DNA of 64,000 nt, taken from positions 1,036,789 to 1,100,788 of the forward strand of contig PTEU01000002.1 of the NCBI GenBank assembly GCA_004359425.1. Reading direction: 5' to 3'. This document shows positions 1-64,000 of the stretch, in pieces. Under the pieces are notes generated by a model, which saw nothing but the letters and a program-made list of their open reading frames with translations, did no database searches and had not been told where the DNA came from. Source of the DNA: Ideonella sp. MAG2 (GTDB lineage Bacteria > Pseudomonadota > Gammaproteobacteria > Burkholderiales > Burkholderiaceae_C). Within the stretch, counting starts at the first letter, position 1. Every line of letters starts with the position of its first letter. The translations under genes were made by a program, and so were the position numbers.

Positions 1-121
1 GTCTACATCGGCAAACCTTGAGGGGTGGCCAGCGGTCAGCCAGGGCCGCCGCGCCATCAAAGAGTAGGGTTATGACACGGTCTGGCTAAGATGGCCGTTT
101 TGCTCACCCTTAAAGGCGACT

Positions 122-712
122 ATGCAGGCGTTGATCTTGGGCCTTGTGCTGTTTCTGGGCATTCATTCGGTGCGCATTTTTGCGGACGATTGGCGAACCG
201 CGCGCCGGGCCGCCATGGGCGAGATGGCTTGGAAGGGGCTGTACTCGGTGGTCTCCGTGGTGGGCTTGGTGCTCATTGTGTGGGGCTATGGGCAGGCGCG
301 GCAAACCCCCGTGCTGTTGTGGGAAACGCCCCTTTGGACGCGGCACCTGGCGGCTCTGCTGACGCTGCTGTCCTTTGTGCTGCTGGCGGCGGCCTATGTG
401 CCACGCAATGCGCTCAAGTTGCGCTTGCAGCACCCCATGGTATTGAGCGTCAAGGTTTGGGCGCTGGCCCACTTGCTGGCCAATAACACCTTGGCAGATG
501 TGTTGCTGTTCGGTGGCTTTTTGGTTTGGGCGGTGCTGTGTTTCAGGGCCGCGCGGCGGCGTGAGCCGGTGTCCACAGCGGCCGCCCCTTCGGCAGCCGC
601 AACTTCATTGACGGTGGCGGTGGGTGTGGCGGCTTGGGCGGTGTTTGCGATGTGGGGCCATGCGGCCCTTATTGGGGTGAGGCCTTTGATGGCTGCCGCC
701 GCTACTTCTTGA
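122..712 (+). CDS. NnrU-family membrane protein
   Basis: 196-aa ORF with several TM segments; LGIHSVRIFADDWR and AHLLANNTLADVLLFGGFLVWAV resemble the NnrU family. Confidence 0.8.
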   Translation: MQALILGLVLFLGIHSVRIFADDWRTARRAAMGEMAWKGLYSVVSVVGLVLIVWGYGQARQTPVLLWETPLWTRHLAALLTLLSFVLLAAAYVPRNALKLRLQHPMVLSVKVWALAHLLANNTLADVLLFGGFLVWAVLCFRAARRREPVSTAAAPSAAATSLTVAVGVAAWAVFAMWGHAALIGVRPLMAAAATS

Positions 713-2666
713 TCTCGAAGCGGTCGACGACCCGCCAGCCACTCGGCAGGGGGTCGTCAAAGCTGGGCCGCTGAGGCATGGTGTCCAGCCCTATCAAAAA
801 GACCTCTAGCCCCGTCTCGGTGATGCGGCAGCGTAAAAAGCCCTTGTAGTCGGCAATGGCTAAGGAGCCAAAGGCGTTGTTGGGCAATTGGGCAAGCACC
901 GCGCACATCAGGGCCAGGTAGGCCCCAAAGAGCAGGCCGCCTGCCACCACGCCCATTACACCTACACTGACCCAGGTGGCCAGCGCGGCAGCGGTGGCCA
1001 GCCAGGGGCCAGGCAGCCATTGACCCATGGCGGCCTTCACGCCAAGGGCTTCTAGCCCCGCGTGTTGCAAGCTCACACAACTGAGCCAGTACAGCGCGAA
1101 GATCAAGAAGCCATGAGCCATGCCGTGCAGCAGGCCGTTGAGCAAGCGCCACACCTGAGGGCCGGGGCCCTCCCAGGCGATGCGGACACAGCCGGTCAGC
1201 AGGCCTAGGTTGATGAAGGCCGCAAAAGGGCTGAACACCATGGCTTTGAGCCACAGCACGGCCGCCGTGCCAAAGGGCAAGGTGGCCATGGGGGCAAAGC
1301 CGTCTTGGCCGAAACTGACCTGGAACACGCCCGAGTTGACATAGGCATTGAGCCCGTAGATCACGCCCAAGCACAGCGCAAAGCCAAAGTTGGAGTTCCA
1401 GAGCTCGTCCAAGGTTTGTTGAACACCTAACTTGAAAGGTGAGCGGCTGAAGCCAATGCGAAACAAGGCCCACAGATTGCCCCAGGCCAGCAGGCGGCTG
1501 AGTGCGGCACTGGGCCAGACGGCTTGTGGTTCAAACCGGGGCAGGGCCGGGTCGGCCTGGCTCACCCGCCCGGTGCGAACGCGGTGTTGCAGGTCTGGGC
1601 TGACGGCGTGCGGCTCAGGCTCACGGCTCAAGACCTTGGGGGCCTGCACATCCTGGCAATGCGTGGGGTGGGCAAAGGCCCCGCCCACGCCACAGGTCAC
1701 GAGATGGCTGTCGCGTTGGGTCAGTGGGTCCGCGGCCAGGGTTTGACGGGCGTAGTGGTGCAGGTCACCAGCCAGGCGCAGGCGGATGCGTGCACCGGCG
1801 GCCTCGATGGCCGCCTCCAGGCGCTGGTAGCGCTTGGGATAGCCGGGCCAGGCGCCATCGCCCAAAGGCCGCGTCCAATACGGCTCAGGGTAGAGCAAGA
1901 GCACGTCGTCGCCAGGCCGAATGCCCTCGTCTTGGCCTGGGCGTAGCAGCGCCATAAATGCTTCGAGTTGCTGGCGGTCGATGTCGCCCACTAACGCAAA
2001 GTCCAAACCCAGCAGCCAAAAGCCTTGAGGCAGACGGGCTGCAAACCAGGTTTGGCGTTGGGGGGTGCGGGCACCGTTGACCGCCCCTTTGTCGTAGTTG
2101 ACAAAGTAGCGGCAAAACGTGGAGGCGGAGTCAAACCAGTCGTGGTTTTGGGGAATGCCAACAATGAATTTTTGAGGCCCCTCCGGTACCGGCACAGCGA
2201 GATCGGGTTCGTGGCGCGCAAAGCGGCTGGCGGGGTCGCGCGCCAGCGCAAAGGGCTCAATAAAGCGGTATTGATATTCCTCGGGGCTGGCCGTGGGGTA
2301 GGCCAAATCTCCACCCAAGATGAGCAACTCACCCTCTGGCAAGCTCAGGGTGGGGCTGCCCCCGGGGCCAGTGGAGACCTGAAGCTCACGCTTGAGCAGG
2401 GCCTGCGCCACCGTGAAAGTGGCATTGCCGCCGTCGCCGGTGTCTGACATGAAGTCAAACCAAAAGGGCTGGCTGCTGCTGGCCGTGCGCTCGGAAAAAT
2501 CGAGCGGCTGCAGCACGGGCGAAAAGGTCTCGCGCCTGTCCAAGTTGCGCTGAAAGCTGGCCGATTGCAAAAGCTCACGCCCGGCCTGCCACAGCACGGG
2601 CGGCGAATACCAGGCCACGGGGCGGCGGAGGCAGGGGCTCTCTTGGGTGCCGAAGGTGGTGCTCAT
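702..2666 (-). CDS. Metallophosphoesterase-like membrane protein
   Basis: 654-aa ORF; GGDLAYPTAS, NHDW and AGDLHHYAR resemble calcineurin-like phosphoesterase metal motifs; hydrophobic C-terminal half. Confidence 0.65.
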   Translation of the reverse strand: MSTTFGTQESPCLRRPVAWYSPPVLWQAGRELLQSASFQRNLDRRETFSPVLQPLDFSERTASSSQPFWFDFMSDTGDGGNATFTVAQALLKRELQVSTGPGGSPTLSLPEGELLILGGDLAYPTASPEEYQYRFIEPFALARDPASRFARHEPDLAVPVPEGPQKFIVGIPQNHDWFDSASTFCRYFVNYDKGAVNGARTPQRQTWFAARLPQGFWLLGLDFALVGDIDRQQLEAFMALLRPGQDEGIRPGDDVLLLYPEPYWTRPLGDGAWPGYPKRYQRLEAAIEAAGARIRLRLAGDLHHYARQTLAADPLTQRDSHLVTCGVGGAFAHPTHCQDVQAPKVLSREPEPHAVSPDLQHRVRTGRVSQADPALPRFEPQAVWPSAALSRLLAWGNLWALFRIGFSRSPFKLGVQQTLDELWNSNFGFALCLGVIYGLNAYVNSGVFQVSFGQDGFAPMATLPFGTAAVLWLKAMVFSPFAAFINLGLLTGCVRIAWEGPGPQVWRLLNGLLHGMAHGFLIFALYWLSCVSLQHAGLEALGVKAAMGQWLPGPWLATAAALATWVSVGVMGVVAGGLLFGAYLALMCAVLAQLPNNAFGSLAIADYKGFLRCRITETGLEVFLIGLDTMPQRPSFDDPLPSGWRVVDRFEIKK

Positions 2667-3163
2667 TGCAAACGCTTGACGCGGGCCTGGCTGTTGAGCC
2701 CCTCAACTTCCAGGTAGAACGCGCCCAGCACGCCGCGCCGAATCGTGACCTTGGGGCTCTTGGCGGGCCAGTAGACGCTGCTGCCGTCGCTGACTTGCCA
2801 GACTTGACCATTGGCCAGCGTGAATTTGGTTTTGGGCTCCCAGCCCTCAAAGTTGCCAGGCAGCACGCTGGTGATGGTGTCAGTCGTGCCTTCTTGCGCT
2901 GCCTTTTGCTCCAGGCCAAAACGTTCTGTGGCGGTTTTGGCGGGCGCAGTGGTGGCGGGCAGCGGGGCCGCTGCGGGGCTTGGAGCTTGGGCAGAGGCCG
3001 TGGTGGCCATGTCCGCCAAGCGGTCGTAGCAGCTCAGGCGGGCCGCAGCATCACTGACTTGGCGACAGCGTTGCCATTCGTTGCCGTCTACAGCGGCCGA
3101 GGCCGATGTCAGCAGGCAAGCCTCTAAGAGCAGGGCCAGGCCCATGGTTTGGTGTGGGTTCAT
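2663..3163 (-). CDS. Secreted hypothetical protein (CxxxxDAAARLSCYDRLA type)
   Basis: Internal ATG at 3163 gives a signal peptide plus 'RLSCYDRLAD' motif; the track's longer start is unlikely. Confidence 0.6.
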   Translation of the reverse strand: MNPHQTMGLALLLEACLLTSASAAVDGNEWQRCRQVSDAAARLSCYDRLADMATTASAQAPSPAAAPLPATTAPAKTATERFGLEQKAAQEGTTDTITSVLPGNFEGWEPKTKFTLANGQVWQVSDGSSVYWPAKSPKVTIRRGVLGAFYLEVEGLNSQARVKRLQ

Positions 3164-3364
3164 AAGCAAAGGGTGTGGGCAAACCGAGATGACCGGGATG
3201 ATGCCTTCTGCCACGCACACGCTGAGCCCAGGGGAATCCCCAGGGTCTGCGGCAGGGGCAGGATGTTGCAAGCCCACCGGTTCGCCGCACAATCCCGGCT
3301 TACATTCGGGCAGCGGCTCGTACCCTGGAGTTGCTGCTGCTGAGGCCTGATCAAGGAGACCGTT

Positions 3365-4948
3365 ATGCTGACCCGCATTGCTTTGTTGTCGTTGTCTGCC
3401 ACTGTGACCGCCCTGGCGCTTGGGGCAGGTGCCTATGCCCCGCTGGCCCAAGCGGCGGCCCCGGCGGGCTATAGCGCACCCTCGACCACCATCCCCTGGT
3501 TGGCCGCAGCGGGCGACGCCGATATTGAGAAAGCCTTTGCCCAAGGCAAGGCAGAGAAAAAGCCGGTGTTGGTGCATTGGGGAGCCAAATGGTGCCCGCC
3601 TTGCAACCAGCTCAAGGCCACTTTGTTCAACCGCCAAGATTTTGCCGAGCGGGCTAAGCACTTTGTGGCCGTCAATATTGATGGTGACTTGCCGGGCGCA
3701 CAAAAGCTGGGCTCACGCTTCAAGGTGCGCGGCTACCCGACCATGATTCTCTTCAGCCCCGACGGGGTAGAGATCACCCGCCTGCCCGGCGAGGTGGATG
3801 CGCCCATGGTGATGAATGTGCTGCAGATGGGCCTGGCCGGTGGGCGGCCCGTCAAGACGGTGTTGGCCGAGGCGCGCGCGGGCAAGCCCGTCACCGCCAA
3901 TGAGTGGCGCATGTTGGCGTATTACTCCTGGGACACCGACGAGGCCCAGTTGGTAGCGGCCCCGGAGCGCCCAGGCCTGTTAGCCCAGCTCGCCGCGGCC
4001 TGCCCGCCAGCCGAGGCCGACACGGCCATGCGCTTGCTGTTGAAGTCGCTGGCGGAAAGTGACGAGGGCAAAGGGGTGAAACCCGATGCGGCGCTGCGCG
4101 ACAAGGTGCGCAAGATGCTGGCCGACCCCGTGGCCACACGCGCGCAGATGGATGTGCTGGTCAACGCGGCGGCGGATGTGGTGCGAGCCTTGGCGGCCCA
4201 GCCCGGCCCCGAGCGGGCGCAGATGGTGGCGGCTTTTGATGCGGCGCTACAGCGCTTGCAGGCCGATGCCAGCTTGTCGCGCTCCGACCGCATGTCCGCC
4301 TTGATCGGGCGGGTGGAGCTGGCGCGCATGGACCTGCCCAAAGACACGGTGCAGCCCAAGCTGGCCCCAGCCTTGACCCAGCAGGTCAAATCCGACGTGG
4401 CCAAGGCGGATGCTGAAATTACAGACGGCTATGAGCGGCAAGCCGTCATCACCTCAGCCGCCCACTTGCTGGGCCAAGCAGGCTTGTGGAAGGAGTCAGA
4501 TGCTTTGCTCAAGGCCAACCTGAGCAAGAGCCACTCGCCTTACTACCTGATGAGCCAGTTAGGCAGCAATGCCAAAAAGCAAGGCCGCACGGCGGATGCG
4601 CTGGACTGGTACAGCCAAGCCTTTGCCAAGAGTGAAGGCCCAGCCACGCGCTTGCAATGGGGCTCCAGCTACCTGAGTGCCTTGGTCGACATGGCCCCTC
4701 AAGATGCCAAGCGTATTGAGCAAACCGCCAGCCAGCTCATCACCGAGGCAGCCAACCAGCAAGGCGCGTTTTATGAGCGCAGTGCGCGCTCTCTGCAACG
4801 CGTGGGCCAGAAGCTGGCCGTCTGGAATGGCAAGGGCGAGCACAAAGACGTGATCCAGCGCCTACGCCAGCAGATCACCCCCGTCTGCGCCAAGCTGCCC
4901 GCCGAGGGCGGGCAGAAGGCGGTGTGTGAGGGGGTGATCAAGGCCTAG
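3365..4948 (+). CDS. Periplasmic thioredoxin-fold protein with long C-terminal repeat-like region
   Basis: Signal peptide; WGAKWCPPCNQLKATLF thioredoxin active site; 527 aa. Confidence 0.85.
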   Translation: MLTRIALLSLSATVTALALGAGAYAPLAQAAAPAGYSAPSTTIPWLAAAGDADIEKAFAQGKAEKKPVLVHWGAKWCPPCNQLKATLFNRQDFAERAKHFVAVNIDGDLPGAQKLGSRFKVRGYPTMILFSPDGVEITRLPGEVDAPMVMNVLQMGLAGGRPVKTVLAEARAGKPVTANEWRMLAYYSWDTDEAQLVAAPERPGLLAQLAAACPPAEADTAMRLLLKSLAESDEGKGVKPDAALRDKVRKMLADPVATRAQMDVLVNAAADVVRALAAQPGPERAQMVAAFDAALQRLQADASLSRSDRMSALIGRVELARMDLPKDTVQPKLAPALTQQVKSDVAKADAEITDGYERQAVITSAAHLLGQAGLWKESDALLKANLSKSHSPYYLMSQLGSNAKKQGRTADALDWYSQAFAKSEGPATRLQWGSSYLSALVDMAPQDAKRIEQTASQLITEAANQQGAFYERSARSLQRVGQKLAVWNGKGEHKDVIQRLRQQITPVCAKLPAEGGQKAVCEGVIKA

Positions 4949-4972
4949 TACCGGCCCCTGCATGAGACTGTG

Positions 4973-5005
4973 AGCCGACAACGTTTGGCGGTTTCGTTGT
5001 CGGCT
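4973..5005. terminator. Hairpin between convergent genes
   Basis: Perfect 11-bp inverted repeat AGCCGACAACG / CGTTGTCGGCT with 11-nt loop. Confidence 0.6.
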
Positions 5006-5027
5006 GCAAGCCTGATGGACTGTCGGC

Positions 5028-7244
5028 TTACTGGCTTTGGCTAGGCTGCATTGAGTCGCCAGCTTCAGGCACGAACTGCGCTGTGATGTGGCGATTGCCA
5101 ATCAGCTCAGAGGTGCCAGTCCACTTTGCCTGGCCGTTGGCATCCAGCGGTATGGGGTTTGCAAAGGCATGGCCGTCAGCCAGCAAACGTACCGAACCAC
5201 TGGGCACCTTGTCCTTGCGGGCTTGGCTCACCACACGTACGCTGAGGATCACTTTGCCGGGCTGGCTCAGGCGGTCAACATTCAGGTCTGTTTGCGTGGG
5301 GCCCATCAGCGCGGTCTTGGCTGCTTCAGCAAAGATGGGGTCGCCCGTGGTTCCGACGTCAAACTGGCAATCCTGCAGCAGCTTTTTGTCCCTGATGGGC
5401 TCGCAGACCTTCTGAGCCAACTCGACGTTCCGAGGATCCATCGGGGGAACCTTGTCCGGTGGGAACTGCGGGCTGACGAAGTTACCCGTAGAGGTGCCGC
5501 GCCCATAGTCGAACAGGCTTGTCTTGGAGGAGACGCGCCATTTGTCGGCAAAGGAGCTGTTGAGCCATTCGCCCGGTTGCAGGGCACCCATGATGCCTTC
5601 GGTGGCCATGGTGTGATAGGCGCGCACATTCAAGTACCAGACTTGGCCATAGGGCCACCAGTTGGCGATGGCGGTCATGGTGGTGCCATCTGGGAAGTCA
5701 ATGCTGATGCCGTTGTTGCCCAGAGGTTTGACGCTGGCACCCACACCGAGATTGAGGCCGCCGGCGGGAATGCTGGTGAGCACACCGTTGACACGCAACT
5801 GCATGCCAGCAGGGTCAGGGACCACACCCGTGCCTGGCTGCCACGTTACCCGGCTGGTGCCGACTTTGGCAGCAACCGCCGTGTTGACGCTGACCCAGGG
5901 CAAGTTGTCTACCGGGCGCTGGCGCGTTTGAATCTGCATGCTTTGCGAGCGCAGCGCCACAAACTCACCGCCGGTTTGGAAATCGTAGTTCAGGCCATTG
6001 ACGGTTTGGATGTGGGGGTCGCCGTCGTTGTAGCCATCGTTGAGCGAGCCGTAGTGCAATTGTTCATTTGGGGAGCCCGCCCCCAGGTTGCCCACGCCGG
6101 GCCAAAGTGGGGTGACACCAAACTGGTTGTTGGCAGCGTGAAGTGCAGTCCTGACCATCGCCGGAGTAGCTGTTGGATGGGTGTGCAAATAGCGCGCTGC
6201 GGCTCCTGCCACATGCGGGGCAGCCATAGACGTACCGCTGATGGTGTTGGTGGCCAAATTGCTGCCAAACCACGCGGAGGTGATGTCGCTGCCCGGCGCA
6301 AACCAATCGAGGCAGGTGCCGTAATTGGAGAACCAGGACCGAGTATCGGTGTTGTCAATGGAGCCTACAGTGATGGCCAAGGGCACCCGCGCTGGCGAGT
6401 AGTTGCAGGCGTTGGCATTGCTGTTGCCGGCAGCGACGATGGTGGTGACGCCGCTGTTGTGCAGATTTGTCACTGCAGTGTCCAGGGAGGTATTCGCAGC
6501 GCCACCTAAGCTCAAATTGGCGACCGCAGGAGAGATCTTGTTGGTGGCGACCCAGTTTATGCCTGCAATGACTCCCGAAGTGGAGCCGCTTCCGGCGCAG
6601 TTCAATACCCGCACCGGATGCACAGTGACTGCCTTCGCAATGCCGTAGGTGGTGCCGCCGATGGTGCCTGCGACGTGTGTGCCATGCCCGTTGCAATCGT
6701 TGACGCCGCCGCCGACAAAGTCAGCGCCACCGCCAACGCGGCCTGTGAACTCCGTGTGCGTGACATTGAGCCCGGTGTCGATCACATAGGCATGAACGCC
6801 AGCACCGGTTTCGCTGTAGGTGTACCAGGTGTCCAGCGGCAGCAGTCGCCGATCTACGCGGTCAATGCCCCAGGTGGCATTGGTTTGGATGACATCCGAT
6901 GTCACAACGCCATCTTCTTCCACATAGTCAACCCGTGGATCTGCCAACAATGCAGCCAGGGCTTTGGCATCGGCCTTAACGACAAAGCCACGCAGCACGC
7001 GATCGAAGCTGCGTATCAAGCGCGCACTGTGCTGCGCAGACATGCGCTTTGCAACCACGGGGACGCTGCTGGCTGTGTTGGCCTCGCCGACTAAACTAGC
7101 GGCCTGCTGCTTGAGCACCACGATGTATTGACCTGGCACGGGCTTGGCGTTGGCAAGGAAGTCACCCGCGAGTGCGGGTGCGGCGGCTGCGCACATCAAT
7201 GAGGCACTGATGGCAGCAGCAAGGGGATGAATGCGTAGTTTCAT
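5028..7244 (-). CDS. Secreted S8 (subtilisin-like) peptidase with inhibitor I9 prodomain and VWD-like segment
   Basis: Signal peptide; VIDTGLN, NGHGTHVAG, SGTSMAAPHVAG catalytic motifs; DGDPHIQTVNGLNYDFQ resembles von Willebrand type D. Confidence 0.88.
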   Translation of the reverse strand: MKLRIHPLAAAISASLMCAAAAPALAGDFLANAKPVPGQYIVVLKQQAASLVGEANTASSVPVVAKRMSAQHSARLIRSFDRVLRGFVVKADAKALAALLADPRVDYVEEDGVVTSDVIQTNATWGIDRVDRRLLPLDTWYTYSETGAGVHAYVIDTGLNVTHTEFTGRVGGGADFVGGGVNDCNGHGTHVAGTIGGTTYGIAKAVTVHPVRVLNCAGSGSTSGVIAGINWVATNKISPAVANLSLGGAANTSLDTAVTNLHNSGVTTIVAAGNSNANACNYSPARVPLAITVGSIDNTDTRSWFSNYGTCLDWFAPGSDITSAWFGSNLATNTISGTSMAAPHVAGAAARYLHTHPTATPAMVRTALHAANNQFGVTPLWPGVGNLGAGSPNEQLHYGSLNDGYNDGDPHIQTVNGLNYDFQTGGEFVALRSQSMQIQTRQRPVDNLPWVSVNTAVAAKVGTSRVTWQPGTGVVPDPAGMQLRVNGVLTSIPAGGLNLGVGASVKPLGNNGISIDFPDGTTMTAIANWWPYGQVWYLNVRAYHTMATEGIMGALQPGEWLNSSFADKWRVSSKTSLFDYGRGTSTGNFVSPQFPPDKVPPMDPRNVELAQKVCEPIRDKKLLQDCQFDVGTTGDPIFAEAAKTALMGPTQTDLNVDRLSQPGKVILSVRVVSQARKDKVPSGSVRLLADGHAFANPIPLDANGQAKWTGTSELIGNRHITAQFVPEAGDSMQPSQSQ

Positions 7245-7409
7245 GGATGAAAGTTTCCTCTTGTTGAAGAGCCCGTTGCGAAGCCCGGGCGGGAAAGCAT
7301 TGAGAGATTTCCCACCAAGGTAGACGCAATGGCATCATCCAGACCGACATTGTTTAAACGAAACAAGTTGTGCTTTTTTGAACACTAATAGCACCTCAAG
7401 GAGCAACTC

Positions 7410-7695
7410 ATGAAAGCCATTTGGCAAGGCGTGGACCATCGCCGATAGCGCCGACACCATGGTCGTCGAGGGCAACCACTACTTTCCCGAGGGCTCGTTG
7501 CGCAGGGAGTACACCACCTTCAGCAATCACCGTAGCGCTTGTGCTTTGAAGGGGCAGGCTCATTACATGAGCCTGTTTGTGAACGGCGAATTGGGGTCAG
7601 ACTTGATCTGGTTCTACCCGGAGCCCACCGAGGCCGCTGAAGAGATCAAGGGCCGGGTGGCGTTTGGGCGTGGCGTGCAGATTGTGGATGGCTGA
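7410..7695 (+). pseudogene. DUF427-family gene, frameshifted copy
   Basis: Homologous to 13144-13425; one extra G near 7434 puts TAG at 7446-7448; remaining frame resumes as ORF 7459-7695. Confidence 0.75.
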
Positions 7696-7757
7696 TGGCG
7701 GGCCATCGTGGCACCAGAGCGCGCTGGAAGGCGTATGCCCGATGCCGCCGCTGGCGC

Positions 7758-8213
7758 TTATTCGTCCCGAGTCAATGGGCGGGTCTGGAACTCAACCGCG
7801 CTGTCCTTAGGAAAGCTCAAAGTGATGGTTTGGTCGGGCCTGAGGAGATAGGCGGTGGTCTGAGCGGGGGGCATGGTTGGTTCTCTTTGCCAATTGCCCT
7901 TGTCGTCCAGGTACCAAATGGTCACCTTGCTGGGATTGGCAGAGGTCAGTGAACTTCCTTGCCCCAGCACAAAGACCCAGTAGCGCTGCGTTGTCTTGTT
8001 GCCGAACTGAAACGTAAGCTCCCCACAGCTTGCGGATTGGGATGGGGGGGAGACGATCAGGCCGTTGATGGTGATGGGTGGGCCATTGCCAGAGCCCAGC
8101 GTTCCAATGGGTTTTGCCAATGCATGGCCGAGTGCGCCTGCGCCACTCAAGGCAGTGAAAAGAGCAATGCGCCGGGCATTGGTTACGGGGGGCTTGGAGC
8201 GGGGGGTCTTCAT
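7758..8213 (-). CDS. Hypothetical exported protein
   Basis: 151-aa ORF with basic N-terminus and hydrophobic segment ahead of the kinase gene. Confidence 0.55.
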   Translation of the reverse strand: MKTPRSKPPVTNARRIALFTALSGAGALGHALAKPIGTLGSGNGPPITINGLIVSPPSQSASCGELTFQFGNKTTQRYWVFVLGQGSSLTSANPSKVTIWYLDDKGNWQREPTMPPAQTTAYLLRPDQTITLSFPKDSAVEFQTRPLTRDE

Positions 8214-8264
8214 GACGGGCCTTTGGGTGTGTATCAGACAAACGGGCTGAGAAAGCGGTATGGG

Positions 8265-11033
8265 TTAGCTAAAGAGCAGTTCACGGGGTGACAGTGCTTT
8301 GGGCAGGCGACCAGTGGTTCGGAGGCTTCCCATCCATTGCCTGACGCGTTGTGTGATGGGGGCCTCTGTGCCGAGGTGCTCTGTCAGCAGTGGAAGTACT
8401 TCGGTGAGCAAATCAATGGCTTCAGCTTTTTTCCCAGTAGCCACCAACGGCGCGACGCAGTTCAAACGCAGATAGTGATTCAAAACGCGGTGGCGTCCAG
8501 AGGCCTGGCCCCCGGGTGTGCAAAACCCTTGAAGCGTGCTGAGTGCCCGATCGTGTTGCCCCAGGCGATGCAAAGCGACGCCCTCAAATACCCGTGCCAT
8601 GCGGTTGGCTGCGGCGGGCGCTGACGGTAGGTCTTTGGCCAACGCATCAGACAAGGTGACCCAGTGCAATGCCGTTTCTGGGGCGTCGGCTAGCAGATGC
8701 CATTCGGCGAGTGCGTTCATGGCCATCATCCGATAAGGTGTGTCTAGTGATCCCTTCGGTGCTGGCAGTGCAAAATTCTCAAGCTGATGAATCAAGGCTG
8801 CTTGTTGCATGTACAGCGCATTGCGGGCCAATGTTCGTGCGGAGGCAATGGCCGCCTGAAATTGATCTCGAGGTGAGGAGGGATCAAGCATTGGCGCTAA
8901 GGAGGCATTCATTGCCAGTGCTTCAGCAAAGTAACCCTGCTTCAGTCGAGTTGATTGCAATCCATACTTGAGCTTCAAGCAGGTCGGGTGAGCCGGATTC
9001 ATGACTCGGTTGCACTCGCGGATGTCCTGTGGAGACTGCCTCGCGATGTCGGCATACCGCCCCCAGTCGAAGGCATAGCTTTGCCGGTACATCGATACCT
9101 CAATTTTGGCGTGGGTCGGCAGTTCGGGGTGTTCACGCACGGTCTGGAAGGCCTGCTCAATCAAGGCCATGGCCGCAGGAAAGTCTTGATCACGAGACGA
9201 GGTGATTCCGGCCAAATCCTGCAATACATGCACGCGATCTATGGCCGACCAATGGGGGTGCTGTTTCGCCAGAGCCAAGTAGCGGTGGAAGTGTTGCTGT
9301 GCAATTTCGGGTTCACCTCGGAACATGGCGACCGCCCCCTTCATCTTTACCAGTCGGCCGACAATGGCGGTGTCATCTGCGTGTTTATCGACGTGGGCTG
9401 CTGCCTGAGCGATCAAGTTTTGGGCGTCGTCATGGCGACCTAATGCCAACGTGTTGTCAACCTGATCCAACAATACCAAGGCTTGCTGTTGCGAGGCACC
9501 TATTTGTGCATAGAGATCGGCGGCTTGAGAGAAGCTATTGTCGGCACCGAGGCGGTCGGACATATTGACTTGTGCTTGCCCGATGTAATGCAACAGTTGA
9601 GCTCGAACTGGCGGCGTCAAATTGATCGAGGTGGTTGCCCGCTGGCGACTATCTTCGAGTAAGGCCTTCGCGGTAAGCGGTTGACTGGCCGGTTGACTGA
9701 GGTCTGCTTGTTTGAGGGTGTCTTGCAGGAAGGAAAGCACGGCTTTGGCATTGCCCGCTTCCTGCGTGGCGATGCGAGCTTGCGTCCAAGCCATCACACT
9801 GACCGCGATCAAAGTCAAAATCGCGCCCGTACTTAAGCTTGCAGTCCAGCGGTTGCGGTCGACGAACTTCAACAAGTAGTGCCAGACACTGGGAACTCGA
9901 GCCATGACGGGTTCACCCGAGTACCATCGAGACAGATCTAGGCTCAAGGCCTCGACTGTTCCGTAGCGCTGCTCAGCGGTCTTGTTAAGGGCCTTTAAAG
10001 CAATGGCGTCTAGATCCCCTTCGACCAGTTTGCGCAAGGCCTTTGATGAAAGGCCTCGGGCGGCAGCCGCATCCGCTCCGGGGATTTGACTGCTGGGGAG
10101 CCTCGGGGTTTGGTGCAGCACGGCCTGTTCCAACTCGGCGATGGATGTGCCTTGTGCTTGCATATGTGGTCGCGTGCCGCAAAGCAATTCATAGAGCATC
10201 ACGCCCAAGGAGTACACATCGCTCGCGGTGCTCAAGGGCTGACCACGCAGCTGTTCTGGGCTGGCGTAGCTGGGCGTGAGTGGACGCCCCGCAGAGCGCG
10301 TGAGTGCTGTGTCTTCGGGCGTATTGCCTGTGGCTACAAGCCCTTTGGCGATACCAAAGTCCAACAGCTTCACGTCACCCGTGTCGTTCACTAAGATGTT
10401 GCTGGGCTTGAGGTCTCGATGCAGCACCAGTTTGCCGTGGGCGTATTGCACGGCTCGCAGCACTTGTTGAAACAGGGCTACGCGTTCTCGAACTGTGAGG
10501 CGTTGGGCATCGGCGTGGGCCAGCAGAGTTTGGCCTTGCACGAACTCCATCACCAAGTAGGGCAGGCCTTGGTCACTCAGTCCAACATCGTAGAGTCGAG
10601 CGATGTTGCGGTGCTCTAAGCCGGCCAGGATGTCTCGCTCTTTGAGCAGGCGGGCGGCCAACATTTCTTGGCCTGGCCCGGCATGAGGCAGCTTGATGGC
10701 TACTTGCCGCTTCACCTGCTCGTCGGCCCGCTCGGCCAGCCAGACGGCGCTCATGCCTCCTTCACCCAAAAGTCGGATCAGTCGCCACGGCCCTAGCCTG
10801 GAGCTAGGCACCAACGATCCTCTAGGTCTGCTTTGGCTGAGCGCTGGCATCGCCTGTAGGAAGGCGGAGGTTTCGATGGCTCGACGTTCGTCCAGCAGCT
10901 GCCGCAAGGGGGCAAGCATCCCGGGGGGAAGCGTTAGCTCATTGAGCCACTGCGCTCGCTCGTTCGGTGGCCGGTCAAGTGCTTGCTCGACGAAGTCCAA
11001 CAATTGAGGCCAGAGGTGGCGGGCGATGAGCAT
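8265..11033 (-). CDS. Serine/threonine protein kinase with TM segment and TPR-like C-terminal region
   Basis: LGEGGMSAVWLAE, VLHRDLKPSNILV, LLDFGIAKG, TPSYASPEQLRG kinase motifs. Confidence 0.92.
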   Translation of the reverse strand: MLIARHLWPQLLDFVEQALDRPPNERAQWLNELTLPPGMLAPLRQLLDERRAIETSAFLQAMPALSQSRPRGSLVPSSRLGPWRLIRLLGEGGMSAVWLAERADEQVKRQVAIKLPHAGPGQEMLAARLLKERDILAGLEHRNIARLYDVGLSDQGLPYLVMEFVQGQTLLAHADAQRLTVRERVALFQQVLRAVQYAHGKLVLHRDLKPSNILVNDTGDVKLLDFGIAKGLVATGNTPEDTALTRSAGRPLTPSYASPEQLRGQPLSTASDVYSLGVMLYELLCGTRPHMQAQGTSIAELEQAVLHQTPRLPSSQIPGADAAAARGLSSKALRKLVEGDLDAIALKALNKTAEQRYGTVEALSLDLSRWYSGEPVMARVPSVWHYLLKFVDRNRWTASLSTGAILTLIAVSVMAWTQARIATQEAGNAKAVLSFLQDTLKQADLSQPASQPLTAKALLEDSRQRATTSINLTPPVRAQLLHYIGQAQVNMSDRLGADNSFSQAADLYAQIGASQQQALVLLDQVDNTLALGRHDDAQNLIAQAAAHVDKHADDTAIVGRLVKMKGAVAMFRGEPEIAQQHFHRYLALAKQHPHWSAIDRVHVLQDLAGITSSRDQDFPAAMALIEQAFQTVREHPELPTHAKIEVSMYRQSYAFDWGRYADIARQSPQDIRECNRVMNPAHPTCLKLKYGLQSTRLKQGYFAEALAMNASLAPMLDPSSPRDQFQAAIASARTLARNALYMQQAALIHQLENFALPAPKGSLDTPYRMMAMNALAEWHLLADAPETALHWVTLSDALAKDLPSAPAAANRMARVFEGVALHRLGQHDRALSTLQGFCTPGGQASGRHRVLNHYLRLNCVAPLVATGKKAEAIDLLTEVLPLLTEHLGTEAPITQRVRQWMGSLRTTGRLPKALSPRELLFS

Positions 11034-11135
11034 GGGTGTCGGCGGGCTTCACTGAAAAGGGGGCTTAACAGGCAAACGTAGCCATTCGACCAAAACCGAC
11101 AGACACGGGAAATAAAAACCAAAAAGGTGGAGTGT

Positions 11136-11720
11136 TCAGCCCGGTCGCAGGATGTTGAAGAGGAAGGTTCGCGCCTTCTCCCAGTCGCGCTCCACCGTGC
11201 GAGTCGTCACTTCCAAGCTGTCGGCAATCTCTTGATTTGAGAGGCCAACAAAGTAACGCATCTCCACGACCCGTACCAAGCGAGGGTCGATTTGGGCTAA
11301 CTCTTGCAGTGCTTCGTGGACGCTGAGGATTTCTTCTTCGCCGTTTGCTATGGCGCTGTTCATGGCGTCTGTGTCCAGGGTCACAAAGGCCTGAAGCCCA
11401 CCGCCCCGCCGCTCAGCTTGGTGGTGGCGTACCGTGTCGACCACCACCGATCGCATGACCTGAGCCGCGTAGGCCAAGAAGCGGCTACGGTCGCTGGCAG
11501 CCAGTTGTTGAGTTCCAAGCAGCCGCAAATAGGCTTCATGTACCAGCATGCCCGTGTCCATCTGCAAACGATCATCTTGGTGGCGCAACCGGGCATGGGC
11601 GATACGCTTGAGTTCTGGGTAAAGCCGCTCAACGAGTCGATCCACCGCCATGGGCCGACCCTGTCGGACTTCCTCTAACAACTCAGTTACGTCACCCACG
11701 CTAGCACTCCCAACACGCAA
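11136..11720 (-). CDS. ECF-type RNA polymerase sigma factor (copy A)
   Basis: Sigma-70 region 2/4 features (YPELKRIAHARL, VVEMRYFVGLSNQEIADSLEVTTRTVERDWEKAR); adjacent to kinase. Confidence 0.88.
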   Translation of the reverse strand: MRVGSASVGDVTELLEEVRQGRPMAVDRLVERLYPELKRIAHARLRHQDDRLQMDTGMLVHEAYLRLLGTQQLAASDRSRFLAYAAQVMRSVVVDTVRHHQAERRGGGLQAFVTLDTDAMNSAIANGEEEILSVHEALQELAQIDPRLVRVVEMRYFVGLSNQEIADSLEVTTRTVERDWEKARTFLFNILRPG

Positions 11721-11844
11721 TTCTTTGAAGCTAACGCCGAAGTTTGCTCTGGATGGCGAGTTTTGAAAATCGATAAATTGGAGGGGAGGGGTAACACCTT
11801 AGAACCCAGTCGCTTCAGGCGGCCGACAGGGGCTGTTCTCGCGG

Positions 11845-12352
11845 TGCCGTCATCACCTCAGCCGCCCACTTGCGGGGCCAAGCAGGCTTGTGGAAGGAGT
11901 CAGATGCCTTGCTGAAGGCCAACCTGATCAAGAGTCACTCGCCTTACTACCTGATGAGCCAGCTGGGCAGCAATGCCAAGAAGCAGGGCCGCACGGCCGA
12001 TGCACTGGATTGGTACAGCCAAGCCTTTGCCAAAAGCGAAGGCCCGGCCACACGCTTGCAGTGGGGGTCAAGCTACTTGAGTGCTTTGGTGGACATGGCA
12101 CCGCAAGACAGCAAGCGCATTGAGCAAACCGCCAGCCAGCTCATCACTGAGGCGGCCAACCAGCAAGGTGCGTTTTATGAGCGCAGTGCCCGCTCATTGC
12201 AGCGAGTGGGCCAGAAGCTGGCCGCCTGGAATGGCAAGGGCGAGCACAAAGACGTGATCCAGCGCCTGCGCCAGCAGATCACCCCCGTCTGCGCCAAGCT
12301 GCCCGCCGAGGGCGGGCAGAAGGCGGTGTGTGAGGGGGTGATCAAGGCTTAG
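11845..12352 (+). pseudogene. Truncated duplicate of the 3' third of the thioredoxin-fold gene (3365-4948)
   Basis: Near-identical to 4442-4948 (AVITSAAHLxGQAGLWKESDALLKANL...VCEGVIKA) with no N-terminal thioredoxin part. Confidence 0.85.
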
Positions 12353-12375
12353 GAGCGTGGGCCCTTGAGCCGACC

Positions 12376-12984
12376 TCAGGGGTTCCAGCAGTTGCCCGGT
12401 TGGTCGTTGATGTGGGTCCAGAAGCGGGTGTCTGAGCCCAGGTTGCCGTAGCCGTACATGGTGTGACCGCCTTCCATGGTTGCACCTGAAGGCCATGGCG
12501 ACGGGGAGTGGGCGGCGTCGCCATAGAAATGGGTGTCGTCCATGCCGGGCAAATACCTGCCGTCATGGAACTCCGCCATGCGCCAACCGGCACCAAAGGC
12601 ACTGGTGCACTGCGCATTTGCTGCAGCCAATGAGGTCAGCAGAGTGCCTTTGACGGGCTTGGTGCGCGCAAAGTGGCCTTCGACCCAGCCGTTGTAGAAG
12701 GCTTTAGTCATACTGTCGGCGATGGGGTAAGGCGGGCGGGCGGAGCCGTCGACCTTGATGCACAAGACCGGGCGCTTGGCTGCACAACTGGTGTCCCCGA
12801 CATAAGGGTCGCCAATGCTGTTGTGGCCAATGTGGTCAATGCCCAGCACAGAGTCATGGGCGTAGAGGCCGGTGGTGTAGCCCTTGCCCCCTGCCGCTTG
12901 CGCGCTGCCCACAAAGCCAATGCCGCTGGCCAGGATGCTTGCCACAGTGAGTGCGGCGCTACCAAGCAATGATGGTTTGAACAT
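12376..12984 (-). CDS. Secreted hypothetical protein
   Basis: ATG at 12984 gives signal peptide MFKPSLLGSAALTVASILASGIGFVGSAQA; paired cysteines; FWTHINDQPGNCWNP C-terminus. Confidence 0.65.
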   Translation of the reverse strand: MFKPSLLGSAALTVASILASGIGFVGSAQAAGGKGYTTGLYAHDSVLGIDHIGHNSIGDPYVGDTSCAAKRPVLCIKVDGSARPPYPIADSMTKAFYNGWVEGHFARTKPVKGTLLTSLAAANAQCTSAFGAGWRMAEFHDGRYLPGMDDTHFYGDAAHSPSPWPSGATMEGGHTMYGYGNLGSDTRFWTHINDQPGNCWNP

Positions 12985-13143
12985 GATGGATTCCTCAAAA
13001 AGTTGGTGGGTTGACCGACGGGTCGTTAGGACAATCCTTGGACTGTCCTGCTCTGCTTCACGCATCAAGCTTCTTGAACCGGCCAAAATGCCAAAACTTT
13101 TTTGGACCTAATATGGCTGGACTATGTTCATCAGGATCCACCC

Positions 13144-13425
13144 ATGAAAGCAATTTGGCAAGGCGTGACGATCGCCGAGAGTGAGGATACCGTGGTGGTG
13201 GAGGGCAACCACTACTTTCCGGAGGCCTCGCTGCGCAAGGAGTACACCACCTTCAGCAACCACCGCACGGGTTGTGCCTGGAAGGGGCAGGCGCATTACA
13301 TGAGCCTGTTTGTGAATGGCGAGATGGGTGCCGACCTGGTGTGGTTCTACCCCGAGCCCACCGAAGCAGCCTCTGAGATCAAAGGCCGGGTGGCCTTTGG
13401 GCGTGGCGTGCAAGTGATCGACTGA
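13144..13425 (+). CDS. DUF427 domain protein (intact copy)
   Basis: MKAIWQGVTIAESEDTVVVEGNHYFP...EIKGRVAFGRGVQVID, 93 aa. Confidence 0.8.
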   Translation: MKAIWQGVTIAESEDTVVVEGNHYFPEASLRKEYTTFSNHRTGCAWKGQAHYMSLFVNGEMGADLVWFYPEPTEAASEIKGRVAFGRGVQVID

Positions 13426-13510
13426 GGCTTCCGCACCCCGAGGACAGCAGGGACAGACAAAGCCCGCCCTTGGGATGCTCAGAACTGCGCCCAGACGCGA
13501 GCCGCGGTGC

Positions 13511-14074
13511 TCAGTTGGCCCGCAAGCAGCTGAAGAGAAAAGTCCGGGCCTTTTCCCAGTCGCGCTCCACCGTGCGGGTGGTCACGCCCAGGTTGTCGGC
13601 GATTTCTTGGTTGGAGAGCCCGACGAAGTAACGCATTTCGACCACCCGCACCAAACGCGGATCAATCTGCGCCAGTTCCTCCAGCGCTTCGTGGACGCTG
13701 AGGATTTCCTCTTCACCACTGGGCGTGGCGTTGTGCAGCGCGGCTGTGTCCAGGGTGACAAAGGCCTGCGGGCCACCGCCACGTCGTTCAGCCTGATGGT
13801 GGCGCACGGTATCCACCACGACCGAGCGCATGACTTGGGCTGCGTAGGCTAAAAAATGCCCTCGATCTTTGGCATCTAAGCGCTGCGTCCCCAGCAGCTT
13901 CAGGTAGGCTTCGTGGACCAGCATGCCGGTGTCCATCTGCAAGCGGTCGTCGCGATAACGCAGTCTTGCATGGGCGATGCGCTTGAGCTCCGGGTAGAGC
14001 AGCTCAAAGAGGCGGTCTAAGGCCAAAGGTTCACCTTGGCGTGCGGCCTCCAATACCACCGTCACGTCCCCCAT
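13511..14074 (-). CDS. ECF-type RNA polymerase sigma factor (copy B)
   Basis: Close paralogue of 11136-11720 over its full length. Confidence 0.88.
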   Translation of the reverse strand: MGDVTVVLEAARQGEPLALDRLFELLYPELKRIAHARLRYRDDRLQMDTGMLVHEAYLKLLGTQRLDAKDRGHFLAYAAQVMRSVVVDTVRHHQAERRGGGPQAFVTLDTAALHNATPSGEEEILSVHEALEELAQIDPRLVRVVEMRYFVGLSNQEIADNLGVTTRTVERDWEKARTFLFSCLRAN

Positions 14075-14323
14075 ACAGGCACTCCTGACACTTGTTGTGT
14101 GTGCTACGGGGCGAAGTCTGCGCCGATTTATGGCGCTTGAGAATCATCCCAAGCCTGGGGGAATCCTGAGCCTTGATTCACGTGGCCGCTGGTCTGCCGC
14201 CTCACCCGGTGGGCTTGGAGATCCAGCGGCTCGTTCCGCCGAATCTGCATCTGGTCGCAAAGGGGATGGCAAAACGCCGGGGGTGCTGTCAGCATCTTGC
14301 CTTTAGATTTTTGGAGGTATGAC

Positions 14324-16288
14324 ATGAGATTTCGTTCGTCGGCTCCCCTACGCGCTTCGGGGCTGGCTGCGGCGGCAGTGGCGGTGGCGGCTTTGGTTCC
14401 GGGTTTGGCGCAAGCGGTGTCACCCATGCCGAGTGTGCCCACGGTGCTCTTCCCGCTCAGGGACTTCTTTGCCAACCCCACCCAGGCTTACTTTCGGGTG
14501 AGTGATGATGGCCGCTGGCTGTCTTGGATGCAGCCCGCCGTGGGTGAGGGCGGCAACACGCCGCGCATGAACATCTTTGTGCAGGCCTTAGAAGGCAGCA
14601 AGCCCAGCGGCGCGCCCAAGCAAATGACGCGTGAGAGTGCGCGTGATATCAGCAACTACTTCTGGAAGGGCGGCAGCACCGTGCTCTACCAGAAGGACTT
14701 TGGTGGTGACGAGAACTTCCACGTCGTGGCCGTCGATGTGGCCACGGGCAAGGTGGTGGACCTGACGCCGCACGAGGGTGCCAGGGCCGAGATCGTGGAC
14801 AACCTGGAAGACGACCCCGACCATGTGCTGGTGCAGCACAACAAGCGCGACAAGCAGGCCATGGACCTCTACCGTGTGCACGTGCGCACGGGCGCGGAGA
14901 CTCTGGTCGCCACCAACCCTGGCAATGTGCTGGGCTGGGTGACCGACCACCAAGGCAAGGTGCGGATAGCCGTGGCCTCTGACGGCGTGAACAACAAGAT
15001 CCTCTATCGCGCCACCGAGGCGGAGCCCTTCAAGACGGTGATCGAGACCGACTTCCGCACCGAGGTTCAGCCGCTGTTTTTCGACTTCGATAACCAGCAG
15101 GTGTTCCTGCTCTCCAACCGGGGCCGCGACCTCAAGGCTTTGGTGAGATGGGACCCGGCCAAGCCAGAGGCGGAACAAGTGGTGTGGCAACACCCCAAGG
15201 TCGACCTGGCGGGTGCCAACTATTCCAAGCTGCGCAAGGTGCTGACCACGGCGGAGTACGCGGATGATCTGCCCGGCCGGCATGTGTTTGATGCCAAGAC
15301 GGCCGCCCTGATGGACACGCTGAAGAAGCGCCTGCCGGGCTACCAAATCGAGGTGCAGGCGGCTACGCGGCAAGAAGACAAGTTCATCATCGCGACCTAC
15401 AACGACAGAACCTCAGGAACGCGTTATCTGTTTGACGCCAAGGCAGGCACCTTGGACAAACTGGCCGTGCTCAACCCTAAGTTGCCTGAAGAGGCCATGG
15501 CCACGATCAAGCCCATCCGCTACACGGCGCGCGATGGGCTGGAGATCCCTGGCTACCTGACGCTGCCCGTGGGCCGCCCGGCCAAGAACTTGGCCTGCAT
15601 CGTCAACCCGCATGGCGGCCCCTGGGCGCGTGACATGTGGGGCTTCAACCCGGAGGTGCAGTTCCTGGCCAACCGCGGCTATTGCGTGCTGCAGATGAAC
15701 TTCCGGGGCTCAACCGGCTATGGCCGCAAGTTCTGGGAAGCCAGCTTCGGCCAGTGGGGCCTGAAGATGCAAGACGACATCACCGATGGTGCGCAGTGGC
15801 TGATCAAGCAAGGCATTGCCGACCCCAAGCGCTTAGGCATCTACGGTGGCAGCTACGGCGGCTATGCCACGCTGGCAGGCATCACCTTCACGCCGGACCA
15901 ATACGCGGCTGCGGTGGACTATGTGGGCGTGGCCAACCTCTTCACCTTCATGAAGACCATCCCGCCTTACTGGGAGCCCTTCCGCCAGCAGATGTATGCC
16001 ATGGTGGGCAACCCGGATGACCCCAAGGACAACGCACGCCTCGCGGCCACGTCGCCGGTGCTGCATGCCGACAAGATCAAGACACCGCTGCTGGTGGCGC
16101 AAGGGGCCAAGGATCCGCGCGTCAACAAAGCCGAGAGCGATCAGATGGTCGAGGCCTTGAAGAAGCGGGGTGTGACCGTGCAGTACATCGTCAAGGACAA
16201 CGAGGGCCACGGCTTCCATAACGAGGAAAACCGCTTCGAGTTCTACGAGGCCATGGAAGCCTTCTTTGGCAAGCACCTGAAGCCCTGA
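14324..16288 (+). CDS. S9-family (prolyl oligopeptidase-like) peptidase
   Basis: Signal peptide; [15 protein letters not shown] nucleophile motif; C-terminal [10 protein letters not shown]. Confidence 0.9.
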
Positions 16289-16326
16289 CTCAAGGCGCTT
16301 TAGGCGGCCGCGCCACCAAGACAAAG

Positions 16327-16346
16327 AGGCCCTGAGGGGCCTTTTT
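16327..16346 (+). terminator. Rho-independent terminator
   Basis: AGGCCC-TGAG-GGGCCT followed by TTTT. Confidence 0.75.
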
Positions 16347-16372
16347 GCTTGGGAGCGTGCGGTGTCCTCGCC

Positions 16373-16981
16373 TTACTTGATCAGGCCTTCGGCCTTCATG
16401 GCGGCCTGCACGGCCGGGCGGGCGGCAATGCGCTCGCGCAGGGCGTTCAGGCGAGCATAAGGGGCCAAGTCCACACCCACCAAGCGGGCCCAGTTGCTGA
16501 CGGTGAAGAGGTAGCCGTCGGCCACGGTGAAGGTCTCGCCCAGCAGCCAGGTCTTGCCTTCGAGCTGGCTGTCCAGCCACGCAAAGTTGCTGGCCAATTT
16601 GTCGCGGGTGATGGCCTTGGCTTCATCAGGCATGGCGGGGTTGAAAAGAGGCGAGAAGCCCTTGTGCAGCTCGCTGGTGATGAAGTTGAGCATCTCCATC
16701 AAGCGGTAGCGGGCCAGGGTGCCAGCGGCCGGGGCCAGGCCGGACGCAGGAGCTTGGTCTGCGATGTATTGCACGATGGCTGGGCCTTCGGTCAGGCGCT
16801 CGCCGTTGTCTAGCTCCAGCACCGGCACTTGGCCGCGGGGGTTGATGGTCAGGTAGTCGGTGCCGTCGGCCAGCTTTTTGGTCTTGGTCGAGGCCAAGAT
16901 CAACTCAAAGGGCAGGCCTGCTTCAAGCAGGGCAATGTGAGGGGAGAGCGAGCAGGCACCGGTGCTGTAGTAGAGCTTCAT
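16373..16981 (-). CDS. Glutathione S-transferase (GstA-like)
   Basis: MKLYYSTGACSLSPHIALLEAGLPFEL start and C-terminal GST helical region. Confidence 0.9.
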   Translation of the reverse strand: MKLYYSTGACSLSPHIALLEAGLPFELILASTKTKKLADGTDYLTINPRGQVPVLELDNGERLTEGPAIVQYIADQAPASGLAPAAGTLARYRLMEMLNFITSELHKGFSPLFNPAMPDEAKAITRDKLASNFAWLDSQLEGKTWLLGETFTVADGYLFTVSNWARLVGVDLAPYARLNALRERIAARPAVQAAMKAEGLIK

Positions 16982-17216
16982 AGGGGTGAGCATCCAAAAA
17001 GAGGAAGAAGCCATGATGCTGCCAGTTGAAGCGCCGAGCTGGGCGCAGGGTTTTCGTTGACGCCATGCAAAGGTGTTGAACGGTGGCTCGGCAGACCAGC
17101 GTTCAACAGCCAGACCAAGGACAAACAGACCGTGGTTGGGGCTGTTCATCCCTTCGGTAACGCAGTTCACCCCCTGGGCGCGTTGAAAGCCTCTGCGGGC
17201 CGTCAGAATCGGGGCC

Positions 17217-18749
17217 ATGACACAGATTCACCCATTCCCTGTTTGGCTGCGCGGGCTGGCATTGGCTGCGGCCCTGTGCGCCACGGCGGCCCAGGCCGCC
17301 CCGGCCACCAACTTAAGCCTCAAGCCTTGCCGTCTCAAAGGCGTGGAGCACGAGGCCCGTTGTGGGGTGCTGAAGCGCCCGCTCAACCCCGCCCAGCCTC
17401 AAGGCCCGCAGATTGATGTCCATGTGGCGGTGCTGCCTGCGGTGGCGCGGGTTAAAAAGCCTGATCCCGTGGTGTTTTTTGCCGGGGGGCCGGGCCAAAG
17501 TGCCATCGACTTGGCGGGGTCCATCAGCCAGTTGATGAGCCGGTTCTCCAACCGGCGCGATCTGGTGCTGATTGACCAGCGTGGCACTGGCCGCAGCGCC
17601 CCCTTGAAGTGTGCGGAGCAGTCCCCGGGGGAGCCCTTGGCCCACAGCCTGAGCATGGAAAGACAAAAAGCCCTGTGGCAGGACTGCCTGAAGACCCTGA
17701 AGGCTTTGCCGCATGGCGACCTGCGTTACTACACCACCAGCATTGCCATGGCCGATGCCGACGCGGTGCGGGCCGCTTTAGGCTATGAGCAGGTCAACAT
17801 CGTGGGCGCTTCTTATGGCACGCGGGCGGTGTTGGAGTACATGCGCCTCTTTCCCCAGCGGGTGCGACGCGCGGTGTTGGACGGCGTAGCACCGCCCGAC
17901 ATGGTGTTGCCCGCGACCTTTGCCGTGGACGCCCAGGCCGCCATGGACAAGCTGCTCACCGATTGCGAGGCGGATACGCGCTGTTCCGCGCTCTACCCCC
18001 GCCTGCGCGCGGATTGGAAGGGCTTGCTGGCGGCCATGCCGCAGGAGGCACGCATCCTGCACCCGGTCACCGGGCGGGAGGAGGTGTTGACGCTGACCCG
18101 CGACCACCTCACCCAGTGGGCGCGCGTGCCGCACTACTCACCCACGCTGGCCTCAGGGCTGCCTTTTGCCATCACCGAGGCCAAGGCTGGCCGCTGGACA
18201 CCGCTGGTGGGTTTGGTGTCTGCCATGACGGGCCCGCGTGGCCTGGGCTTGGCCATGGGCATGCACTTTGCCGTGGTCTGCGCCGAGGACATGCCGCGTC
18301 TGCCCAGCGCCGCAGCGGCTGCCACGGACTTTGGAGACGGCACCGTGCGCCAGTATCAAGAGGCCTGCGCAGATGTGACGGCGGGCACACCGCCGCCGGG
18401 GTTTTACACCCTGCCGCCAGCTACCGTGCCTGCCCTGCTCTTGTCCGGCGGTGCCGACCCCGCCACGCCCCCGCGCCATGGCGAGCGGGTGGGCAAGGCC
18501 TTGGGTGGCTTGGCCCGCCATGTGGTGGTTCCGCAAGCTGGGCATGGCACCTTGAGCCTGGGCTGTGTGCGTGATGCGGTGTTCCGCTTTGTGGATGCGG
18601 AGTCTGCCACCACGGCTCTTGAAGAGGCGAGCACGGCCAAGGGCGCAGCCTGTGCCGACAAAATGCCCCGGCCGCCCGCCTTTGCCCCCATACAGCCCCG
18701 GGCTGTCTCGGCCAGCAGCAACACCGCCACGGCAGGAGGCGCGCGATGA
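17217..18749 (+). CDS. Alpha/beta hydrolase (TAP-like peptidase family)
   Basis: Signal peptide; LIDQRGTGRS, VGASYGTRAVLEYMR; C-terminal LLLSGGADPATPP and GHGTL. Confidence 0.85.
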   Translation: MTQIHPFPVWLRGLALAAALCATAAQAAPATNLSLKPCRLKGVEHEARCGVLKRPLNPAQPQGPQIDVHVAVLPAVARVKKPDPVVFFAGGPGQSAIDLAGSISQLMSRFSNRRDLVLIDQRGTGRSAPLKCAEQSPGEPLAHSLSMERQKALWQDCLKTLKALPHGDLRYYTTSIAMADADAVRAALGYEQVNIVGASYGTRAVLEYMRLFPQRVRRAVLDGVAPPDMVLPATFAVDAQAAMDKLLTDCEADTRCSALYPRLRADWKGLLAAMPQEARILHPVTGREEVLTLTRDHLTQWARVPHYSPTLASGLPFAITEAKAGRWTPLVGLVSAMTGPRGLGLAMGMHFAVVCAEDMPRLPSAAAAATDFGDGTVRQYQEACADVTAGTPPPGFYTLPPATVPALLLSGGADPATPPRHGERVGKALGGLARHVVVPQAGHGTLSLGCVRDAVFRFVDAESATTALEEASTAKGAACADKMPRPPAFAPIQPRAVSASSNTATAGGAR

Positions 18750-19564
18750 TTGAGGTTCAACAGTTGAGCAAGCGTTTTGTGCAGGGCAGTGGCAAGAAGG
18801 CCCAGGTTGTGCAGGCCGTCAGCGGGGTGAGCTGGTGCGCTGGCAACGGCCAGATCACCGGCTTGCTAGGCCCCAATGGGGCGGGCAAGACCACCTCGCT
18901 GCGCATGGTGGCGGGGTTGATTGCACCGGATGAGGGCGAGGTGCGGGTGGATGGCATTCATGTGGCGGCCCAACCGCAGCAGGCGCTGGCGCGGCTGGGC
19001 GTGCTGTCAGACGCCCGAGGGCTCTACCCGCGCCTCACAGCCCGCGAGAACATTGTGTACTTTGGGCGGCTGCATGGCCTGAGTGCGGCAGCGGCGGCAG
19101 AGCGGGCCGAGTACTTGGCGCGACTGCTGGAAATGCAGCCCCTGCTGGACCGCCGCACCGACGGTTTCAGCCAGGGCGAACGCATGAAGACGGCGCTGGC
19201 TCGTGCCCTGGTGCATGACCCCGCCAACATCATCTTGGATGAGCCCACCAATGGCTTGGATGTGCTGGCCACGCGGGCCTTGCGCGAGGCCTTGCGCCGT
19301 CTGCGCGATGAGGAGGGCAAGTGCATTGTGTTTTCCAGCCACATCATGCAAGAGGTGGAGCGCTTGTGTGACCAGGTCGTGGTGATTTCCCACGGCCGCA
19401 CGGTGGCGGAAGGCTCGGTGCCGGACCTGCTGGCGCGCGCCGGCGAGCAGGATTTTGAAGAGGCCTTTGTCAGCCTGGCCTTCACCGCAGAAGAGCGGCG
19501 CGCCGCAGGCTTGCAACTGGCCCGCGAGGGCCAAAGCCCTAGGCATGAAAGGGGAGCAGCATGA
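18746..19564 (+). CDS. ABC transporter ATP-binding protein, NatA-like
   Basis: GLLGPNGAGKTTSLRM Walker A; SQGERMKTALAR; ILDEPTNGLD. Confidence 0.9.
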   Translation: MIEVQQLSKRFVQGSGKKAQVVQAVSGVSWCAGNGQITGLLGPNGAGKTTSLRMVAGLIAPDEGEVRVDGIHVAAQPQQALARLGVLSDARGLYPRLTARENIVYFGRLHGLSAAAAAERAEYLARLLEMQPLLDRRTDGFSQGERMKTALARALVHDPANIILDEPTNGLDVLATRALREALRRLRDEEGKCIVFSSHIMQEVERLCDQVVVISHGRTVAEGSVPDLLARAGEQDFEEAFVSLAFTAEERRAAGLQLAREGQSPRHERGAA

Positions 19565-20727
19565 TGGCGCGGTTTTGGATTGTGTTGGTCAAGGAGTTGG
19601 TGGACGCGCTGCGAGACCGGCGAACCCTGTTCACCGTGCTGCTCAGCTCGGTCGCCATGGGGCCTTTGGTGTTGGTGCTGCTCTCCACCATGATTGCCAA
19701 TATCGAGAAGCGGGCCGATGCCCGCGAGATGGTGGTGGTGGGCTTGCAACATGCGCCCACGCTGCGCAACTATCTGGAGCGTCAGACCTTCACCATCACG
19801 GAGGCACCGGCCGACTTTGAGCAGCGCCTGAAGGACAGCAAGCTGGGTGACCCGGTGCTGGTGGTGGATGAGAACTTTGAGGCCGAGTTGGCGGCGGGCG
19901 AAGTGCCGGTGCTGGAGTTGGTCACGGCCAGCGCCAACCAGCGTGCCCAGGCCAGCGTTGGCCGTCTGACCAGGGTGTTGCAGGGCTTTAACCAAGAGCA
20001 AGCCACGCTGCGCTTGGCCGTGCGCGGGGTGGCCCCAGCCAGCCTGCAGGCCATCAGGGTGAATGAGCGCGATCTCTCCAGCGCTTCAGCCCGTGCCGCA
20101 CAGCTCACCGGCATGCTGCCCTTCTTCATTTTGATGGCCGTGCTCTATGGTTGTTTGGCTGCGGCGCTCGATACCACCGCCGGTGAGCGTGAACGCGGCT
20201 CTTTGGAGCCCCTGCTGATGAACCCCACAACCCGCTTAACCTTGGTGGCCGGCAAGTGGGGTGCCGTGGCAGCAATTGGCTGGCTGATTGGTGCCCTGGG
20301 GTGCCTGAGCTTTTTGCCGGGCCAGTGGCTGCTGCGCAGCGAGACCCTGGCTGCCATGTTCCGCTATGGCTGGGTGGAGTTGGGCGGATTTTTGGCGGTG
20401 TTGACACCGCTGGTCGGGGCCTTGGCGGCCTTGTTGATGGCCTTGGCCATCCGCTGCAAAAGCTATAAGGAGGCGCAGGCCAATGCGGCCGTGCTGTTGA
20501 CGCTGGTCTCCCTGCTGCCCATGCTGGCGCTGTTTAACCAAGAAGGTGAGCAAGCCTGGCACCTCAGCGTGCCGGTGCTGGCGCAGTTCACACTGATGGG
20601 CCGAGTGTTGCGTGGCGAGGCGATGAGTGTGATGGATTTGGCCTTGCCGACCGCCATGAGTGCGGTGATCATTTTGCTGGCCCTGAGCTATGTGGCGCGG
20701 CATCTGGGGCGCGCCGCCGTCAAATGA
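19561..20727 (+). CDS. ABC-2 type permease, NatB-like
   Basis: 388-aa membrane protein translationally coupled to the ATPase; KELVDALRDRRTLF start. Confidence 0.85.
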   Translation: MMARFWIVLVKELVDALRDRRTLFTVLLSSVAMGPLVLVLLSTMIANIEKRADAREMVVVGLQHAPTLRNYLERQTFTITEAPADFEQRLKDSKLGDPVLVVDENFEAELAAGEVPVLELVTASANQRAQASVGRLTRVLQGFNQEQATLRLAVRGVAPASLQAIRVNERDLSSASARAAQLTGMLPFFILMAVLYGCLAAALDTTAGERERGSLEPLLMNPTTRLTLVAGKWGAVAAIGWLIGALGCLSFLPGQWLLRSETLAAMFRYGWVELGGFLAVLTPLVGALAALLMALAIRCKSYKEAQANAAVLLTLVSLLPMLALFNQEGEQAWHLSVPVLAQFTLMGRVLRGEAMSVMDLALPTAMSAVIILLALSYVARHLGRAAVK

Positions 20728-20728
20728 C

Positions 20729-21145
20729 TCAGGCGGCCTTCAGCACCCGCCATACCTCGTCTTGCCAGGGCAGGGCGCAGACCATGCGGTTGTAGTAGAG
20801 CGCGGCCTCGTTGACAGAGAGCAGCTCGCCGCGCTCACCCACCAAGCGCAGATTGGTCACCACACACATGGGGTTGGCCATGGCCAACACGCCGGAGCCA
20901 ATTTGCACCCAATCCCAAGCCAGGCCCGCACCTGGTGCGTTGCCCAGTTCGGCCCACAAGGTCTGCCCACTTGTGGGATGTTGCCCATCCGCAGCAAAAG
21001 TAACGCATGACCCTAGGTGAACAAATCGCAAACGCCGTTTAGTATTGGCCTGACAAAATACGGTCGGCCAAGAATAGAGCGACCAGGGAGGTGGCATGGC
21101 CAAGGCGGAACTTGCGGGGATAGAGGTGCTTGCGTGACTCTGCAT
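20729..21145 (-). CDS. Hypothetical protein (start uncertain)
   Basis: ORF only; possibly shorter than annotated. Confidence 0.4.
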   Translation of the reverse strand: MQSHASTSIPASSALAMPPPWSLYSWPTVFCQANTKRRLRFVHLGSCVTFAADGQHPTSGQTLWAELGNAPGAGLAWDWVQIGSGVLAMANPMCVVTNLRLVGERGELLSVNEAALYYNRMVCALPWQDEVWRVLKAA

Positions 21146-21246
21146 GGCCTGTAGTCTGGAGAAGACGACGTGTGCTTGCTAGCTGTAAATCCTGTCAGGG
21201 ATAAAGATTGGACTGAGCCACCCGCTCATACGGGGGTGCGTTATCC

Positions 21247-21969
21247 ATGAGTCTGCTCAGCCCAAGTTATCAAGCCATTTTGGCGGCAAAGACTCAAGGG
21301 GAGTTCAAGGAAGAGATTGTTCGGTTTGCGAATGAACTCGGCTTCCAGTATGTCTCCGCGATGACCGTGGTCGATCACTCCCTGACCCACTCTGAGTTTT
21401 ATAACGTCGACAATATGCCAGCGGGCTTGGCCGATGCGACAGCCGGTCGGCCAGAGATCTACCGCAGAGACCCGGTCGCCCAACATTGCCGCCGCAGTGC
21501 CATTCCCATCATGTGGGATCAGAAGACCTATGTCCAGCATGGCCTGGGCCAGCAGTGGGAAGAGCAGGCGGCGTTTGGTTACCGCACCGGCATCACCCTG
21601 GCGCTGCACATGCCCGAGGGAAGGCACTTTGTGCTGGGGGTCGACCGAGACCGTCAGTTGCCTCGCAACCCGACCGCCTTGACCCGCATTGTTTCTGAAC
21701 TCCAACTGTTTGCTGTCCATGCGCAAGAGGTGGCGACCCGGCTCTACCCCGAAGAGCAACGGGTCGATGATCTGCCTAATCTCACCCCCCGAGAGATTGA
21801 AGCGCTGAACTGGACCATGGAGGGCAAGACGGCCTGGGAGACAGGATTCATCCTGGGCATCAGTGAGCGGACCGTGGTTTTGCACCTGCAAAACGCCATG
21901 CACAAGCTTGGCGCGGTGAACAAACACCAAGCGGTGCTCAAGGCCCTGAGGCTGAAACTGATTCGATGA
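21247..21969 (+). CDS. LuxR-family transcriptional regulator with autoinducer-binding-like N-terminal domain
   Basis: 240 aa; N-terminal YRRDPVAQH..PIMW segment; C-terminal LTPREIEALNWTMEGKTAWETGFILGISERTVVLHLQNAMHKLGAVNKHQAV HTH. Confidence 0.88.
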   Translation: MSLLSPSYQAILAAKTQGEFKEEIVRFANELGFQYVSAMTVVDHSLTHSEFYNVDNMPAGLADATAGRPEIYRRDPVAQHCRRSAIPIMWDQKTYVQHGLGQQWEEQAAFGYRTGITLALHMPEGRHFVLGVDRDRQLPRNPTALTRIVSELQLFAVHAQEVATRLYPEEQRVDDLPNLTPREIEALNWTMEGKTAWETGFILGISERTVVLHLQNAMHKLGAVNKHQAVLKALRLKLIR

Positions 21970-21978
21970 CCCCCGGCA

Positions 21979-21996
21979 ACTGTCAGAGTTGACAGT
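21979..21996. promoter_or_regulatory. Candidate lux-box-type operator
   Basis: Perfect dyad ACTGTCA-GAGT-TGACAGT fitting CT-N12-AG, downstream of luxR and upstream of the peptide gene. Confidence 0.6.
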
Positions 21997-22067
21997 GTCG
22001 ACAAAGTTGGGTTCTTGGTTCAATGAAATTGTGCGCAGTTGGAGCGCACGGACATCTCGGAGACACC

Positions 22068-22262
22068 ATGAACACAAACCTCACCACCAGTGACATGACG
22101 ACCTTGGCCCCTGTTGCGGCGCTCGAGCCGTTGCAGGAGTTGTCCCTGACCGAATTGCGATCCGTCGCAGGCGGGGTCTCAGTTCGGGACGCGGACGTTA
22201 TCGACTCGCCGTTTCGCGGCTGGTCTGACGGCACCGATTCTTCGCCTTTCCGAGGCTGGTGA
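22068..22262 (+). CDS. Double-glycine-leader precursor peptide (64 aa)
   Basis: GGAG ribosome site at 22059; leader ...LQELSLTELRSVAGG; core VSVRDADVIDSPFRGWSDGTDSSPFRGW; adjacent type I exporter. Confidence 0.72.
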   Translation: MNTNLTTSDMTTLAPVAALEPLQELSLTELRSVAGGVSVRDADVIDSPFRGWSDGTDSSPFRGW

Positions 22263-22273
22263 GCAAACGCTGA

Positions 22274-22297
22274 CGGAATCCTCGGTAGAGGGTTCCG
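22274..22297 (+). promoter_or_regulatory. Intergenic RNA hairpin between peptide and exporter genes
   Basis: CGGAATCCTC-GGTA-GAGGGTTCCG, 10-bp stem with one G-U, no U tract. Confidence 0.5.
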
Positions 22298-22338
22298 CTG
22301 CTGGGCATTCGGTGGTGACGGTGCGCTAACCTCCCCGA

Positions 22339-25188
22339 ATGCTGTTTCGACCCGAATCCCTCCACAGCCAGCGTCAGGCCTGGTTAGGTTCCATCCACGT
22401 GATGCAGCCTCTAGGCTTGGCTTGGCTGACCTTCGGGGTGCTGGCGGCGCTTGTCGCCGTCAGCACCTTTCTTTTTTGGGGTGAGTTGCCTCGCACCACG
22501 CGCCTGAATGGCTTGGTGGTGCCCAAGCGAGGGTGGGTTCGGGTGGTACCGCCAGTGGCCGGGCGCTTGCTGGCGGTGGAGGTCGAAGAAGGACAGCGCG
22601 TGGCCCAAGGGGCGGCGTTGTTCACGCTGGAGGTCGTTGCTCCCCAATGGGGCGAGGCGACGTCGTTGGGTCTGCGGCAGAGCTTTGAGGCTCGGCGTCG
22701 CAGCTTGGATGAAGCGAGCAAGCAGACGCAGATGCTGCTGCTCGAACAGTCCAAAGGGTTGACGCAGCGCTTGGCTGCCGCCCGCCGCGAAGCTGCAGCG
22801 CTGGCCACCCAGGCCACGTTGCAGCAGCAGCGGCAGGCCTTGGCAGAGCGGGCGCTGGCGCGGCTCGAAGCACTGGTTGCGGAACAGTATGTTTCAGCAG
22901 CACAGGTTCAAGATAAAACAGGGGAGCTACTGAGTAGTAGGGCGGAGAGCGCGGCGATCGCCCGCCAGCGCGAGGCGCTGGATGCGGAGATCGCTGCGCT
23001 GGAAGCCCAAGTGCGCCAGTTGCCCTTGCTCACCGCCCAGAGACAGGGCGAGTTGGAGCGCGAACAAAACGAGCTGGCCGAGTTGGCGACCCGTGAGGAT
23101 GGCAGCCAAGCGCCCCGCCGTGTGGTGGTGAAAGCCCCCGTGGCCGGCACGCTCTTGGCTTTGCACACCAGCCGTGGCCAGGCCGTGGCCCCCGATGCAC
23201 CCGTGTTGACCCTGTCGCCCGAGGGCGAGCCGCTGGTGGCTTACCTTTATGCACCCTCCAGTGCCTTGGGCTTCTTGCGTGTGGGCCAAGAGGTCAAGTT
23301 GCGCGTAGCGGCTTTTCCGCACCAGAAGTTTGGTTGGTTGGCGGGGCAGGTGTCCGGCGTGTCGCAAGAGACCGTGCATGACCCGGCGCGGGGCGTGAGG
23401 CGGCTGAGCCCGGCCGAGCTCTCGCCCCACTTCACCGGCGTGGTGCTGGAGTTCACCCCCACGCCCAGTTTCCGCACGGGTGACGAGCGCCAATCGGTGC
23501 GCTTGCGCAGCCTGCTGGGGCCGGTCACGGGCCTGAAGCGTGCGCTGGCCCAGGTGCTGCTGCTGGCCTTGGCGCTCGAAGCCTTTGTGATGCTCTCGCC
23601 CTTTTTCATGCAGTGGGTGGTGGATGGTGTGCTGGTGAGTGGCGAGCGCCACTTGTTGCCCACGCTGGCCCTGGGTTTTGGGCTGTTGGTCTTGATCCAA
23701 GGTTTGACGGCGGCGGGGCGTTCCTGGGCCGTGCTGCATCTGTCCTCCAGCCTGCAATTGCAGTGGATGGGCCAGGTCTTCGCGCATTTGCTGCGCTTGC
23801 CCATGGCTTGGTTTGAGCGCCGACATACGGGAGACATTTGGTCGCGTTTCGGGGCGGTTCAGCAGATCCAAGACAAGCTCACCGGGGCATTTGTTGAAAG
23901 CCTGATCGACGGCCTGATGGTGTTGCTGACGGGTGTGCTGATGTGGGTATATAGCCCGGCGCTGGCCAGCTTGGCTGTGGGGGCGGTGCTGCTTTACGGC
24001 TTGTTCAGGCTGGCGCTGTGGCGGCCACTGCGTGAGGCCGCAGAGGAAGCCTTGATTCATGAGGCCAAACGCTCTAGTCACTTTTTGGAATCGTTACGCG
24101 GCATGGGAGCCATCAAGCTCTTCAACGCCGAGGCCTTGCGCCAGTCGGGCTTTATGAACCTGGTGGTGGACGCGATGAACGCCGGGCTCACCGTGCGCAA
24201 GCTGGAGCTGGCCTTGGCCGTGGCCCATCGGGTGCTGTTTGGCCTGGAGCGCGTTGGTGTGATTTGGTGGGGTGCCCTGCTGGTGATGGACCAGCGCCTC
24301 TCGGTGGGCATGTTGTTTGCCTTCATGGCCTACCAAGACGTGTTCGCGCAACGCACCTCGGCGCTGATCGACAAGGTTCACGAGCTACGGCTGGTGCGCT
24401 TGCAGGCCGAGCGGCTGTCCGACATTGTGCTGACCACGCCGGAGCCCGAGCAGACCATGGCCTGGGGCACCAGCGCGGCACCGGATGCTTCGGGTGCCGG
24501 TGCCTTGACCTTGCGGGACGTTCACTTCAGGTACTCGGATGTGGAGCCCGAGGTGTTGCGGGGCGTGAGTTTCTCCGTGGCCCCTGGCGAGTCGGTGGCT
24601 ATTGCCGGTCCGTCTGGCGGCGGCAAGACCACTTTGCTCAAGCTGCTGCTGGGCATTCATGCGCCGACTCAAGGCGAGTTGGTGGTGGACGGCCAGCCCC
24701 TGAGCCCCAGTGGCTTACAGGCCTGGCGTCAACGGGTGGGCGTGGTGCTGCAAGAAGAGCCGCTGTTTGCGGGCTCGGTGGGCGACAACATTAGCTTTTT
24801 TGCGCCCGATGCCGACCCGGCTTGGGTGCAGGAATGCGCCAAGCTCGCCTCAGTGCACGACGAGATCTTGGCCATGCCCATGGGCTATGCCACTTTGGTG
24901 GGCGATATGGGCACGGTGTTGTCGGCCGGGCAAAAGCAGCGAGTGCTGCTGGCGCGGGCGCTGTACCGGCGGCCCAGCGTGCTGCTGCTGGACGAGGCCA
25001 CCAGCGCACTGGACGTGGAACGCGAGCGGGCCGTGAACGCGGCGGTGGCCGCGCTCAAGCTGACCCGCATCATCGTGGCGCACCGGCCTGAGACCATTGC
25101 CAGCGCCGACCGGGTGATTGTGCTGGTGGGTGGTGTGGTGCGGGAGGATAGGCCTGTCCGGGTGATGCAGGCCCAGCGAGAGAGTTAG
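22339..25188 (+). CDS. HlyD-like adaptor / ABC exporter chimera (peptide exporter lacking C39 catalytic part)
   Basis: N-terminal TM plus lipoyl/coiled-coil adaptor; C39-like tail HDPARGVRRLSPAELSPHFTGVVLEFTPTP; ABC TMD; GPSGGGKTTLLKL, LSAGQKQRVLLARALYRRPSVLLLDEATSALD. Confidence 0.85.
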   Translation: MLFRPESLHSQRQAWLGSIHVMQPLGLAWLTFGVLAALVAVSTFLFWGELPRTTRLNGLVVPKRGWVRVVPPVAGRLLAVEVEEGQRVAQGAALFTLEVVAPQWGEATSLGLRQSFEARRRSLDEASKQTQMLLLEQSKGLTQRLAAARREAAALATQATLQQQRQALAERALARLEALVAEQYVSAAQVQDKTGELLSSRAESAAIARQREALDAEIAALEAQVRQLPLLTAQRQGELEREQNELAELATREDGSQAPRRVVVKAPVAGTLLALHTSRGQAVAPDAPVLTLSPEGEPLVAYLYAPSSALGFLRVGQEVKLRVAAFPHQKFGWLAGQVSGVSQETVHDPARGVRRLSPAELSPHFTGVVLEFTPTPSFRTGDERQSVRLRSLLGPVTGLKRALAQVLLLALALEAFVMLSPFFMQWVVDGVLVSGERHLLPTLALGFGLLVLIQGLTAAGRSWAVLHLSSSLQLQWMGQVFAHLLRLPMAWFERRHTGDIWSRFGAVQQIQDKLTGAFVESLIDGLMVLLTGVLMWVYSPALASLAVGAVLLYGLFRLALWRPLREAAEEALIHEAKRSSHFLESLRGMGAIKLFNAEALRQSGFMNLVVDAMNAGLTVRKLELALAVAHRVLFGLERVGVIWWGALLVMDQRLSVGMLFAFMAYQDVFAQRTSALIDKVHELRLVRLQAERLSDIVLTTPEPEQTMAWGTSAAPDASGAGALTLRDVHFRYSDVEPEVLRGVSFSVAPGESVAIAGPSGGGKTTLLKLLLGIHAPTQGELVVDGQPLSPSGLQAWRQRVGVVLQEEPLFAGSVGDNISFFAPDADPAWVQECAKLASVHDEILAMPMGYATLVGDMGTVLSAGQKQRVLLARALYRRPSVLLLDEATSALDVERERAVNAAVAALKLTRIIVAHRPETIASADRVIVLVGGVVREDRPVRVMQAQRES

Positions 25189-25191
25189 TGT

Positions 25192-25386
25192 TTACTCCTG
25201 CTTCACCGAGCAGGTGCTGAAGCCCAGCATGGGGTAGAGCGGGCAGAAGCGGGTCAGGCCGGTCAAGAGCGGCACCACACCAAGCCAACCCCAGACACCA
25301 ATAGTGCCCATCAGGGTCAAAGTAATCAGGGCAGCGCCAACGGCGATTCGGGCAATGCGGTCAATGCCGCCAACATTCAGCTTCAT
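25192..25386 (-). CDS. DUF2892-type small membrane protein
   Basis: MKLNVGGIDRIARIAVGAALI...GLTRFCPLYPMLGFSTC. Confidence 0.8.
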   Translation of the reverse strand: MKLNVGGIDRIARIAVGAALITLTLMGTIGVWGWLGVVPLLTGLTRFCPLYPMLGFSTCSVKQE

Positions 25387-25471
25387 GGGGTTCTCCTCGT
25401 GCTGAGCCCACCAACAGGGCAGGCCATGGCGTGACTGTACGCCCAAGCCGCTGCGCGGTCTGTGACTGGGG

Positions 25472-25783
25472 TCACACAGGCCCTTGGGCCAGTTCGCGCA
25501 AAGCCCGAGCGTCCAAGACGGTGATGCGCTCGCGCCCCAGTTGCAGCCAGCCGGCTTGCTCAAAGCGCTTGAGCAAGCGGGTCACCATCTCGCGCACCGT
25601 GCCCAGCTCATCCGCCAAGGCCTGATGGGTGGTGGTGATGGGGCTGCCGCGCCCCAGCAAGCAGGTGGCCAGGCGTTGGTCCAGGCGCTGAAAGGCCACA
25701 GCCTCACCGTGGGGCATGCCGGGGATGGGGCTGCTGATGGACGGTGCCGTACAGCAAGCGGCGCAGTGGGGGCGGCAGTTCAT
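25472..25783 (-). CDS. Chimeric ORF: YkgJ-type CxxCC N-terminus joined to Crp/Fnr C-terminal HTH
   Basis: [26 protein letters not shown] then [14 protein letters not shown]...[31 protein letters not shown]. Confidence 0.6.
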
Positions 25784-25791
25784 TCTTGAAT

Positions 25792-25807
25792 TGTTTCACG
25801 TGGAACG
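25792..25807. promoter_or_regulatory. parS: parS-like centromere site
   Basis: TGTTTCACGTGGAACG, 15/16 to TGTTNCACGTGNAACA; parA/parB are nearby. Confidence 0.7.
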
Positions 25808-25996
25808 CCCGCCACCGCGCATATTGCCACCCCAGGGAGAAGGCAGGCTTCGTAAAATCGGGGTTTCGCCGGGCCGCTGCGCCCGCGACCGAGACCCACC
25901 GGTCGGGCGCTCACGCCCGCCCCGTTTCCCTGTCCAGCTTGGTGCCTTGGGGGCTGTGTGCCGCCTCGTGCGCCAGGCATTGTCTGGAGCACACCC

Positions 25997-27457
25997 GTGC
26001 TGTACCCCAAAGAGTTTGATGTGATTGTTGTGGGCGGCGGCCATGCCGGCACCGAGGCCGCTTTGGCGGCGGCGCGCATGGGCTGCGCCACGCTGCTGCT
26101 GAGCCACAACATCGAGACCCTGGGGCAGATGAGCTGCAACCCGTCCATCGGGGGGATTGGCAAAGGGCACTTGGTCAAAGAGGTGGACGCCTTGGGCGGC
26201 GCCATGGCCCTGGCCACTGACGAGGCGGGCATTCAATTTCGCATCCTCAACGGCAGCAAAGGCCCGGCGGTGCGCGCCACCCGTGCCCAGGCGGATCGGG
26301 TGATGTACAAGGCGGCCATCCGCCGCATGCTCGAAAACCAGCCTAACCTGTGGTTGTTCCAACAGGCCGTGGACGACCTGATGGTGGAGGGCGACCGCGT
26401 GGTGGGCGCCGTCACCCAGGTCGGCATCCAGTTCAAGGCCCGGGCGGTGGTGTTGACGGCCGGCACCTTCTTGGATGGCCGCATTCATGTGGGCCTGCAA
26501 AACCATGCCGGGGGCCGTGCGGGGGACCCGCCGGCGGTGACGCTGTCGGCCCGGCTCAAGGAGCTGAAGCTGCCGCAGGGGCGGCTGAAGACCGGCACGC
26601 CGCCGCGCATAGATGGCCGCTCCATGGACTACAGCCAGCTCATTGAGCAGCCGGGCGACCTGGACCCCGTGCCGGTGTTCAGCTTCATGGGCCACGCGGC
26701 TATGCACCCGCGCCAACTGCCCTGCTGGATCACCCACACCAACGAGCGCACGCACGAGATCATCCGCAGCGGCTTTGACCGCAGCCCCATGTTCACCGGC
26801 GTGATCGAAGGCGTGGGCCCGCGCTATTGCCCCAGCATCGAAGACAAGATCAACCGCTTTGCCGACAAAGACTCGCACCAGATCTTCTTGGAGCCCGAAG
26901 GTCTGACGACCCATGAGTTCTACCCCAATGGCATCTCCACCTCGCTGCCTTTTGACATCCAGTTGGCGGCGGTGCGCAGCATGCCGGGCCTGGCCAACGC
27001 CCACATCCTGCGGCCCGGCTATGCCATTGAGTACGACTACTTCGACCATCCGGCGGTGTTTGAGGCGGTGCGCTGGGCGGGGGCGGCCTATCTGGCCTGG
27101 ATCGGCCTGAAGCTGATGTTCGCCCGAGGCGAGGGCTCCGCCAGCCCCATCCACATCGAGCCGCGCCATTACTTCCGCCAAGCCTTGTTGATCACCGTGC
27201 TCAACCCCAAGGCCATCGTGTTCTACATGGCCTTTTTCCCCTTGTTCATTGACCCAGCCCGCCACCTGGGCCTGCTCACCTTTGCGGTGATGGCCGTCAC
27301 CATCGCGGCCATCACGGCGGCCTACTGCTTGCTGCTTTGCGCCTTTGCCCAGGCCGTAGCCGAGAAGGTGAGGGCGCATCGCACGGTGGCCCGTTGGCTG
27401 GAGCGCCTGGCGGGGCTGTTCTTGGTGGGTTTTGGGATGCGCTTGCTGCGCGATTGA
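25997..27457 (+). CDS. mnmG: In-frame fusion of the N-terminal ~60% of MnmG with the C-terminal part of a LysE-family transporter
   Basis: GTG start [28 protein letters not shown]; switches after AIEYDYFD to [24 protein letters not shown]...[22 protein letters not shown]. Confidence 0.85.
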
Positions 27458-27549
27458 CGTTGTCCCGCTGTTGGATGCCCCTGCGTAGCGGCGACAATTC
27501 ACCTCTTGCTCGCCACCCGGTGCGCATGCCCTGATCGGACCTCTCAGCC

Positions 27550-28329
27550 ATGGCCTCCCGGATTTTTTGCATCGCCAACCAAAAGGGCGGCGTCGGTAAG
27601 ACGACCTCCTGTGTGAACCTGGCCGCCGGTCTGGCGCAAGTCGGCCAGCGCGTCTTGCTGGTCGACCTGGACCCGCAGGGCAATGCCACCATGGGCTCGG
27701 GCGTGGACAAGCGCACGCTGGAGGCCACGGTTTACGACGTGCTGCTTGAAACTGCGACCGTGGCCGAGGCCCGGGTGCGGGCCGAGAAGGGTGGCTACGA
27801 CGTGCTGGGCGCCAACCGCGAGCTGGCCGGTGCCGAGGTCGAATTGGTGGGCCTGGAGCACCGCAATGAGCGGCTGCGCCGTGCCCTGAAAGCGGCCGAG
27901 AACGAGTACGACTTCGTGCTCATCGACTGCCCGCCATCGCTGAGCATGCTCACGCTCAATGGCCTGTGCAGCGCGCATGGCGTGATCGTGCCTATGCAGT
28001 GCGAGTACTTTGCGCTCGAAGGCCTGACGGACCTGGTCAACACCATCAAGCAAGTGCATGCCAATCTGAACCGCGATCTGCAGCTCATTGGCCTGCTGCG
28101 GGTGATGTTCGACCCCCGCATCACCCTGCAAACCCAGGTCAGCGACCAGCTCAAGGCCCACTTCGGCGACAAGGTGTTCAACACCGTCATTCCGCGCAAT
28201 GTGCGTCTGGCCGAGGCCCCCAGCTATGGTTTGCCCGGCGTGGTGTTTGACCCGGCCTCCAAGGGCGCGCAAGCCTTTGTGGAGTTCGCCAAAGAAATGG
28301 TGCAGCGCGAAGGCCAGCGTCTCGCCTGA
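27550..28329 (+). CDS. parA: Chromosome partitioning ATPase ParA
   Basis: NQKGGVGKTTSCVNLAAGLAQ Walker A; VLIDCPPSLSMLTLNGL. Confidence 0.95.
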   Translation: MASRIFCIANQKGGVGKTTSCVNLAAGLAQVGQRVLLVDLDPQGNATMGSGVDKRTLEATVYDVLLETATVAEARVRAEKGGYDVLGANRELAGAEVELVGLEHRNERLRRALKAAENEYDFVLIDCPPSLSMLTLNGLCSAHGVIVPMQCEYFALEGLTDLVNTIKQVHANLNRDLQLIGLLRVMFDPRITLQTQVSDQLKAHFGDKVFNTVIPRNVRLAEAPSYGLPGVVFDPASKGAQAFVEFAKEMVQREGQRLA

Positions 28330-28477
28330 TCGCCGCCGGCAGGCACCAGACCGGCCAATGGCCTCGCGGGCGCTTGCTCGGCCCACCATGTGAAAAATTG
28401 CGGTGCTGGGGTCGGTTGGAACCCGGGGGCCTCCGGTCGTCGGTGAGAATACGCTCCAAACCTTGGGAGCTCTCTAC

Positions 28478-30070
28478 ATGACCACCACCACATCCACGTC
28501 ACCCGCTGCTGTTCGCCATGCTCGCTTGGCTTGGCTGTTTGCAGCCACCCTGGCATTGTCTGCCTGTGGCGGCGGTGGGGGCTATGGGGGCACGCCCATT
28601 GGCGGCACCCCGTCTGCTCCTTCTCCCTCGCCCGCAGGCCCCACACCGCCCGCATCGGCTGTGGCCCAAAGCTGCGCCCCCACCAACCCCTATCGGGCTG
28701 ATGCCACCAGCGCGACCACGGTGGGCTCGCTATCCATCGAGAAGGCGTGGGTCAAGTGGTACATGGAAGGGGCTTACCTGTGGTGGGAAGACATGCCCTC
28801 GGTCAATGCCAGCGCAGCCGCCTACAGCAATACCGCCGATGTGGAGGCGTCTTTGGACGCCTATTTCAAGGCACTCAAGTCGCCGCTTTACACCGCTTCT
28901 GGCAAGCGCAAAGACGAGTTCAGCTTCACCTATCCCACCAAGGCCTGGAACGACCTGTCTCAGAGCGGGTCCACGGCGGGCTACGGCATTGAGTGGTACT
29001 TTGGCTCCCCCACGCCCCCTCGCGGTTTGCGGGTGGCATTTGTCGAGCCCAACTCGCCCGCCGCTGCAGCAGGTGTGCGCCGGGGTGACACCTTGGTGTC
29101 CACCGATGGGGTGAGTGCAGACGTCAACACCAAAGAAGGTGTGGACACACTCAATGCAGCGCTCTTTCCCAGCAGCAATGGCAGCACCCACAGCTTCGTA
29201 TTCACCCCAGTTATCGGTGGCACCCGTAGCGTCAGCCTCACCAGCGCCACTGTGATCAAGACGCCAGTCCCCACCACCCAGGTGCTGACCACCGGGGCCG
29301 GGCGGCGCGTCGGTTACATGCTGTTCAATGACCACATCGCCACGGCGGAGGGCCAGCTCATCACCGCCGTGAACACCTTGCGTGATGCGGCCGTCCAAGA
29401 CCTGGTGCTGGACTTGCGCTACAACGGTGGGGGTTATCTCTACATTGCCAGCGAGTTGGCCTATATGGTGGCAGGGGCCAGCCGCACCTCAGACAAGCTG
29501 TTTGAGCATCTGCAGTACAACAGCAAGCGCACGGCGGACACCAATGCTGCCGACGCCCGTACGCCTTTCTACGACACCTCCTGCTATCTCGATAGCAACT
29601 TTAAGTGCACGCGCCAGGAATCCTTACCCACCTTGAACCTCAGCCGCGTGTTCGTGCTCACCAGCTCGGGCACCTGCTCGGCCAGCGAGGCCATCATCAA
29701 CGGCCTGCGCGGTGTGGATGTGGAAGTGGTGCTGATTGGCGACACCACCTGCGGCAAGCCCTATGGCTTTACGGCCAAAGACAACTGCGGCATCTCCTAC
29801 TTCCCCATCGAGTTCAAGGGCGTCAATGCCAAGGGCTTTGGGGACTATGCCGACGGCTTTGCTGCCACTTGCTCTGCCCAAGACGACTACAGCCGGGCCT
29901 TGGGTGACCCGGCCGAAGGCCAGCTGGCCGCCGCGCTCTACCGTTTGGACAACGGTGCCTGCAACCCAGCCCTGGGCCGTGCTGCGCCAAAAGCTGCTGG
30001 CGCAAACGCCACCAAGGGCGGACTGCTGCGCGGGCCGGAGCGCGAAAACCGCATCTTGCTGCCGCGCTGA
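28478..30070 (+). CDS. S41-family peptidase lipoprotein with PDZ domain
   Basis: Lipobox LSACGGGGG; PDZ-like GIEWYFGSP...AAAGVRRGDTLVS; LDLRYNGGGYLYIASELA and SSGTCSASEAIINGL. Confidence 0.85.
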   Translation: MTTTTSTSPAAVRHARLAWLFAATLALSACGGGGGYGGTPIGGTPSAPSPSPAGPTPPASAVAQSCAPTNPYRADATSATTVGSLSIEKAWVKWYMEGAYLWWEDMPSVNASAAAYSNTADVEASLDAYFKALKSPLYTASGKRKDEFSFTYPTKAWNDLSQSGSTAGYGIEWYFGSPTPPRGLRVAFVEPNSPAAAAGVRRGDTLVSTDGVSADVNTKEGVDTLNAALFPSSNGSTHSFVFTPVIGGTRSVSLTSATVIKTPVPTTQVLTTGAGRRVGYMLFNDHIATAEGQLITAVNTLRDAAVQDLVLDLRYNGGGYLYIASELAYMVAGASRTSDKLFEHLQYNSKRTADTNAADARTPFYDTSCYLDSNFKCTRQESLPTLNLSRVFVLTSSGTCSASEAIINGLRGVDVEVVLIGDTTCGKPYGFTAKDNCGISYFPIEFKGVNAKGFGDYADGFAATCSAQDDYSRALGDPAEGQLAAALYRLDNGACNPALGRAAPKAAGANATKGGLLRGPERENRILLPR

Positions 30071-30091
30071 ATTAAGCCCTCTCAGCATGAC

Positions 30092-30117
30092 AAAGGGGTC
30101 CCGGCGGGACCCCTTTT
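30092..30117 (+). terminator. Rho-independent terminator
   Basis: AAAGGGGTCCC-GGC-GGGACCCCTTT(T). Confidence 0.8.
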
Positions 30118-30162
30118 CTTTGCGGCGAGACCGAGTCTCTCGGGTTCAGGGTGCCAGCTGCT

Positions 30163-31104
30163 TCAAAGCCCCAGTCCTTCATCCAGCCCCAGGTGCACAT
30201 TCATGCACTGCACGGCCGCGCCGCTGGCACCCTTGCCCAGGTTGTCTTCGCGGGCCATCAGCAGCACCTGGGTGGCGCTGGCAAACACAAACACATCGAC
30301 GTGGTTGGTGTCGTTGCAGGCCTGCACGTCAAAAAAGCCGCCTTCTAACGTGGCCGCATCCGACAGCGGCATGACCCGCACAAAACGCTCGCCCGCATAG
30401 TGGCGCTCATAAGCGGCCTGGATCTTCTCGGGGGTGGTGCCCGCCGTAAATTGCGATAGATGTAAGGGCACACTGACAGCCAAACCCTTGTAAAACGGGC
30501 CGACCACCGGCATGAACACCGGCGGCTGCGCCAGGCCGGTCTGCACCATCATCTCGGGCAGGTGCTTGTGGCCCAAGCTCAGGCCGTAGGGGCGGGGGGC
30601 TTGCAGGACCGGGTCGCCACCGGCTTGGTACTGCTCAATCATCTTCTTGCCGCCGCCCGAATAACCCGTCAGTGAGGTGGCTGAGACGGGCGTGTCTGGC
30701 GCGATCAGCCCAGCGTCCACCAGCGGCCGCAGCAGCACGATGAAGGCCGTGGCATGGCAGCCGGGGTTGGCAATGCGCTTGGCCTTGCGGATGGCATCGC
30801 GCTGGCCCGCGCACAGCTCGGGCAGGCCATAAGTCCAGCCGGGCACCGTGCGGTGGGCGGTGCTGGCGTCGATCAGGCAGGTGTGGGGGTTGGTGATCAT
30901 GGCCGCCGCTTCGCGCGAGGCGGCATCGGGCAGGCACAAAAAGGCCACATCGGCGGCGTTCAGCAGGCGGGCGCGCTCGGCCGGGTCTTTGCGCAACTCG
31001 GGCGCAATGCGCAGCACCTCCACATCGCCGCGCTCGGCCAACACCTCATGGATGCGCAGGCCCGTCGTGCCTTCTTGCCCATCCACATACACCTTTACCG
31101 TCAT
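30163..31104 (-). CDS. argC: N-acetyl-gamma-glutamyl-phosphate reductase (type 2)
   Basis: [44 protein letters not shown]. Confidence 0.93.
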
Positions 31105-31166
31105 GACGCTTCCTTCAGCAACAATGCCAACATCCTCGCAGCATACGGCATGCCGCTCACCTGATC

Positions 31167-31727
31167 ATGACAAACACTGCTCCTCGTGTCCTGCTCTTGC
31201 CCGGCTGGCAGAACTCTGGCCCCAGCCATTGGCAAAGCCGCTGGGAGGCGCTGTATGGCGACCAGCGCGTGCAGCAAGATGATTGGATGTGGCCCAAGCG
31301 CGGCGACTGGATGATGCAGCTGGATGAGGCCCTGCTGGCCCAGCCCGGCCCGGTGGTGCTGGTGGCCCACAGCTTGGGCTGCCAGTTGGTGGCAGCCTGG
31401 GCGGCGCATTCCCGCCACACCGCGCGGGTGCAGGCCGCCTTGCTGGTGGCTCCGCCCGACATCGAGCGCGACGACACCCCGCCGCAGATCGCCACCTGGC
31501 GGCCCATCTCCCGCTTGCCCCTGCCGTTTGCGGCCGTGGCACTGATCAGCAGCGACGACCCGTTTTGCGCCCCCGAGCGCGCCCACGCCATGGCCCAGGC
31601 CTGGGGCGCGGCGGCGCTGGAGCTAGGCCCCTTGGGCCACCTCAACGGCGACTCGGGCCTGGGCGACTGGCCCGAAGGCCGGGCGGTGTTGAACTCGCTG
31701 CTGCAAAGCCCCGACGAGGAAGACTGA
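31167..31727 (+). CDS. RBBP9/YdeN-like alpha/beta hydrolase
   Basis: LLPGWQNSGPSHWQSRWE; LVAHSLGCQLVAAWA; ISSDDPFC. Confidence 0.88.
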   Translation: MTNTAPRVLLLPGWQNSGPSHWQSRWEALYGDQRVQQDDWMWPKRGDWMMQLDEALLAQPGPVVLVAHSLGCQLVAAWAAHSRHTARVQAALLVAPPDIERDDTPPQIATWRPISRLPLPFAAVALISSDDPFCAPERAHAMAQAWGAAALELGPLGHLNGDSGLGDWPEGRAVLNSLLQSPDEED

Positions 31728-32666
31728 TTGACCGACAATCGAGCCATGGCAAGTAAAAAACCCAAGGGACTCGGCCTGGGCCTCGAAGCCCTGCTCGGCC
31801 CCAAAGTCACCGACCTCGACGTTGAGCCCAGCAGCGGCGCGCAAAGCCCGTCCACGCTCAAAGTCTCGCAGCTCCAGGCGGGCAAGTACCAGCCGCGCAC
31901 GCGCATGGACGAGGGCTCGCTCTACGAACTGGCCGAGAGCATTCGCAGCCAGGGCATCATGCAGCCCATCTTGGTGCGGCCGCTCAGCGGCAACGAGGCC
32001 GGGGGTGCTGCCCAGTACGAAATCATTGCCGGTGAGCGGCGCTTCAGGGCCTCGCAACTGGCGGGCCTGACCGAAGTGCCGGTGCTGGTCAAGGCCGTGC
32101 CCGACGAGGCCGCCGCCGTGATGGCGCTGATTGAAAACATCCAACGCGAAGACCTGAACCCGCTGGAAGAGGCCCAAGGCCTGAAGCGCCTGATCGACGA
32201 ATTTGGCCTGACCCACGAGGCCGCTGCCCAGGCCGTGGGCCGCTCACGCAGCGCGGCCTCCAACCTGATGCGCTTGCTGCAACTGGCCGAGCCGGTGCAA
32301 AAAATGTTGATGGCCGGTGACATCGACATGGGCCATGCGCGGGCCTTGCTGGCGCTGCCTGCGGCCCAGCAGATCATGAACGCCAACGAGATCGTTGGCA
32401 AAAAGCTCTCAGTGCGCGACGCCGAAAAGCTGGTGGCCAAGGCCCTGAACCCGGGCCGCCAAACCCCGCTGCTGCGGGTGGCCAAGGACAAATCCCGCGA
32501 CATCGTGCGCTTAGAAGAGCAACTGGCAGACGCGCTGACGGCGGATGTGGAAATCCGCGTACAGCGCAAAACCAAGCGCGGTGAGCAGGGCGAGATTGCC
32601 ATCCGTTTTGGCTCGCTGGACGAGCTCAATGGCCTGCTCGACAAGTTGGGCGCGGGGGAGCGCTAG
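31728..32666 (+). CDS. parB: Chromosome partitioning protein ParB
   Basis: KPKGLGLGLEALLG; YEIIAGERRFRASQLAGL; LIENIQREDLNPLEEA. Confidence 0.95.
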   Translation: MTDNRAMASKKPKGLGLGLEALLGPKVTDLDVEPSSGAQSPSTLKVSQLQAGKYQPRTRMDEGSLYELAESIRSQGIMQPILVRPLSGNEAGGAAQYEIIAGERRFRASQLAGLTEVPVLVKAVPDEAAAVMALIENIQREDLNPLEEAQGLKRLIDEFGLTHEAAAQAVGRSRSAASNLMRLLQLAEPVQKMLMAGDIDMGHARALLALPAAQQIMNANEIVGKKLSVRDAEKLVAKALNPGRQTPLLRVAKDKSRDIVRLEEQLADALTADVEIRVQRKTKRGEQGEIAIRFGSLDELNGLLDKLGAGER

Positions 32667-32832
32667 GGAAGCTCTGCATGAATCGGGGCGAGGCCGGGTA
32701 GTGCGGATCGGGATGGGATGCAAGGCGCAGTTTGAAGCCAATAGCCGTAGCTATGGGCGAGAACTGCAACGCCGCAGACTGCCCGAGGTCGCGCTAGCTC
32801 GGACCGGCCTGATTTGTGCGGAGCTTCCCTAG
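32663..32832. mobile_element. MITE-like element with CTAG-flanked imperfect terminal inverted repeats
   Basis: Left CTAGGGAAGCTCTGCATGAATC; right end reads CTAGGGAAGCTCCGCACAAATC on the opposite strand. Confidence 0.65.
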
Positions 32833-34642
32833 TCCCACAGGGTTTGGCACAGCAGGCCCTTGGGTTCGGGCCAGGGGCTAGCGGTCAGGGCAGCGGCATA
32901 GACTTGGTGCACCCAGGGCACAGGCGCATCGCGGGCTTCCCGCAGGGCACGCTGCAATTCGGCCTTGGCCGCATCAGCCTCGCCACGCCGCATCAGGTCG
33001 CGGGCATGCACCAGCATGGCGGGCAGGTACTCCTCGGCATACTCTTGTACCGAGGCTAAGAGTTGTTCTAGGACCTCCGGGGGGCGGGCGCTGGGGTGGC
33101 TCATCAGCAGCCAGGCAAGGTCTATCACCGAGTCAACGGAGCGCAGACCATCGATCTCTTCGTCCAGCCACAGTTGCTCCAACAGGGCGATGCATTGCAG
33201 GGGCTGTTGATGCCCCAGAAAAAACGCTTTCGAACCAGCAAGAGCGAGGTTTCCCCCAGCTTCAGACGCCCTTCCAGCATCGCGTGATTGGTACGCTGCA
33301 CCAGGTGACGGGCCTTTTCCAGGGCGCTGGTAGCTTGCTTAATTTGGCCTCGGTCTCGCAGCACACCCACCCAAAAAAGGCGGGCTTGTATTTCTTGCAT
33401 CAGGTTTTTGCAACTGACGGCCAACTCTACCGCCAACGCCATCTCTTGGCTGGCCAGTGCCAAGTCCTTCTGAAAATGCGCGACCGACCCACTCAGCAGA
33501 ACCCAGCGTGAAGGCCAGACGCTGCCTTGCAGGCTCATGGCCAGGCCGCGACCTTCGTCCACCCATCGGCGCGCGTTCTCCATATCGCCGCTGAACTGGG
33601 CCACACAAGCTTGCACATAGCGAGCCCGCACTTGCAACACCACGTCGTCGGTACGTTCGGCCAGTGCCAGTGCCTCGGCGGCGGCTTGGCGAGCCTCGCG
33701 GGCGCTTGTAAGTAGTCGCAGCACGTCAGCGAGTTCTACATGAACCAAGGCCGACTGGGGTGCCAGAGACACGGCCTCTTGCAGCATGGAGTGTGCTTTG
33801 CGGTAGTGACAGTCCCGAACGGCGTGGGTCGCCCGGGCCAACAGCTCCAACACCGCAGGGGGTAAGTCTTCCGTGGCCGGGGTGGCGCAAGAGAAGAGGC
33901 TCAGCCATTGCGCGGCCTCTCTCGCCAGTTCGGCCACGTCACGGCCCTCTACTCGCCCGAGCGAAGCGGCACCTGACACACGGTCGACGGTCAGCTCCAA
34001 GGCCAAGGCACCATGAGCGCCGCGCACCAGCCGCAAAGCCACCACATCGCTCAGGCCCAGCAGGTCTCGCAGGCGCTGGCAGCGCTGCGGCAATGGCAGC
34101 GTGGCGCGGTCGGCGGAGCCTATTTGTTGGGCGTCCACCCAGCGGCTTTGCCCCTGAAAGCTGAGCAAATGGCCGATGAGGGCGGGCAGGCCGTGCACCG
34201 TCCACGCCAAAGCGGCGTCGCCCGTGTCATTGCTCAAAGGTAACAGCCCAAGGGCAAGGGGAGGGGCTTGAGGTGCCGGTGCGCCCACCGCAGCGCTGGG
34301 TGTTGGCGTTGGCGCGGCGGGCGCGGCGGGCGCGGCGACTTCGGCCACAAAGCGGTAACCCACACCGGGCTCAGTGCGCACAATGGCGGGGTCATGTTCG
34401 TCCTCACCCAAGGCCCGGCGCAGGTCCATCACGGCGCGGGCCAGTACCGAGTCTGGGACTTGCACAGTGCCCCAGACCTGGGCCAGCAGCTCCGCCTTGG
34501 GCACCACGCGATCAGCGTGATCCATCAGGTAGAGCAAGAGCTCGAAAGCGTGGGGCTGGAGCGCCACCTTCTGCCCATCGCACCACAATTCGCGGGCTGG
34601 ACGAAGCAGCGTAAAGCGAGCAAAGTGCTCTGTCGACATCAA
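32829..34642 (-). pseudogene. Winged-helix (OmpR/CadC-type) regulator with TPR-like region, frameshifted near 33220
   Basis: N-terminal DNA-binding domain in ORF 33125-34642; C-terminal continuation in another frame (ORF 32829-33182); A6 run at 33219-33224 at the switch. Confidence 0.75.
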
Positions 34643-35106
34643 GCTCTCGCGGTCGCGGTCAAAGGGTCACTGGCAAGAGTGGGCATTGCCCAGCACTGGT
34701 GTTTGGCAGCACTTGCATGGTAGTTGAATGCTCACTCAGCTTGTGAGCAGGAGGCTGTATACCCGGCATCGTATTTAGGGGGGCTACCCAAATGGATGTA
34801 GATATTGTGAGATCTGCCTCAGGCTCATCGGGCGAGTGTTGCACCCGCGATCAAGGGCCGACAACCGGAAAGGGCTGAATCAAGGCCCCAAAAGCCCGCT
34901 TATGCCAGCTTTGGCCGCGCTCGCTTAGAGGGATGCTGTCACCACAGAGCCGCTGGTGAGTGAGCAAAAGCAGTACCGCCGGAAAGCTCTGATGGCGCCC
35001 GGGTCCAGTACAGCCGGGACGTCATCAGAACTTCCCTGACGCCCCGCAGCCGCCTTGTGATTGGTTGCGTGGCGCCGTCCTGATCCATTACCCCCAGGAG
35101 GCCACC

Positions 35107-36792
35107 ATGGATGTCATCAGCAGTTTTGCCGCCCGCTTTGAGCGCAGCCGCGAAGAGGAAATGTCGCTTGAAGACTACCTCGCCGAGTGCAAGCGCAGCC
35201 CGCTGACCTACGCCACCGCCGCTGAGCGCATGCTCAAAGCCATCGGTGAGCCGCAGATGGTGGACACCCGCAACGATCCGCGCCTCTCGCGCATCTTTGC
35301 CAACAAGATCATCAAGATCTACCCCGCCTTCGCCGAGTTCTACGGCATGGAGGAAGCCATCGAGCAGGTGGTCAGCTACTTCCGCCACGCCGCCCAAGGC
35401 CTGGAAGAAAAGAAGCAGATCCTCTACCTGCTGGGCCCGGTGGGTGGTGGCAAGAGCAGCATTGCCGAGCGGCTCAAGGCCCTGATGCAAGAAGTGCCTT
35501 TCTACGCCATCAAGGGCTCGCCGGTGAATGAAAGCCCGCTGGGCTTATTTGATGTGGCTGAAGACGGCCCGCTGCTGGAGCAGGAGTACGGCATCCCGCG
35601 CCGCTACCTCAACCGCATCATGAGCCCCTGGGCGGTAAAGCGCCTGGAAGAGTACGGCGGCGACATCCGGCAGTTCCGCGTGGTCAAGCGCTATCCCAGC
35701 ATCTTGAAGCAGATGGGCATTGCCAAGACCGAGCCGGGCGATGAGAACAACCAAGACATCTCGTCCCTGGTGGGCAAGGTCGACATCCGCAAGCTGGAAA
35801 CCTATGCCCAAGACGACCCCGATGCCTACAGCTACAGCGGCGGCCTGTGCCTGGCCAACCAGGGCCTGCTGGAGTTTGTGGAAATGTTCAAGGCCCCCAT
35901 CAAGGTACTGGCCGGCGCCACCTGCGCCCCAGGAACGCTGAAGATGATGAGCCAGTTCGCCATCTTGACCCGCCTGAAGGAGCCCGAGAACTCCTCGCTC
36001 TATTCCAAGATGCAGGTCTACGACGGCGAAAACCTCAAAGACACCGACCCGCGCGCCAAGAACTACCAGGAGTACCGCGACTACGCGGGCGTGGACGAAG
36101 GCATGAGCGGCATCTCCACCCGCTTTGCCTACAAGATCCTCTCCAAAGTCTTCAACTTCGACAGCACCGAAGTGGCGGCCAACCCCGTGCACCTGATGTA
36201 TGTGTTAGAGCAGCAGATCGAGCGCGAGCAGTTCCCGGCTGACACCGAGCAGAAGTACACCGCCTTCATCAAAGAGCAGTTGGCCCCACGCTATGCCGAG
36301 TTCATTGGCAAAGAGATCCAGACCGCTTATCTGGAGAGCTATAGCGAGTACGGCCAGAACATTTTTGACCGCTATGTCACCTATGCCGACTACTGGATCC
36401 AAGACCAGGAGTACCGCGACACCGACACCGGCGAGGTCTTTGACCGCTCTTCGCTGAATGCCGAGTTGGAGAAGATCGAGAAGCCCGCCGGCATTGCCAA
36501 CCCCAAGGACTTCCGCAACGAGATCGTCAATTTTGTGCTGCGGGCGCGGGCCAATAACGCGGGCAACAACCCGGTCTGGACCAGCTATGAAAAGCTGCGC
36601 TCGGTGATCGAGAAGAAGATGTTCTCCAACACCGAAGAGCTGCTGCCGGTGATCAGCTTCAATGCCAAAGCCAGCGCCGACGAGGCCAAGAAGCACGAGG
36701 ACTTTGTCGACCGCATGGTGGCCAAGGGCTACACCAGCAAGCAGGTGCGCTTGCTGTGCGAGTGGTACTTGCGCGTGCGCAAGAGCAGCTGA
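35107..36792 (+). CDS. prkA: PrkA-family AAA+/serine protein kinase with an internal in-frame loss of ~70 aa
   Basis: YLLGPVGGGKSSIAERLK; FKAPIKVL joins directly to AGATCAPGTLKMM, skipping the conserved segment between. Confidence 0.9.
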   Translation: MDVISSFAARFERSREEEMSLEDYLAECKRSPLTYATAAERMLKAIGEPQMVDTRNDPRLSRIFANKIIKIYPAFAEFYGMEEAIEQVVSYFRHAAQGLEEKKQILYLLGPVGGGKSSIAERLKALMQEVPFYAIKGSPVNESPLGLFDVAEDGPLLEQEYGIPRRYLNRIMSPWAVKRLEEYGGDIRQFRVVKRYPSILKQMGIAKTEPGDENNQDISSLVGKVDIRKLETYAQDDPDAYSYSGGLCLANQGLLEFVEMFKAPIKVLAGATCAPGTLKMMSQFAILTRLKEPENSSLYSKMQVYDGENLKDTDPRAKNYQEYRDYAGVDEGMSGISTRFAYKILSKVFNFDSTEVAANPVHLMYVLEQQIEREQFPADTEQKYTAFIKEQLAPRYAEFIGKEIQTAYLESYSEYGQNIFDRYVTYADYWIQDQEYRDTDTGEVFDRSSLNAELEKIEKPAGIANPKDFRNEIVNFVLRARANNAGNNPVWTSYEKLRSVIEKKMFSNTEELLPVISFNAKASADEAKKHEDFVDRMVAKGYTSKQVRLLCEWYLRVRKSS

Positions 36793-36848
36793 CCGGATTC
36801 CATCCGCAGCACGCTCCGGCCCTTCGGCCAGGGCTGCTGCAGAGGACG

Positions 36849-36898
36849 CCGTTCGCCCTGAGCCTGTCGAAGGGCTTGGATGGGCTCAGCCCGAACGG
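36849..36898. repeat. Palindromic dispersed-type intergenic repeat
   Basis: CCGTTCGCCCTGAGCC...GGCTCAGCCCGAACGG, 14/16 inverted match; resembles the common TTCGCCCTGAGCCTGTCGAAGGG repeat. Confidence 0.65.
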
Positions 36899-36946
36899 AT
36901 GTTCAGCATTGCGCTGACGGATCAGTAGCTTGAAGGACTGCAAATC

Positions 36947-38233
36947 ATGGCACTTCAGCAAATCATCGACCGCAGGTTGGCCGGCAAGAACAAGTCCATC
37001 GGCAACCGCGAGCGCTTTTTGAAGCGCTACAAAGACAAGATCCGCGAGGCGGTGAAGCGCGCGGTGGACGGCCGCGGCATCCGCGACCTGGAGCGCGGCG
37101 AAGAGGTCCACATCCCCAAGAAGGACCTCTCCGAGCCCGTCTTCCACCACGGCCAAGGCGGCCAGCGCGATGTGGTGCACACCGGCAACAAAGAGTATGT
37201 GACGGGCGACCACATCGAGCGCCCACAAGGTGGTGGCGGTAAGGGCTCAGGCAAGGGCCAGGCCAGCGACTCGGGCGAGGGTGAAGACGACTTTGCCTTT
37301 GCGCTCAGCAAAGAAGAGTTCATGCAGGTCTTTTTTGAAGACCTGGCCTTGCCCCGCCTACTGCGCACCCAACTGGCCGAGGTGCCCGAGTACAAAACCC
37401 ACCGCGCGGGTTACAGCAGCGACGGCACGCCCAACAACCTGCACATCGTGCGCTCCATGCGCGGGGCGTATGGCCGCCGCTTGGCCTTGGGCGGCGAGTC
37501 GCGCCGCGAGCTACGTGAGTTGGAGGCCAAAGTCTCTGAACTCAAGCGTTATTACGCCGACGACCCCGTGGCCCAGCGCGAGGTGCAAGAGGCCTTGGCC
37601 CGCATCGCCGAGCTGCGCGCGCGGCTGGACCGCATCCCCTTTCTCGACCCGATTGACCTGAAGTTTCGCAGCCGTGTGCGTGTGGCCGTGCCCAGCTCCA
37701 AGGCGGTGATGTTCTGCCTGATGGATGTCTCGGGCTCTATGGATGAGCAGCGCAAGGAGCTGTCCAAGCGCTTCTTTATCTTGCTCTATCTCTTCTTGAC
37801 CCGCCACTACGAGAAGATCGAGCTGGTTTTCATCCGCCACCACACGCAGGCGCAAGAGGTCAGCGAAGAAGATTTTTTTCATGCCCGCGAGACCGGCGGC
37901 ACCGTGGTGTCGAGCGCGCTGGAGCTGATGGACCAGATCGTGCGCGAGCGCTACAACCCCAGCGAGTGGAACATCTACGGCGCCCAGGCCAGCGATGGCG
38001 ACAACTGGCACCATGATTCCACCCGCTGCAAAGAGCTGCTGGTGAACCGCCTGCTGCCGGCTTGCCGCTACTACGCCTATGTGCAAGTGGCCGAAGAAGA
38101 GCAAAACCTCTGGGAAGAGTACGCCAGCCTGGTGGGCGCTCAGCCCAACTTTGCGATGCGCAAAGCCACCGAGGCCTCGGACATTTATCCGGTCTTCCGC
38201 GACCTGTTCAAAAAGGAAGGGGCTACCGCATGA
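36947..38233 (+). CDS. DUF444 (YeaH-like) protein
   Basis: MALQQIIDRRLAGKNKSIGNRERFLKRY; FCLMDVSGSMDEQRKELSKRFF; between prkA and spoVR. Confidence 0.92.
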   Translation: MALQQIIDRRLAGKNKSIGNRERFLKRYKDKIREAVKRAVDGRGIRDLERGEEVHIPKKDLSEPVFHHGQGGQRDVVHTGNKEYVTGDHIERPQGGGGKGSGKGQASDSGEGEDDFAFALSKEEFMQVFFEDLALPRLLRTQLAEVPEYKTHRAGYSSDGTPNNLHIVRSMRGAYGRRLALGGESRRELRELEAKVSELKRYYADDPVAQREVQEALARIAELRARLDRIPFLDPIDLKFRSRVRVAVPSSKAVMFCLMDVSGSMDEQRKELSKRFFILLYLFLTRHYEKIELVFIRHHTQAQEVSEEDFFHARETGGTVVSSALELMDQIVRERYNPSEWNIYGAQASDGDNWHHDSTRCKELLVNRLLPACRYYAYVQVAEEEQNLWEEYASLVGAQPNFAMRKATEASDIYPVFRDLFKKEGATA

Positions 38234-39498
38234 CCACCGCTCACACCCCCGCCGACGCCCTCTTGGGTGAGGCCCTGCACGGCCCCTTGACGCTTTGGCC
38301 TGGACACCTACCCGAATCAGTTGGAGATCATCACCGCCGAGCAGATGATGGACGCCTACGCCAGCGTGGGCATGCCGGTGAACTACCGTCACTGGAGCTT
38401 TGGCAAAGAGTTCATCTCCACCGAGAAGAACTACAAGCGCGGCCACATGGGCTTGGCCTATGAGATCGTCATCAACTCCAACCCCTGCATCAGCTACCTG
38501 ATGGAAGAGAACACCATGGCCATGCAGGCCCTGGTGATCGCCCATGCGGCCTATGGACACAACAGCTTTTTCAAAGGCAACTACCTGTTCCGCATGTGGA
38601 CGGATGCGGCCTCCATCATCGACTACCTGGTCTATGCCCGGCACTATGTGGCCGAGTGCGAAGAGCGCCATGGTGTGGAAATCGTGGAGCTGTTTCTCGA
38701 CTCTTGCCATGCGCTGCAAAACCATGGCGTAGACCGCTACCGCCGCCCGGCCAAGCGCAGCCTGGCCGAAGAGCTTGCCCAGCGCAAAGAGCGCGAGGCC
38801 TATGCCCAGCAGCAAATCAACGACCTCTGGCGCACCCTGCCGCGCCGCGCCGACGAGGCCGAAGCCACCGCAGCCGCCAAGCGCTTCCCCGCAGAGCCCG
38901 AAGAGAACCTGCTCTACTTCATCGAGAAAAACGCTCCGCTGCTGGAGCCCTGGCAGCGCGAGATCATCCGCATCGTGCGCAAGACCGCGCAGTACTTCTA
39001 CCCCCAGCGCCAAACCCAGGTCATGAACGAAGGCTGGGCCACCTTCTGGCACCACAAGCTGCTCAACGAGATGTACGACAACGGCTTCCTGACCGATGGC
39101 GTGATGATGGAGTGGCTCAGCTCGCATGCCAATGTGGTCTACCAGCCCAAGGTGGGCGACCGCGGCTACAGCGGATTCAACCCCTATGCGCTTGGCTTTG
39201 CCATGTACACCGACATCAAGCGAACGACGAAGGCTACCGCCGCCTGCGAGAAACCCTGTCACGCCAATACGACCTGGGCACCCGCGAGCCCAATATTCAG
39301 GTGTGGAACGTCAACCTGCGCGGCGACCGCAGCCTGACCCTGCGCCACACCCAACACAACAACCGCCCCCTCGACCAAAGCGCCAGCGAAGTCCTCAAAC
39401 ACGTCGCCCGCCTCTGGGGCTTTGGCGTGCAGTTGGAAAGCGTGAATGGCGGTGGTGAAGTGACCGCGCAATGGGCGGTGCCGGCGCCGCAGGGGTGA
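38230..39498 (+). pseudogene. spoVR: SpoVR-family gene with two internal losses/frameshifts
   Basis: TYPNQLEIITAEQMMDAYASVGMPVNYRHWSFGK preceded by out-of-frame N-terminus; after YTDIKR the homologous frame changes to DEGYRRLRETLSRQYDLGTREPNIQVW. Confidence 0.8.
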
Positions 39499-39617
39499 GT
39501 GCCGTGCACTTAGGCGAGTGGCTGACTGGCAGAACGGGCGCCCACGGCCACCCAGTTGAGTGATCGGGCGCAACTGCACATAGACTAGCTTCCATCAATA
39601 GGGATGGGAGTCAGGAA

Positions 39618-40076
39618 ATGAGCCCAGTGAAGCGCTTTGAGGATTACTGCTGGCACGACAACGCCATCCACGGCTTTCGCTTGGTTCAGGGTGCAGATGG
39701 TTGCACCGGTGATCTTGTCTTGGACATCGACCACATCGTCGAATGGCTGAGTCCACCAGAGAACGCTACGGCGTACCACTTCAGAATTGCTCCGTCACTT
39801 CTGACATTTCACGAGGTGTCTGAATTGGTGGTGTCGATCGACTATGGCGCGCATTCTTTGGCCTTCCAGCCGATGGCGATCCATGACATTCAGCGCGAAG
39901 AAGTCACCTATCCCAATGGCTATACCTCTTTCGCCTGGAGGATTGAGCTCAACATTCCAATAGCTGGGTACATGACGTTTCAAGCGTCAGGCTTTACCCA
40001 AACGGTGAACTCGGAGTCCGTGGTTTCCCGAATGCAGAGCTTGTCACCCAGCCAGCGCCGGTCTCTCCTCTTGTGA
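39618..40076 (+). CDS. Hypothetical protein
   Basis: 152-aa ORF, FEDYCWHDNAIHGFRLVQG; no family assigned. Confidence 0.5.
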   Translation: MSPVKRFEDYCWHDNAIHGFRLVQGADGCTGDLVLDIDHIVEWLSPPENATAYHFRIAPSLLTFHEVSELVVSIDYGAHSLAFQPMAIHDIQREEVTYPNGYTSFAWRIELNIPIAGYMTFQASGFTQTVNSESVVSRMQSLSPSQRRSLLL

Positions 40077-40123
40077 GCAGGCCCGGCGGACAACATCAGT
40101 TCTGAACCAGATTTGTGCTCTCA

Positions 40124-40507
40124 ATGAATACCTTCGAGTTTTGGCTAGACATTCACTGTGCTGGGTCCCCAGCTTGCACGATTTTCGGTTCGCTGGAAAT
40201 GCCAGTTCGACCCCATGCGGGCGAGAGAATTTCCTTCCATCAGCTGAAAGGCTCAGACCTGCAGTTCCAGCGCGTTCGCTTCGAAGCAGTGTGTTCCCGT
40301 GAGACAAGTGTCTCCGTTGAAGTGGACGAGGTATCGCACTACGGTGTTCGGAGAGACGGCAGGCTGGTGTTCACCTCGGTCATTCGAGCTCACCCGCTGA
40401 ACGTTTCTACTTTGGATGATGTCCGGGTTGTCCGGGACATTTTGACCAAGCAATGTGGTCTGGCAGTCGATCCTTATGGGATCAACGTCTTTGATGCAGA
40501 AGGCTAG
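40124..40507 (+). CDS. Hypothetical protein
   Basis: ORF with start MNTFEFWLDIHC; no family assigned. Confidence 0.45.
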   Translation: MNTFEFWLDIHCAGSPACTIFGSLEMPVRPHAGERISFHQLKGSDLQFQRVRFEAVCSRETSVSVEVDEVSHYGVRRDGRLVFTSVIRAHPLNVSTLDDVRVVRDILTKQCGLAVDPYGINVFDAEG

Positions 40508-40519
40508 TCACGATGTGAC

Positions 40520-41119
40520 TCACCACCGCAGCGCCATCAACACCTCCTCCTGCAACACCCCATCCACCAGCATGGCTCCAGGCTCTCGGCCAAAGGCCAC
40601 AAAGCCTAGGCTCTCATAGAGCCGCAGCGCGGCGGTGTTGTGGGCGTTGACGCAGAGGTTGAGCTGCAGCAGGCCGGGCACCTCGCGGGCGTTGGCGATG
40701 GCCGCCTGCAGCAGTGCGCGGGCCAGGCCACGGCGGCGGGCTGCGGGGGTGACCACCATGCCCCAGATGATGCCTTTGTGCCGCAGCTTACGCATGCCCT
40801 CACGGCCCAGACCGACCACGCCCAGCAGTGCCCCTGCTGCATCAAACGCCCCGAAAACGGCGCTGTCGGGTGACGGGGCCAAGCGCTGGGCGACGGTGTC
40901 CAGCGCCTCGTCGCATTCCTCTTCAAAGCTGGATCCAAAGGCTGTTGGTTCGCGCTGCAAGCCGGCCAGGCGCAGGGCTTGGAAGGCGGCGGCGTCGGCC
41001 GGCGTCAGGCGACGGATGTGGACGGGAGCCTCAGTCAAAGCGTACCTCCTCAGCCCGCACACAGCGCGTGCGTGGCCCAAAGCTGCTGATCTGGGGCAGC
41101 AGGCGGTTGTGGTGGGCAA
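40520..41119 (-). CDS. GNAT-family N-acetyltransferase
   Basis: VHIRRLTPADAAAFQALR; GMVVTPAARRRGLARALLQAAI; LYESLGFVAFGREPGAM. Confidence 0.85.
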   Translation of the reverse strand: MPTTTACCPRSAALGHARAVCGLRRYALTEAPVHIRRLTPADAAAFQALRLAGLQREPTAFGSSFEEECDEALDTVAQRLAPSPDSAVFGAFDAAGALLGVVGLGREGMRKLRHKGIIWGMVVTPAARRRGLARALLQAAIANAREVPGLLQLNLCVNAHNTAALRLYESLGFVAFGREPGAMLVDGVLQEEVLMALRW

Positions 41120-41609
41120 TGATTTGCGGGGCGCTCAACTCGGCGCTGTCCATCGTCGAGTGGCCGTCGGCCACCAAAGTGACGGGGAAGCCTAGGAGCG
41201 TGGGCGGCAGAAATCCAGGCCCGCGTTGAGACGGATTGGGGGAGTAGTCTAGGCGCAGCGCGCCGCTCGCATGGCATGTGCGAGCAAGCGTTGCAACGAC
41301 GAATGGGCCCCCAATCCGTCCCAACCCGAAGGGCCGTAGCGATTTGCGGCGCCTGGCGGCGTTGCGAGCTCGTTGCAGGGGCCAGCCATGCGCCTCGCGC
41401 GCGCCTTGCCATGCACCGCAACTCCCCACGGCGCGGGCCTGGATTTCTGCCGCCCACGCTCCTAGGTGCCCTTCGGTGTTGCGCAGCATCAGCTTGTGCA
41501 TCTCAGCCGCGCACAAGGGGCAGGAGGCGTCGTAGAACAATGTCAGAGGATAGATGGCTGGGTTCATGATTTCTCCGTTTGAAATTTCAGTAGAAACAGA
41601 AATCAACAC
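41031..41609 (-). pseudogene. Hybrid ORF: DCC-type N-terminus, inverted-repeat element, isochorismatase-like C-terminus
   Basis: PLTLFYDASCPLCAAEMHKL at one end, VTLVADGHSTMDSAELSAPQIIAHHNRLL at the other, 41191-41466 element between. Confidence 0.65.
41191..41466. mobile_element. MITE-like element with perfect 35-bp inverted ends (including CTAG flanks)
   Basis: CCTAGGAGCGTGGGCGGCAGAAATCCAGGCCCGCG at 41191-41225 and exact reverse complement at 41432-41466. Confidence 0.8.
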
Positions 41610-41622
41610 TCAAAAAAAGGGG

Positions 41623-42147
41623 CTACTCCCCTCGCACAAACTTCTGGACGTTGGCGCCCATGCGCAGGACTTTCTCCAGCGTGCCGGGTGAGAGGCGCAG
41701 CATCTCGTCAGACCAAGCGCCCAAGGTTTCCATGAAGCGCAGGGTTTCTCGGACCCTGTCTTGGGTGTCTGCACGTTCAGCCTCAAAGCCGGGCTGGGCG
41801 ACCAGGTCCTTCAGCACGCGCACCGTGGGGTCAAACTCACGCTCTTTACGCTCTCGCACGATGGTGCGGAACAACTCCCACACGTCCAGCGAGGTTTCAA
41901 AATAATCGCGTCGGTCGCCCAGCACTTGGGTGGCGCGGATCAAGTTCCAGCTTTGCAGCTCTTTGAGGCTGGTGCTGACATTGGAGCGGGCAATGGACAG
42001 CGTGTCTGCTATCTCTTCGGCATGCAAGGGCTTGCCATGAAAGTAGAGCAGGGCATGCACTTGGGCCACGCTGCGGTTGACGCCCCAAGCCGTGCCCATC
42101 TCACCCCAGTGGACGATGAAGCGGCGGGCGGTGTCGGTGAGTTCCAT
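41623..42147 (-). CDS. GbsR/MarR-type transcriptional regulator
   Basis: YFHGKPLHAEEIADTLSIARSNVSTSLKELQSWNLIR winged helix. Confidence 0.82.
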   Translation of the reverse strand: MELTDTARRFIVHWGEMGTAWGVNRSVAQVHALLYFHGKPLHAEEIADTLSIARSNVSTSLKELQSWNLIRATQVLGDRRDYFETSLDVWELFRTIVRERKEREFDPTVRVLKDLVAQPGFEAERADTQDRVRETLRFMETLGAWSDEMLRLSPGTLEKVLRMGANVQKFVRGE

Positions 42148-42285
42148 GTCGTCATGATGCTGATATCCGATATTTCTGTCAAGACAGAAATTGCGCTTTG
42201 TTCGTCATCGGAAGGCGGGCGTCGAAGCAAGCTCAGCACTTCCGCGAGGTGAAGAGCTTGCGGCCAGCGCCTATGCTTCTGCTCC

Positions 42286-43857
42286 ATGAACCTTGCTCAC
42301 GATGTGGCCCGCTGGGCCTTGTCCCACCCCGAGCGCCCAGCGCTTTTTGAAGGCGCTCGCCCCACCGCCACCTACGCCCAGTGGGCGGCCAGAGCGGCTG
42401 CTTTGGCTCAACACTTGTTGGGCGCGGGCCTGTACCCCGGCGACCGCGTGGTGCTTTTCATGCGCAACCATCCGCGTTACCTGGAGATTTTGTTCGGCGT
42501 GTGGTGGATGGGCGGCGTGGTGGTGCCGGTCAACGCCAAACTGCACCCCAAAGAGTTGCAGTGGATCGCCCACAACGCCGGTGCGCGCTGGGCCTTTGTG
42601 AGCCGAGATGCGCTGCCCGAAGGCGCCCCAGCGCTGGCGGGCTTGGAGCGCGTGGTCGACGTCGACAGCCCGGAGATGGCGAGCCTGCTGGCCGCAGAGC
42701 CTCAAGCCAGCCTGCCAGTGGCTGCCCGCGCCCCCGACGACACCGCTTGGCTGTTCTACACCAGCGGCACCACGGGCCGGCCCAAGGGCGTGATGATCAC
42801 CCACCGCAACTTGCGCACCATGGCGCTGGGCTACTTTGTGGACGTGGACACGGTGGGGGCCAGCGACGCCATCGTTTACGCCGCCCCCATGTCCCATGGT
42901 GCCGGGCTCTATGCTTTGCCGCATGTGCTGGCGGGCGCCCGCCATGTGGTGCCGCCCTCGGGTGGCTTTGACGCGGCAGAGCTGTTTGAACTGGGCCGGC
43001 AGGTGGGGCCGCTCTCCTTGTTTGCCGCTCCCACCATCGTCAAGCGCTTGGTGGACCATGCCGAAGCCCAAGGCCTGGGGCCGGCTGATGCGGCGCGCAG
43101 CTTCAAAACCATCGTCTACGGCGGTGCGCCTATGTATGCGGCCGACATCCAACGCGCACTGAAGGTCATGGGGCCGCGCTTTGTGCAAATCTACGGCCAG
43201 GGCGAAAGCCCGATGGTGGGCACGGCCCTCAGCCGTGCCGATCTGGCCGATCAGGGCCATCCGCAGTACTTGGCGCGCCTGGCGTCTGTGGGTAGGCCGC
43301 AGTCCTCGGTGCGCATTCGGGTGGCCGATGAGGCGGGGCAGGATGTGCCCACGGGCGAGGTGGGCGAGGTGCTGATCGCGGGTGACAGCGTGATGGCCGC
43401 TTACTGGCAGGCCCCAGAAGCCACCGCCGCAGCCTTGCGCGAGGGCTGGCTGTGGACGGGTGATATGGGTTGCCTAGACGCCTCGGGCTACCTGACGCTG
43501 AAAGACCGCAGCAAAGACCTGATCATCAGCGGCGGCTCCAACATCTACCCGCGCGAGGTGGAGGAAGTGCTGCTGCTACACCCCGACGTGGCTGAGGTGG
43601 CGGTGGTTGGCGCGCCGGACCCCGAATGGGGCGAATCGGTGGTCGCCTTTGTGGTGGCACGCGGGGCTCTCGCCCTAGAGGCCACCGCCTTGGACGCCCA
43701 TGTCGTAGCCCATCTGGCCCGTTTCAAGCGTCCCAAGCGCTATGTGCAAGTTGAGGGCTTGCCCAAGAACAACTACGGCAAGGTGCTGAAGACCGCGCTG
43801 CGGGAGAGGTTGCAGGCCAACGCCTCTGGCACGGATTTGGGACAATCGCCCCCATGA
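42286..43857 (+). CDS. Acyl-CoA synthetase / AMP-binding enzyme
   Basis: FYTSGTTGRPKGVMITHRN; YGGAPMY; GWLWTGDMGCLDASGYLTLKDRSKDLIISGGSNIYPREVE. Confidence 0.93.
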   Translation: MNLAHDVARWALSHPERPALFEGARPTATYAQWAARAAALAQHLLGAGLYPGDRVVLFMRNHPRYLEILFGVWWMGGVVVPVNAKLHPKELQWIAHNAGARWAFVSRDALPEGAPALAGLERVVDVDSPEMASLLAAEPQASLPVAARAPDDTAWLFYTSGTTGRPKGVMITHRNLRTMALGYFVDVDTVGASDAIVYAAPMSHGAGLYALPHVLAGARHVVPPSGGFDAAELFELGRQVGPLSLFAAPTIVKRLVDHAEAQGLGPADAARSFKTIVYGGAPMYAADIQRALKVMGPRFVQIYGQGESPMVGTALSRADLADQGHPQYLARLASVGRPQSSVRIRVADEAGQDVPTGEVGEVLIAGDSVMAAYWQAPEATAAALREGWLWTGDMGCLDASGYLTLKDRSKDLIISGGSNIYPREVEEVLLLHPDVAEVAVVGAPDPEWGESVVAFVVARGALALEATALDAHVVAHLARFKRPKRYVQVEGLPKNNYGKVLKTALRERLQANASGTDLGQSPP

Positions 43858-45218
43858 AATCCCCAGAACTGCTGCTGCCCGCCGGCTCACTCGCCAAGAT
43901 GCGGGCCGCCTATGACTTTGGCGCCGACGCCGTTTACGCGGGCCAACCCCGCTATTCGCTGCGCGCCCGGAATAACGAATTCCGCTTGGAGCAAATCGGC
44001 CAGGGCATTGCTGAAGCCCATGCCCGGGGCAAGAAGTTCTTTGTCACCAGCAACCTGATTGCCCACAACGACAAGGTGCGCACCTACCTGCGCGACATCG
44101 AGCCAGTGATCGCGCTCAAGCCCGATGCGCTGATCATGGCCGACCCTGGCCTCATCATGCAGGTGCGTGAAAAGTGGCCCGAGGTCGACATTCACCTCTC
44201 TGTGCAGGCCAACACCACCAACTGGGCCACGGTCAAGTTCTGGCAGAAGCTGGGCGTGCGCCGCATCATCCTCTCGCGCGAGCTGAGCCTGGATGAGATC
44301 GACGGCATTCGCAACGAGTGCCCCGACATGGAGCTGGAGGTTTTTGTGCACGGCGCCCTGTGCATCGCCTACTCGGGCCGCTGCTTGCTGAGCGGCTATT
44401 TCAACCGCCGCGACCCCAACCAAGGCACCTGCACCAACGCCTGCCGCTGGGAATATGGCACCCAGGCCGCCACAGAAAACTCCGCCAGCGGCGAAGCCAT
44501 TCCTGTGGCCAAGCTGGACAGCGACTTCAACTTCGGCGAAGCCGCGGCCGAGGCCGAAAGCAATTTCTCCACCTGTGGCAGCGGTGAGCGCCACCCGGCG
44601 GCCGACCGCATCTACCTGCTGGAAGAAAAGGGCCGCCCAGGCGAGCTCATGCCCATCATGGAAGATGAGCACGGCACCTACATCATGAACAGCAAAGACC
44701 TGCGCGCGGTGGAGCATGTCGAGCGCTTGGCCAAGATCGGGGTCGATTCCCTGAAGATCGAAGGCCGCACCAAGAGCCTGTACTACGTGGCCCGCACTGC
44801 CCAGGTCTATCGCCGGGCCATTGATGACGCCGTGGCTGGTCGCCCCTTCAACCCCGAGTTGTTGATGGAGCTGGAAGGCCTGGCCAACCGCGGCTACACC
44901 GGCGGCTTGCTGGAGCGCCGACCCGCCAACGACTACCAGAACTACATCAGCGGCCACTCCGAGCTGCACCGCAGCCACTTTGTGGGCGAGGTGCGCAGCG
45001 TGCGCGAAGACGGCTGGGTCGAAGTCGAGACCAAGAACAAGTTCTCGGTCGGCGACCGCATCGAAGTCATCCACCCCAGCGGCAACCGCGTGGTGGAGCT
45101 GAACGAAATGCGTAACCTGGACAATGAGCCGGTGCAGGTCGCACAGGGCAGCCCCGTGCGGGTCTGGGTGCCGCTGGGGGTGCCGTCGGAAGGGGCGCTG
45201 CTTGCGCGTTTGTTGTAA
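43854..45218 (+). CDS. U32-family peptidase / tRNA hydroxylation protein (YegQ/TrhP-like)
   Basis: PELLLPAGSLAKMRAAYDFGADAVYAGQPRYSLRARNNEF; SGRCLLSGYFNRRDPNQGTCTNACRWEY. Confidence 0.92.
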   Translation: MKSPELLLPAGSLAKMRAAYDFGADAVYAGQPRYSLRARNNEFRLEQIGQGIAEAHARGKKFFVTSNLIAHNDKVRTYLRDIEPVIALKPDALIMADPGLIMQVREKWPEVDIHLSVQANTTNWATVKFWQKLGVRRIILSRELSLDEIDGIRNECPDMELEVFVHGALCIAYSGRCLLSGYFNRRDPNQGTCTNACRWEYGTQAATENSASGEAIPVAKLDSDFNFGEAAAEAESNFSTCGSGERHPAADRIYLLEEKGRPGELMPIMEDEHGTYIMNSKDLRAVEHVERLAKIGVDSLKIEGRTKSLYYVARTAQVYRRAIDDAVAGRPFNPELLMELEGLANRGYTGGLLERRPANDYQNYISGHSELHRSHFVGEVRSVREDGWVEVETKNKFSVGDRIEVIHPSGNRVVELNEMRNLDNEPVQVAQGSPVRVWVPLGVPSEGALLARLL

Positions 45219-45394
45219 GTGCTCGTGGGCTGCAGCGCTGAAATTCGAAGTAATTTTGTTCGCAGTATGAGCTACCTGGCTGCGTTGTAAACGCTCGCGA
45301 TGCCGTTGGGCATCGCTGTGCTTTGCGCCTTACCATGCAGCTCACCTCGGAAGCTCTTCCACTCCCATTTCAAGTTGACCTGCGAAACACCACG

Positions 45395-46282
45395 ATGAAG
45401 CTCTCTGTCTCGATAAAGCCAGATGCTGACGGGTTCACCGGACGCGAGTGTCCGACCTGTGAGCGCTACTTCAAAATCAAGACTGGAACCGGCGTTCCTG
45501 GACTAACGACTTGCCATTGCCCGTACTGCAATCACATCGGCCCGCACACCGAGTTCTGGACGAAGCAGCAGATCAACTACGCCCGCTCAGTGGCCATCAA
45601 CAAGGTTTCGAGTCAGCTGCTCTCGCAGCTGAAGAAGATGGAGAGGCGTCCGGACCCGCGAGCACCGTTTTCTATCGGAATCAGGGTCAAAGGCAACCCC
45701 ACGCCAATAGCCTACTACTCCGAGCACCAACTCGAGGAGCGAGTCACCTGCAATGCGTGCACGTTGGAGTACACAATCTACGGTGCCTTCGGCTATTGCC
45801 CGGACTGTGGGGTTCACAACTCCGCTCAGATCGCCGGAGCCAATTTCGACTTGGTGCTGAAAACATTGGATCTCGCCAAGACCGCTGCTGCCGAGATACA
45901 AACGAAGCTAGTTGAGAACGCGCTTGAAGATGCGGTTTCTTGCTTCGATGGCTTCGGCCGAGAACATTGCGCAAATCAACCCTACAAAATCTCTTTTCAA
46001 AACATTGACGCCGCGAGAGACAAGATTCAGCGAGAGCATCATTTTGACCTCTCCGCAGTATTGACAGCTCCCGACTGGAAGTTCGTCTCTGACCAGTTTC
46101 AGAAACGGCACCTGTTAGCTCACAAGCTCGGCATCATTGACTCAGAGTTTGTGGCGAAAACTGGCTGCCCACCAAGCCTTCAAGGTCGCAAAGTAACGAT
46201 ATCGGAGTCTGATGTCCGAGCACTCATCACGCACCTGAGGGCTATGGCAAATGCCCTTCACACCAGCGTCGCGCGGGTCTAA
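45395..46282 (+). CDS. Zinc-ribbon protein with possible HEPN-like C-terminal region
   Basis: CPTC/CPYC and CNAC/CPDC pairs; Rx4H in QKRHLLAHKLGIID. Confidence 0.6.
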   Translation: MKLSVSIKPDADGFTGRECPTCERYFKIKTGTGVPGLTTCHCPYCNHIGPHTEFWTKQQINYARSVAINKVSSQLLSQLKKMERRPDPRAPFSIGIRVKGNPTPIAYYSEHQLEERVTCNACTLEYTIYGAFGYCPDCGVHNSAQIAGANFDLVLKTLDLAKTAAAEIQTKLVENALEDAVSCFDGFGREHCANQPYKISFQNIDAARDKIQREHHFDLSAVLTAPDWKFVSDQFQKRHLLAHKLGIIDSEFVAKTGCPPSLQGRKVTISESDVRALITHLRAMANALHTSVARV

Positions 46283-46468
46283 CCCTTCTGCGTGACAGGG
46301 CTGTCGCAGAAGGGTTATCGAGTTGACCAGGCATCGGCTCTGAACCAAATGGGGACGTTGGCGCTTTGTGGATGGGCTGGGAGAGACAGACTGCATTTCT
46401 ACAGATGGGCTGGATGACAGGCTCGAATCTGTCGCCGCCTGGCCCGCTGTGGCTTGGCCTTCTAAGGC

Positions 46469-47599
46469 TCACCCCAACCGCATGCGCCCGGCATAGCCGG
46501 TCATCTCCAGATAACCCAAACCTAAGCGTTCGCCGCTGGGCTTGCTCAAGCTGGCTACGCCCTCCCAGTAGCGCATGCCCGTGCTCATGCGGGCGTCCAC
46601 CTCTTGGGCGTCGAGCAGGGCACTCAGTTTGAACTCGCCCGCAGGGCATTGGATCAACCAGGCCACCGGGTACTCGGCACTGCTGCCGGCGCTGCGCCAG
46701 TGGCGCAGGGGCTGTAGGCGCACCTCGCTGGGCGCAAAGTTGCGCTGCACACCTTGGCTGCTGCGCCAACTGCCACCGCTCCACAAGGTCGAGCCATCGG
46801 CCCGCCGCAGGCGAAACACCGTCAGGGCGCTGCCATCCAAGAGGTTGATGCCGGCCCAGTCCCAGCCCACCGCTTGCTCTTGCGGGGCGCTGGGGTCGCC
46901 CAGCAATTGGTCGCTCCATTCTTGATCCAGCCACGACAGGCCTAGTAGATCCTGCGTCTGCCCGCCCAGGCGCAGGCTGGCTTGGGTGCGCATCTGCACT
47001 TGGCTGTAATAGTGGCTGAACTGGTCCGCGCCTGGCCCCTTTTTGGAGAGCCCGTCCACGCCCTGCAGCAAGACGGGTTGCGGGCACTGCAGCGTCAGCT
47101 CCAAGGCAAAGCGCTGCCCGTGGCTCTGGCCTTGAAACCGCGCCACGTAACGGCTTGGGCCTGCCGCCGCGTCACCCTCGCTGGTCTCGCGGCGCAGCAG
47201 CCAGTCGCGCATCTGCACATGGCAGTCGCCTTCTCGGGCCTCAGCCACGCGGGGATAGGCCCGCGCCAAGCGTTGGTCATGCAGCAGTTGGCCTTGGCGC
47301 AGGTCGCTCAAAGCGGCATGGCCGATCAAGACTTGGCGTGCAGCCAAGGCGCTGGGATGGCCGGCAGGCGCCGGGCCCTGGACCCGGAAGAAGGTCAGCT
47401 GATAACCGAACGCAGGGGAGGCAGCCGGGTTAGTCGCGTCCGCCAAGGCGTGCAGCACGCCCGTCAAGTACCACCATTCCAAACGGGTGTGAGGGTGGGC
47501 GCCAAAGTCACGGGGGAACTGCAGGCGCGGTGCGTTGCTGGCCCAGCCTGGGGTGCCAGGCAGGGCGGCCAAGGCCAAAAAGCTGCGACGGGGAATCAC
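46469..47599 (-). CDS. AttH/CrtC-like (lipocalin-like) secreted protein
   Basis: GTG start overlapping permease stop; LEWWYLTGVLHA; QFSHYYSQVQM; GLSWLDQEWSDQ. Confidence 0.85.
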   Translation of the reverse strand: MIPRRSFLALAALPGTPGWASNAPRLQFPRDFGAHPHTRLEWWYLTGVLHALADATNPAASPAFGYQLTFFRVQGPAPAGHPSALAARQVLIGHAALSDLRQGQLLHDQRLARAYPRVAEAREGDCHVQMRDWLLRRETSEGDAAAGPSRYVARFQGQSHGQRFALELTLQCPQPVLLQGVDGLSKKGPGADQFSHYYSQVQMRTQASLRLGGQTQDLLGLSWLDQEWSDQLLGDPSAPQEQAVGWDWAGINLLDGSALTVFRLRRADGSTLWSGGSWRSSQGVQRNFAPSEVRLQPLRHWRSAGSSAEYPVAWLIQCPAGEFKLSALLDAQEVDARMSTGMRYWEGVASLSKPSGERLGLGYLEMTGYAGRMRLG

Positions 47600-50358
47600 C
47601 AGTCCTCCTTCACAGATTGCACTGCCGCCTTGCTGGCCGCTTGGCGGGCCGCCAGCAGGGCTGACAACACGCCGGCGGTGAACACCGTGAGCAACAAGAC
47701 CAGGAGTCGCGGCCAGGGCAGGCTCATGTCCATGCTCCAGTGAAAGCTCTGCGGATTCACCACCCAGATCAGCACGGCGCTCAGGCCCAGGCCCAATCCC
47801 AGCCCGGCCAAACAGCCCACGCCGCACAGCAAGGCGGACTCCAGCGCGAGCAGGCGCAAGACGCCCGCGCGGGTCAAGCCCAAATGCAGCAGCAGGCCGA
47901 ACTCCCGCTTGCGCGCCAGCACTTGCGCCGATTGACTGGCGGCAATGCCAAACACACCAATGGCCAAAGTCACGGCCTGCAGCCAGACAGTCACCGCAAA
48001 GCTGCGGTCAAAAACTTTCATCGACACCTCACGCAGCTCTTGGCTGTCTGCCATCTCGATGTCCTCGGGCTGGGCCGCCAGCGCGCGCAAAGCCGCTTGG
48101 GCTTGGCGGCTGGTCTGGCCCGGCGCCAGCCAAATCTTCACCTCGTTGATGCGCTGATCTTGCGTCCAGGCTTGGTAGGCGTCCAGCGGCATCCAGGCCG
48201 CGCCGCTTTGGCGGGCATAGTCGCGCCAAACACCGCGCACAAAGACCTTGAGCGGGGGCAGGCCTGGGCGCAGGTGCATCTCTGTGGTGTCGCCGGGCTT
48301 GAGCTGCAAGCTGTCGCGCAGGGCCTCGCTGATGTAGACCGGTATCTGGCATAGGAGCCTGTCGGACTTGGGGAGTGTCGGCTGCAAATCGGCCGCAGCG
48401 GCCCATTTCTCACCGCCTTCTTGCCCCATAGCTGGGCTATGGGGCTGCGAACTCGGCAAGAACTGGTCTCGCTGGGGCCGATTTTCGCGATCGACACCCC
48501 AAGCCCGACAGGCTCCTAGCGGCGCTGTGGTGGGCGCCAGGGCTTGGGCCAAAGGCAGTTGCGCCTCATCCACCTGCTTGGCCAGCAAGGCGAAACGCTG
48601 GCCACCCATCAGCACCTCGTCGCTGCGTTGGTGCTCGACCGCTTGCACCACGCTGCTGGAGCGCAAGGCGGCCAAGAATTCAGGTGGCAAGGGCGCATGC
48701 AGGCTGGCGCCACCTTGCTGAACTTGCAGGCTGGAGCGCAGGTAGAGGTCCGCCGGCAGCATGTGGTGCAGCCACTGGGTGAGGGAGTCTCTGAAGCTGC
48801 CCACCATCACCAGCATGGCGACCGACAAGCTCAGGCTCACCAGCACCCCGGCCAGGGCGCGGCTGGCTTCGCCCGCTTGGTCTCGGGCCCGTTCCTCCAC
48901 CAGCAAGACCAAGGCGTGGCGTTGCGAGCCGGGCCAGCGGCGCAGCAGCACGAGGGCGCCCCGCACGCCCCAGGGCACGCAGGCAATGCCGCCCAGCAGC
49001 ATGCACAACATGGCGGCATAAGCGGCCAGCGGGACGTCTGCCAGCGGCCAGGTCTTGGGCGGTGGTGGCACCATCGCCAAGCCCAGGCCCAAGAGCAGCA
49101 ACACCGGCCCCAAAGCGCTGTGTGTGGATAGGCCGCTGCTGCTTCCAAGGCCTTTCAACACCTGCGCCACCGGCATGCGCCGCACCGTCAGTGCGGGCAG
49201 GGCAGCACTGAGCAGGCTCAGTGCCAAGCCCAGCCCGCCAAACAACCCGGCCGCAGCCCAAGGCCCTTGCGCCAAGCTCATGCCGGCGGATAGGTGGCCC
49301 AGGCCCAAATTGGCGCCCAAGGCCTGCAAGGCCCATTGCGCGGTGGCCCAGCCCAAGGCCAGGCCCAACACACTGCCCAAGCCACCCAAGAGCGCTGCTT
49401 CCAGCAGCACCAGACGGGCACGCTCGGCCCCCGTCATGCCCAGCACACCCAGCAGGGCCCACTGCGGCAAGCGCTGCGCCACGGACAAGCTCATCACCGC
49501 AAATACCAAAAAGCTGCCCGTGAACAAGGCCATCAGCGAAAGCATGCTGAGGTTGACTCGATAGGCCCGGGTGATGTCGCGCATGCGTTGGCCTTCATCC
49601 GGCGGCGGCGCAGCGCTGACGCCCTCAGGCCAACGCTGCCGGGCCAACCAGCGCTCCGCGTCCACGCCAGTCACCAAGCGCACATCCACGCGGTCGAGCC
49701 GACCCAGCTTGCCCAGCAGCACTTGGGCGGCGGCAATGTCCAGCACGGCCAAGGGTGAGCCCGCTGCGGTGTTGGCTGGGCCTAGGCTGAAAGTGTGGCT
49801 GTGCGCCTGGCCGCTGTCGGCCTGAGCGGCACGCAGGCTCACCGTCTGAGCCTGGCCCCCCAGCTTCTGCAGCGCGGCGGGGTTGAGTGAAAGCTGTTGC
49901 GGATCCAGCCCTGCCAGCGGGTTGGTGGGGGCGCTGCCCGCAGCAGGTGCCTGAGGCAGCAAGGCGGGGTTGAGGGCCGCACCCTGCAGCACATCCCAGC
50001 CGATCACCCGCAGGCTGAAGGGCTTGCCTTGCGGATCTTGCACATCTTGCGCCAAGGCTTGGCCTTCCAAGATGGGTGAGGCCAGTTGCACGTCTGGGTC
50101 GGCCGCCAAGCTGGCCAACAGCGTTTCAGCCAGGCCCTTTGCGGCGTCAGAGTGCAGCACCACATCGGGCTGGCCCTGCAGGCTGGTGGCGGCGCTGGAG
50201 AACTCCGCCAAGGCGGTGCTGTTGAGCAGATGAACGGCAAAGCCCAGCGCCACGCCCAGCACGATGGCCAGCAAGGCCAGTAATTGCCGCCCGGCCTGGT
50301 AGCGCAGCGCTGGCCAGCTCAGCTGGGCAAAGTGGCTCAGTGAGCGGGCAAGACCCAT
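47596..50358 (-). CDS. FtsX-like ABC transporter permease, interrupted in-frame by a MITE
   Basis: 920-aa multi-TM protein, two FtsX-like regions; insertion-encoded segment GACRAWGVDREN...LPKSDRLLC. Confidence 0.85.
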   Translation of the reverse strand: MGLARSLSHFAQLSWPALRYQAGRQLLALLAIVLGVALGFAVHLLNSTALAEFSSAATSLQGQPDVVLHSDAAKGLAETLLASLAADPDVQLASPILEGQALAQDVQDPQGKPFSLRVIGWDVLQGAALNPALLPQAPAAGSAPTNPLAGLDPQQLSLNPAALQKLGGQAQTVSLRAAQADSGQAHSHTFSLGPANTAAGSPLAVLDIAAAQVLLGKLGRLDRVDVRLVTGVDAERWLARQRWPEGVSAAPPPDEGQRMRDITRAYRVNLSMLSLMALFTGSFLVFAVMSLSVAQRLPQWALLGVLGMTGAERARLVLLEAALLGGLGSVLGLALGWATAQWALQALGANLGLGHLSAGMSLAQGPWAAAGLFGGLGLALSLLSAALPALTVRRMPVAQVLKGLGSSSGLSTHSALGPVLLLLGLGLAMVPPPPKTWPLADVPLAAYAAMLCMLLGGIACVPWGVRGALVLLRRWPGSQRHALVLLVEERARDQAGEASRALAGVLVSLSLSVAMLVMVGSFRDSLTQWLHHMLPADLYLRSSLQVQQGGASLHAPLPPEFLAALRSSSVVQAVEHQRSDEVLMGGQRFALLAKQVDEAQLPLAQALAPTTAPLGACRAWGVDRENRPQRDQFLPSSQPHSPAMGQEGGEKWAAAADLQPTLPKSDRLLCQIPVYISEALRDSLQLKPGDTTEMHLRPGLPPLKVFVRGVWRDYARQSGAAWMPLDAYQAWTQDQRINEVKIWLAPGQTSRQAQAALRALAAQPEDIEMADSQELREVSMKVFDRSFAVTVWLQAVTLAIGVFGIAASQSAQVLARKREFGLLLHLGLTRAGVLRLLALESALLCGVGCLAGLGLGLGLSAVLIWVVNPQSFHWSMDMSLPWPRLLVLLLTVFTAGVLSALLAARQAASKAAVQSVKEDW
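48352..48518. mobile_element. MITE-like element inside the permease gene
   Basis: TAGGAGCCTGTCGGACTTGGGGAGTGTCG and inverted CGACACCCCAAGCCCGACAGGCTCCTA; internal CCCCATAGC-TGG-GCTATGGGG hairpin. Confidence 0.78.
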
Positions 50359-51008
50359 GGGCGGATTCCCTTCTCGTCCAGCCGCAGCGCGCGGTCAGCG
50401 CGGCCTGCGGCCTGCTCGGAATGGGTGACCAGCAAGCAGGCGGCGCCTTCAGCCCGCACTTGGGTGAGCAGCAGGTCCATCACCTCGCGGGCATGGCGGG
50501 CGTCCAGATTGCCCGTGGGTTCATCGGCCAGGATCAGGGCGGGCTTGTGCACCAAGGCCCGCGCAATGGCCACCCGCTGCAATTGGCCGCCGGAGAGCTG
50601 ACGCGGTATGCGGGCGCCTAAGTCTCCCAGCCCGACGGCGTTCAGCATGGCTCGCACCCGGGCGGGGTCTGGCCTGTGCAGCAGCAGCAAGGGCAGGGCG
50701 ACGTTCTGCGCCACAGTCAGGTGGGGCAAGACATGAAAGGCCTGGAACACAAAGCCTAACTTGGCGCGCCGCAACTCGGCCCGTCCTGCTTCATCCAGTG
50801 TGGCGAGGTCTTGGCCGTCGATCTCGATGGCACCCGCATCGGGCTCGTCCAGCCCGGCCAGGCAATTGAGCAGCGTTGACTTGCCCGTGCCCGACTCGCC
50901 CAGCAAGGCCACCAACTCGCCACGCACCAGCGTTAGATCGACGGCTCGAAACACGGCGCTGTCGCCATAAGCTTTGGCCAGACCTTCGGCGCGCAGGAGA
51001 GGAGTCAT
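50337..51008 (-). CDS. LolD-like ABC transporter ATP-binding protein
   Basis: LLGESGTGKSTLLNCLAGLDEPDAG; LSGGQLQRVAIARALVHKPALILADEPTGNLD. Confidence 0.92.
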   Translation of the reverse strand: MTPLLRAEGLAKAYGDSAVFRAVDLTLVRGELVALLGESGTGKSTLLNCLAGLDEPDAGAIEIDGQDLATLDEAGRAELRRAKLGFVFQAFHVLPHLTVAQNVALPLLLLHRPDPARVRAMLNAVGLGDLGARIPRQLSGGQLQRVAIARALVHKPALILADEPTGNLDARHAREVMDLLLTQVRAEGAACLLVTHSEQAAGRADRALRLDEKGIRPWVLPAH

Positions 51009-51149
51009 CTCTGAATTTTCGCCCAAGCCTGCGGGCTTGAATGAGACAACTCCTCACCGGTCGGCTGGTGTGGACTGGCCCGCTGACACCGGTGGAAGCC
51101 AGGCGTCTTCCTTTCAGGGTGCGCCAGGCTTGAACGGCCGTCAAACAGG

Positions 51150-51470
51150 CATCAAACCAAGCCGCAACGATCAGCGGCGGCCTTCGTGCCGCTGGAACTG
51201 CCCACCCAGCGCAACTCAGGGGACATCCGTATCGAGCTGCGCCACAGGGCGACCCTGATCAGCGTGACCTGGCCCGCCACAGCCGCTGTGGAGTACGCGG
51301 CCAGGATGCCGGGGGTGTTGCGATGATCCGCATCGATGGCCTGTGGCTGGCGGCCCAGCCGATGGACATGCGTGCCGGTGCGGACCGCCTGATCCTGGAT
51401 CACCTGACGTACTACAGGATCGAGCAGTCGGGCACGGTGCGAATGAGGCCCATGAGATTCCCGAGGTCGC
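51150..51470 (+). pseudogene. IS66-family remnant (TnpA tail and TnpB head)
   Basis: IRIELRHRATLISVTWPA followed by MIRIDGLWLAAQPMDMRAGADRLIL, then homology ends. Confidence 0.65.
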
Positions 51471-51533
51471 AATGCATGGATCGGATGTGGCATCAGAAGC
51501 TGGACAATGCGCGGCCGCGAGGAGTCGACTGTC

Positions 51534-53528
51534 ATGAGGAATGTCCACAACGCCCCTGAACCCGCCGCACGCTGGGACATCCAAGTCTTGCGCGGCGTGG
51601 CCGTGGCGTGGGTGCTGCTCTACCACGCAGGTGTGCCCGGAGTGCAGGGCGGGTTCTTGGGGGTGGACATCTTCTTCGTTGTGTCGGGCTGGCTGATCAC
51701 GGCGCTGGTACAGCGTAGCTTGTTGGAGGGGCGCTTCAGCTTTTGTGAGTTCTATTGGCGGCGCGCCAAACGACTCTTGCCCGCAGCCTACGTCACTTTG
51801 GGTGTGACGACGCTGCTGACCCCCTGGTTTTTGAATGATCTGGAGCAGTTGGATTTCCACCTTCAGCTGTGGGGCGCGCTGGCCTTTGTGAGCAACTACG
51901 TGCTCATGAATCAAAGTGGCTACTTTGCGGGTTCGGCTGAGCTCAAGCCGCTGCTGCATTTCTGGTCTTTGGCGATTGAGGAGCAGTACTACCTTCTCAT
52001 GCCCGCACTCTTGGTCCTGGTGGGACCACGCTGGCGTGCTGGCGTGGTAATTTGCCTCACGCTGGAGAGTTTGGGCTTGTGCGTGTATTGGCTCGAGGTG
52101 GACACCAGCGCGGCGTTTTACCTGCTTCCGGCGCGTGCCTGGGAGCTGGGCCTGGGTTCTTTGGGCGCACTCTGGCATGGCCGCTATGCCTTGCCCTGGC
52201 TGCGCGTGGCGCGTTGGCCAGCCTTGGGCGTGCTGGCGCTTGTTCCGCTCTTTGCGCCCCTGGGCGGCTGGCACCCCGGGCCCAGCGCATTGATGGTAGG
52301 CCTAGCGACGCTGGCGCTGCTGTGGATGGGTCAGCCACGCCCCCAAGCAGGGTCCTGGATGCAGCCCCTCATGTGGTTGGGTGATCGCTCCTATTCCCTC
52401 TATCTGGTGCACTGGCCGCTGCTGGCCTTTGTGCACAACGCCTGGTTGATAGATCCGTCCATGCCCAGTGTCCAGCACAGCTTGTTGGCGTGGCGTCTGG
52501 CGGCTCTGCTGCTGGCCGTGGGCTTAGCGGCGGCTTTGTATCGATGGGTGGAACTGCCCTGCCGTCACAGCTCTTGGTGCCCAAGTTGGCGTCACTTTGC
52601 AGGTGTGGTGGGTGCCACTGCGCTGGTGGCCTTGCTCCCATGGGTCAGCCAGCCCGACGCACAGAGCACCGCGCAGCAAGCGCATCTGCGCCGACCCAAC
52701 TACGGTCTGCATGAGCAGTGCGACAGCGTCCAAGCATTCGTTCCGCGCACAGCATGCCAAACCGGGGTGGCACCGCGCTGGTTGGTCTGGGGCGACTCTT
52801 ATGCGATGCACATCGTGCCTGGCTTGCAGGCGCCAGCTGGGCAGTCCGGCCTGATGCAGGCCACGGCTTCGTCCTGTGGGCCGTTTCTGGGCCTCACACC
52901 CTACCGGCCTGCAAGCCGTGGGCATCAAACCTTAAGCCTGTCTTGGTCGGCGGACTGTCGAGATTTCAATGCCTCAGTATTACGCTATTTGGCCGGTGCC
53001 CCGCAGGTGGACACGGTGATTCTCTCCAGCAGCCTGACCGCCTATCTGCATAGCCCGCCATACGAGAGTTTGCTGTGGACGGCGGGTGAGCCAGCGCCGC
53101 AATTGCGCGCTCCAAGCGTCGAGCTGCTGCTTCAGGCCTCACGAGACACCGTGCAGGCGCTGCGTGCCTTGGGCAAGCGCGTGGTGCTCATCGCGCCGCC
53201 GCCTTCAGCAGACATTGATATCGCTTCCTGTCTAGAACGCCAGGCGAACAAGCGTTTGGCGCTGGGAGCGCCTGCGGGCTGCGTGATACAGCGCCAGGCC
53301 TATGAGCAAGCACGGGCGCTGGTGCTGGACTACTTGCGGCGCGCGCCCACCGAAGCTCAACTGCCGGTGCTACGCTTGGACGACTATCTGTGCGACGCCA
53401 AGCGCTGCCGCACCGAAATCCAAGGCGTGCCCTTGTACCGCGATGCGGGTCACTTGAGCTACGACGGTGCTGTGGTGTTGGCGGACGCTATGCATTGGGG
53501 TAGCAAAGTTCAGCAATTGGCACGCTAA
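51534..53528 (+). CDS. Acyltransferase-3 family protein with C-terminal SGNH-like domain
   Basis: DIQVLRGVAVAWVLLYHAG; GFLGVDIFFVVSGWLIT; HFWSLAIEEQYYLLMP; WGDSYAMHIVPGL. Confidence 0.9.
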   Translation: MRNVHNAPEPAARWDIQVLRGVAVAWVLLYHAGVPGVQGGFLGVDIFFVVSGWLITALVQRSLLEGRFSFCEFYWRRAKRLLPAAYVTLGVTTLLTPWFLNDLEQLDFHLQLWGALAFVSNYVLMNQSGYFAGSAELKPLLHFWSLAIEEQYYLLMPALLVLVGPRWRAGVVICLTLESLGLCVYWLEVDTSAAFYLLPARAWELGLGSLGALWHGRYALPWLRVARWPALGVLALVPLFAPLGGWHPGPSALMVGLATLALLWMGQPRPQAGSWMQPLMWLGDRSYSLYLVHWPLLAFVHNAWLIDPSMPSVQHSLLAWRLAALLLAVGLAAALYRWVELPCRHSSWCPSWRHFAGVVGATALVALLPWVSQPDAQSTAQQAHLRRPNYGLHEQCDSVQAFVPRTACQTGVAPRWLVWGDSYAMHIVPGLQAPAGQSGLMQATASSCGPFLGLTPYRPASRGHQTLSLSWSADCRDFNASVLRYLAGAPQVDTVILSSSLTAYLHSPPYESLLWTAGEPAPQLRAPSVELLLQASRDTVQALRALGKRVVLIAPPPSADIDIASCLERQANKRLALGAPAGCVIQRQAYEQARALVLDYLRRAPTEAQLPVLRLDDYLCDAKRCRTEIQGVPLYRDAGHLSYDGAVVLADAMHWGSKVQQLAR

Positions 53529-53606
53529 GCGAATGCGAGGAAACATCCCCATGGCCTGGCATCGGCGTCCATGAGCCAAGATTGGTGTTGCCAGTTGATC
53601 AATCTT

Positions 53607-53696
53607 ATGGTTGATCTGAAAAGGGAAATTTCATGCGTCGGTGTCGATTTGACCAAGCGGGTCTACCAGGTGCATGCCGCTGGCGCATGTCTATAG
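53607..53696 (+). pseudogene. Possible IS110-family transposase N-terminal remnant
   Basis: MVDLKREISCVGVDLTKRVYQVHAAGA then stop. Confidence 0.4.
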
Positions 53697-53870
53697 ATTG
53701 GAGAAATCGCCATGGGCATGGCGGTGCCCGGCAACGTCGCTAGGTCGGCACCGCGCCACTCTGAGGCGGTTGCGCCCAGTTTGCCCCGTTGAGCAACGGG
53801 GCGGGTCATCGCCAATGTTCCCACGGGAATTGTTTGCGGTGCTCCGGTGGCCAGGAGGCGGCATGAGCCC

Positions 53871-54671
53871 TCACAGTGGCTCTCCGTTATTCATAAAGTC
53901 TTGCTGCTCCAACATTGCCAGCAATTCGCGCGAGATCCCCTGCATGGCGATGGGCGAATACTTCAGCTCCGAGGTGTAGAACTGCGCCAGAGAGGTGATG
54001 CCATGCTCGGCCCAGCGTTGGCGCGCATCGGCGCTCAGGCTTTGATAGCGCAGTAGGCCGCGCCGGTCACGCTGGGCATACAGCGCGTCAATCTCGGCAG
54101 GCCCGGCGCGTTGGTAACGTTCACGATGAAGGTAAGCCGCCATGGGCAGGCGGTCGCGCGGCTCAGGGGTCTCGTCGGGCCAACCCACTACCAAGCTGGT
54201 CACGGGGAAGGTGCCTGCTGGCAATTCCAAGAACCGCGCAATGTCAGGGGCTGCGTTCAAGGTGGTGCCCAAATAGCAAATGCCCAAGCCTTGGGACTCA
54301 CAGGCCAGCGCCATGCTTTGCGCCAGGATCATTGCGTCAAACGCGGCCACCAAGAAGCCGTGGAAGTTGTCGAAGTTGTCGCGGGCTCGGTTCATAGCCA
54401 GCCAGTCGCGTGTGCGCCGGGCCTCCGCGCAAAAGGTCAGCATCACCGGGGCTTGCAAGATCATCTCTTGCTCGCCATGCAGGCGGAACAACTCGGTCTT
54501 GCCTTGCACATCTCGTGTCTCGATCACCGCGTAGGTGTTGAGATTGCCCGAGCTGGAGCTGCCGAGAATGGCGGCTTCCAGCAAACCGTCTAACAGCGCA
54601 GGTGGCACATCGTCGGGTTTGAAGGCGCGGATGGAGCGGTGGGCGCGCAGGAGAGCGAGGACATTCGTCAT
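53871..54671 (-). CDS. Nitroreductase-family protein
   Basis: LRAHRSIRAFKPDDVPPALLDGLLEAA; LACESQGLGICYLGTT; SLVVGWPDETPEPRDRLP. Confidence 0.9.
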   Translation of the reverse strand: MTNVLALLRAHRSIRAFKPDDVPPALLDGLLEAAILGSSSSGNLNTYAVIETRDVQGKTELFRLHGEQEMILQAPVMLTFCAEARRTRDWLAMNRARDNFDNFHGFLVAAFDAMILAQSMALACESQGLGICYLGTTLNAAPDIARFLELPAGTFPVTSLVVGWPDETPEPRDRLPMAAYLHRERYQRAGPAEIDALYAQRDRRGLLRYQSLSADARQRWAEHGITSLAQFYTSELKYSPIAMQGISRELLAMLEQQDFMNNGEPL

Positions 54672-54771
54672 GGGTGAATTTCTGAGTGAGGAGGCAAGGA
54701 TGGGGGTGCGCCTGGCCTCTTACTCACCCTTGGCTGCTAGCATCCATCATCCCCTCTCGAGAGAAATGCTT

Positions 54772-55365
54772 ATGCCGTTTATTGACCCACTGCCTGCCGA
54801 TGCCAACCCGGAAGTGGCGGAGTTGGCGAAGTTCTTTAACGAAACCCTGGGATTCTGCCCCAACAGCGTGCTCACCATGAGCCGTCGGCCCGAGATCGCC
54901 AAAGCCTTCATCCAGCTCAATATGGCGGTCATGGCCAACCATGGCCGGGTCAGCTCTGCACTCAAGCGGCTGATTGCCTATGTCTCCAGCCATGCCACGG
55001 GCTGTCTCTATTGCCAAGCGCACACCATTCGCGCGGCAGACCGCTATGGCGCAGCACCCGAGCAGCTTGCGCACATATGGGAGTTCCGCACCCACGCGGC
55101 GTTCAGCGCCGCAGAGCGCGCTGCGCTGGAGTTGGCATCGGCCGCCTCGATGGTGCCTAACGATGTTTCTGCAGAGCTGCAAGCCGAAGTCAAACGCCAC
55201 TGGGATGATGGCGAGGTGGTCGAGATCATGGGCGTGATTGCACTGTTTGGCTTTCTCAACCGCTGGAACGATTCCATGGCCACGTCTTTGGAGGAAGGGG
55301 CCATCGCATCCGGCGAGGCTTTGCTCACCGCCGGCAGCGAGTGGCAGGTCGGCAAGCACCAGTAA
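54772..55365 (+). CDS. Carboxymuconolactone decarboxylase-like protein
   Basis: MPFIDPLPADANPEVAEL; SSHATGCLYCQAHTIRAADRYG. Confidence 0.87.
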   Translation: MPFIDPLPADANPEVAELAKFFNETLGFCPNSVLTMSRRPEIAKAFIQLNMAVMANHGRVSSALKRLIAYVSSHATGCLYCQAHTIRAADRYGAAPEQLAHIWEFRTHAAFSAAERAALELASAASMVPNDVSAELQAEVKRHWDDGEVVEIMGVIALFGFLNRWNDSMATSLEEGAIASGEALLTAGSEWQVGKHQ

Positions 55366-55386
55366 GGCTTGTACTAACGCACCAGC

Positions 55387-55415
55387 AAAAAAGCCCAGGG
55401 CTTGCGCGCTGGGCT
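55387..55415 (-). terminator. Rho-independent terminator for the esterase gene
   Basis: On the minus strand AGCCCAG...CTGGGCT followed by TTTTT. Confidence 0.7.
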
Positions 55416-55455
55416 GTTGTGGGGCGGGTTGAGAGCCCCTGAAGTCGGCCAGGGT

Positions 55456-57207
55456 TCAGAGCGTGGGGTCGTCTTTGACCGAAGAGGGGACGCAGGCCCA
55501 GTTGGCCGCTTCTTCCACGTCTCCAGTGCCGCGATAGCGGGCCACCTTGGGGTAGGGGCACAGGGGGCGGCTGCGGTTAGCAGACCAGCCCGTAGGCAGG
55601 TCGGTGTTCACGCCGCCCGCATTGCCCGCGCCACGCGCTGTCGCCACGATGTCTTGGGGTGCTTGGCCGTCTTCCACCCAAGCCACCAGCGGGCTGAGGA
55701 AGTCGGCTTGGTCGGTGGCTGGGCCACCCGAGCAATGGCCCATGCCGGGAATGCGGTAGAGCCGAGCAAACTGGCGCGGTGCGATACCGCTGTTGCGGCC
55801 CAGGTTGCGGTACCAGTCTTCGGTGTCTTTGACCGAGAAGATTTGGTCACTCACACCGTGGTAGACCAGAATCTTGCCGCCACGGCGTGCCACTTGGCCG
55901 TAGTCGTTGTCGGCTGGTGGCGTCATAAAGCTCATGGCGGATTCGGTGTAAGTGGCGTCAGTGGCATACAGCTCGGGCAAGGTGGCATCTACGTCCAGAC
56001 CGATGGTGAAGGCGGGGCCGTCAGCCAGCGCAGCGGTGGAGGGCGGGACCTTGAAGATGGTGCCCACAGCGCCGGAGTCACGTGTCAGCGGTGCATTGAA
56101 CTCCCAGGAAGCCACGCCTGCCGTTGCCAGGCCTGCGTCATACGGGAAGCTGGCATAGAACGGCGTTCCGTTGCGAGTGCTGGCCCCGCGGAAAATGGGT
56201 GCAATGGCTTGCTTTTGGGCGGCGGTCAGGCAGGTGCCATCTCGCACGTCTTTGGCGCATTTGGGCACATCGCGCATGAAGTTGAAGGCTCTTTGGCAGG
56301 CTTGTACATCTTGCACCATGCCGTCGGCCGCGCCGTCCAGGGCGTCACAGCGCTCCAAGACCTTGTTGACCAGCATGCTGCGTTCGGCGGTGGTGAAGGC
56401 GGTTTCCAGGCCCGCTGCGGTTTTGGGGTCGCCGGTGGCCACGCTGGCGTAGCGCTGGGCTCCAAAAATATTGGCCAATGCGGCCAAAGGCAGGCGGTAG
56501 CCTGGTGCGCCCGCCAAGAAGCCGTCGTAGTCGTCGGCATAGCGCGCAGCGGCCACCAAGGTGTGGCGGCCACCGTTGGAGCAGCCGCCAAAGTAGGAGC
56601 GGTCCGGCTGTTTGCCATAGGCGATTTGCACCACTTGCTTGGCCATGGGCGTCAGCTTGGCCACGGCTTGGTAGCCGTAGTCCAGGCGAGCCTGAGGGTC
56701 CAAGCCAAACGCCGGGCCGCCTTGGGCCAAGGTGTGGCCAGCGTCAGAGCTCAGCACCGCAAAGCCTTGCTTCAGCGCGCCGGTCAAGGGGCCGCCCCCA
56801 AGGGCTCCCAGCGCGGTCACCACGCTGCCGTCAATGCCGCCATTGCCTTGGTGGAAGAAGCGGCCATTCCAGGCCTTTGGCAGGCGCATCTCAAAGCCGA
56901 TGGCATAGGTTTTGCCATCCACCGGGCTCACGCGCTGATGCATTTTGCCGGTCACTAAGCAGTGCTCGGCGATGGGCTGCCCGCCCTGCGACAAGGTTCC
57001 AGCCGGGATCGTGGTGGTCGCGGTGATCTGGGTGTTGGCTACATCGGCCAACAGGCCGGCCAGGCCTTCGCAAGTTCCCTGCAAGTCGGCCGGCACAGCA
57101 CGGCCTAAGGGCGGCGTGGCGGCTGCGGTGGCGCAGCCGACCGTCAAGAAGCTCATCGTCGCCAAGGCGATACTTGTGGCTACGCCACTGGAGTTCCGTC
57201 GTGTCAT
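55456..57207 (-). CDS. Tannase/feruloyl esterase family hydrolase
   Basis: YFGGCSNGGRHTL nucleophile motif; YHGVSDQIFS; GMGHCSGG. Confidence 0.88.
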   Translation of the reverse strand: MTRRNSSGVATSIALATMSFLTVGCATAAATPPLGRAVPADLQGTCEGLAGLLADVANTQITATTTIPAGTLSQGGQPIAEHCLVTGKMHQRVSPVDGKTYAIGFEMRLPKAWNGRFFHQGNGGIDGSVVTALGALGGGPLTGALKQGFAVLSSDAGHTLAQGGPAFGLDPQARLDYGYQAVAKLTPMAKQVVQIAYGKQPDRSYFGGCSNGGRHTLVAAARYADDYDGFLAGAPGYRLPLAALANIFGAQRYASVATGDPKTAAGLETAFTTAERSMLVNKVLERCDALDGAADGMVQDVQACQRAFNFMRDVPKCAKDVRDGTCLTAAQKQAIAPIFRGASTRNGTPFYASFPYDAGLATAGVASWEFNAPLTRDSGAVGTIFKVPPSTAALADGPAFTIGLDVDATLPELYATDATYTESAMSFMTPPADNDYGQVARRGGKILVYHGVSDQIFSVKDTEDWYRNLGRNSGIAPRQFARLYRIPGMGHCSGGPATDQADFLSPLVAWVEDGQAPQDIVATARGAGNAGGVNTDLPTGWSANRSRPLCPYPKVARYRGTGDVEEAANWACVPSSVKDDPTL

Positions 57208-57380
57208 AGGTCCTGTCTCCTTATGTTCAGGCAGCCTCGTCGGCCCATCGGCAAGGCATGTTTGGCCGAGCAGATGCCCAGCAAATAGATATCGTACTTA
57301 TCTATTTTTGAAGGTATGACCGGGCTAACCCGCGATCAAGCATCAAAAAAAGCCCAAAACTCTTGACTAACTTTCCGCGC

Positions 57381-57881
57381 ATGACCCGAGTCCCCGCCCT
57401 TCCGCCCGCCGAGAGAACCCCTCAAGCCCAACTCTCTGAGGCAGGCCTTCGGTCCATCGTGGGCTATCAGTTGGCCCAGGCGACCATCGTTGCTGACCAA
57501 GTCTTCGATGAGCAGGTGGGCCATCCCGGTGGGGTGCGCCGGGTGGAGTTCACCCTCTTGGCTTTGGTCAAGGCCAACCCAGACGTGAGTGCCCGCCAAT
57601 TGGCACGCGCTTTGTCGGTGACGCCCCCCAACGTCGCCATCTGGCTAGAGCGCTTGGAGTCTCGCGGCCTGGTGGCCCGCACCCGCAGCGAGCGAGATGC
57701 GCGGGTGCAACATGTGCGCCTCACTGAAGCTGGGTTGGCATGGGTGGAGGAGGCGACCGCCAAACTGCTGAAGGCCGAGCAGGCGGCCTTGTCGGTGCTG
57801 AGCGCCGCCGAGCGGGCCATGCTGGTGGAGTTGCTGCACAAAGTAGCGCTGGCGCGGCGGCGGCCGGATAGGGCGGCGTGA
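57381..57881 (+). CDS. MarR-family transcriptional regulator
   Basis: ARQLARALSVTPPNVAIWLERLESRGLVARTRSERDARVQHVRLTEAG. Confidence 0.88.
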   Translation: MTRVPALPPAERTPQAQLSEAGLRSIVGYQLAQATIVADQVFDEQVGHPGGVRRVEFTLLALVKANPDVSARQLARALSVTPPNVAIWLERLESRGLVARTRSERDARVQHVRLTEAGLAWVEEATAKLLKAEQAALSVLSAAERAMLVELLHKVALARRRPDRAA

Positions 57882-58090
57882 GGGGCTTGCTGAGTAAGTG
57901 AGCCCAGGCGCTCGTAACGCCGAGCACGGCTTACAACTCAGGCCACGGCCATCTGAGTGTCGCACTTGCGGCTGCCTTGGTTGGCGAGCGGTTCGCCTTG
58001 CCTGGAGGTGACCGCAGCCCTGATGCTTGGCCACAACTATACTTTTGCGCGCCTTCATTCGGGCTGCGCATCCAATGGTATGCATCGTCA

Positions 58091-59567
58091 ATGAATAACA
58101 ACGCTAATGGCAACCTGAGCTTCCTGGCACTGGAGTACGTTCACGCTTGGGAGCGTCACCGCAGCTTGGATGGTGAAATCGCGTTCAAGACCAAGTTGCG
58201 CGCAGTGCAGCTCGATTTTTCGGTGGAAAGTCTGCGGCACATTGATAGGTTCCTAGATGAGATTCGGGAGCAACATAGGCTGACCGAAACCTCGGTGGTT
58301 CGCTACAGACCCTTGCGTGCTTTGTTTTGCTGGCTGGCCTTCTACGTGGGTGAGGTGATTGGACGCAGCGTCCAGACCGAACCGCAATGGTTCAGCTTTG
58401 ATGCCTACAACGAACTCTTTGATGGTGATGCGTCGGACCGATGCTTTGAAACAAGCATGGTGCTTGGATTTCCGGACAATCCTCGAGTCAAAGTTCCATT
58501 TTTCAAACCGCTGATTTCTATCGTTGCTCGAGCGACAAATCCGGATGATGAGAAAAGCGTATGGTTCAGCGCTGGTCTCCAGATTCCCCCCGCTGTGCTG
58601 ACGAGTGAATTTGCCAAGCGTCCGCAGAGCCGAGAATTTTGACGTCCCATCCCTTGCGCAAATTTCGGAGTACCTGTCCTCTGAGGTGACGCGAGTATTT
58701 GGTTTGGATGTGCCTGCCAGCCTGTCCCGCTACCCCTTGAAAATTTCAACCACTTGGTTCAGTTGTCGTGAACTGCATCTGGGTCATCTGGCCTTGCAAA
58801 CTATTCCCTTGTTGATCTCGGATGATCTCCCGGGCTTGGTGCGTCCTCTGCCTCACCGTTTTTGGCCCGAAGCATTTCTGCTGGAGTGGCAGAAATCCGC
58901 CCAGCGCACAGCCGCAGAGCGTGGGGTTACTCTGTACTTGCCTCCGCTTGAGATGGCCGCCGAAGGGCCTACGAGCCTGGTTGAAGAAGGCTATATGTAC
59001 ATGCACGGAAAAGGTGTTAAGAAAGACCTTCAGAAGGCTCGTCAAAGTTGGGAAAGGGCCGTGGATCAAGGTAGTGCAACAGCGCTCTATTTCCTTGCTC
59101 ACTTGTATGAAGAAGGGCTTGGTGTCGAAAAGGATTGGCGACGGGCGGTGTCTAACTTTGAGCGGGCCGCGCAGATGGGCCACAAGCAATCTCAACAAGA
59201 AGCTGATCGAATCAAGATGCGGGAACAGATGGCGACGGCGTTTCCTGGCCTACAGCCTGAGCTTGGATCCCCCGACGATTGGTGCAATCAGGCCGTAGAG
59301 TACCTTGCCAACCTAGGCAGCAAGAAACGTATTGGCCAAGCTTTGGAACTCTTGAAGCGAGGTGCCCAACGGGGGCACGCGACTAGTTTGTTCAACCTTG
59401 CCGTGATCTATCACAACGGTGATTACGGGCCCAGAAATGGGCGCTTGTCGATGGGATATCTGCAGAGAGCTGCGGATAAAGGGCAAGCCAGCGCGAAGGC
59501 CATGCTTCTCGCGAGAAAGCGCACCTTGGTGGGTTTCTTTGAGTGGTATTTCAGGGTCAGACGATAG
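58091..59567 (+). pseudogene. SEL1-repeat protein, frameshifted at a T4 run near 58637
   Basis: ORF 58091-58642 ends ...PQSREF*; removing one T reads ...SREFDVPSLAQISEYL into ORF 58605-59567, which has SEL1-like repeats. Confidence 0.7.
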
Positions 59568-59614
59568 TCACAGGTTTGATCGTTGTCGGCCGCTGTCTGA
59601 ATCCGCACTGAAGC

Positions 59615-59640
59615 AAAGAAAACGGCCCCGAAGGGCCGTT
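59615..59640 (-). terminator. Rho-independent terminator of acnB
   Basis: AACGGCCC-CGAA-GGGCCGTT with minus-strand T-rich tail. Confidence 0.8.
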
Positions 59641-59663
59641 GGCATGGAGCACGGGGGAGGGAC

Positions 59664-62081
59664 TCAGGCCACCGTCTTGGCGGTCTCCACGTACTCTTCA
59701 ATCTGGTCGAAGTTCATGTACTTGTAGATCTGGTCGGCCTTGGCGGTGATCACGCCGGTAGCCGCCAGGTACTCTTCCTTGGTGGGCAGCTTGCCCAACT
59801 TGGAAGCCACCGCAGCTAGCTCGGCCGAGCCCAGGAACACATTGGTGTTCTTGCCCAGACGGTTGGGGAAGTTGCGGGTGGAGGTGGAGATGACGGTGGC
59901 GCCTTCACGCACTTGGGCTTGGTTGCCCATGCACAGGCTGCAGCCCGGCATTTCGGTGCGGGCACCGGCCGCGCCGAAGTTGGCGTAATGGCCTTCCTTC
60001 ATCAACTCGGACGCATCCATCTTGGTCGGTGGGGCGACCCACAGCTTGACCGGGATGTCACGGGCGCCGCCCAACACGGTGGCCGCTGCACGGAAGTGGC
60101 CGATATTGGTCATGCACGAGCCGATGAAGGCTTCGTCGATCTTGGTGCCGGCGACTTCCGACAGGAACTTGGCGTCGTCGGGGTCGTTGGGGCAGCAGAC
60201 GATGGGCTCCTTGATGTCGGCCAGATCGATCTCGATCACGGCGGCGTACTCGGCGTCCTTGTCGGCTTCCAACAATTGGGGGTTGGCCAGCCAAGCTTCA
60301 ACCTTCTCGATGCGACGCTGCAGGGTCTTGGCGTCGGCATAGCCGTCGGCGATCATGTTCTTCATCAACACGATGTTCGACTTCAGGTATTCAGCCACCG
60401 GCTCTTTGTTGAGCTTGATGGTGCAGCCTGCGGCCGAGCGCTCTGCTGAAGCGTCGCTCAACTCAAACGCTTGCTCAACCTTCAAGTCGGGCAGGCCTTC
60501 GATTTCGAGGATGCGGCCCGAGAAGGCGTTGATCTTGCCGGCCTTGGCCACGGTCAACAGGCCTTGCTTGATGGCGTACAGCGGAATGGCGTGCACCAGG
60601 TCACGCAGGGTGACGCCAGGCTGCATCTGACCCTTGAAGCGCACCAGCACCGACTCCGGCATGTCCAGCGGCATCACGCCGGTGGCCGCGCCGAAGGCGA
60701 CGAGGCCGGAGCCTGCAGGGAAGGAGATGCCGATGGGGAAGCGGGTGTGGCTGTCGCCACCGGTGCCCACGGTGTCAGGCAGCAGCAGGCGGTTGAGCCA
60801 GGAGTGGATCACGCCATCGCCCGGACGCAGAGCCACGCCACCGCGATTGGAGATGAAGGCGGGCAGCTCGCGGTGCATCTTGGCATCCACGGGCTTGGGG
60901 TAGGCGGCAGTGTGGCAGAAGCTCTGCATCACCAAGTCGGCCGAGAAGCCCAGGCAAGCCAAGTCCTTCAGCTCATCGCGGGTCATGGGGCCGGTGGTGT
61001 CTTGCGAGCCCACCGTGGTCATCTTGGGCTCGCAGTAGGTGCCGGGGCGCACGCCTTGGCCTTCGGGCAAGCCGACAGCACGTCCCACCATCTTTTGCGC
61101 CAGAGTGAAACCAGCTTTGGTGGCGGTGGGCGCGGTGGGCAGGCGGAAGGCTGTGGAAGCGGGCAGACCCAGGAACTCACGGGCTTTGGCGGTCAGGCTG
61201 CGGCCGATGATGAGGTTGATACGGCCGCCAGCGCGCACTTCGTCGAACAGCACATCGCTCTTGAGTTTGAAGGCGGTGACTTCAGCGCCACCCTTCATGA
61301 TCTTGCCGTCGTAGGGCAAGATGTCGATGACATCGCCCATCTCCAGCTTGCTCACATCGACTTCGATGGGCAGCGAGCCCGAGTCTTCTTGGGTGTTGAA
61401 GAAAATGGGGGCGATCTTGCCGCCCAAAGTCACGCCACCGAAGCGCTTGTTTGGCACAAAGGGAATGTCTTGGCCCGTGGCCCAGACCACCGAGTTGGTG
61501 GCCGACTTGCGGCTGGAGCCCGTGCCCACCACGTCGCCCACGTAGGCCACCAGGTGCCCCTTTTTCTTCAGGTCTTCGATGAATTGCATCGGGCCGCGCT
61601 TGCCGTCTTCTTCAGGCTTGAAGGCCGCATCAGCGCGGGTGTTCTTCAGCATGGCCAAGTAGTGCAGCGGGATGTCCGGGCGGCTCCAGGCGTCAGGCGC
61701 AGGAGACAGGTCGTCGGTATTGGTTTCGCCCGGCACCTTGAAGACGGTGACGGTGATGGTCTTGGGCACTTCAGGGCGGCTGGTGAACCACTCGGCATCG
61801 GCCCAGCTCTGCATCACTTCCTTGGCTTTGGCGTTACCGGCCTTGGCCTTGGCGGCCACGTCGTTGAAGTAATCAAACATCAGCAAGGTCTTCTTCAGAC
61901 CTTCGGCAGCCACACCAGCCACTTCGGCGTCGTCCAGCAACTCGATCAGGGGGTGCACGTTGTAGCCACCCACCATGGTGCCCAACAACTCGGTGGCCTT
62001 GGCTTTGGAGATCAAACCGACCTTCACGTCGCCATGGGCCACAAGTTCATGGCCACTTGCACCGACTGGTTCAATTCGCAT
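59664..62081 (-). CDS. acnB: Aconitate hydratase B, N-terminus missing/replaced
   Basis: [22 protein letters not shown]...[14 protein letters not shown]...[11 protein letters not shown]...[11 protein letters not shown]; about the first 60 residues lack AcnB-like sequence. Confidence 0.93.
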
Positions 62082-62275
62082 TGATAGTCGCCGACAAGCG
62101 TCATGCCGGCAGCGGCGAGCTGATCACTGTCAGCGGCAGGAAGTGTTGGCTCAGCGCGGGCCGTCTTGGCTTTGGCAGCAGTTTTTTTGACGGGTCCGGC
62201 AGCGGCCGCAGTGTTGGTGCCTGCCAAGCAGGTCAAGGCCAAGGCTGTGGCAACGGCGATAAAGGGGCGATTCAT
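62024..62275 (-). CDS. Truncated small exported protein
   Basis: Signal peptide [46 protein letters not shown] then runs into acnB sequence out of frame. Confidence 0.5.
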
Positions 62276-62365
62276 CCAAGAGTCTCCAAATCAATATTCA
62301 GGGCCTATTGTCACCGGCGGATGAGCACCAAGAGTGACGAATGAGGCCATCCAGAGGGTGGTGCA

Positions 62366-63352
62366 TCAAATGAGATGCTGAAAGAAGGCTTGTACTTCGG
62401 GCGGAAGTTGCGGCCCATTGGCGAATGATGTGCGATGGGCGCGTTGCAGCACTTGCCAGAAGTAGCGGTAACTGGCGCGGTCGTGGAGTTGTTCTCGGCC
62501 TTGATGCAGGTAGCGTATTGGGCCCCACTGCGCAGCCTGTGCTGCCAGAAGAATGTTCGCAGCCTGCTCAATCTCGCTGGCACTGGGGGTGAAGGCTTCG
62601 ACAATGGTGCGAATCTGGTCGGGGTGGATGCTCCACATCCGGGTATAGCCCAGCTCTTGCGAAGCTTTCAGTGCTGCAGCCCGCAGGGCAGCTTGGTCTT
62701 TGAACTCGGTGACCACGCAGTGCGAGGGCACCTTGCCATGCGCATGGCAGGCGGCGGCAATTTCGAGCTTGGCGCGCAGCACCAAGGGGTGTTGGAACTG
62801 CCCACTCGCCCCCATGGCGCTTTGCGGAATGGCCCCGCGATGCGCCGACACAAAGTCCATCAAACCGAAAGACAGGGACTCCAAGCGAGGATGGGCGGCC
62901 ATGGCCTGCACCGCTTGCAATGCACCATGGGTTTCAACCAGGGCATGCACGGGGATGGGGTGCTGAACGCCCGCTGCAGCGGCCAAGGTGTCGATGGCCT
63001 GAATGGCGCGCTCCAGGTCGGCCATGCCCTCGGGCTTGGGAATCATCACATAGGCCAAGCGTGCACCGGCTTTGGGGATCAACACCTCCAGCATGGCCTC
63101 GAAAGCCGAGTGTGTTGGTGGCACCACGCGCGCACCCACCCGGCCATGAGCATTACGGGGGCTGTTCAGCAACTCGGCCATCAAATGGGCATGCTCAACC
63201 TCGCCACCCACAGGGGCACCGTCCTCGCCGTCCAGGGTCACATCAAACACCGGGCCCCACTCCGCCTGCATGTCCAGGCTTTTGTGCATACGGGCTTCGA
63301 TGCCGCAGTAGTGGTCGCAGACTGGCAGGCTTATTGCGGCAGGCAGGTCTTC
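62366..63352 (-). CDS. HpcH/HpaI-family CoA ester lyase (CitE-like); true start unclear
   Basis: GPVFDVTLDGEDGAP; SFGLMDFVSAHRG; in-frame upstream QALVEDLPAAISLPVCDHYCGIEARM shows the track start at 63289 is internal. Confidence 0.82.
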   Translation of the reverse strand, partial: EDLPAAISLPVCDHYCGIEARMHKSLDMQAEWGPVFDVTLDGEDGAPVGGEVEHAHLMAELLNSPRNAHGRVGARVVPPTHSAFEAMLEVLIPKAGARLAYVMIPKPEGMADLERAIQAIDTLAAAAGVQHPIPVHALVETHGALQAVQAMAAHPRLESLSFGLMDFVSAHRGAIPQSAMGASGQFQHPLVLRAKLEIAAACHAHGKVPSHCVVTEFKDQAALRAAALKASQELGYTRMWSIHPDQIRTIVEAFTPSASEIEQAANILLAAQAAQWGPIRYLHQGREQLHDRASYRYFWQVLQRAHRTSFANGPQLPPEVQAFFQHLI

Positions 63353-63390
63353 AACAAGGGCTTGGTGGGGAGGGAGGGAGGGGGACGGTA

Positions 63391-64000
63391 TCCGTGGCCA
63401 GCTTGAAGGGCCTGGGCTTTGACATCGACCCTGCGAACGCCGCCAAGCTCTTCACCAATGTGTTTTACGGCTATCGGGCCTGGGGGCCGAACTGGCCCTT
63501 TAACGCGCAATGGACGCCTGGTTCCAACCTGGGGTTTGTGAGCGATGTCGACGCTCAGGGCAACCGCTTCAACCCCAATAAGTTGCTGCTAGACCCCTAC
63601 AGCCTGGAAATCACCCACGACTACCTGAGCGACAAGGTATCACCGGCCAGTCTTGATTCCTCTGTCTACGCCTCAGGCGGGCCCTCAGCGCAAGGTGGAG
63701 TGGCCGATAGGCAACGGGACAGCGCTGCGGTGGCCCCCAAGGGCGTGGTGGCCATGCCCTTTGCAGCCGGGTTCTCTGCGCTGAACACCGGCACCAAGCC
63801 GAGTCGTCCCATCAAGGACGACATCATTTACGAGACGCATCTGCGCGGCTTCACCATGGCTGACAGCAGCGTCGGGGCTTGCCGCGGTACCTATGCCGGT
63901 GCCGTGAGCAAGATCCCTCACCTGCAGCAGCTTGGGATCACCGCCATTGAGTTCTTGCCGATTCACGAAACCGAGAACGACAGCAATGATGTGACCCACC
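63391..64000 (+). CDS. Isoamylase/glycogen debranching enzyme, 5' incomplete and running off the window
   Basis: YGYRAWGPNWPFNAQWTPGS; NPNKLLLDPYSLEITHDY; IYETHLRGFTMADSSV; LQQLGITAIEFLPIHE. Confidence 0.85.

Follow-up and report, generated by a model that had tools for sequence, protein, structure and literature searches.

Peptide signals of the RRNPP systems (PlcR-PapR, NprR-NprX, and ComR-XIP) derive from short ribosomal precursors, and their short active end is sensed intracellularly. Bacteriocins and microcins with a double-glycine (GG) leader and a PCAT exporter are of the colicin V type. Acyl-homoserine lactone (AHL) quorum sensing by LuxI/LuxR together with RsaM is encoded in the luxR-rsaM-luxI loci of Burkholderia and Acinetobacter (PMC10710839). 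The same review describes, as RsaM type 6, rsaM genes divergent from a luxR solo in Pelomonas, Thauera, Kinneretia, Albitalea, and Xenophilus, and the word "peptide" does not occur in it. For the LuxR solos PipR/OryR, PMC4981722 reports that a LuxR homologue responded to the peptide Ser-His-Ser and that a peptide importer was required. The passages found in two LuxR solo surveys (PMC10134790 and PMC4338825) mention neither the genera treated here nor such peptides, and a 2026 quorum-sensing review keeps LuxR-type and peptide receptors as separate classes (PMC13220807). We found no earlier description of a LuxR with an encoded peptide ligand in the open-licence papers searched.

Here, we describe a locus in a 64,000-nucleotide stretch of DNA from Ideonella sp. 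MAG2, the whole of which is referred to as the window, where a luxR gene and a small peptide gene lie next to each other. The features of the locus are as follows.

20732–21097, minus strand: RsaM-like regulator gene (DUF4902-type fold), a 122-aa ORF divergent from luxR
21183–21198, plus strand: lux-box-like palindrome CTGTAAATCCTGTCAG upstream of luxR, read from the sequence, similar in 56 of 81 loci
21247–21969, plus strand: LuxR-type regulator, a LuxR solo and candidate receptor of the peptide, with the PF03472 autoinducer-binding domain and the PF00196 GerE HTH
21980–21995, plus strand: lux box CTGTCAGAGTTGACAG between luxR and the peptide gene, at the matching place in 76 of 81 loci
22068–22262, plus strand: peptide precursor ORF, 64 aa, with a GG leader
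22068–22175, plus strand: precursor leader, 36 aa, ending in ...LRSVAGG (GG assigned by sequence; alignable leaders in relatives)
22176–22259, plus strand: precursor core, 28 aa, with two SPFRGW units
22206–22223, plus strand: first SPFRGW unit, codons TCG CCG TTT CGC GGC TGG
22242–22259, plus strand: second, C-terminal SPFRGW unit, codons TCG CCT TTC CGA GGC TGG
22339–23349, plus strand: HlyD (membrane fusion protein) part of a fused exporter, corresponding to aa 1–337 of the 419-aa I. paludis HlyD
23371–25188, plus strand: ABC exporter part of the fused gene, corresponding to aa 117–720 of the I. paludis PCAT, with the C39 catalytic Cys and His absent

The likeliest start of the precursor is the ATG at 22068, which has GGAG ahead of it; the mechanical ORF call begins at 22023. 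The double-glycine leader has the sequence MNTNLTTSDMTTLAPVAALEPLQELSLTELRSVAGG, and the core translates to VSVRDADVIDSPFRGWSDGTDSSPFRGW, followed by the TGA stop at 22260–22262. A sequence-only reading of this DNA had pointed out that the two SPFRGW copies are identical and differ by three synonymous changes, and re-reading of the codons confirmed that three codons differ, all synonymously. An exact six-residue repeat arose in 7 of 200,000 shuffles of the window core, and the chance probability of three synonymous changes out of three in this pair alone was approximately 0.014. No family in Pfam, NCBIfam, PADLOC, or PHROGs matched the precursor at the cut-off; a Type-A lantibiotic match on the leader was below the cut-off and was rejected. 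Likewise, an Rfam search of the region gave no match, RNA structure as the cause of the repeat was unsupported (z = -1.37), and a search for the precursor on plasmids gave nothing convincing. The same reading had seen no modifying enzyme nearby, and this was borne out, as none of the kind expected for a modified RiPP was found from 18746 to 25563. In the window and the Ideonella relatives that were read, the interval from the luxR stop to the HlyD start held the peptide ORF alone, and an immunity gene, which a GG-leader bacteriocin would be expected to have, was not found in it.

Related loci were collected in two sets. The first, obtained by scanning with the LuxR alignment, comprised 80 loci from Ideonella, Roseateles, Mitsuaria, Rubrivivax, Methylibium, Rhizobacter, Paucibacter, and others; the second comprised 30 LuxR loci from whole family genomes, and its species overlap partly with those of the first. 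The arrangement seen in approximately 110 loci, from a single betaproteobacterial family that includes Ideonella, Roseateles, and Rubrivivax, is a LuxR-type regulator, then a lux box, then a small ORF with xPxxxW. The peptide ORF was present after all 30 of the best LuxR matches of the whole-genome search, and no such ORF was found behind the more distant LuxR paralogues L149, L150, L153, and L156. At E ≤ 1e-60, the family LuxR was detected in 53 of the 201 family genomes, although some of the matches counted are weaker paralogues; in an order-wide sample of 300, it was confined to its own family.

The number of P...W copies per precursor in 81 loci was one (38 loci), two (33), three (1), four (3), five (1), or seven (1), and four precursors had no copy at the standard spacing. 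Examples include APKGTW x2, LPKGGW x2, GPNGGW x5, and GPRGTW x7; the copies are the same within a precursor and different between species. Pro at position 2 is invariant in the motif-bearing peptides, and the motif directly follows GG in many precursors. Codons that differ between adjacent copies (54 pairs across the relatives) do so synonymously in 88 cases and non-synonymously in 7, whereas neutrality would give a synonymous fraction of 0.24; the binomial probability of approximately 1e-45 treats the differences as independent and is therefore overstated. The residues just before the hexapeptide mostly differ between copies. From this divergence and the 88:7 ratio within the unit, we conclude that selection acts on the six residues as a unit. 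The earlier proposal of a real, selected peptide is thus upheld by the approximately 110 loci and by the codon differences, and the homologous ORFs beside similar exporters that it suggested collecting were indeed found, with repeat numbers of 1–7. Its suggestion of two active units per precursor or a bivalent ligand held in part: the repeat is the functional unit, but a bivalent ligand is disfavoured because only one copy is present in many relatives and unconserved spacers lie between copies.

Eight loci lack both leader and exporter; they keep an ORF of 18–20 aa with LPRNGW, LPRAGW, or LPKQGW at its end, or else a tandem array, for example (GPRGTWA)7. Leaderless peptides occur only at loci without an exporter, and the hexapeptide, luxR, and the lux box are retained there. 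Some other precursors have unusual forms. At L077, L079, and L093, the precursor has a GG leader and four copies of SPKGTW; no lux box was found at these loci, no HlyD/PCAT lies nearby, and a small ORF adjoining the peptide resembles a C39 domain by eye only. In L071, the repeat is a variant, CTPRGGSW x5, in which Pro and Trp are four residues apart and each unit has a Cys. L067, L082, L089, and L119 have Trp-less units (LPRVGG, LPRAGG, or LPRVS).

The RsaM-like gene is divergent from luxR in all 81 related loci. The match of its protein to PF16245 was below the cut-off, and a PDB sequence search gave no match; a fold search settled its identity, the sole significant PDB matches of the AlphaFold model (mean pLDDT 79.4) being both chains of RsaM BCAM1869 (4o2h). 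A conserved short ORF upstream of luxR was discarded, as it is really the start of this opposite-strand gene. A profile search found no LuxI in the window's own genome (approximately 91% complete) or in 16 genomes of the genus, which includes Ideonella paludis, I. oryzae, and I. benzenivorans. This absence is informative because the same profile detected LuxI in 21 of the 201 family genomes, just 7 of which also carry the family LuxR. The locus accordingly has the type 6 arrangement, an RsaM-fold gene divergent from luxR without luxI. The lux box CTGTCAGAGTTGACAG is the sole exact match in the window's genome. Two near matches there (L161 and L163) lie just past the ends of ORFs (72–1493 and 39–1469, respectively), look like terminators, and were rejected. 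Given the LuxR, the RsaM-like gene, and the lux boxes, the peptide is part of a regulatory circuit and not an isolated export product. The sequence-only reading missed these neighbours, as well as the co-variation of the unit with the ligand pocket described below.

Several further sites were observed. A conserved lux-box-like site, CTGTCAGACATGACAG, lies at position 1501 of L109 (G001) and L110 (G005), upstream of a secreted thermolysin-family (M4) protease, which is a possible output of the circuit. A second exact lux box at position 1501 of L106 (G005) and L107 (G008) lies upstream of an E1 dehydrogenase-like gene, the N-terminus of which holds LPQGW / PPQGW. Several luxR genes (at most five) lie in tandem or in clusters at L145 (G170), L146 (G082), L147, and L148, with a single peptide gene after the family-nearest luxR; the extra LuxRs might listen to other peptides.

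The exporter ORF downstream of the peptide gene (22339–25188) encodes 949 aa. The relatives have two genes in its place, for HlyD (419–431 aa) and for a C39-containing ABC exporter (715–731 aa), and a GG leader with a complete HlyD plus C39 exporter directly after it was found in 57 of 81 loci. In the window, an in-frame loss of approximately 580 bp has fused the two and removed the C39 catalytic Cys and His. An intact PCAT was therefore rejected in favour of an HlyD-ABC fusion, the sole HlyD-ABC without C39 among the 81 loci, and no other intact C39 domain was found in the window's genome (approximately 91% complete). Hence, the earlier remark on a similar exporter applies to the relatives, whereas the window's own exporter is a fusion without the leader peptidase. 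The fusion may reflect either a genuine, recent deletion or a fault in the assembly. Unless it is the latter, export in this genome is probably impaired, because the fused exporter lacks the leader peptidase; with the C39 domain missing, secretion may be reduced or lost.

We then compared the LuxR proteins with the conserved AHL pocket set (TraR W57, Y61, D70, P71, W85, and G113). This set is kept in part: D, P, W85, and G are invariant, and Y61 is variable. Among the residues typical of an AHL pocket, D, P, W(88), Y(93), and G do not vary in the family LuxRs. The equivalent of LasR W60 / TraR W57 is Tyr or Phe in 64 of 72 LuxRs and Leu in the window.

For co-variation between receptor and peptide, 94 non-redundant LuxR-peptide pairs were gathered, of which 92 were used after the removal of two wrong motif calls, and LuxR positions were mapped onto LasR by alignment. 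One list of LasR pocket positions follows the LasR-ligand structure. A second list was used as printed in PMC9654057. The mean -log10 p for branch co-change with the hexapeptide was 0.655 in pocket columns, compared with 0.325 in other ligand-domain columns (Mann-Whitney 1e-6) and 0.313 in HTH columns (Mann-Whitney 3e-5). On a pocket-free tree, the hexapeptide showed a pocket excess of 0.248 (null -0.051 ± 0.048), or 0.255 with the published list, and the negative controls gave 0.096 and 0.061 (leader) and 0.052 (residues before the unit). In terms of z, the excess was approximately 2–3 for the control residues (leader, flanking) and approximately 6 for the hexapeptide. As the controls are also in excess, part of the pocket signal is background; furthermore, they exceed the simulated null, and thus the controls, not the simulation, are the fair yardstick. 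Over the controls, the hexapeptide excess was 2.5–5 fold.

When independent pairs were used (912 tests), the top two were both at pocket positions: LuxR 72 (LasR A70) with residue 5 Thr (8.2 agree and 0.1 disagree) and LuxR 61 (LasR W60) with residue 3 Lys (6.4 and 0.2, respectively). The whole-pocket enrichment in this test was weak (p = 0.023). The pair of LuxR 72 and position 5 ranked first or close to first by mutual information, on the full tree, and in the independent pairs. When the pocket-free tree was used, it was lost from the ranking by branch co-change. Because the ranking varies with the tree, strong single-pair claims from one tree were set aside and are not relied on.

The pairs can be read as a code. 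Where residue 5 of the peptide is Thr, LuxR 72 is Gly in 33 of 35 and Ser in the other 2; where it is Gly, LuxR 72 is never Gly (0 of 41) and is instead Met, Trp, Tyr, Ala, Gln, or others. Residue 1 Leu goes with Ala117 (30/30), Ala with Cys117 (17/20), Thr with Ser117 (7/10), and Gly with Phe129 (9/10). Residue 3 Asn goes with Tyr61 (11/11) and Lys mostly with Phe61, and residue 4 Arg goes with Met57 (5/8, the window included). Among the LuxRs with Trp-less peptides, those of L067, L082, and L089, which may be one clade, are alone in alignment A2 in being changed at all of 41, 49, and 51 (LasR L40, E48, and A50, all pocket positions). L119, also Trp-less, fits the pattern, but L130 has Leu51 with a Trp-bearing peptide, which weakens a strict bond between Trp loss and LuxR 51; this idea was not retained. 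In LasR numbering, we infer a contact order in which residue 1 lies near T115/A127, residues 3–4 near W60/Y56, residue 5 near A70, and Trp near L40/E48/A50. Such an order would have the peptide run along the AHL tunnel.

Taken together, these findings suggest that a genetically encoded peptide stands here in place of the synthesised small-molecule signal of the relatives. From the sequences, we consider it probable (approximately 0.65) that the hexapeptide, or a product keeping its side chains, is the ligand of LuxR in a LuxR-peptide quorum-sensing circuit. It is also rather probable that this is a LuxR family with an encoded peptide as the native ligand and the peptide gene in luxI's stead, and that matched diversification of pocket and hexapeptide (e.g., Thr5/Gly72) has produced many private channels. 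The locus would then be a self-contained cell-cell signalling circuit with its signal encoded as a peptide. LuxR acting at the lux box would switch on the peptide-exporter operon, and the RsaM-like protein would probably temper the circuit. An intact C39-containing ABC exporter would export the precursor and cleave the leader, and proteases would then free the xPxxxW unit, in a mature form that may differ in detail. The peptide would presumably re-enter cells and bind LuxR in the pocket equivalent to the AHL site of LasR, and this binding would close a positive feedback loop with density-dependent behaviour. The support consists of the conserved gene set, the lux boxes, purifying selection on the repeat, the lack of a detectable LuxI in the genus, the pocket co-variation, and the hexapeptide kept in leaderless loci without an exporter. 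Besides the background in the pocket signal, its weak whole-pocket enrichment, the tree-dependent 72/position 5 ranking, and L130, further points count against LuxR-ligand binding of this kind: a hexapeptide is far larger than an AHL, export and import are hard to account for in the leaderless loci, and the invariant AHL-type residues of the pocket leave some probability to a small-molecule ligand.

Those leaderless loci also bear on the alternatives. They argue against a bacteriocin and are compatible with peptide action inside the producing cell, where the peptide might bind LuxR as a small co-regulator (activator, chaperone, or anti-activator) with no cell-to-cell signal. Such a role would suit the short peptides that have no exporter and yet keep the hexapeptide, luxR, and the lux box, as well as the window exporter without a peptidase, and the pocket co-variation suits any direct binding. 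However, the GG leader and full HlyD plus C39 exporter of 57 of 81 loci would be costly for a cytosolic peptide, and multi-copy precursors with spacers suggest proteolytic release; we regard a purely intracellular role as unlikely. Less likely still is a LuxR that responds to an AHL or some other small molecule and regulates a secreted peptide acting as a bacteriocin or other effector. Bacteriocins are usually exported by way of a GG leader and a PCAT, the pocket keeps its D, P, W, and G, and LuxR solos sensing exogenous AHLs are known (PMC10134790). On the other hand, no immunity gene was found in the window or in the Ideonella relatives that were read, the cores are 6–28 aa in most cases, leaderless forms occur without an exporter, LuxI was not found in the genus, the LasR W60 / TraR W57 equivalent is mostly Tyr or Phe (64/72), and the hexapeptide co-varies with pocket residues.

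Since x-Pro N-termini can cyclise, the peptide could also be modified or cut to a smaller ligand, such as a cyclic dipeptide from the x-Pro end, that binds LuxR; the invariant Pro2 and the position of the motif right after GG in many precursors would agree with this. The locus has no modifying enzyme, however, and a two-residue product is a poor fit because positions 3, 4, and 5 also co-vary with LuxR, which makes this explanation highly improbable. A spurious ORF or repeat might be suspected from the small size and from Pfam, NCBIfam, and PHROGs families that all stayed below the cut-off, but the place, leader, and motif shared by approximately 110 loci and the 88:7 ratio refute it by conservation and leave it a negligible chance. 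LuxR-peptide signalling remains our preferred reading. If it is true, LuxR-type receptors and ribosomal peptide pheromones, two classes described separately, would meet in one LuxR family; candidate ligands would be at hand for a set of orphan LuxR solos; and more than 90 receptor-ligand pairs would form a natural series with a readable specificity code, a prospect that rests mostly on computation.

Compared with luxR-rsaM-luxI loci, the present locus is alike in the LuxR (autoinducer-binding domain and HTH), the RsaM fold, the lux boxes, and a probable positive feedback; it differs in having no luxI, a small peptide gene beside luxR, and Tyr or Phe in place of LasR W60 in most members. RsaM type 6 is the same gene pair in partly shared genera and represents the already described portion of the locus. 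The leader and HlyD/PCAT exporter are shared with GG-leader bacteriocins and microcins (57 loci, with C39 missing in the window), whereas the lack of an immunity gene, the very short cores, the leaderless relatives, and the co-variation with a receptor are not. The likeness to RRNPP systems, a short ribosomal precursor with a short active end that co-varies with the receptor, is one of analogy and not of membership: the fold of the window LuxR matched QscR, RhlR, SdiA, and LasR, so that the receptor has the LuxR autoinducer-binding fold and not a TPR fold, the bacteria are Gram-negative, and most loci have a GG leader and PCAT exporter. PipR, a peptide-responsive LuxR homologue, is the nearest precedent; the inducers of PipR/OryR are plant- or medium-derived, the abstract of PMC4981722 describes no dedicated precursor gene, and the neighbours are peptidases and an importer, whereas here the candidate signal is encoded beside its putative receptor.
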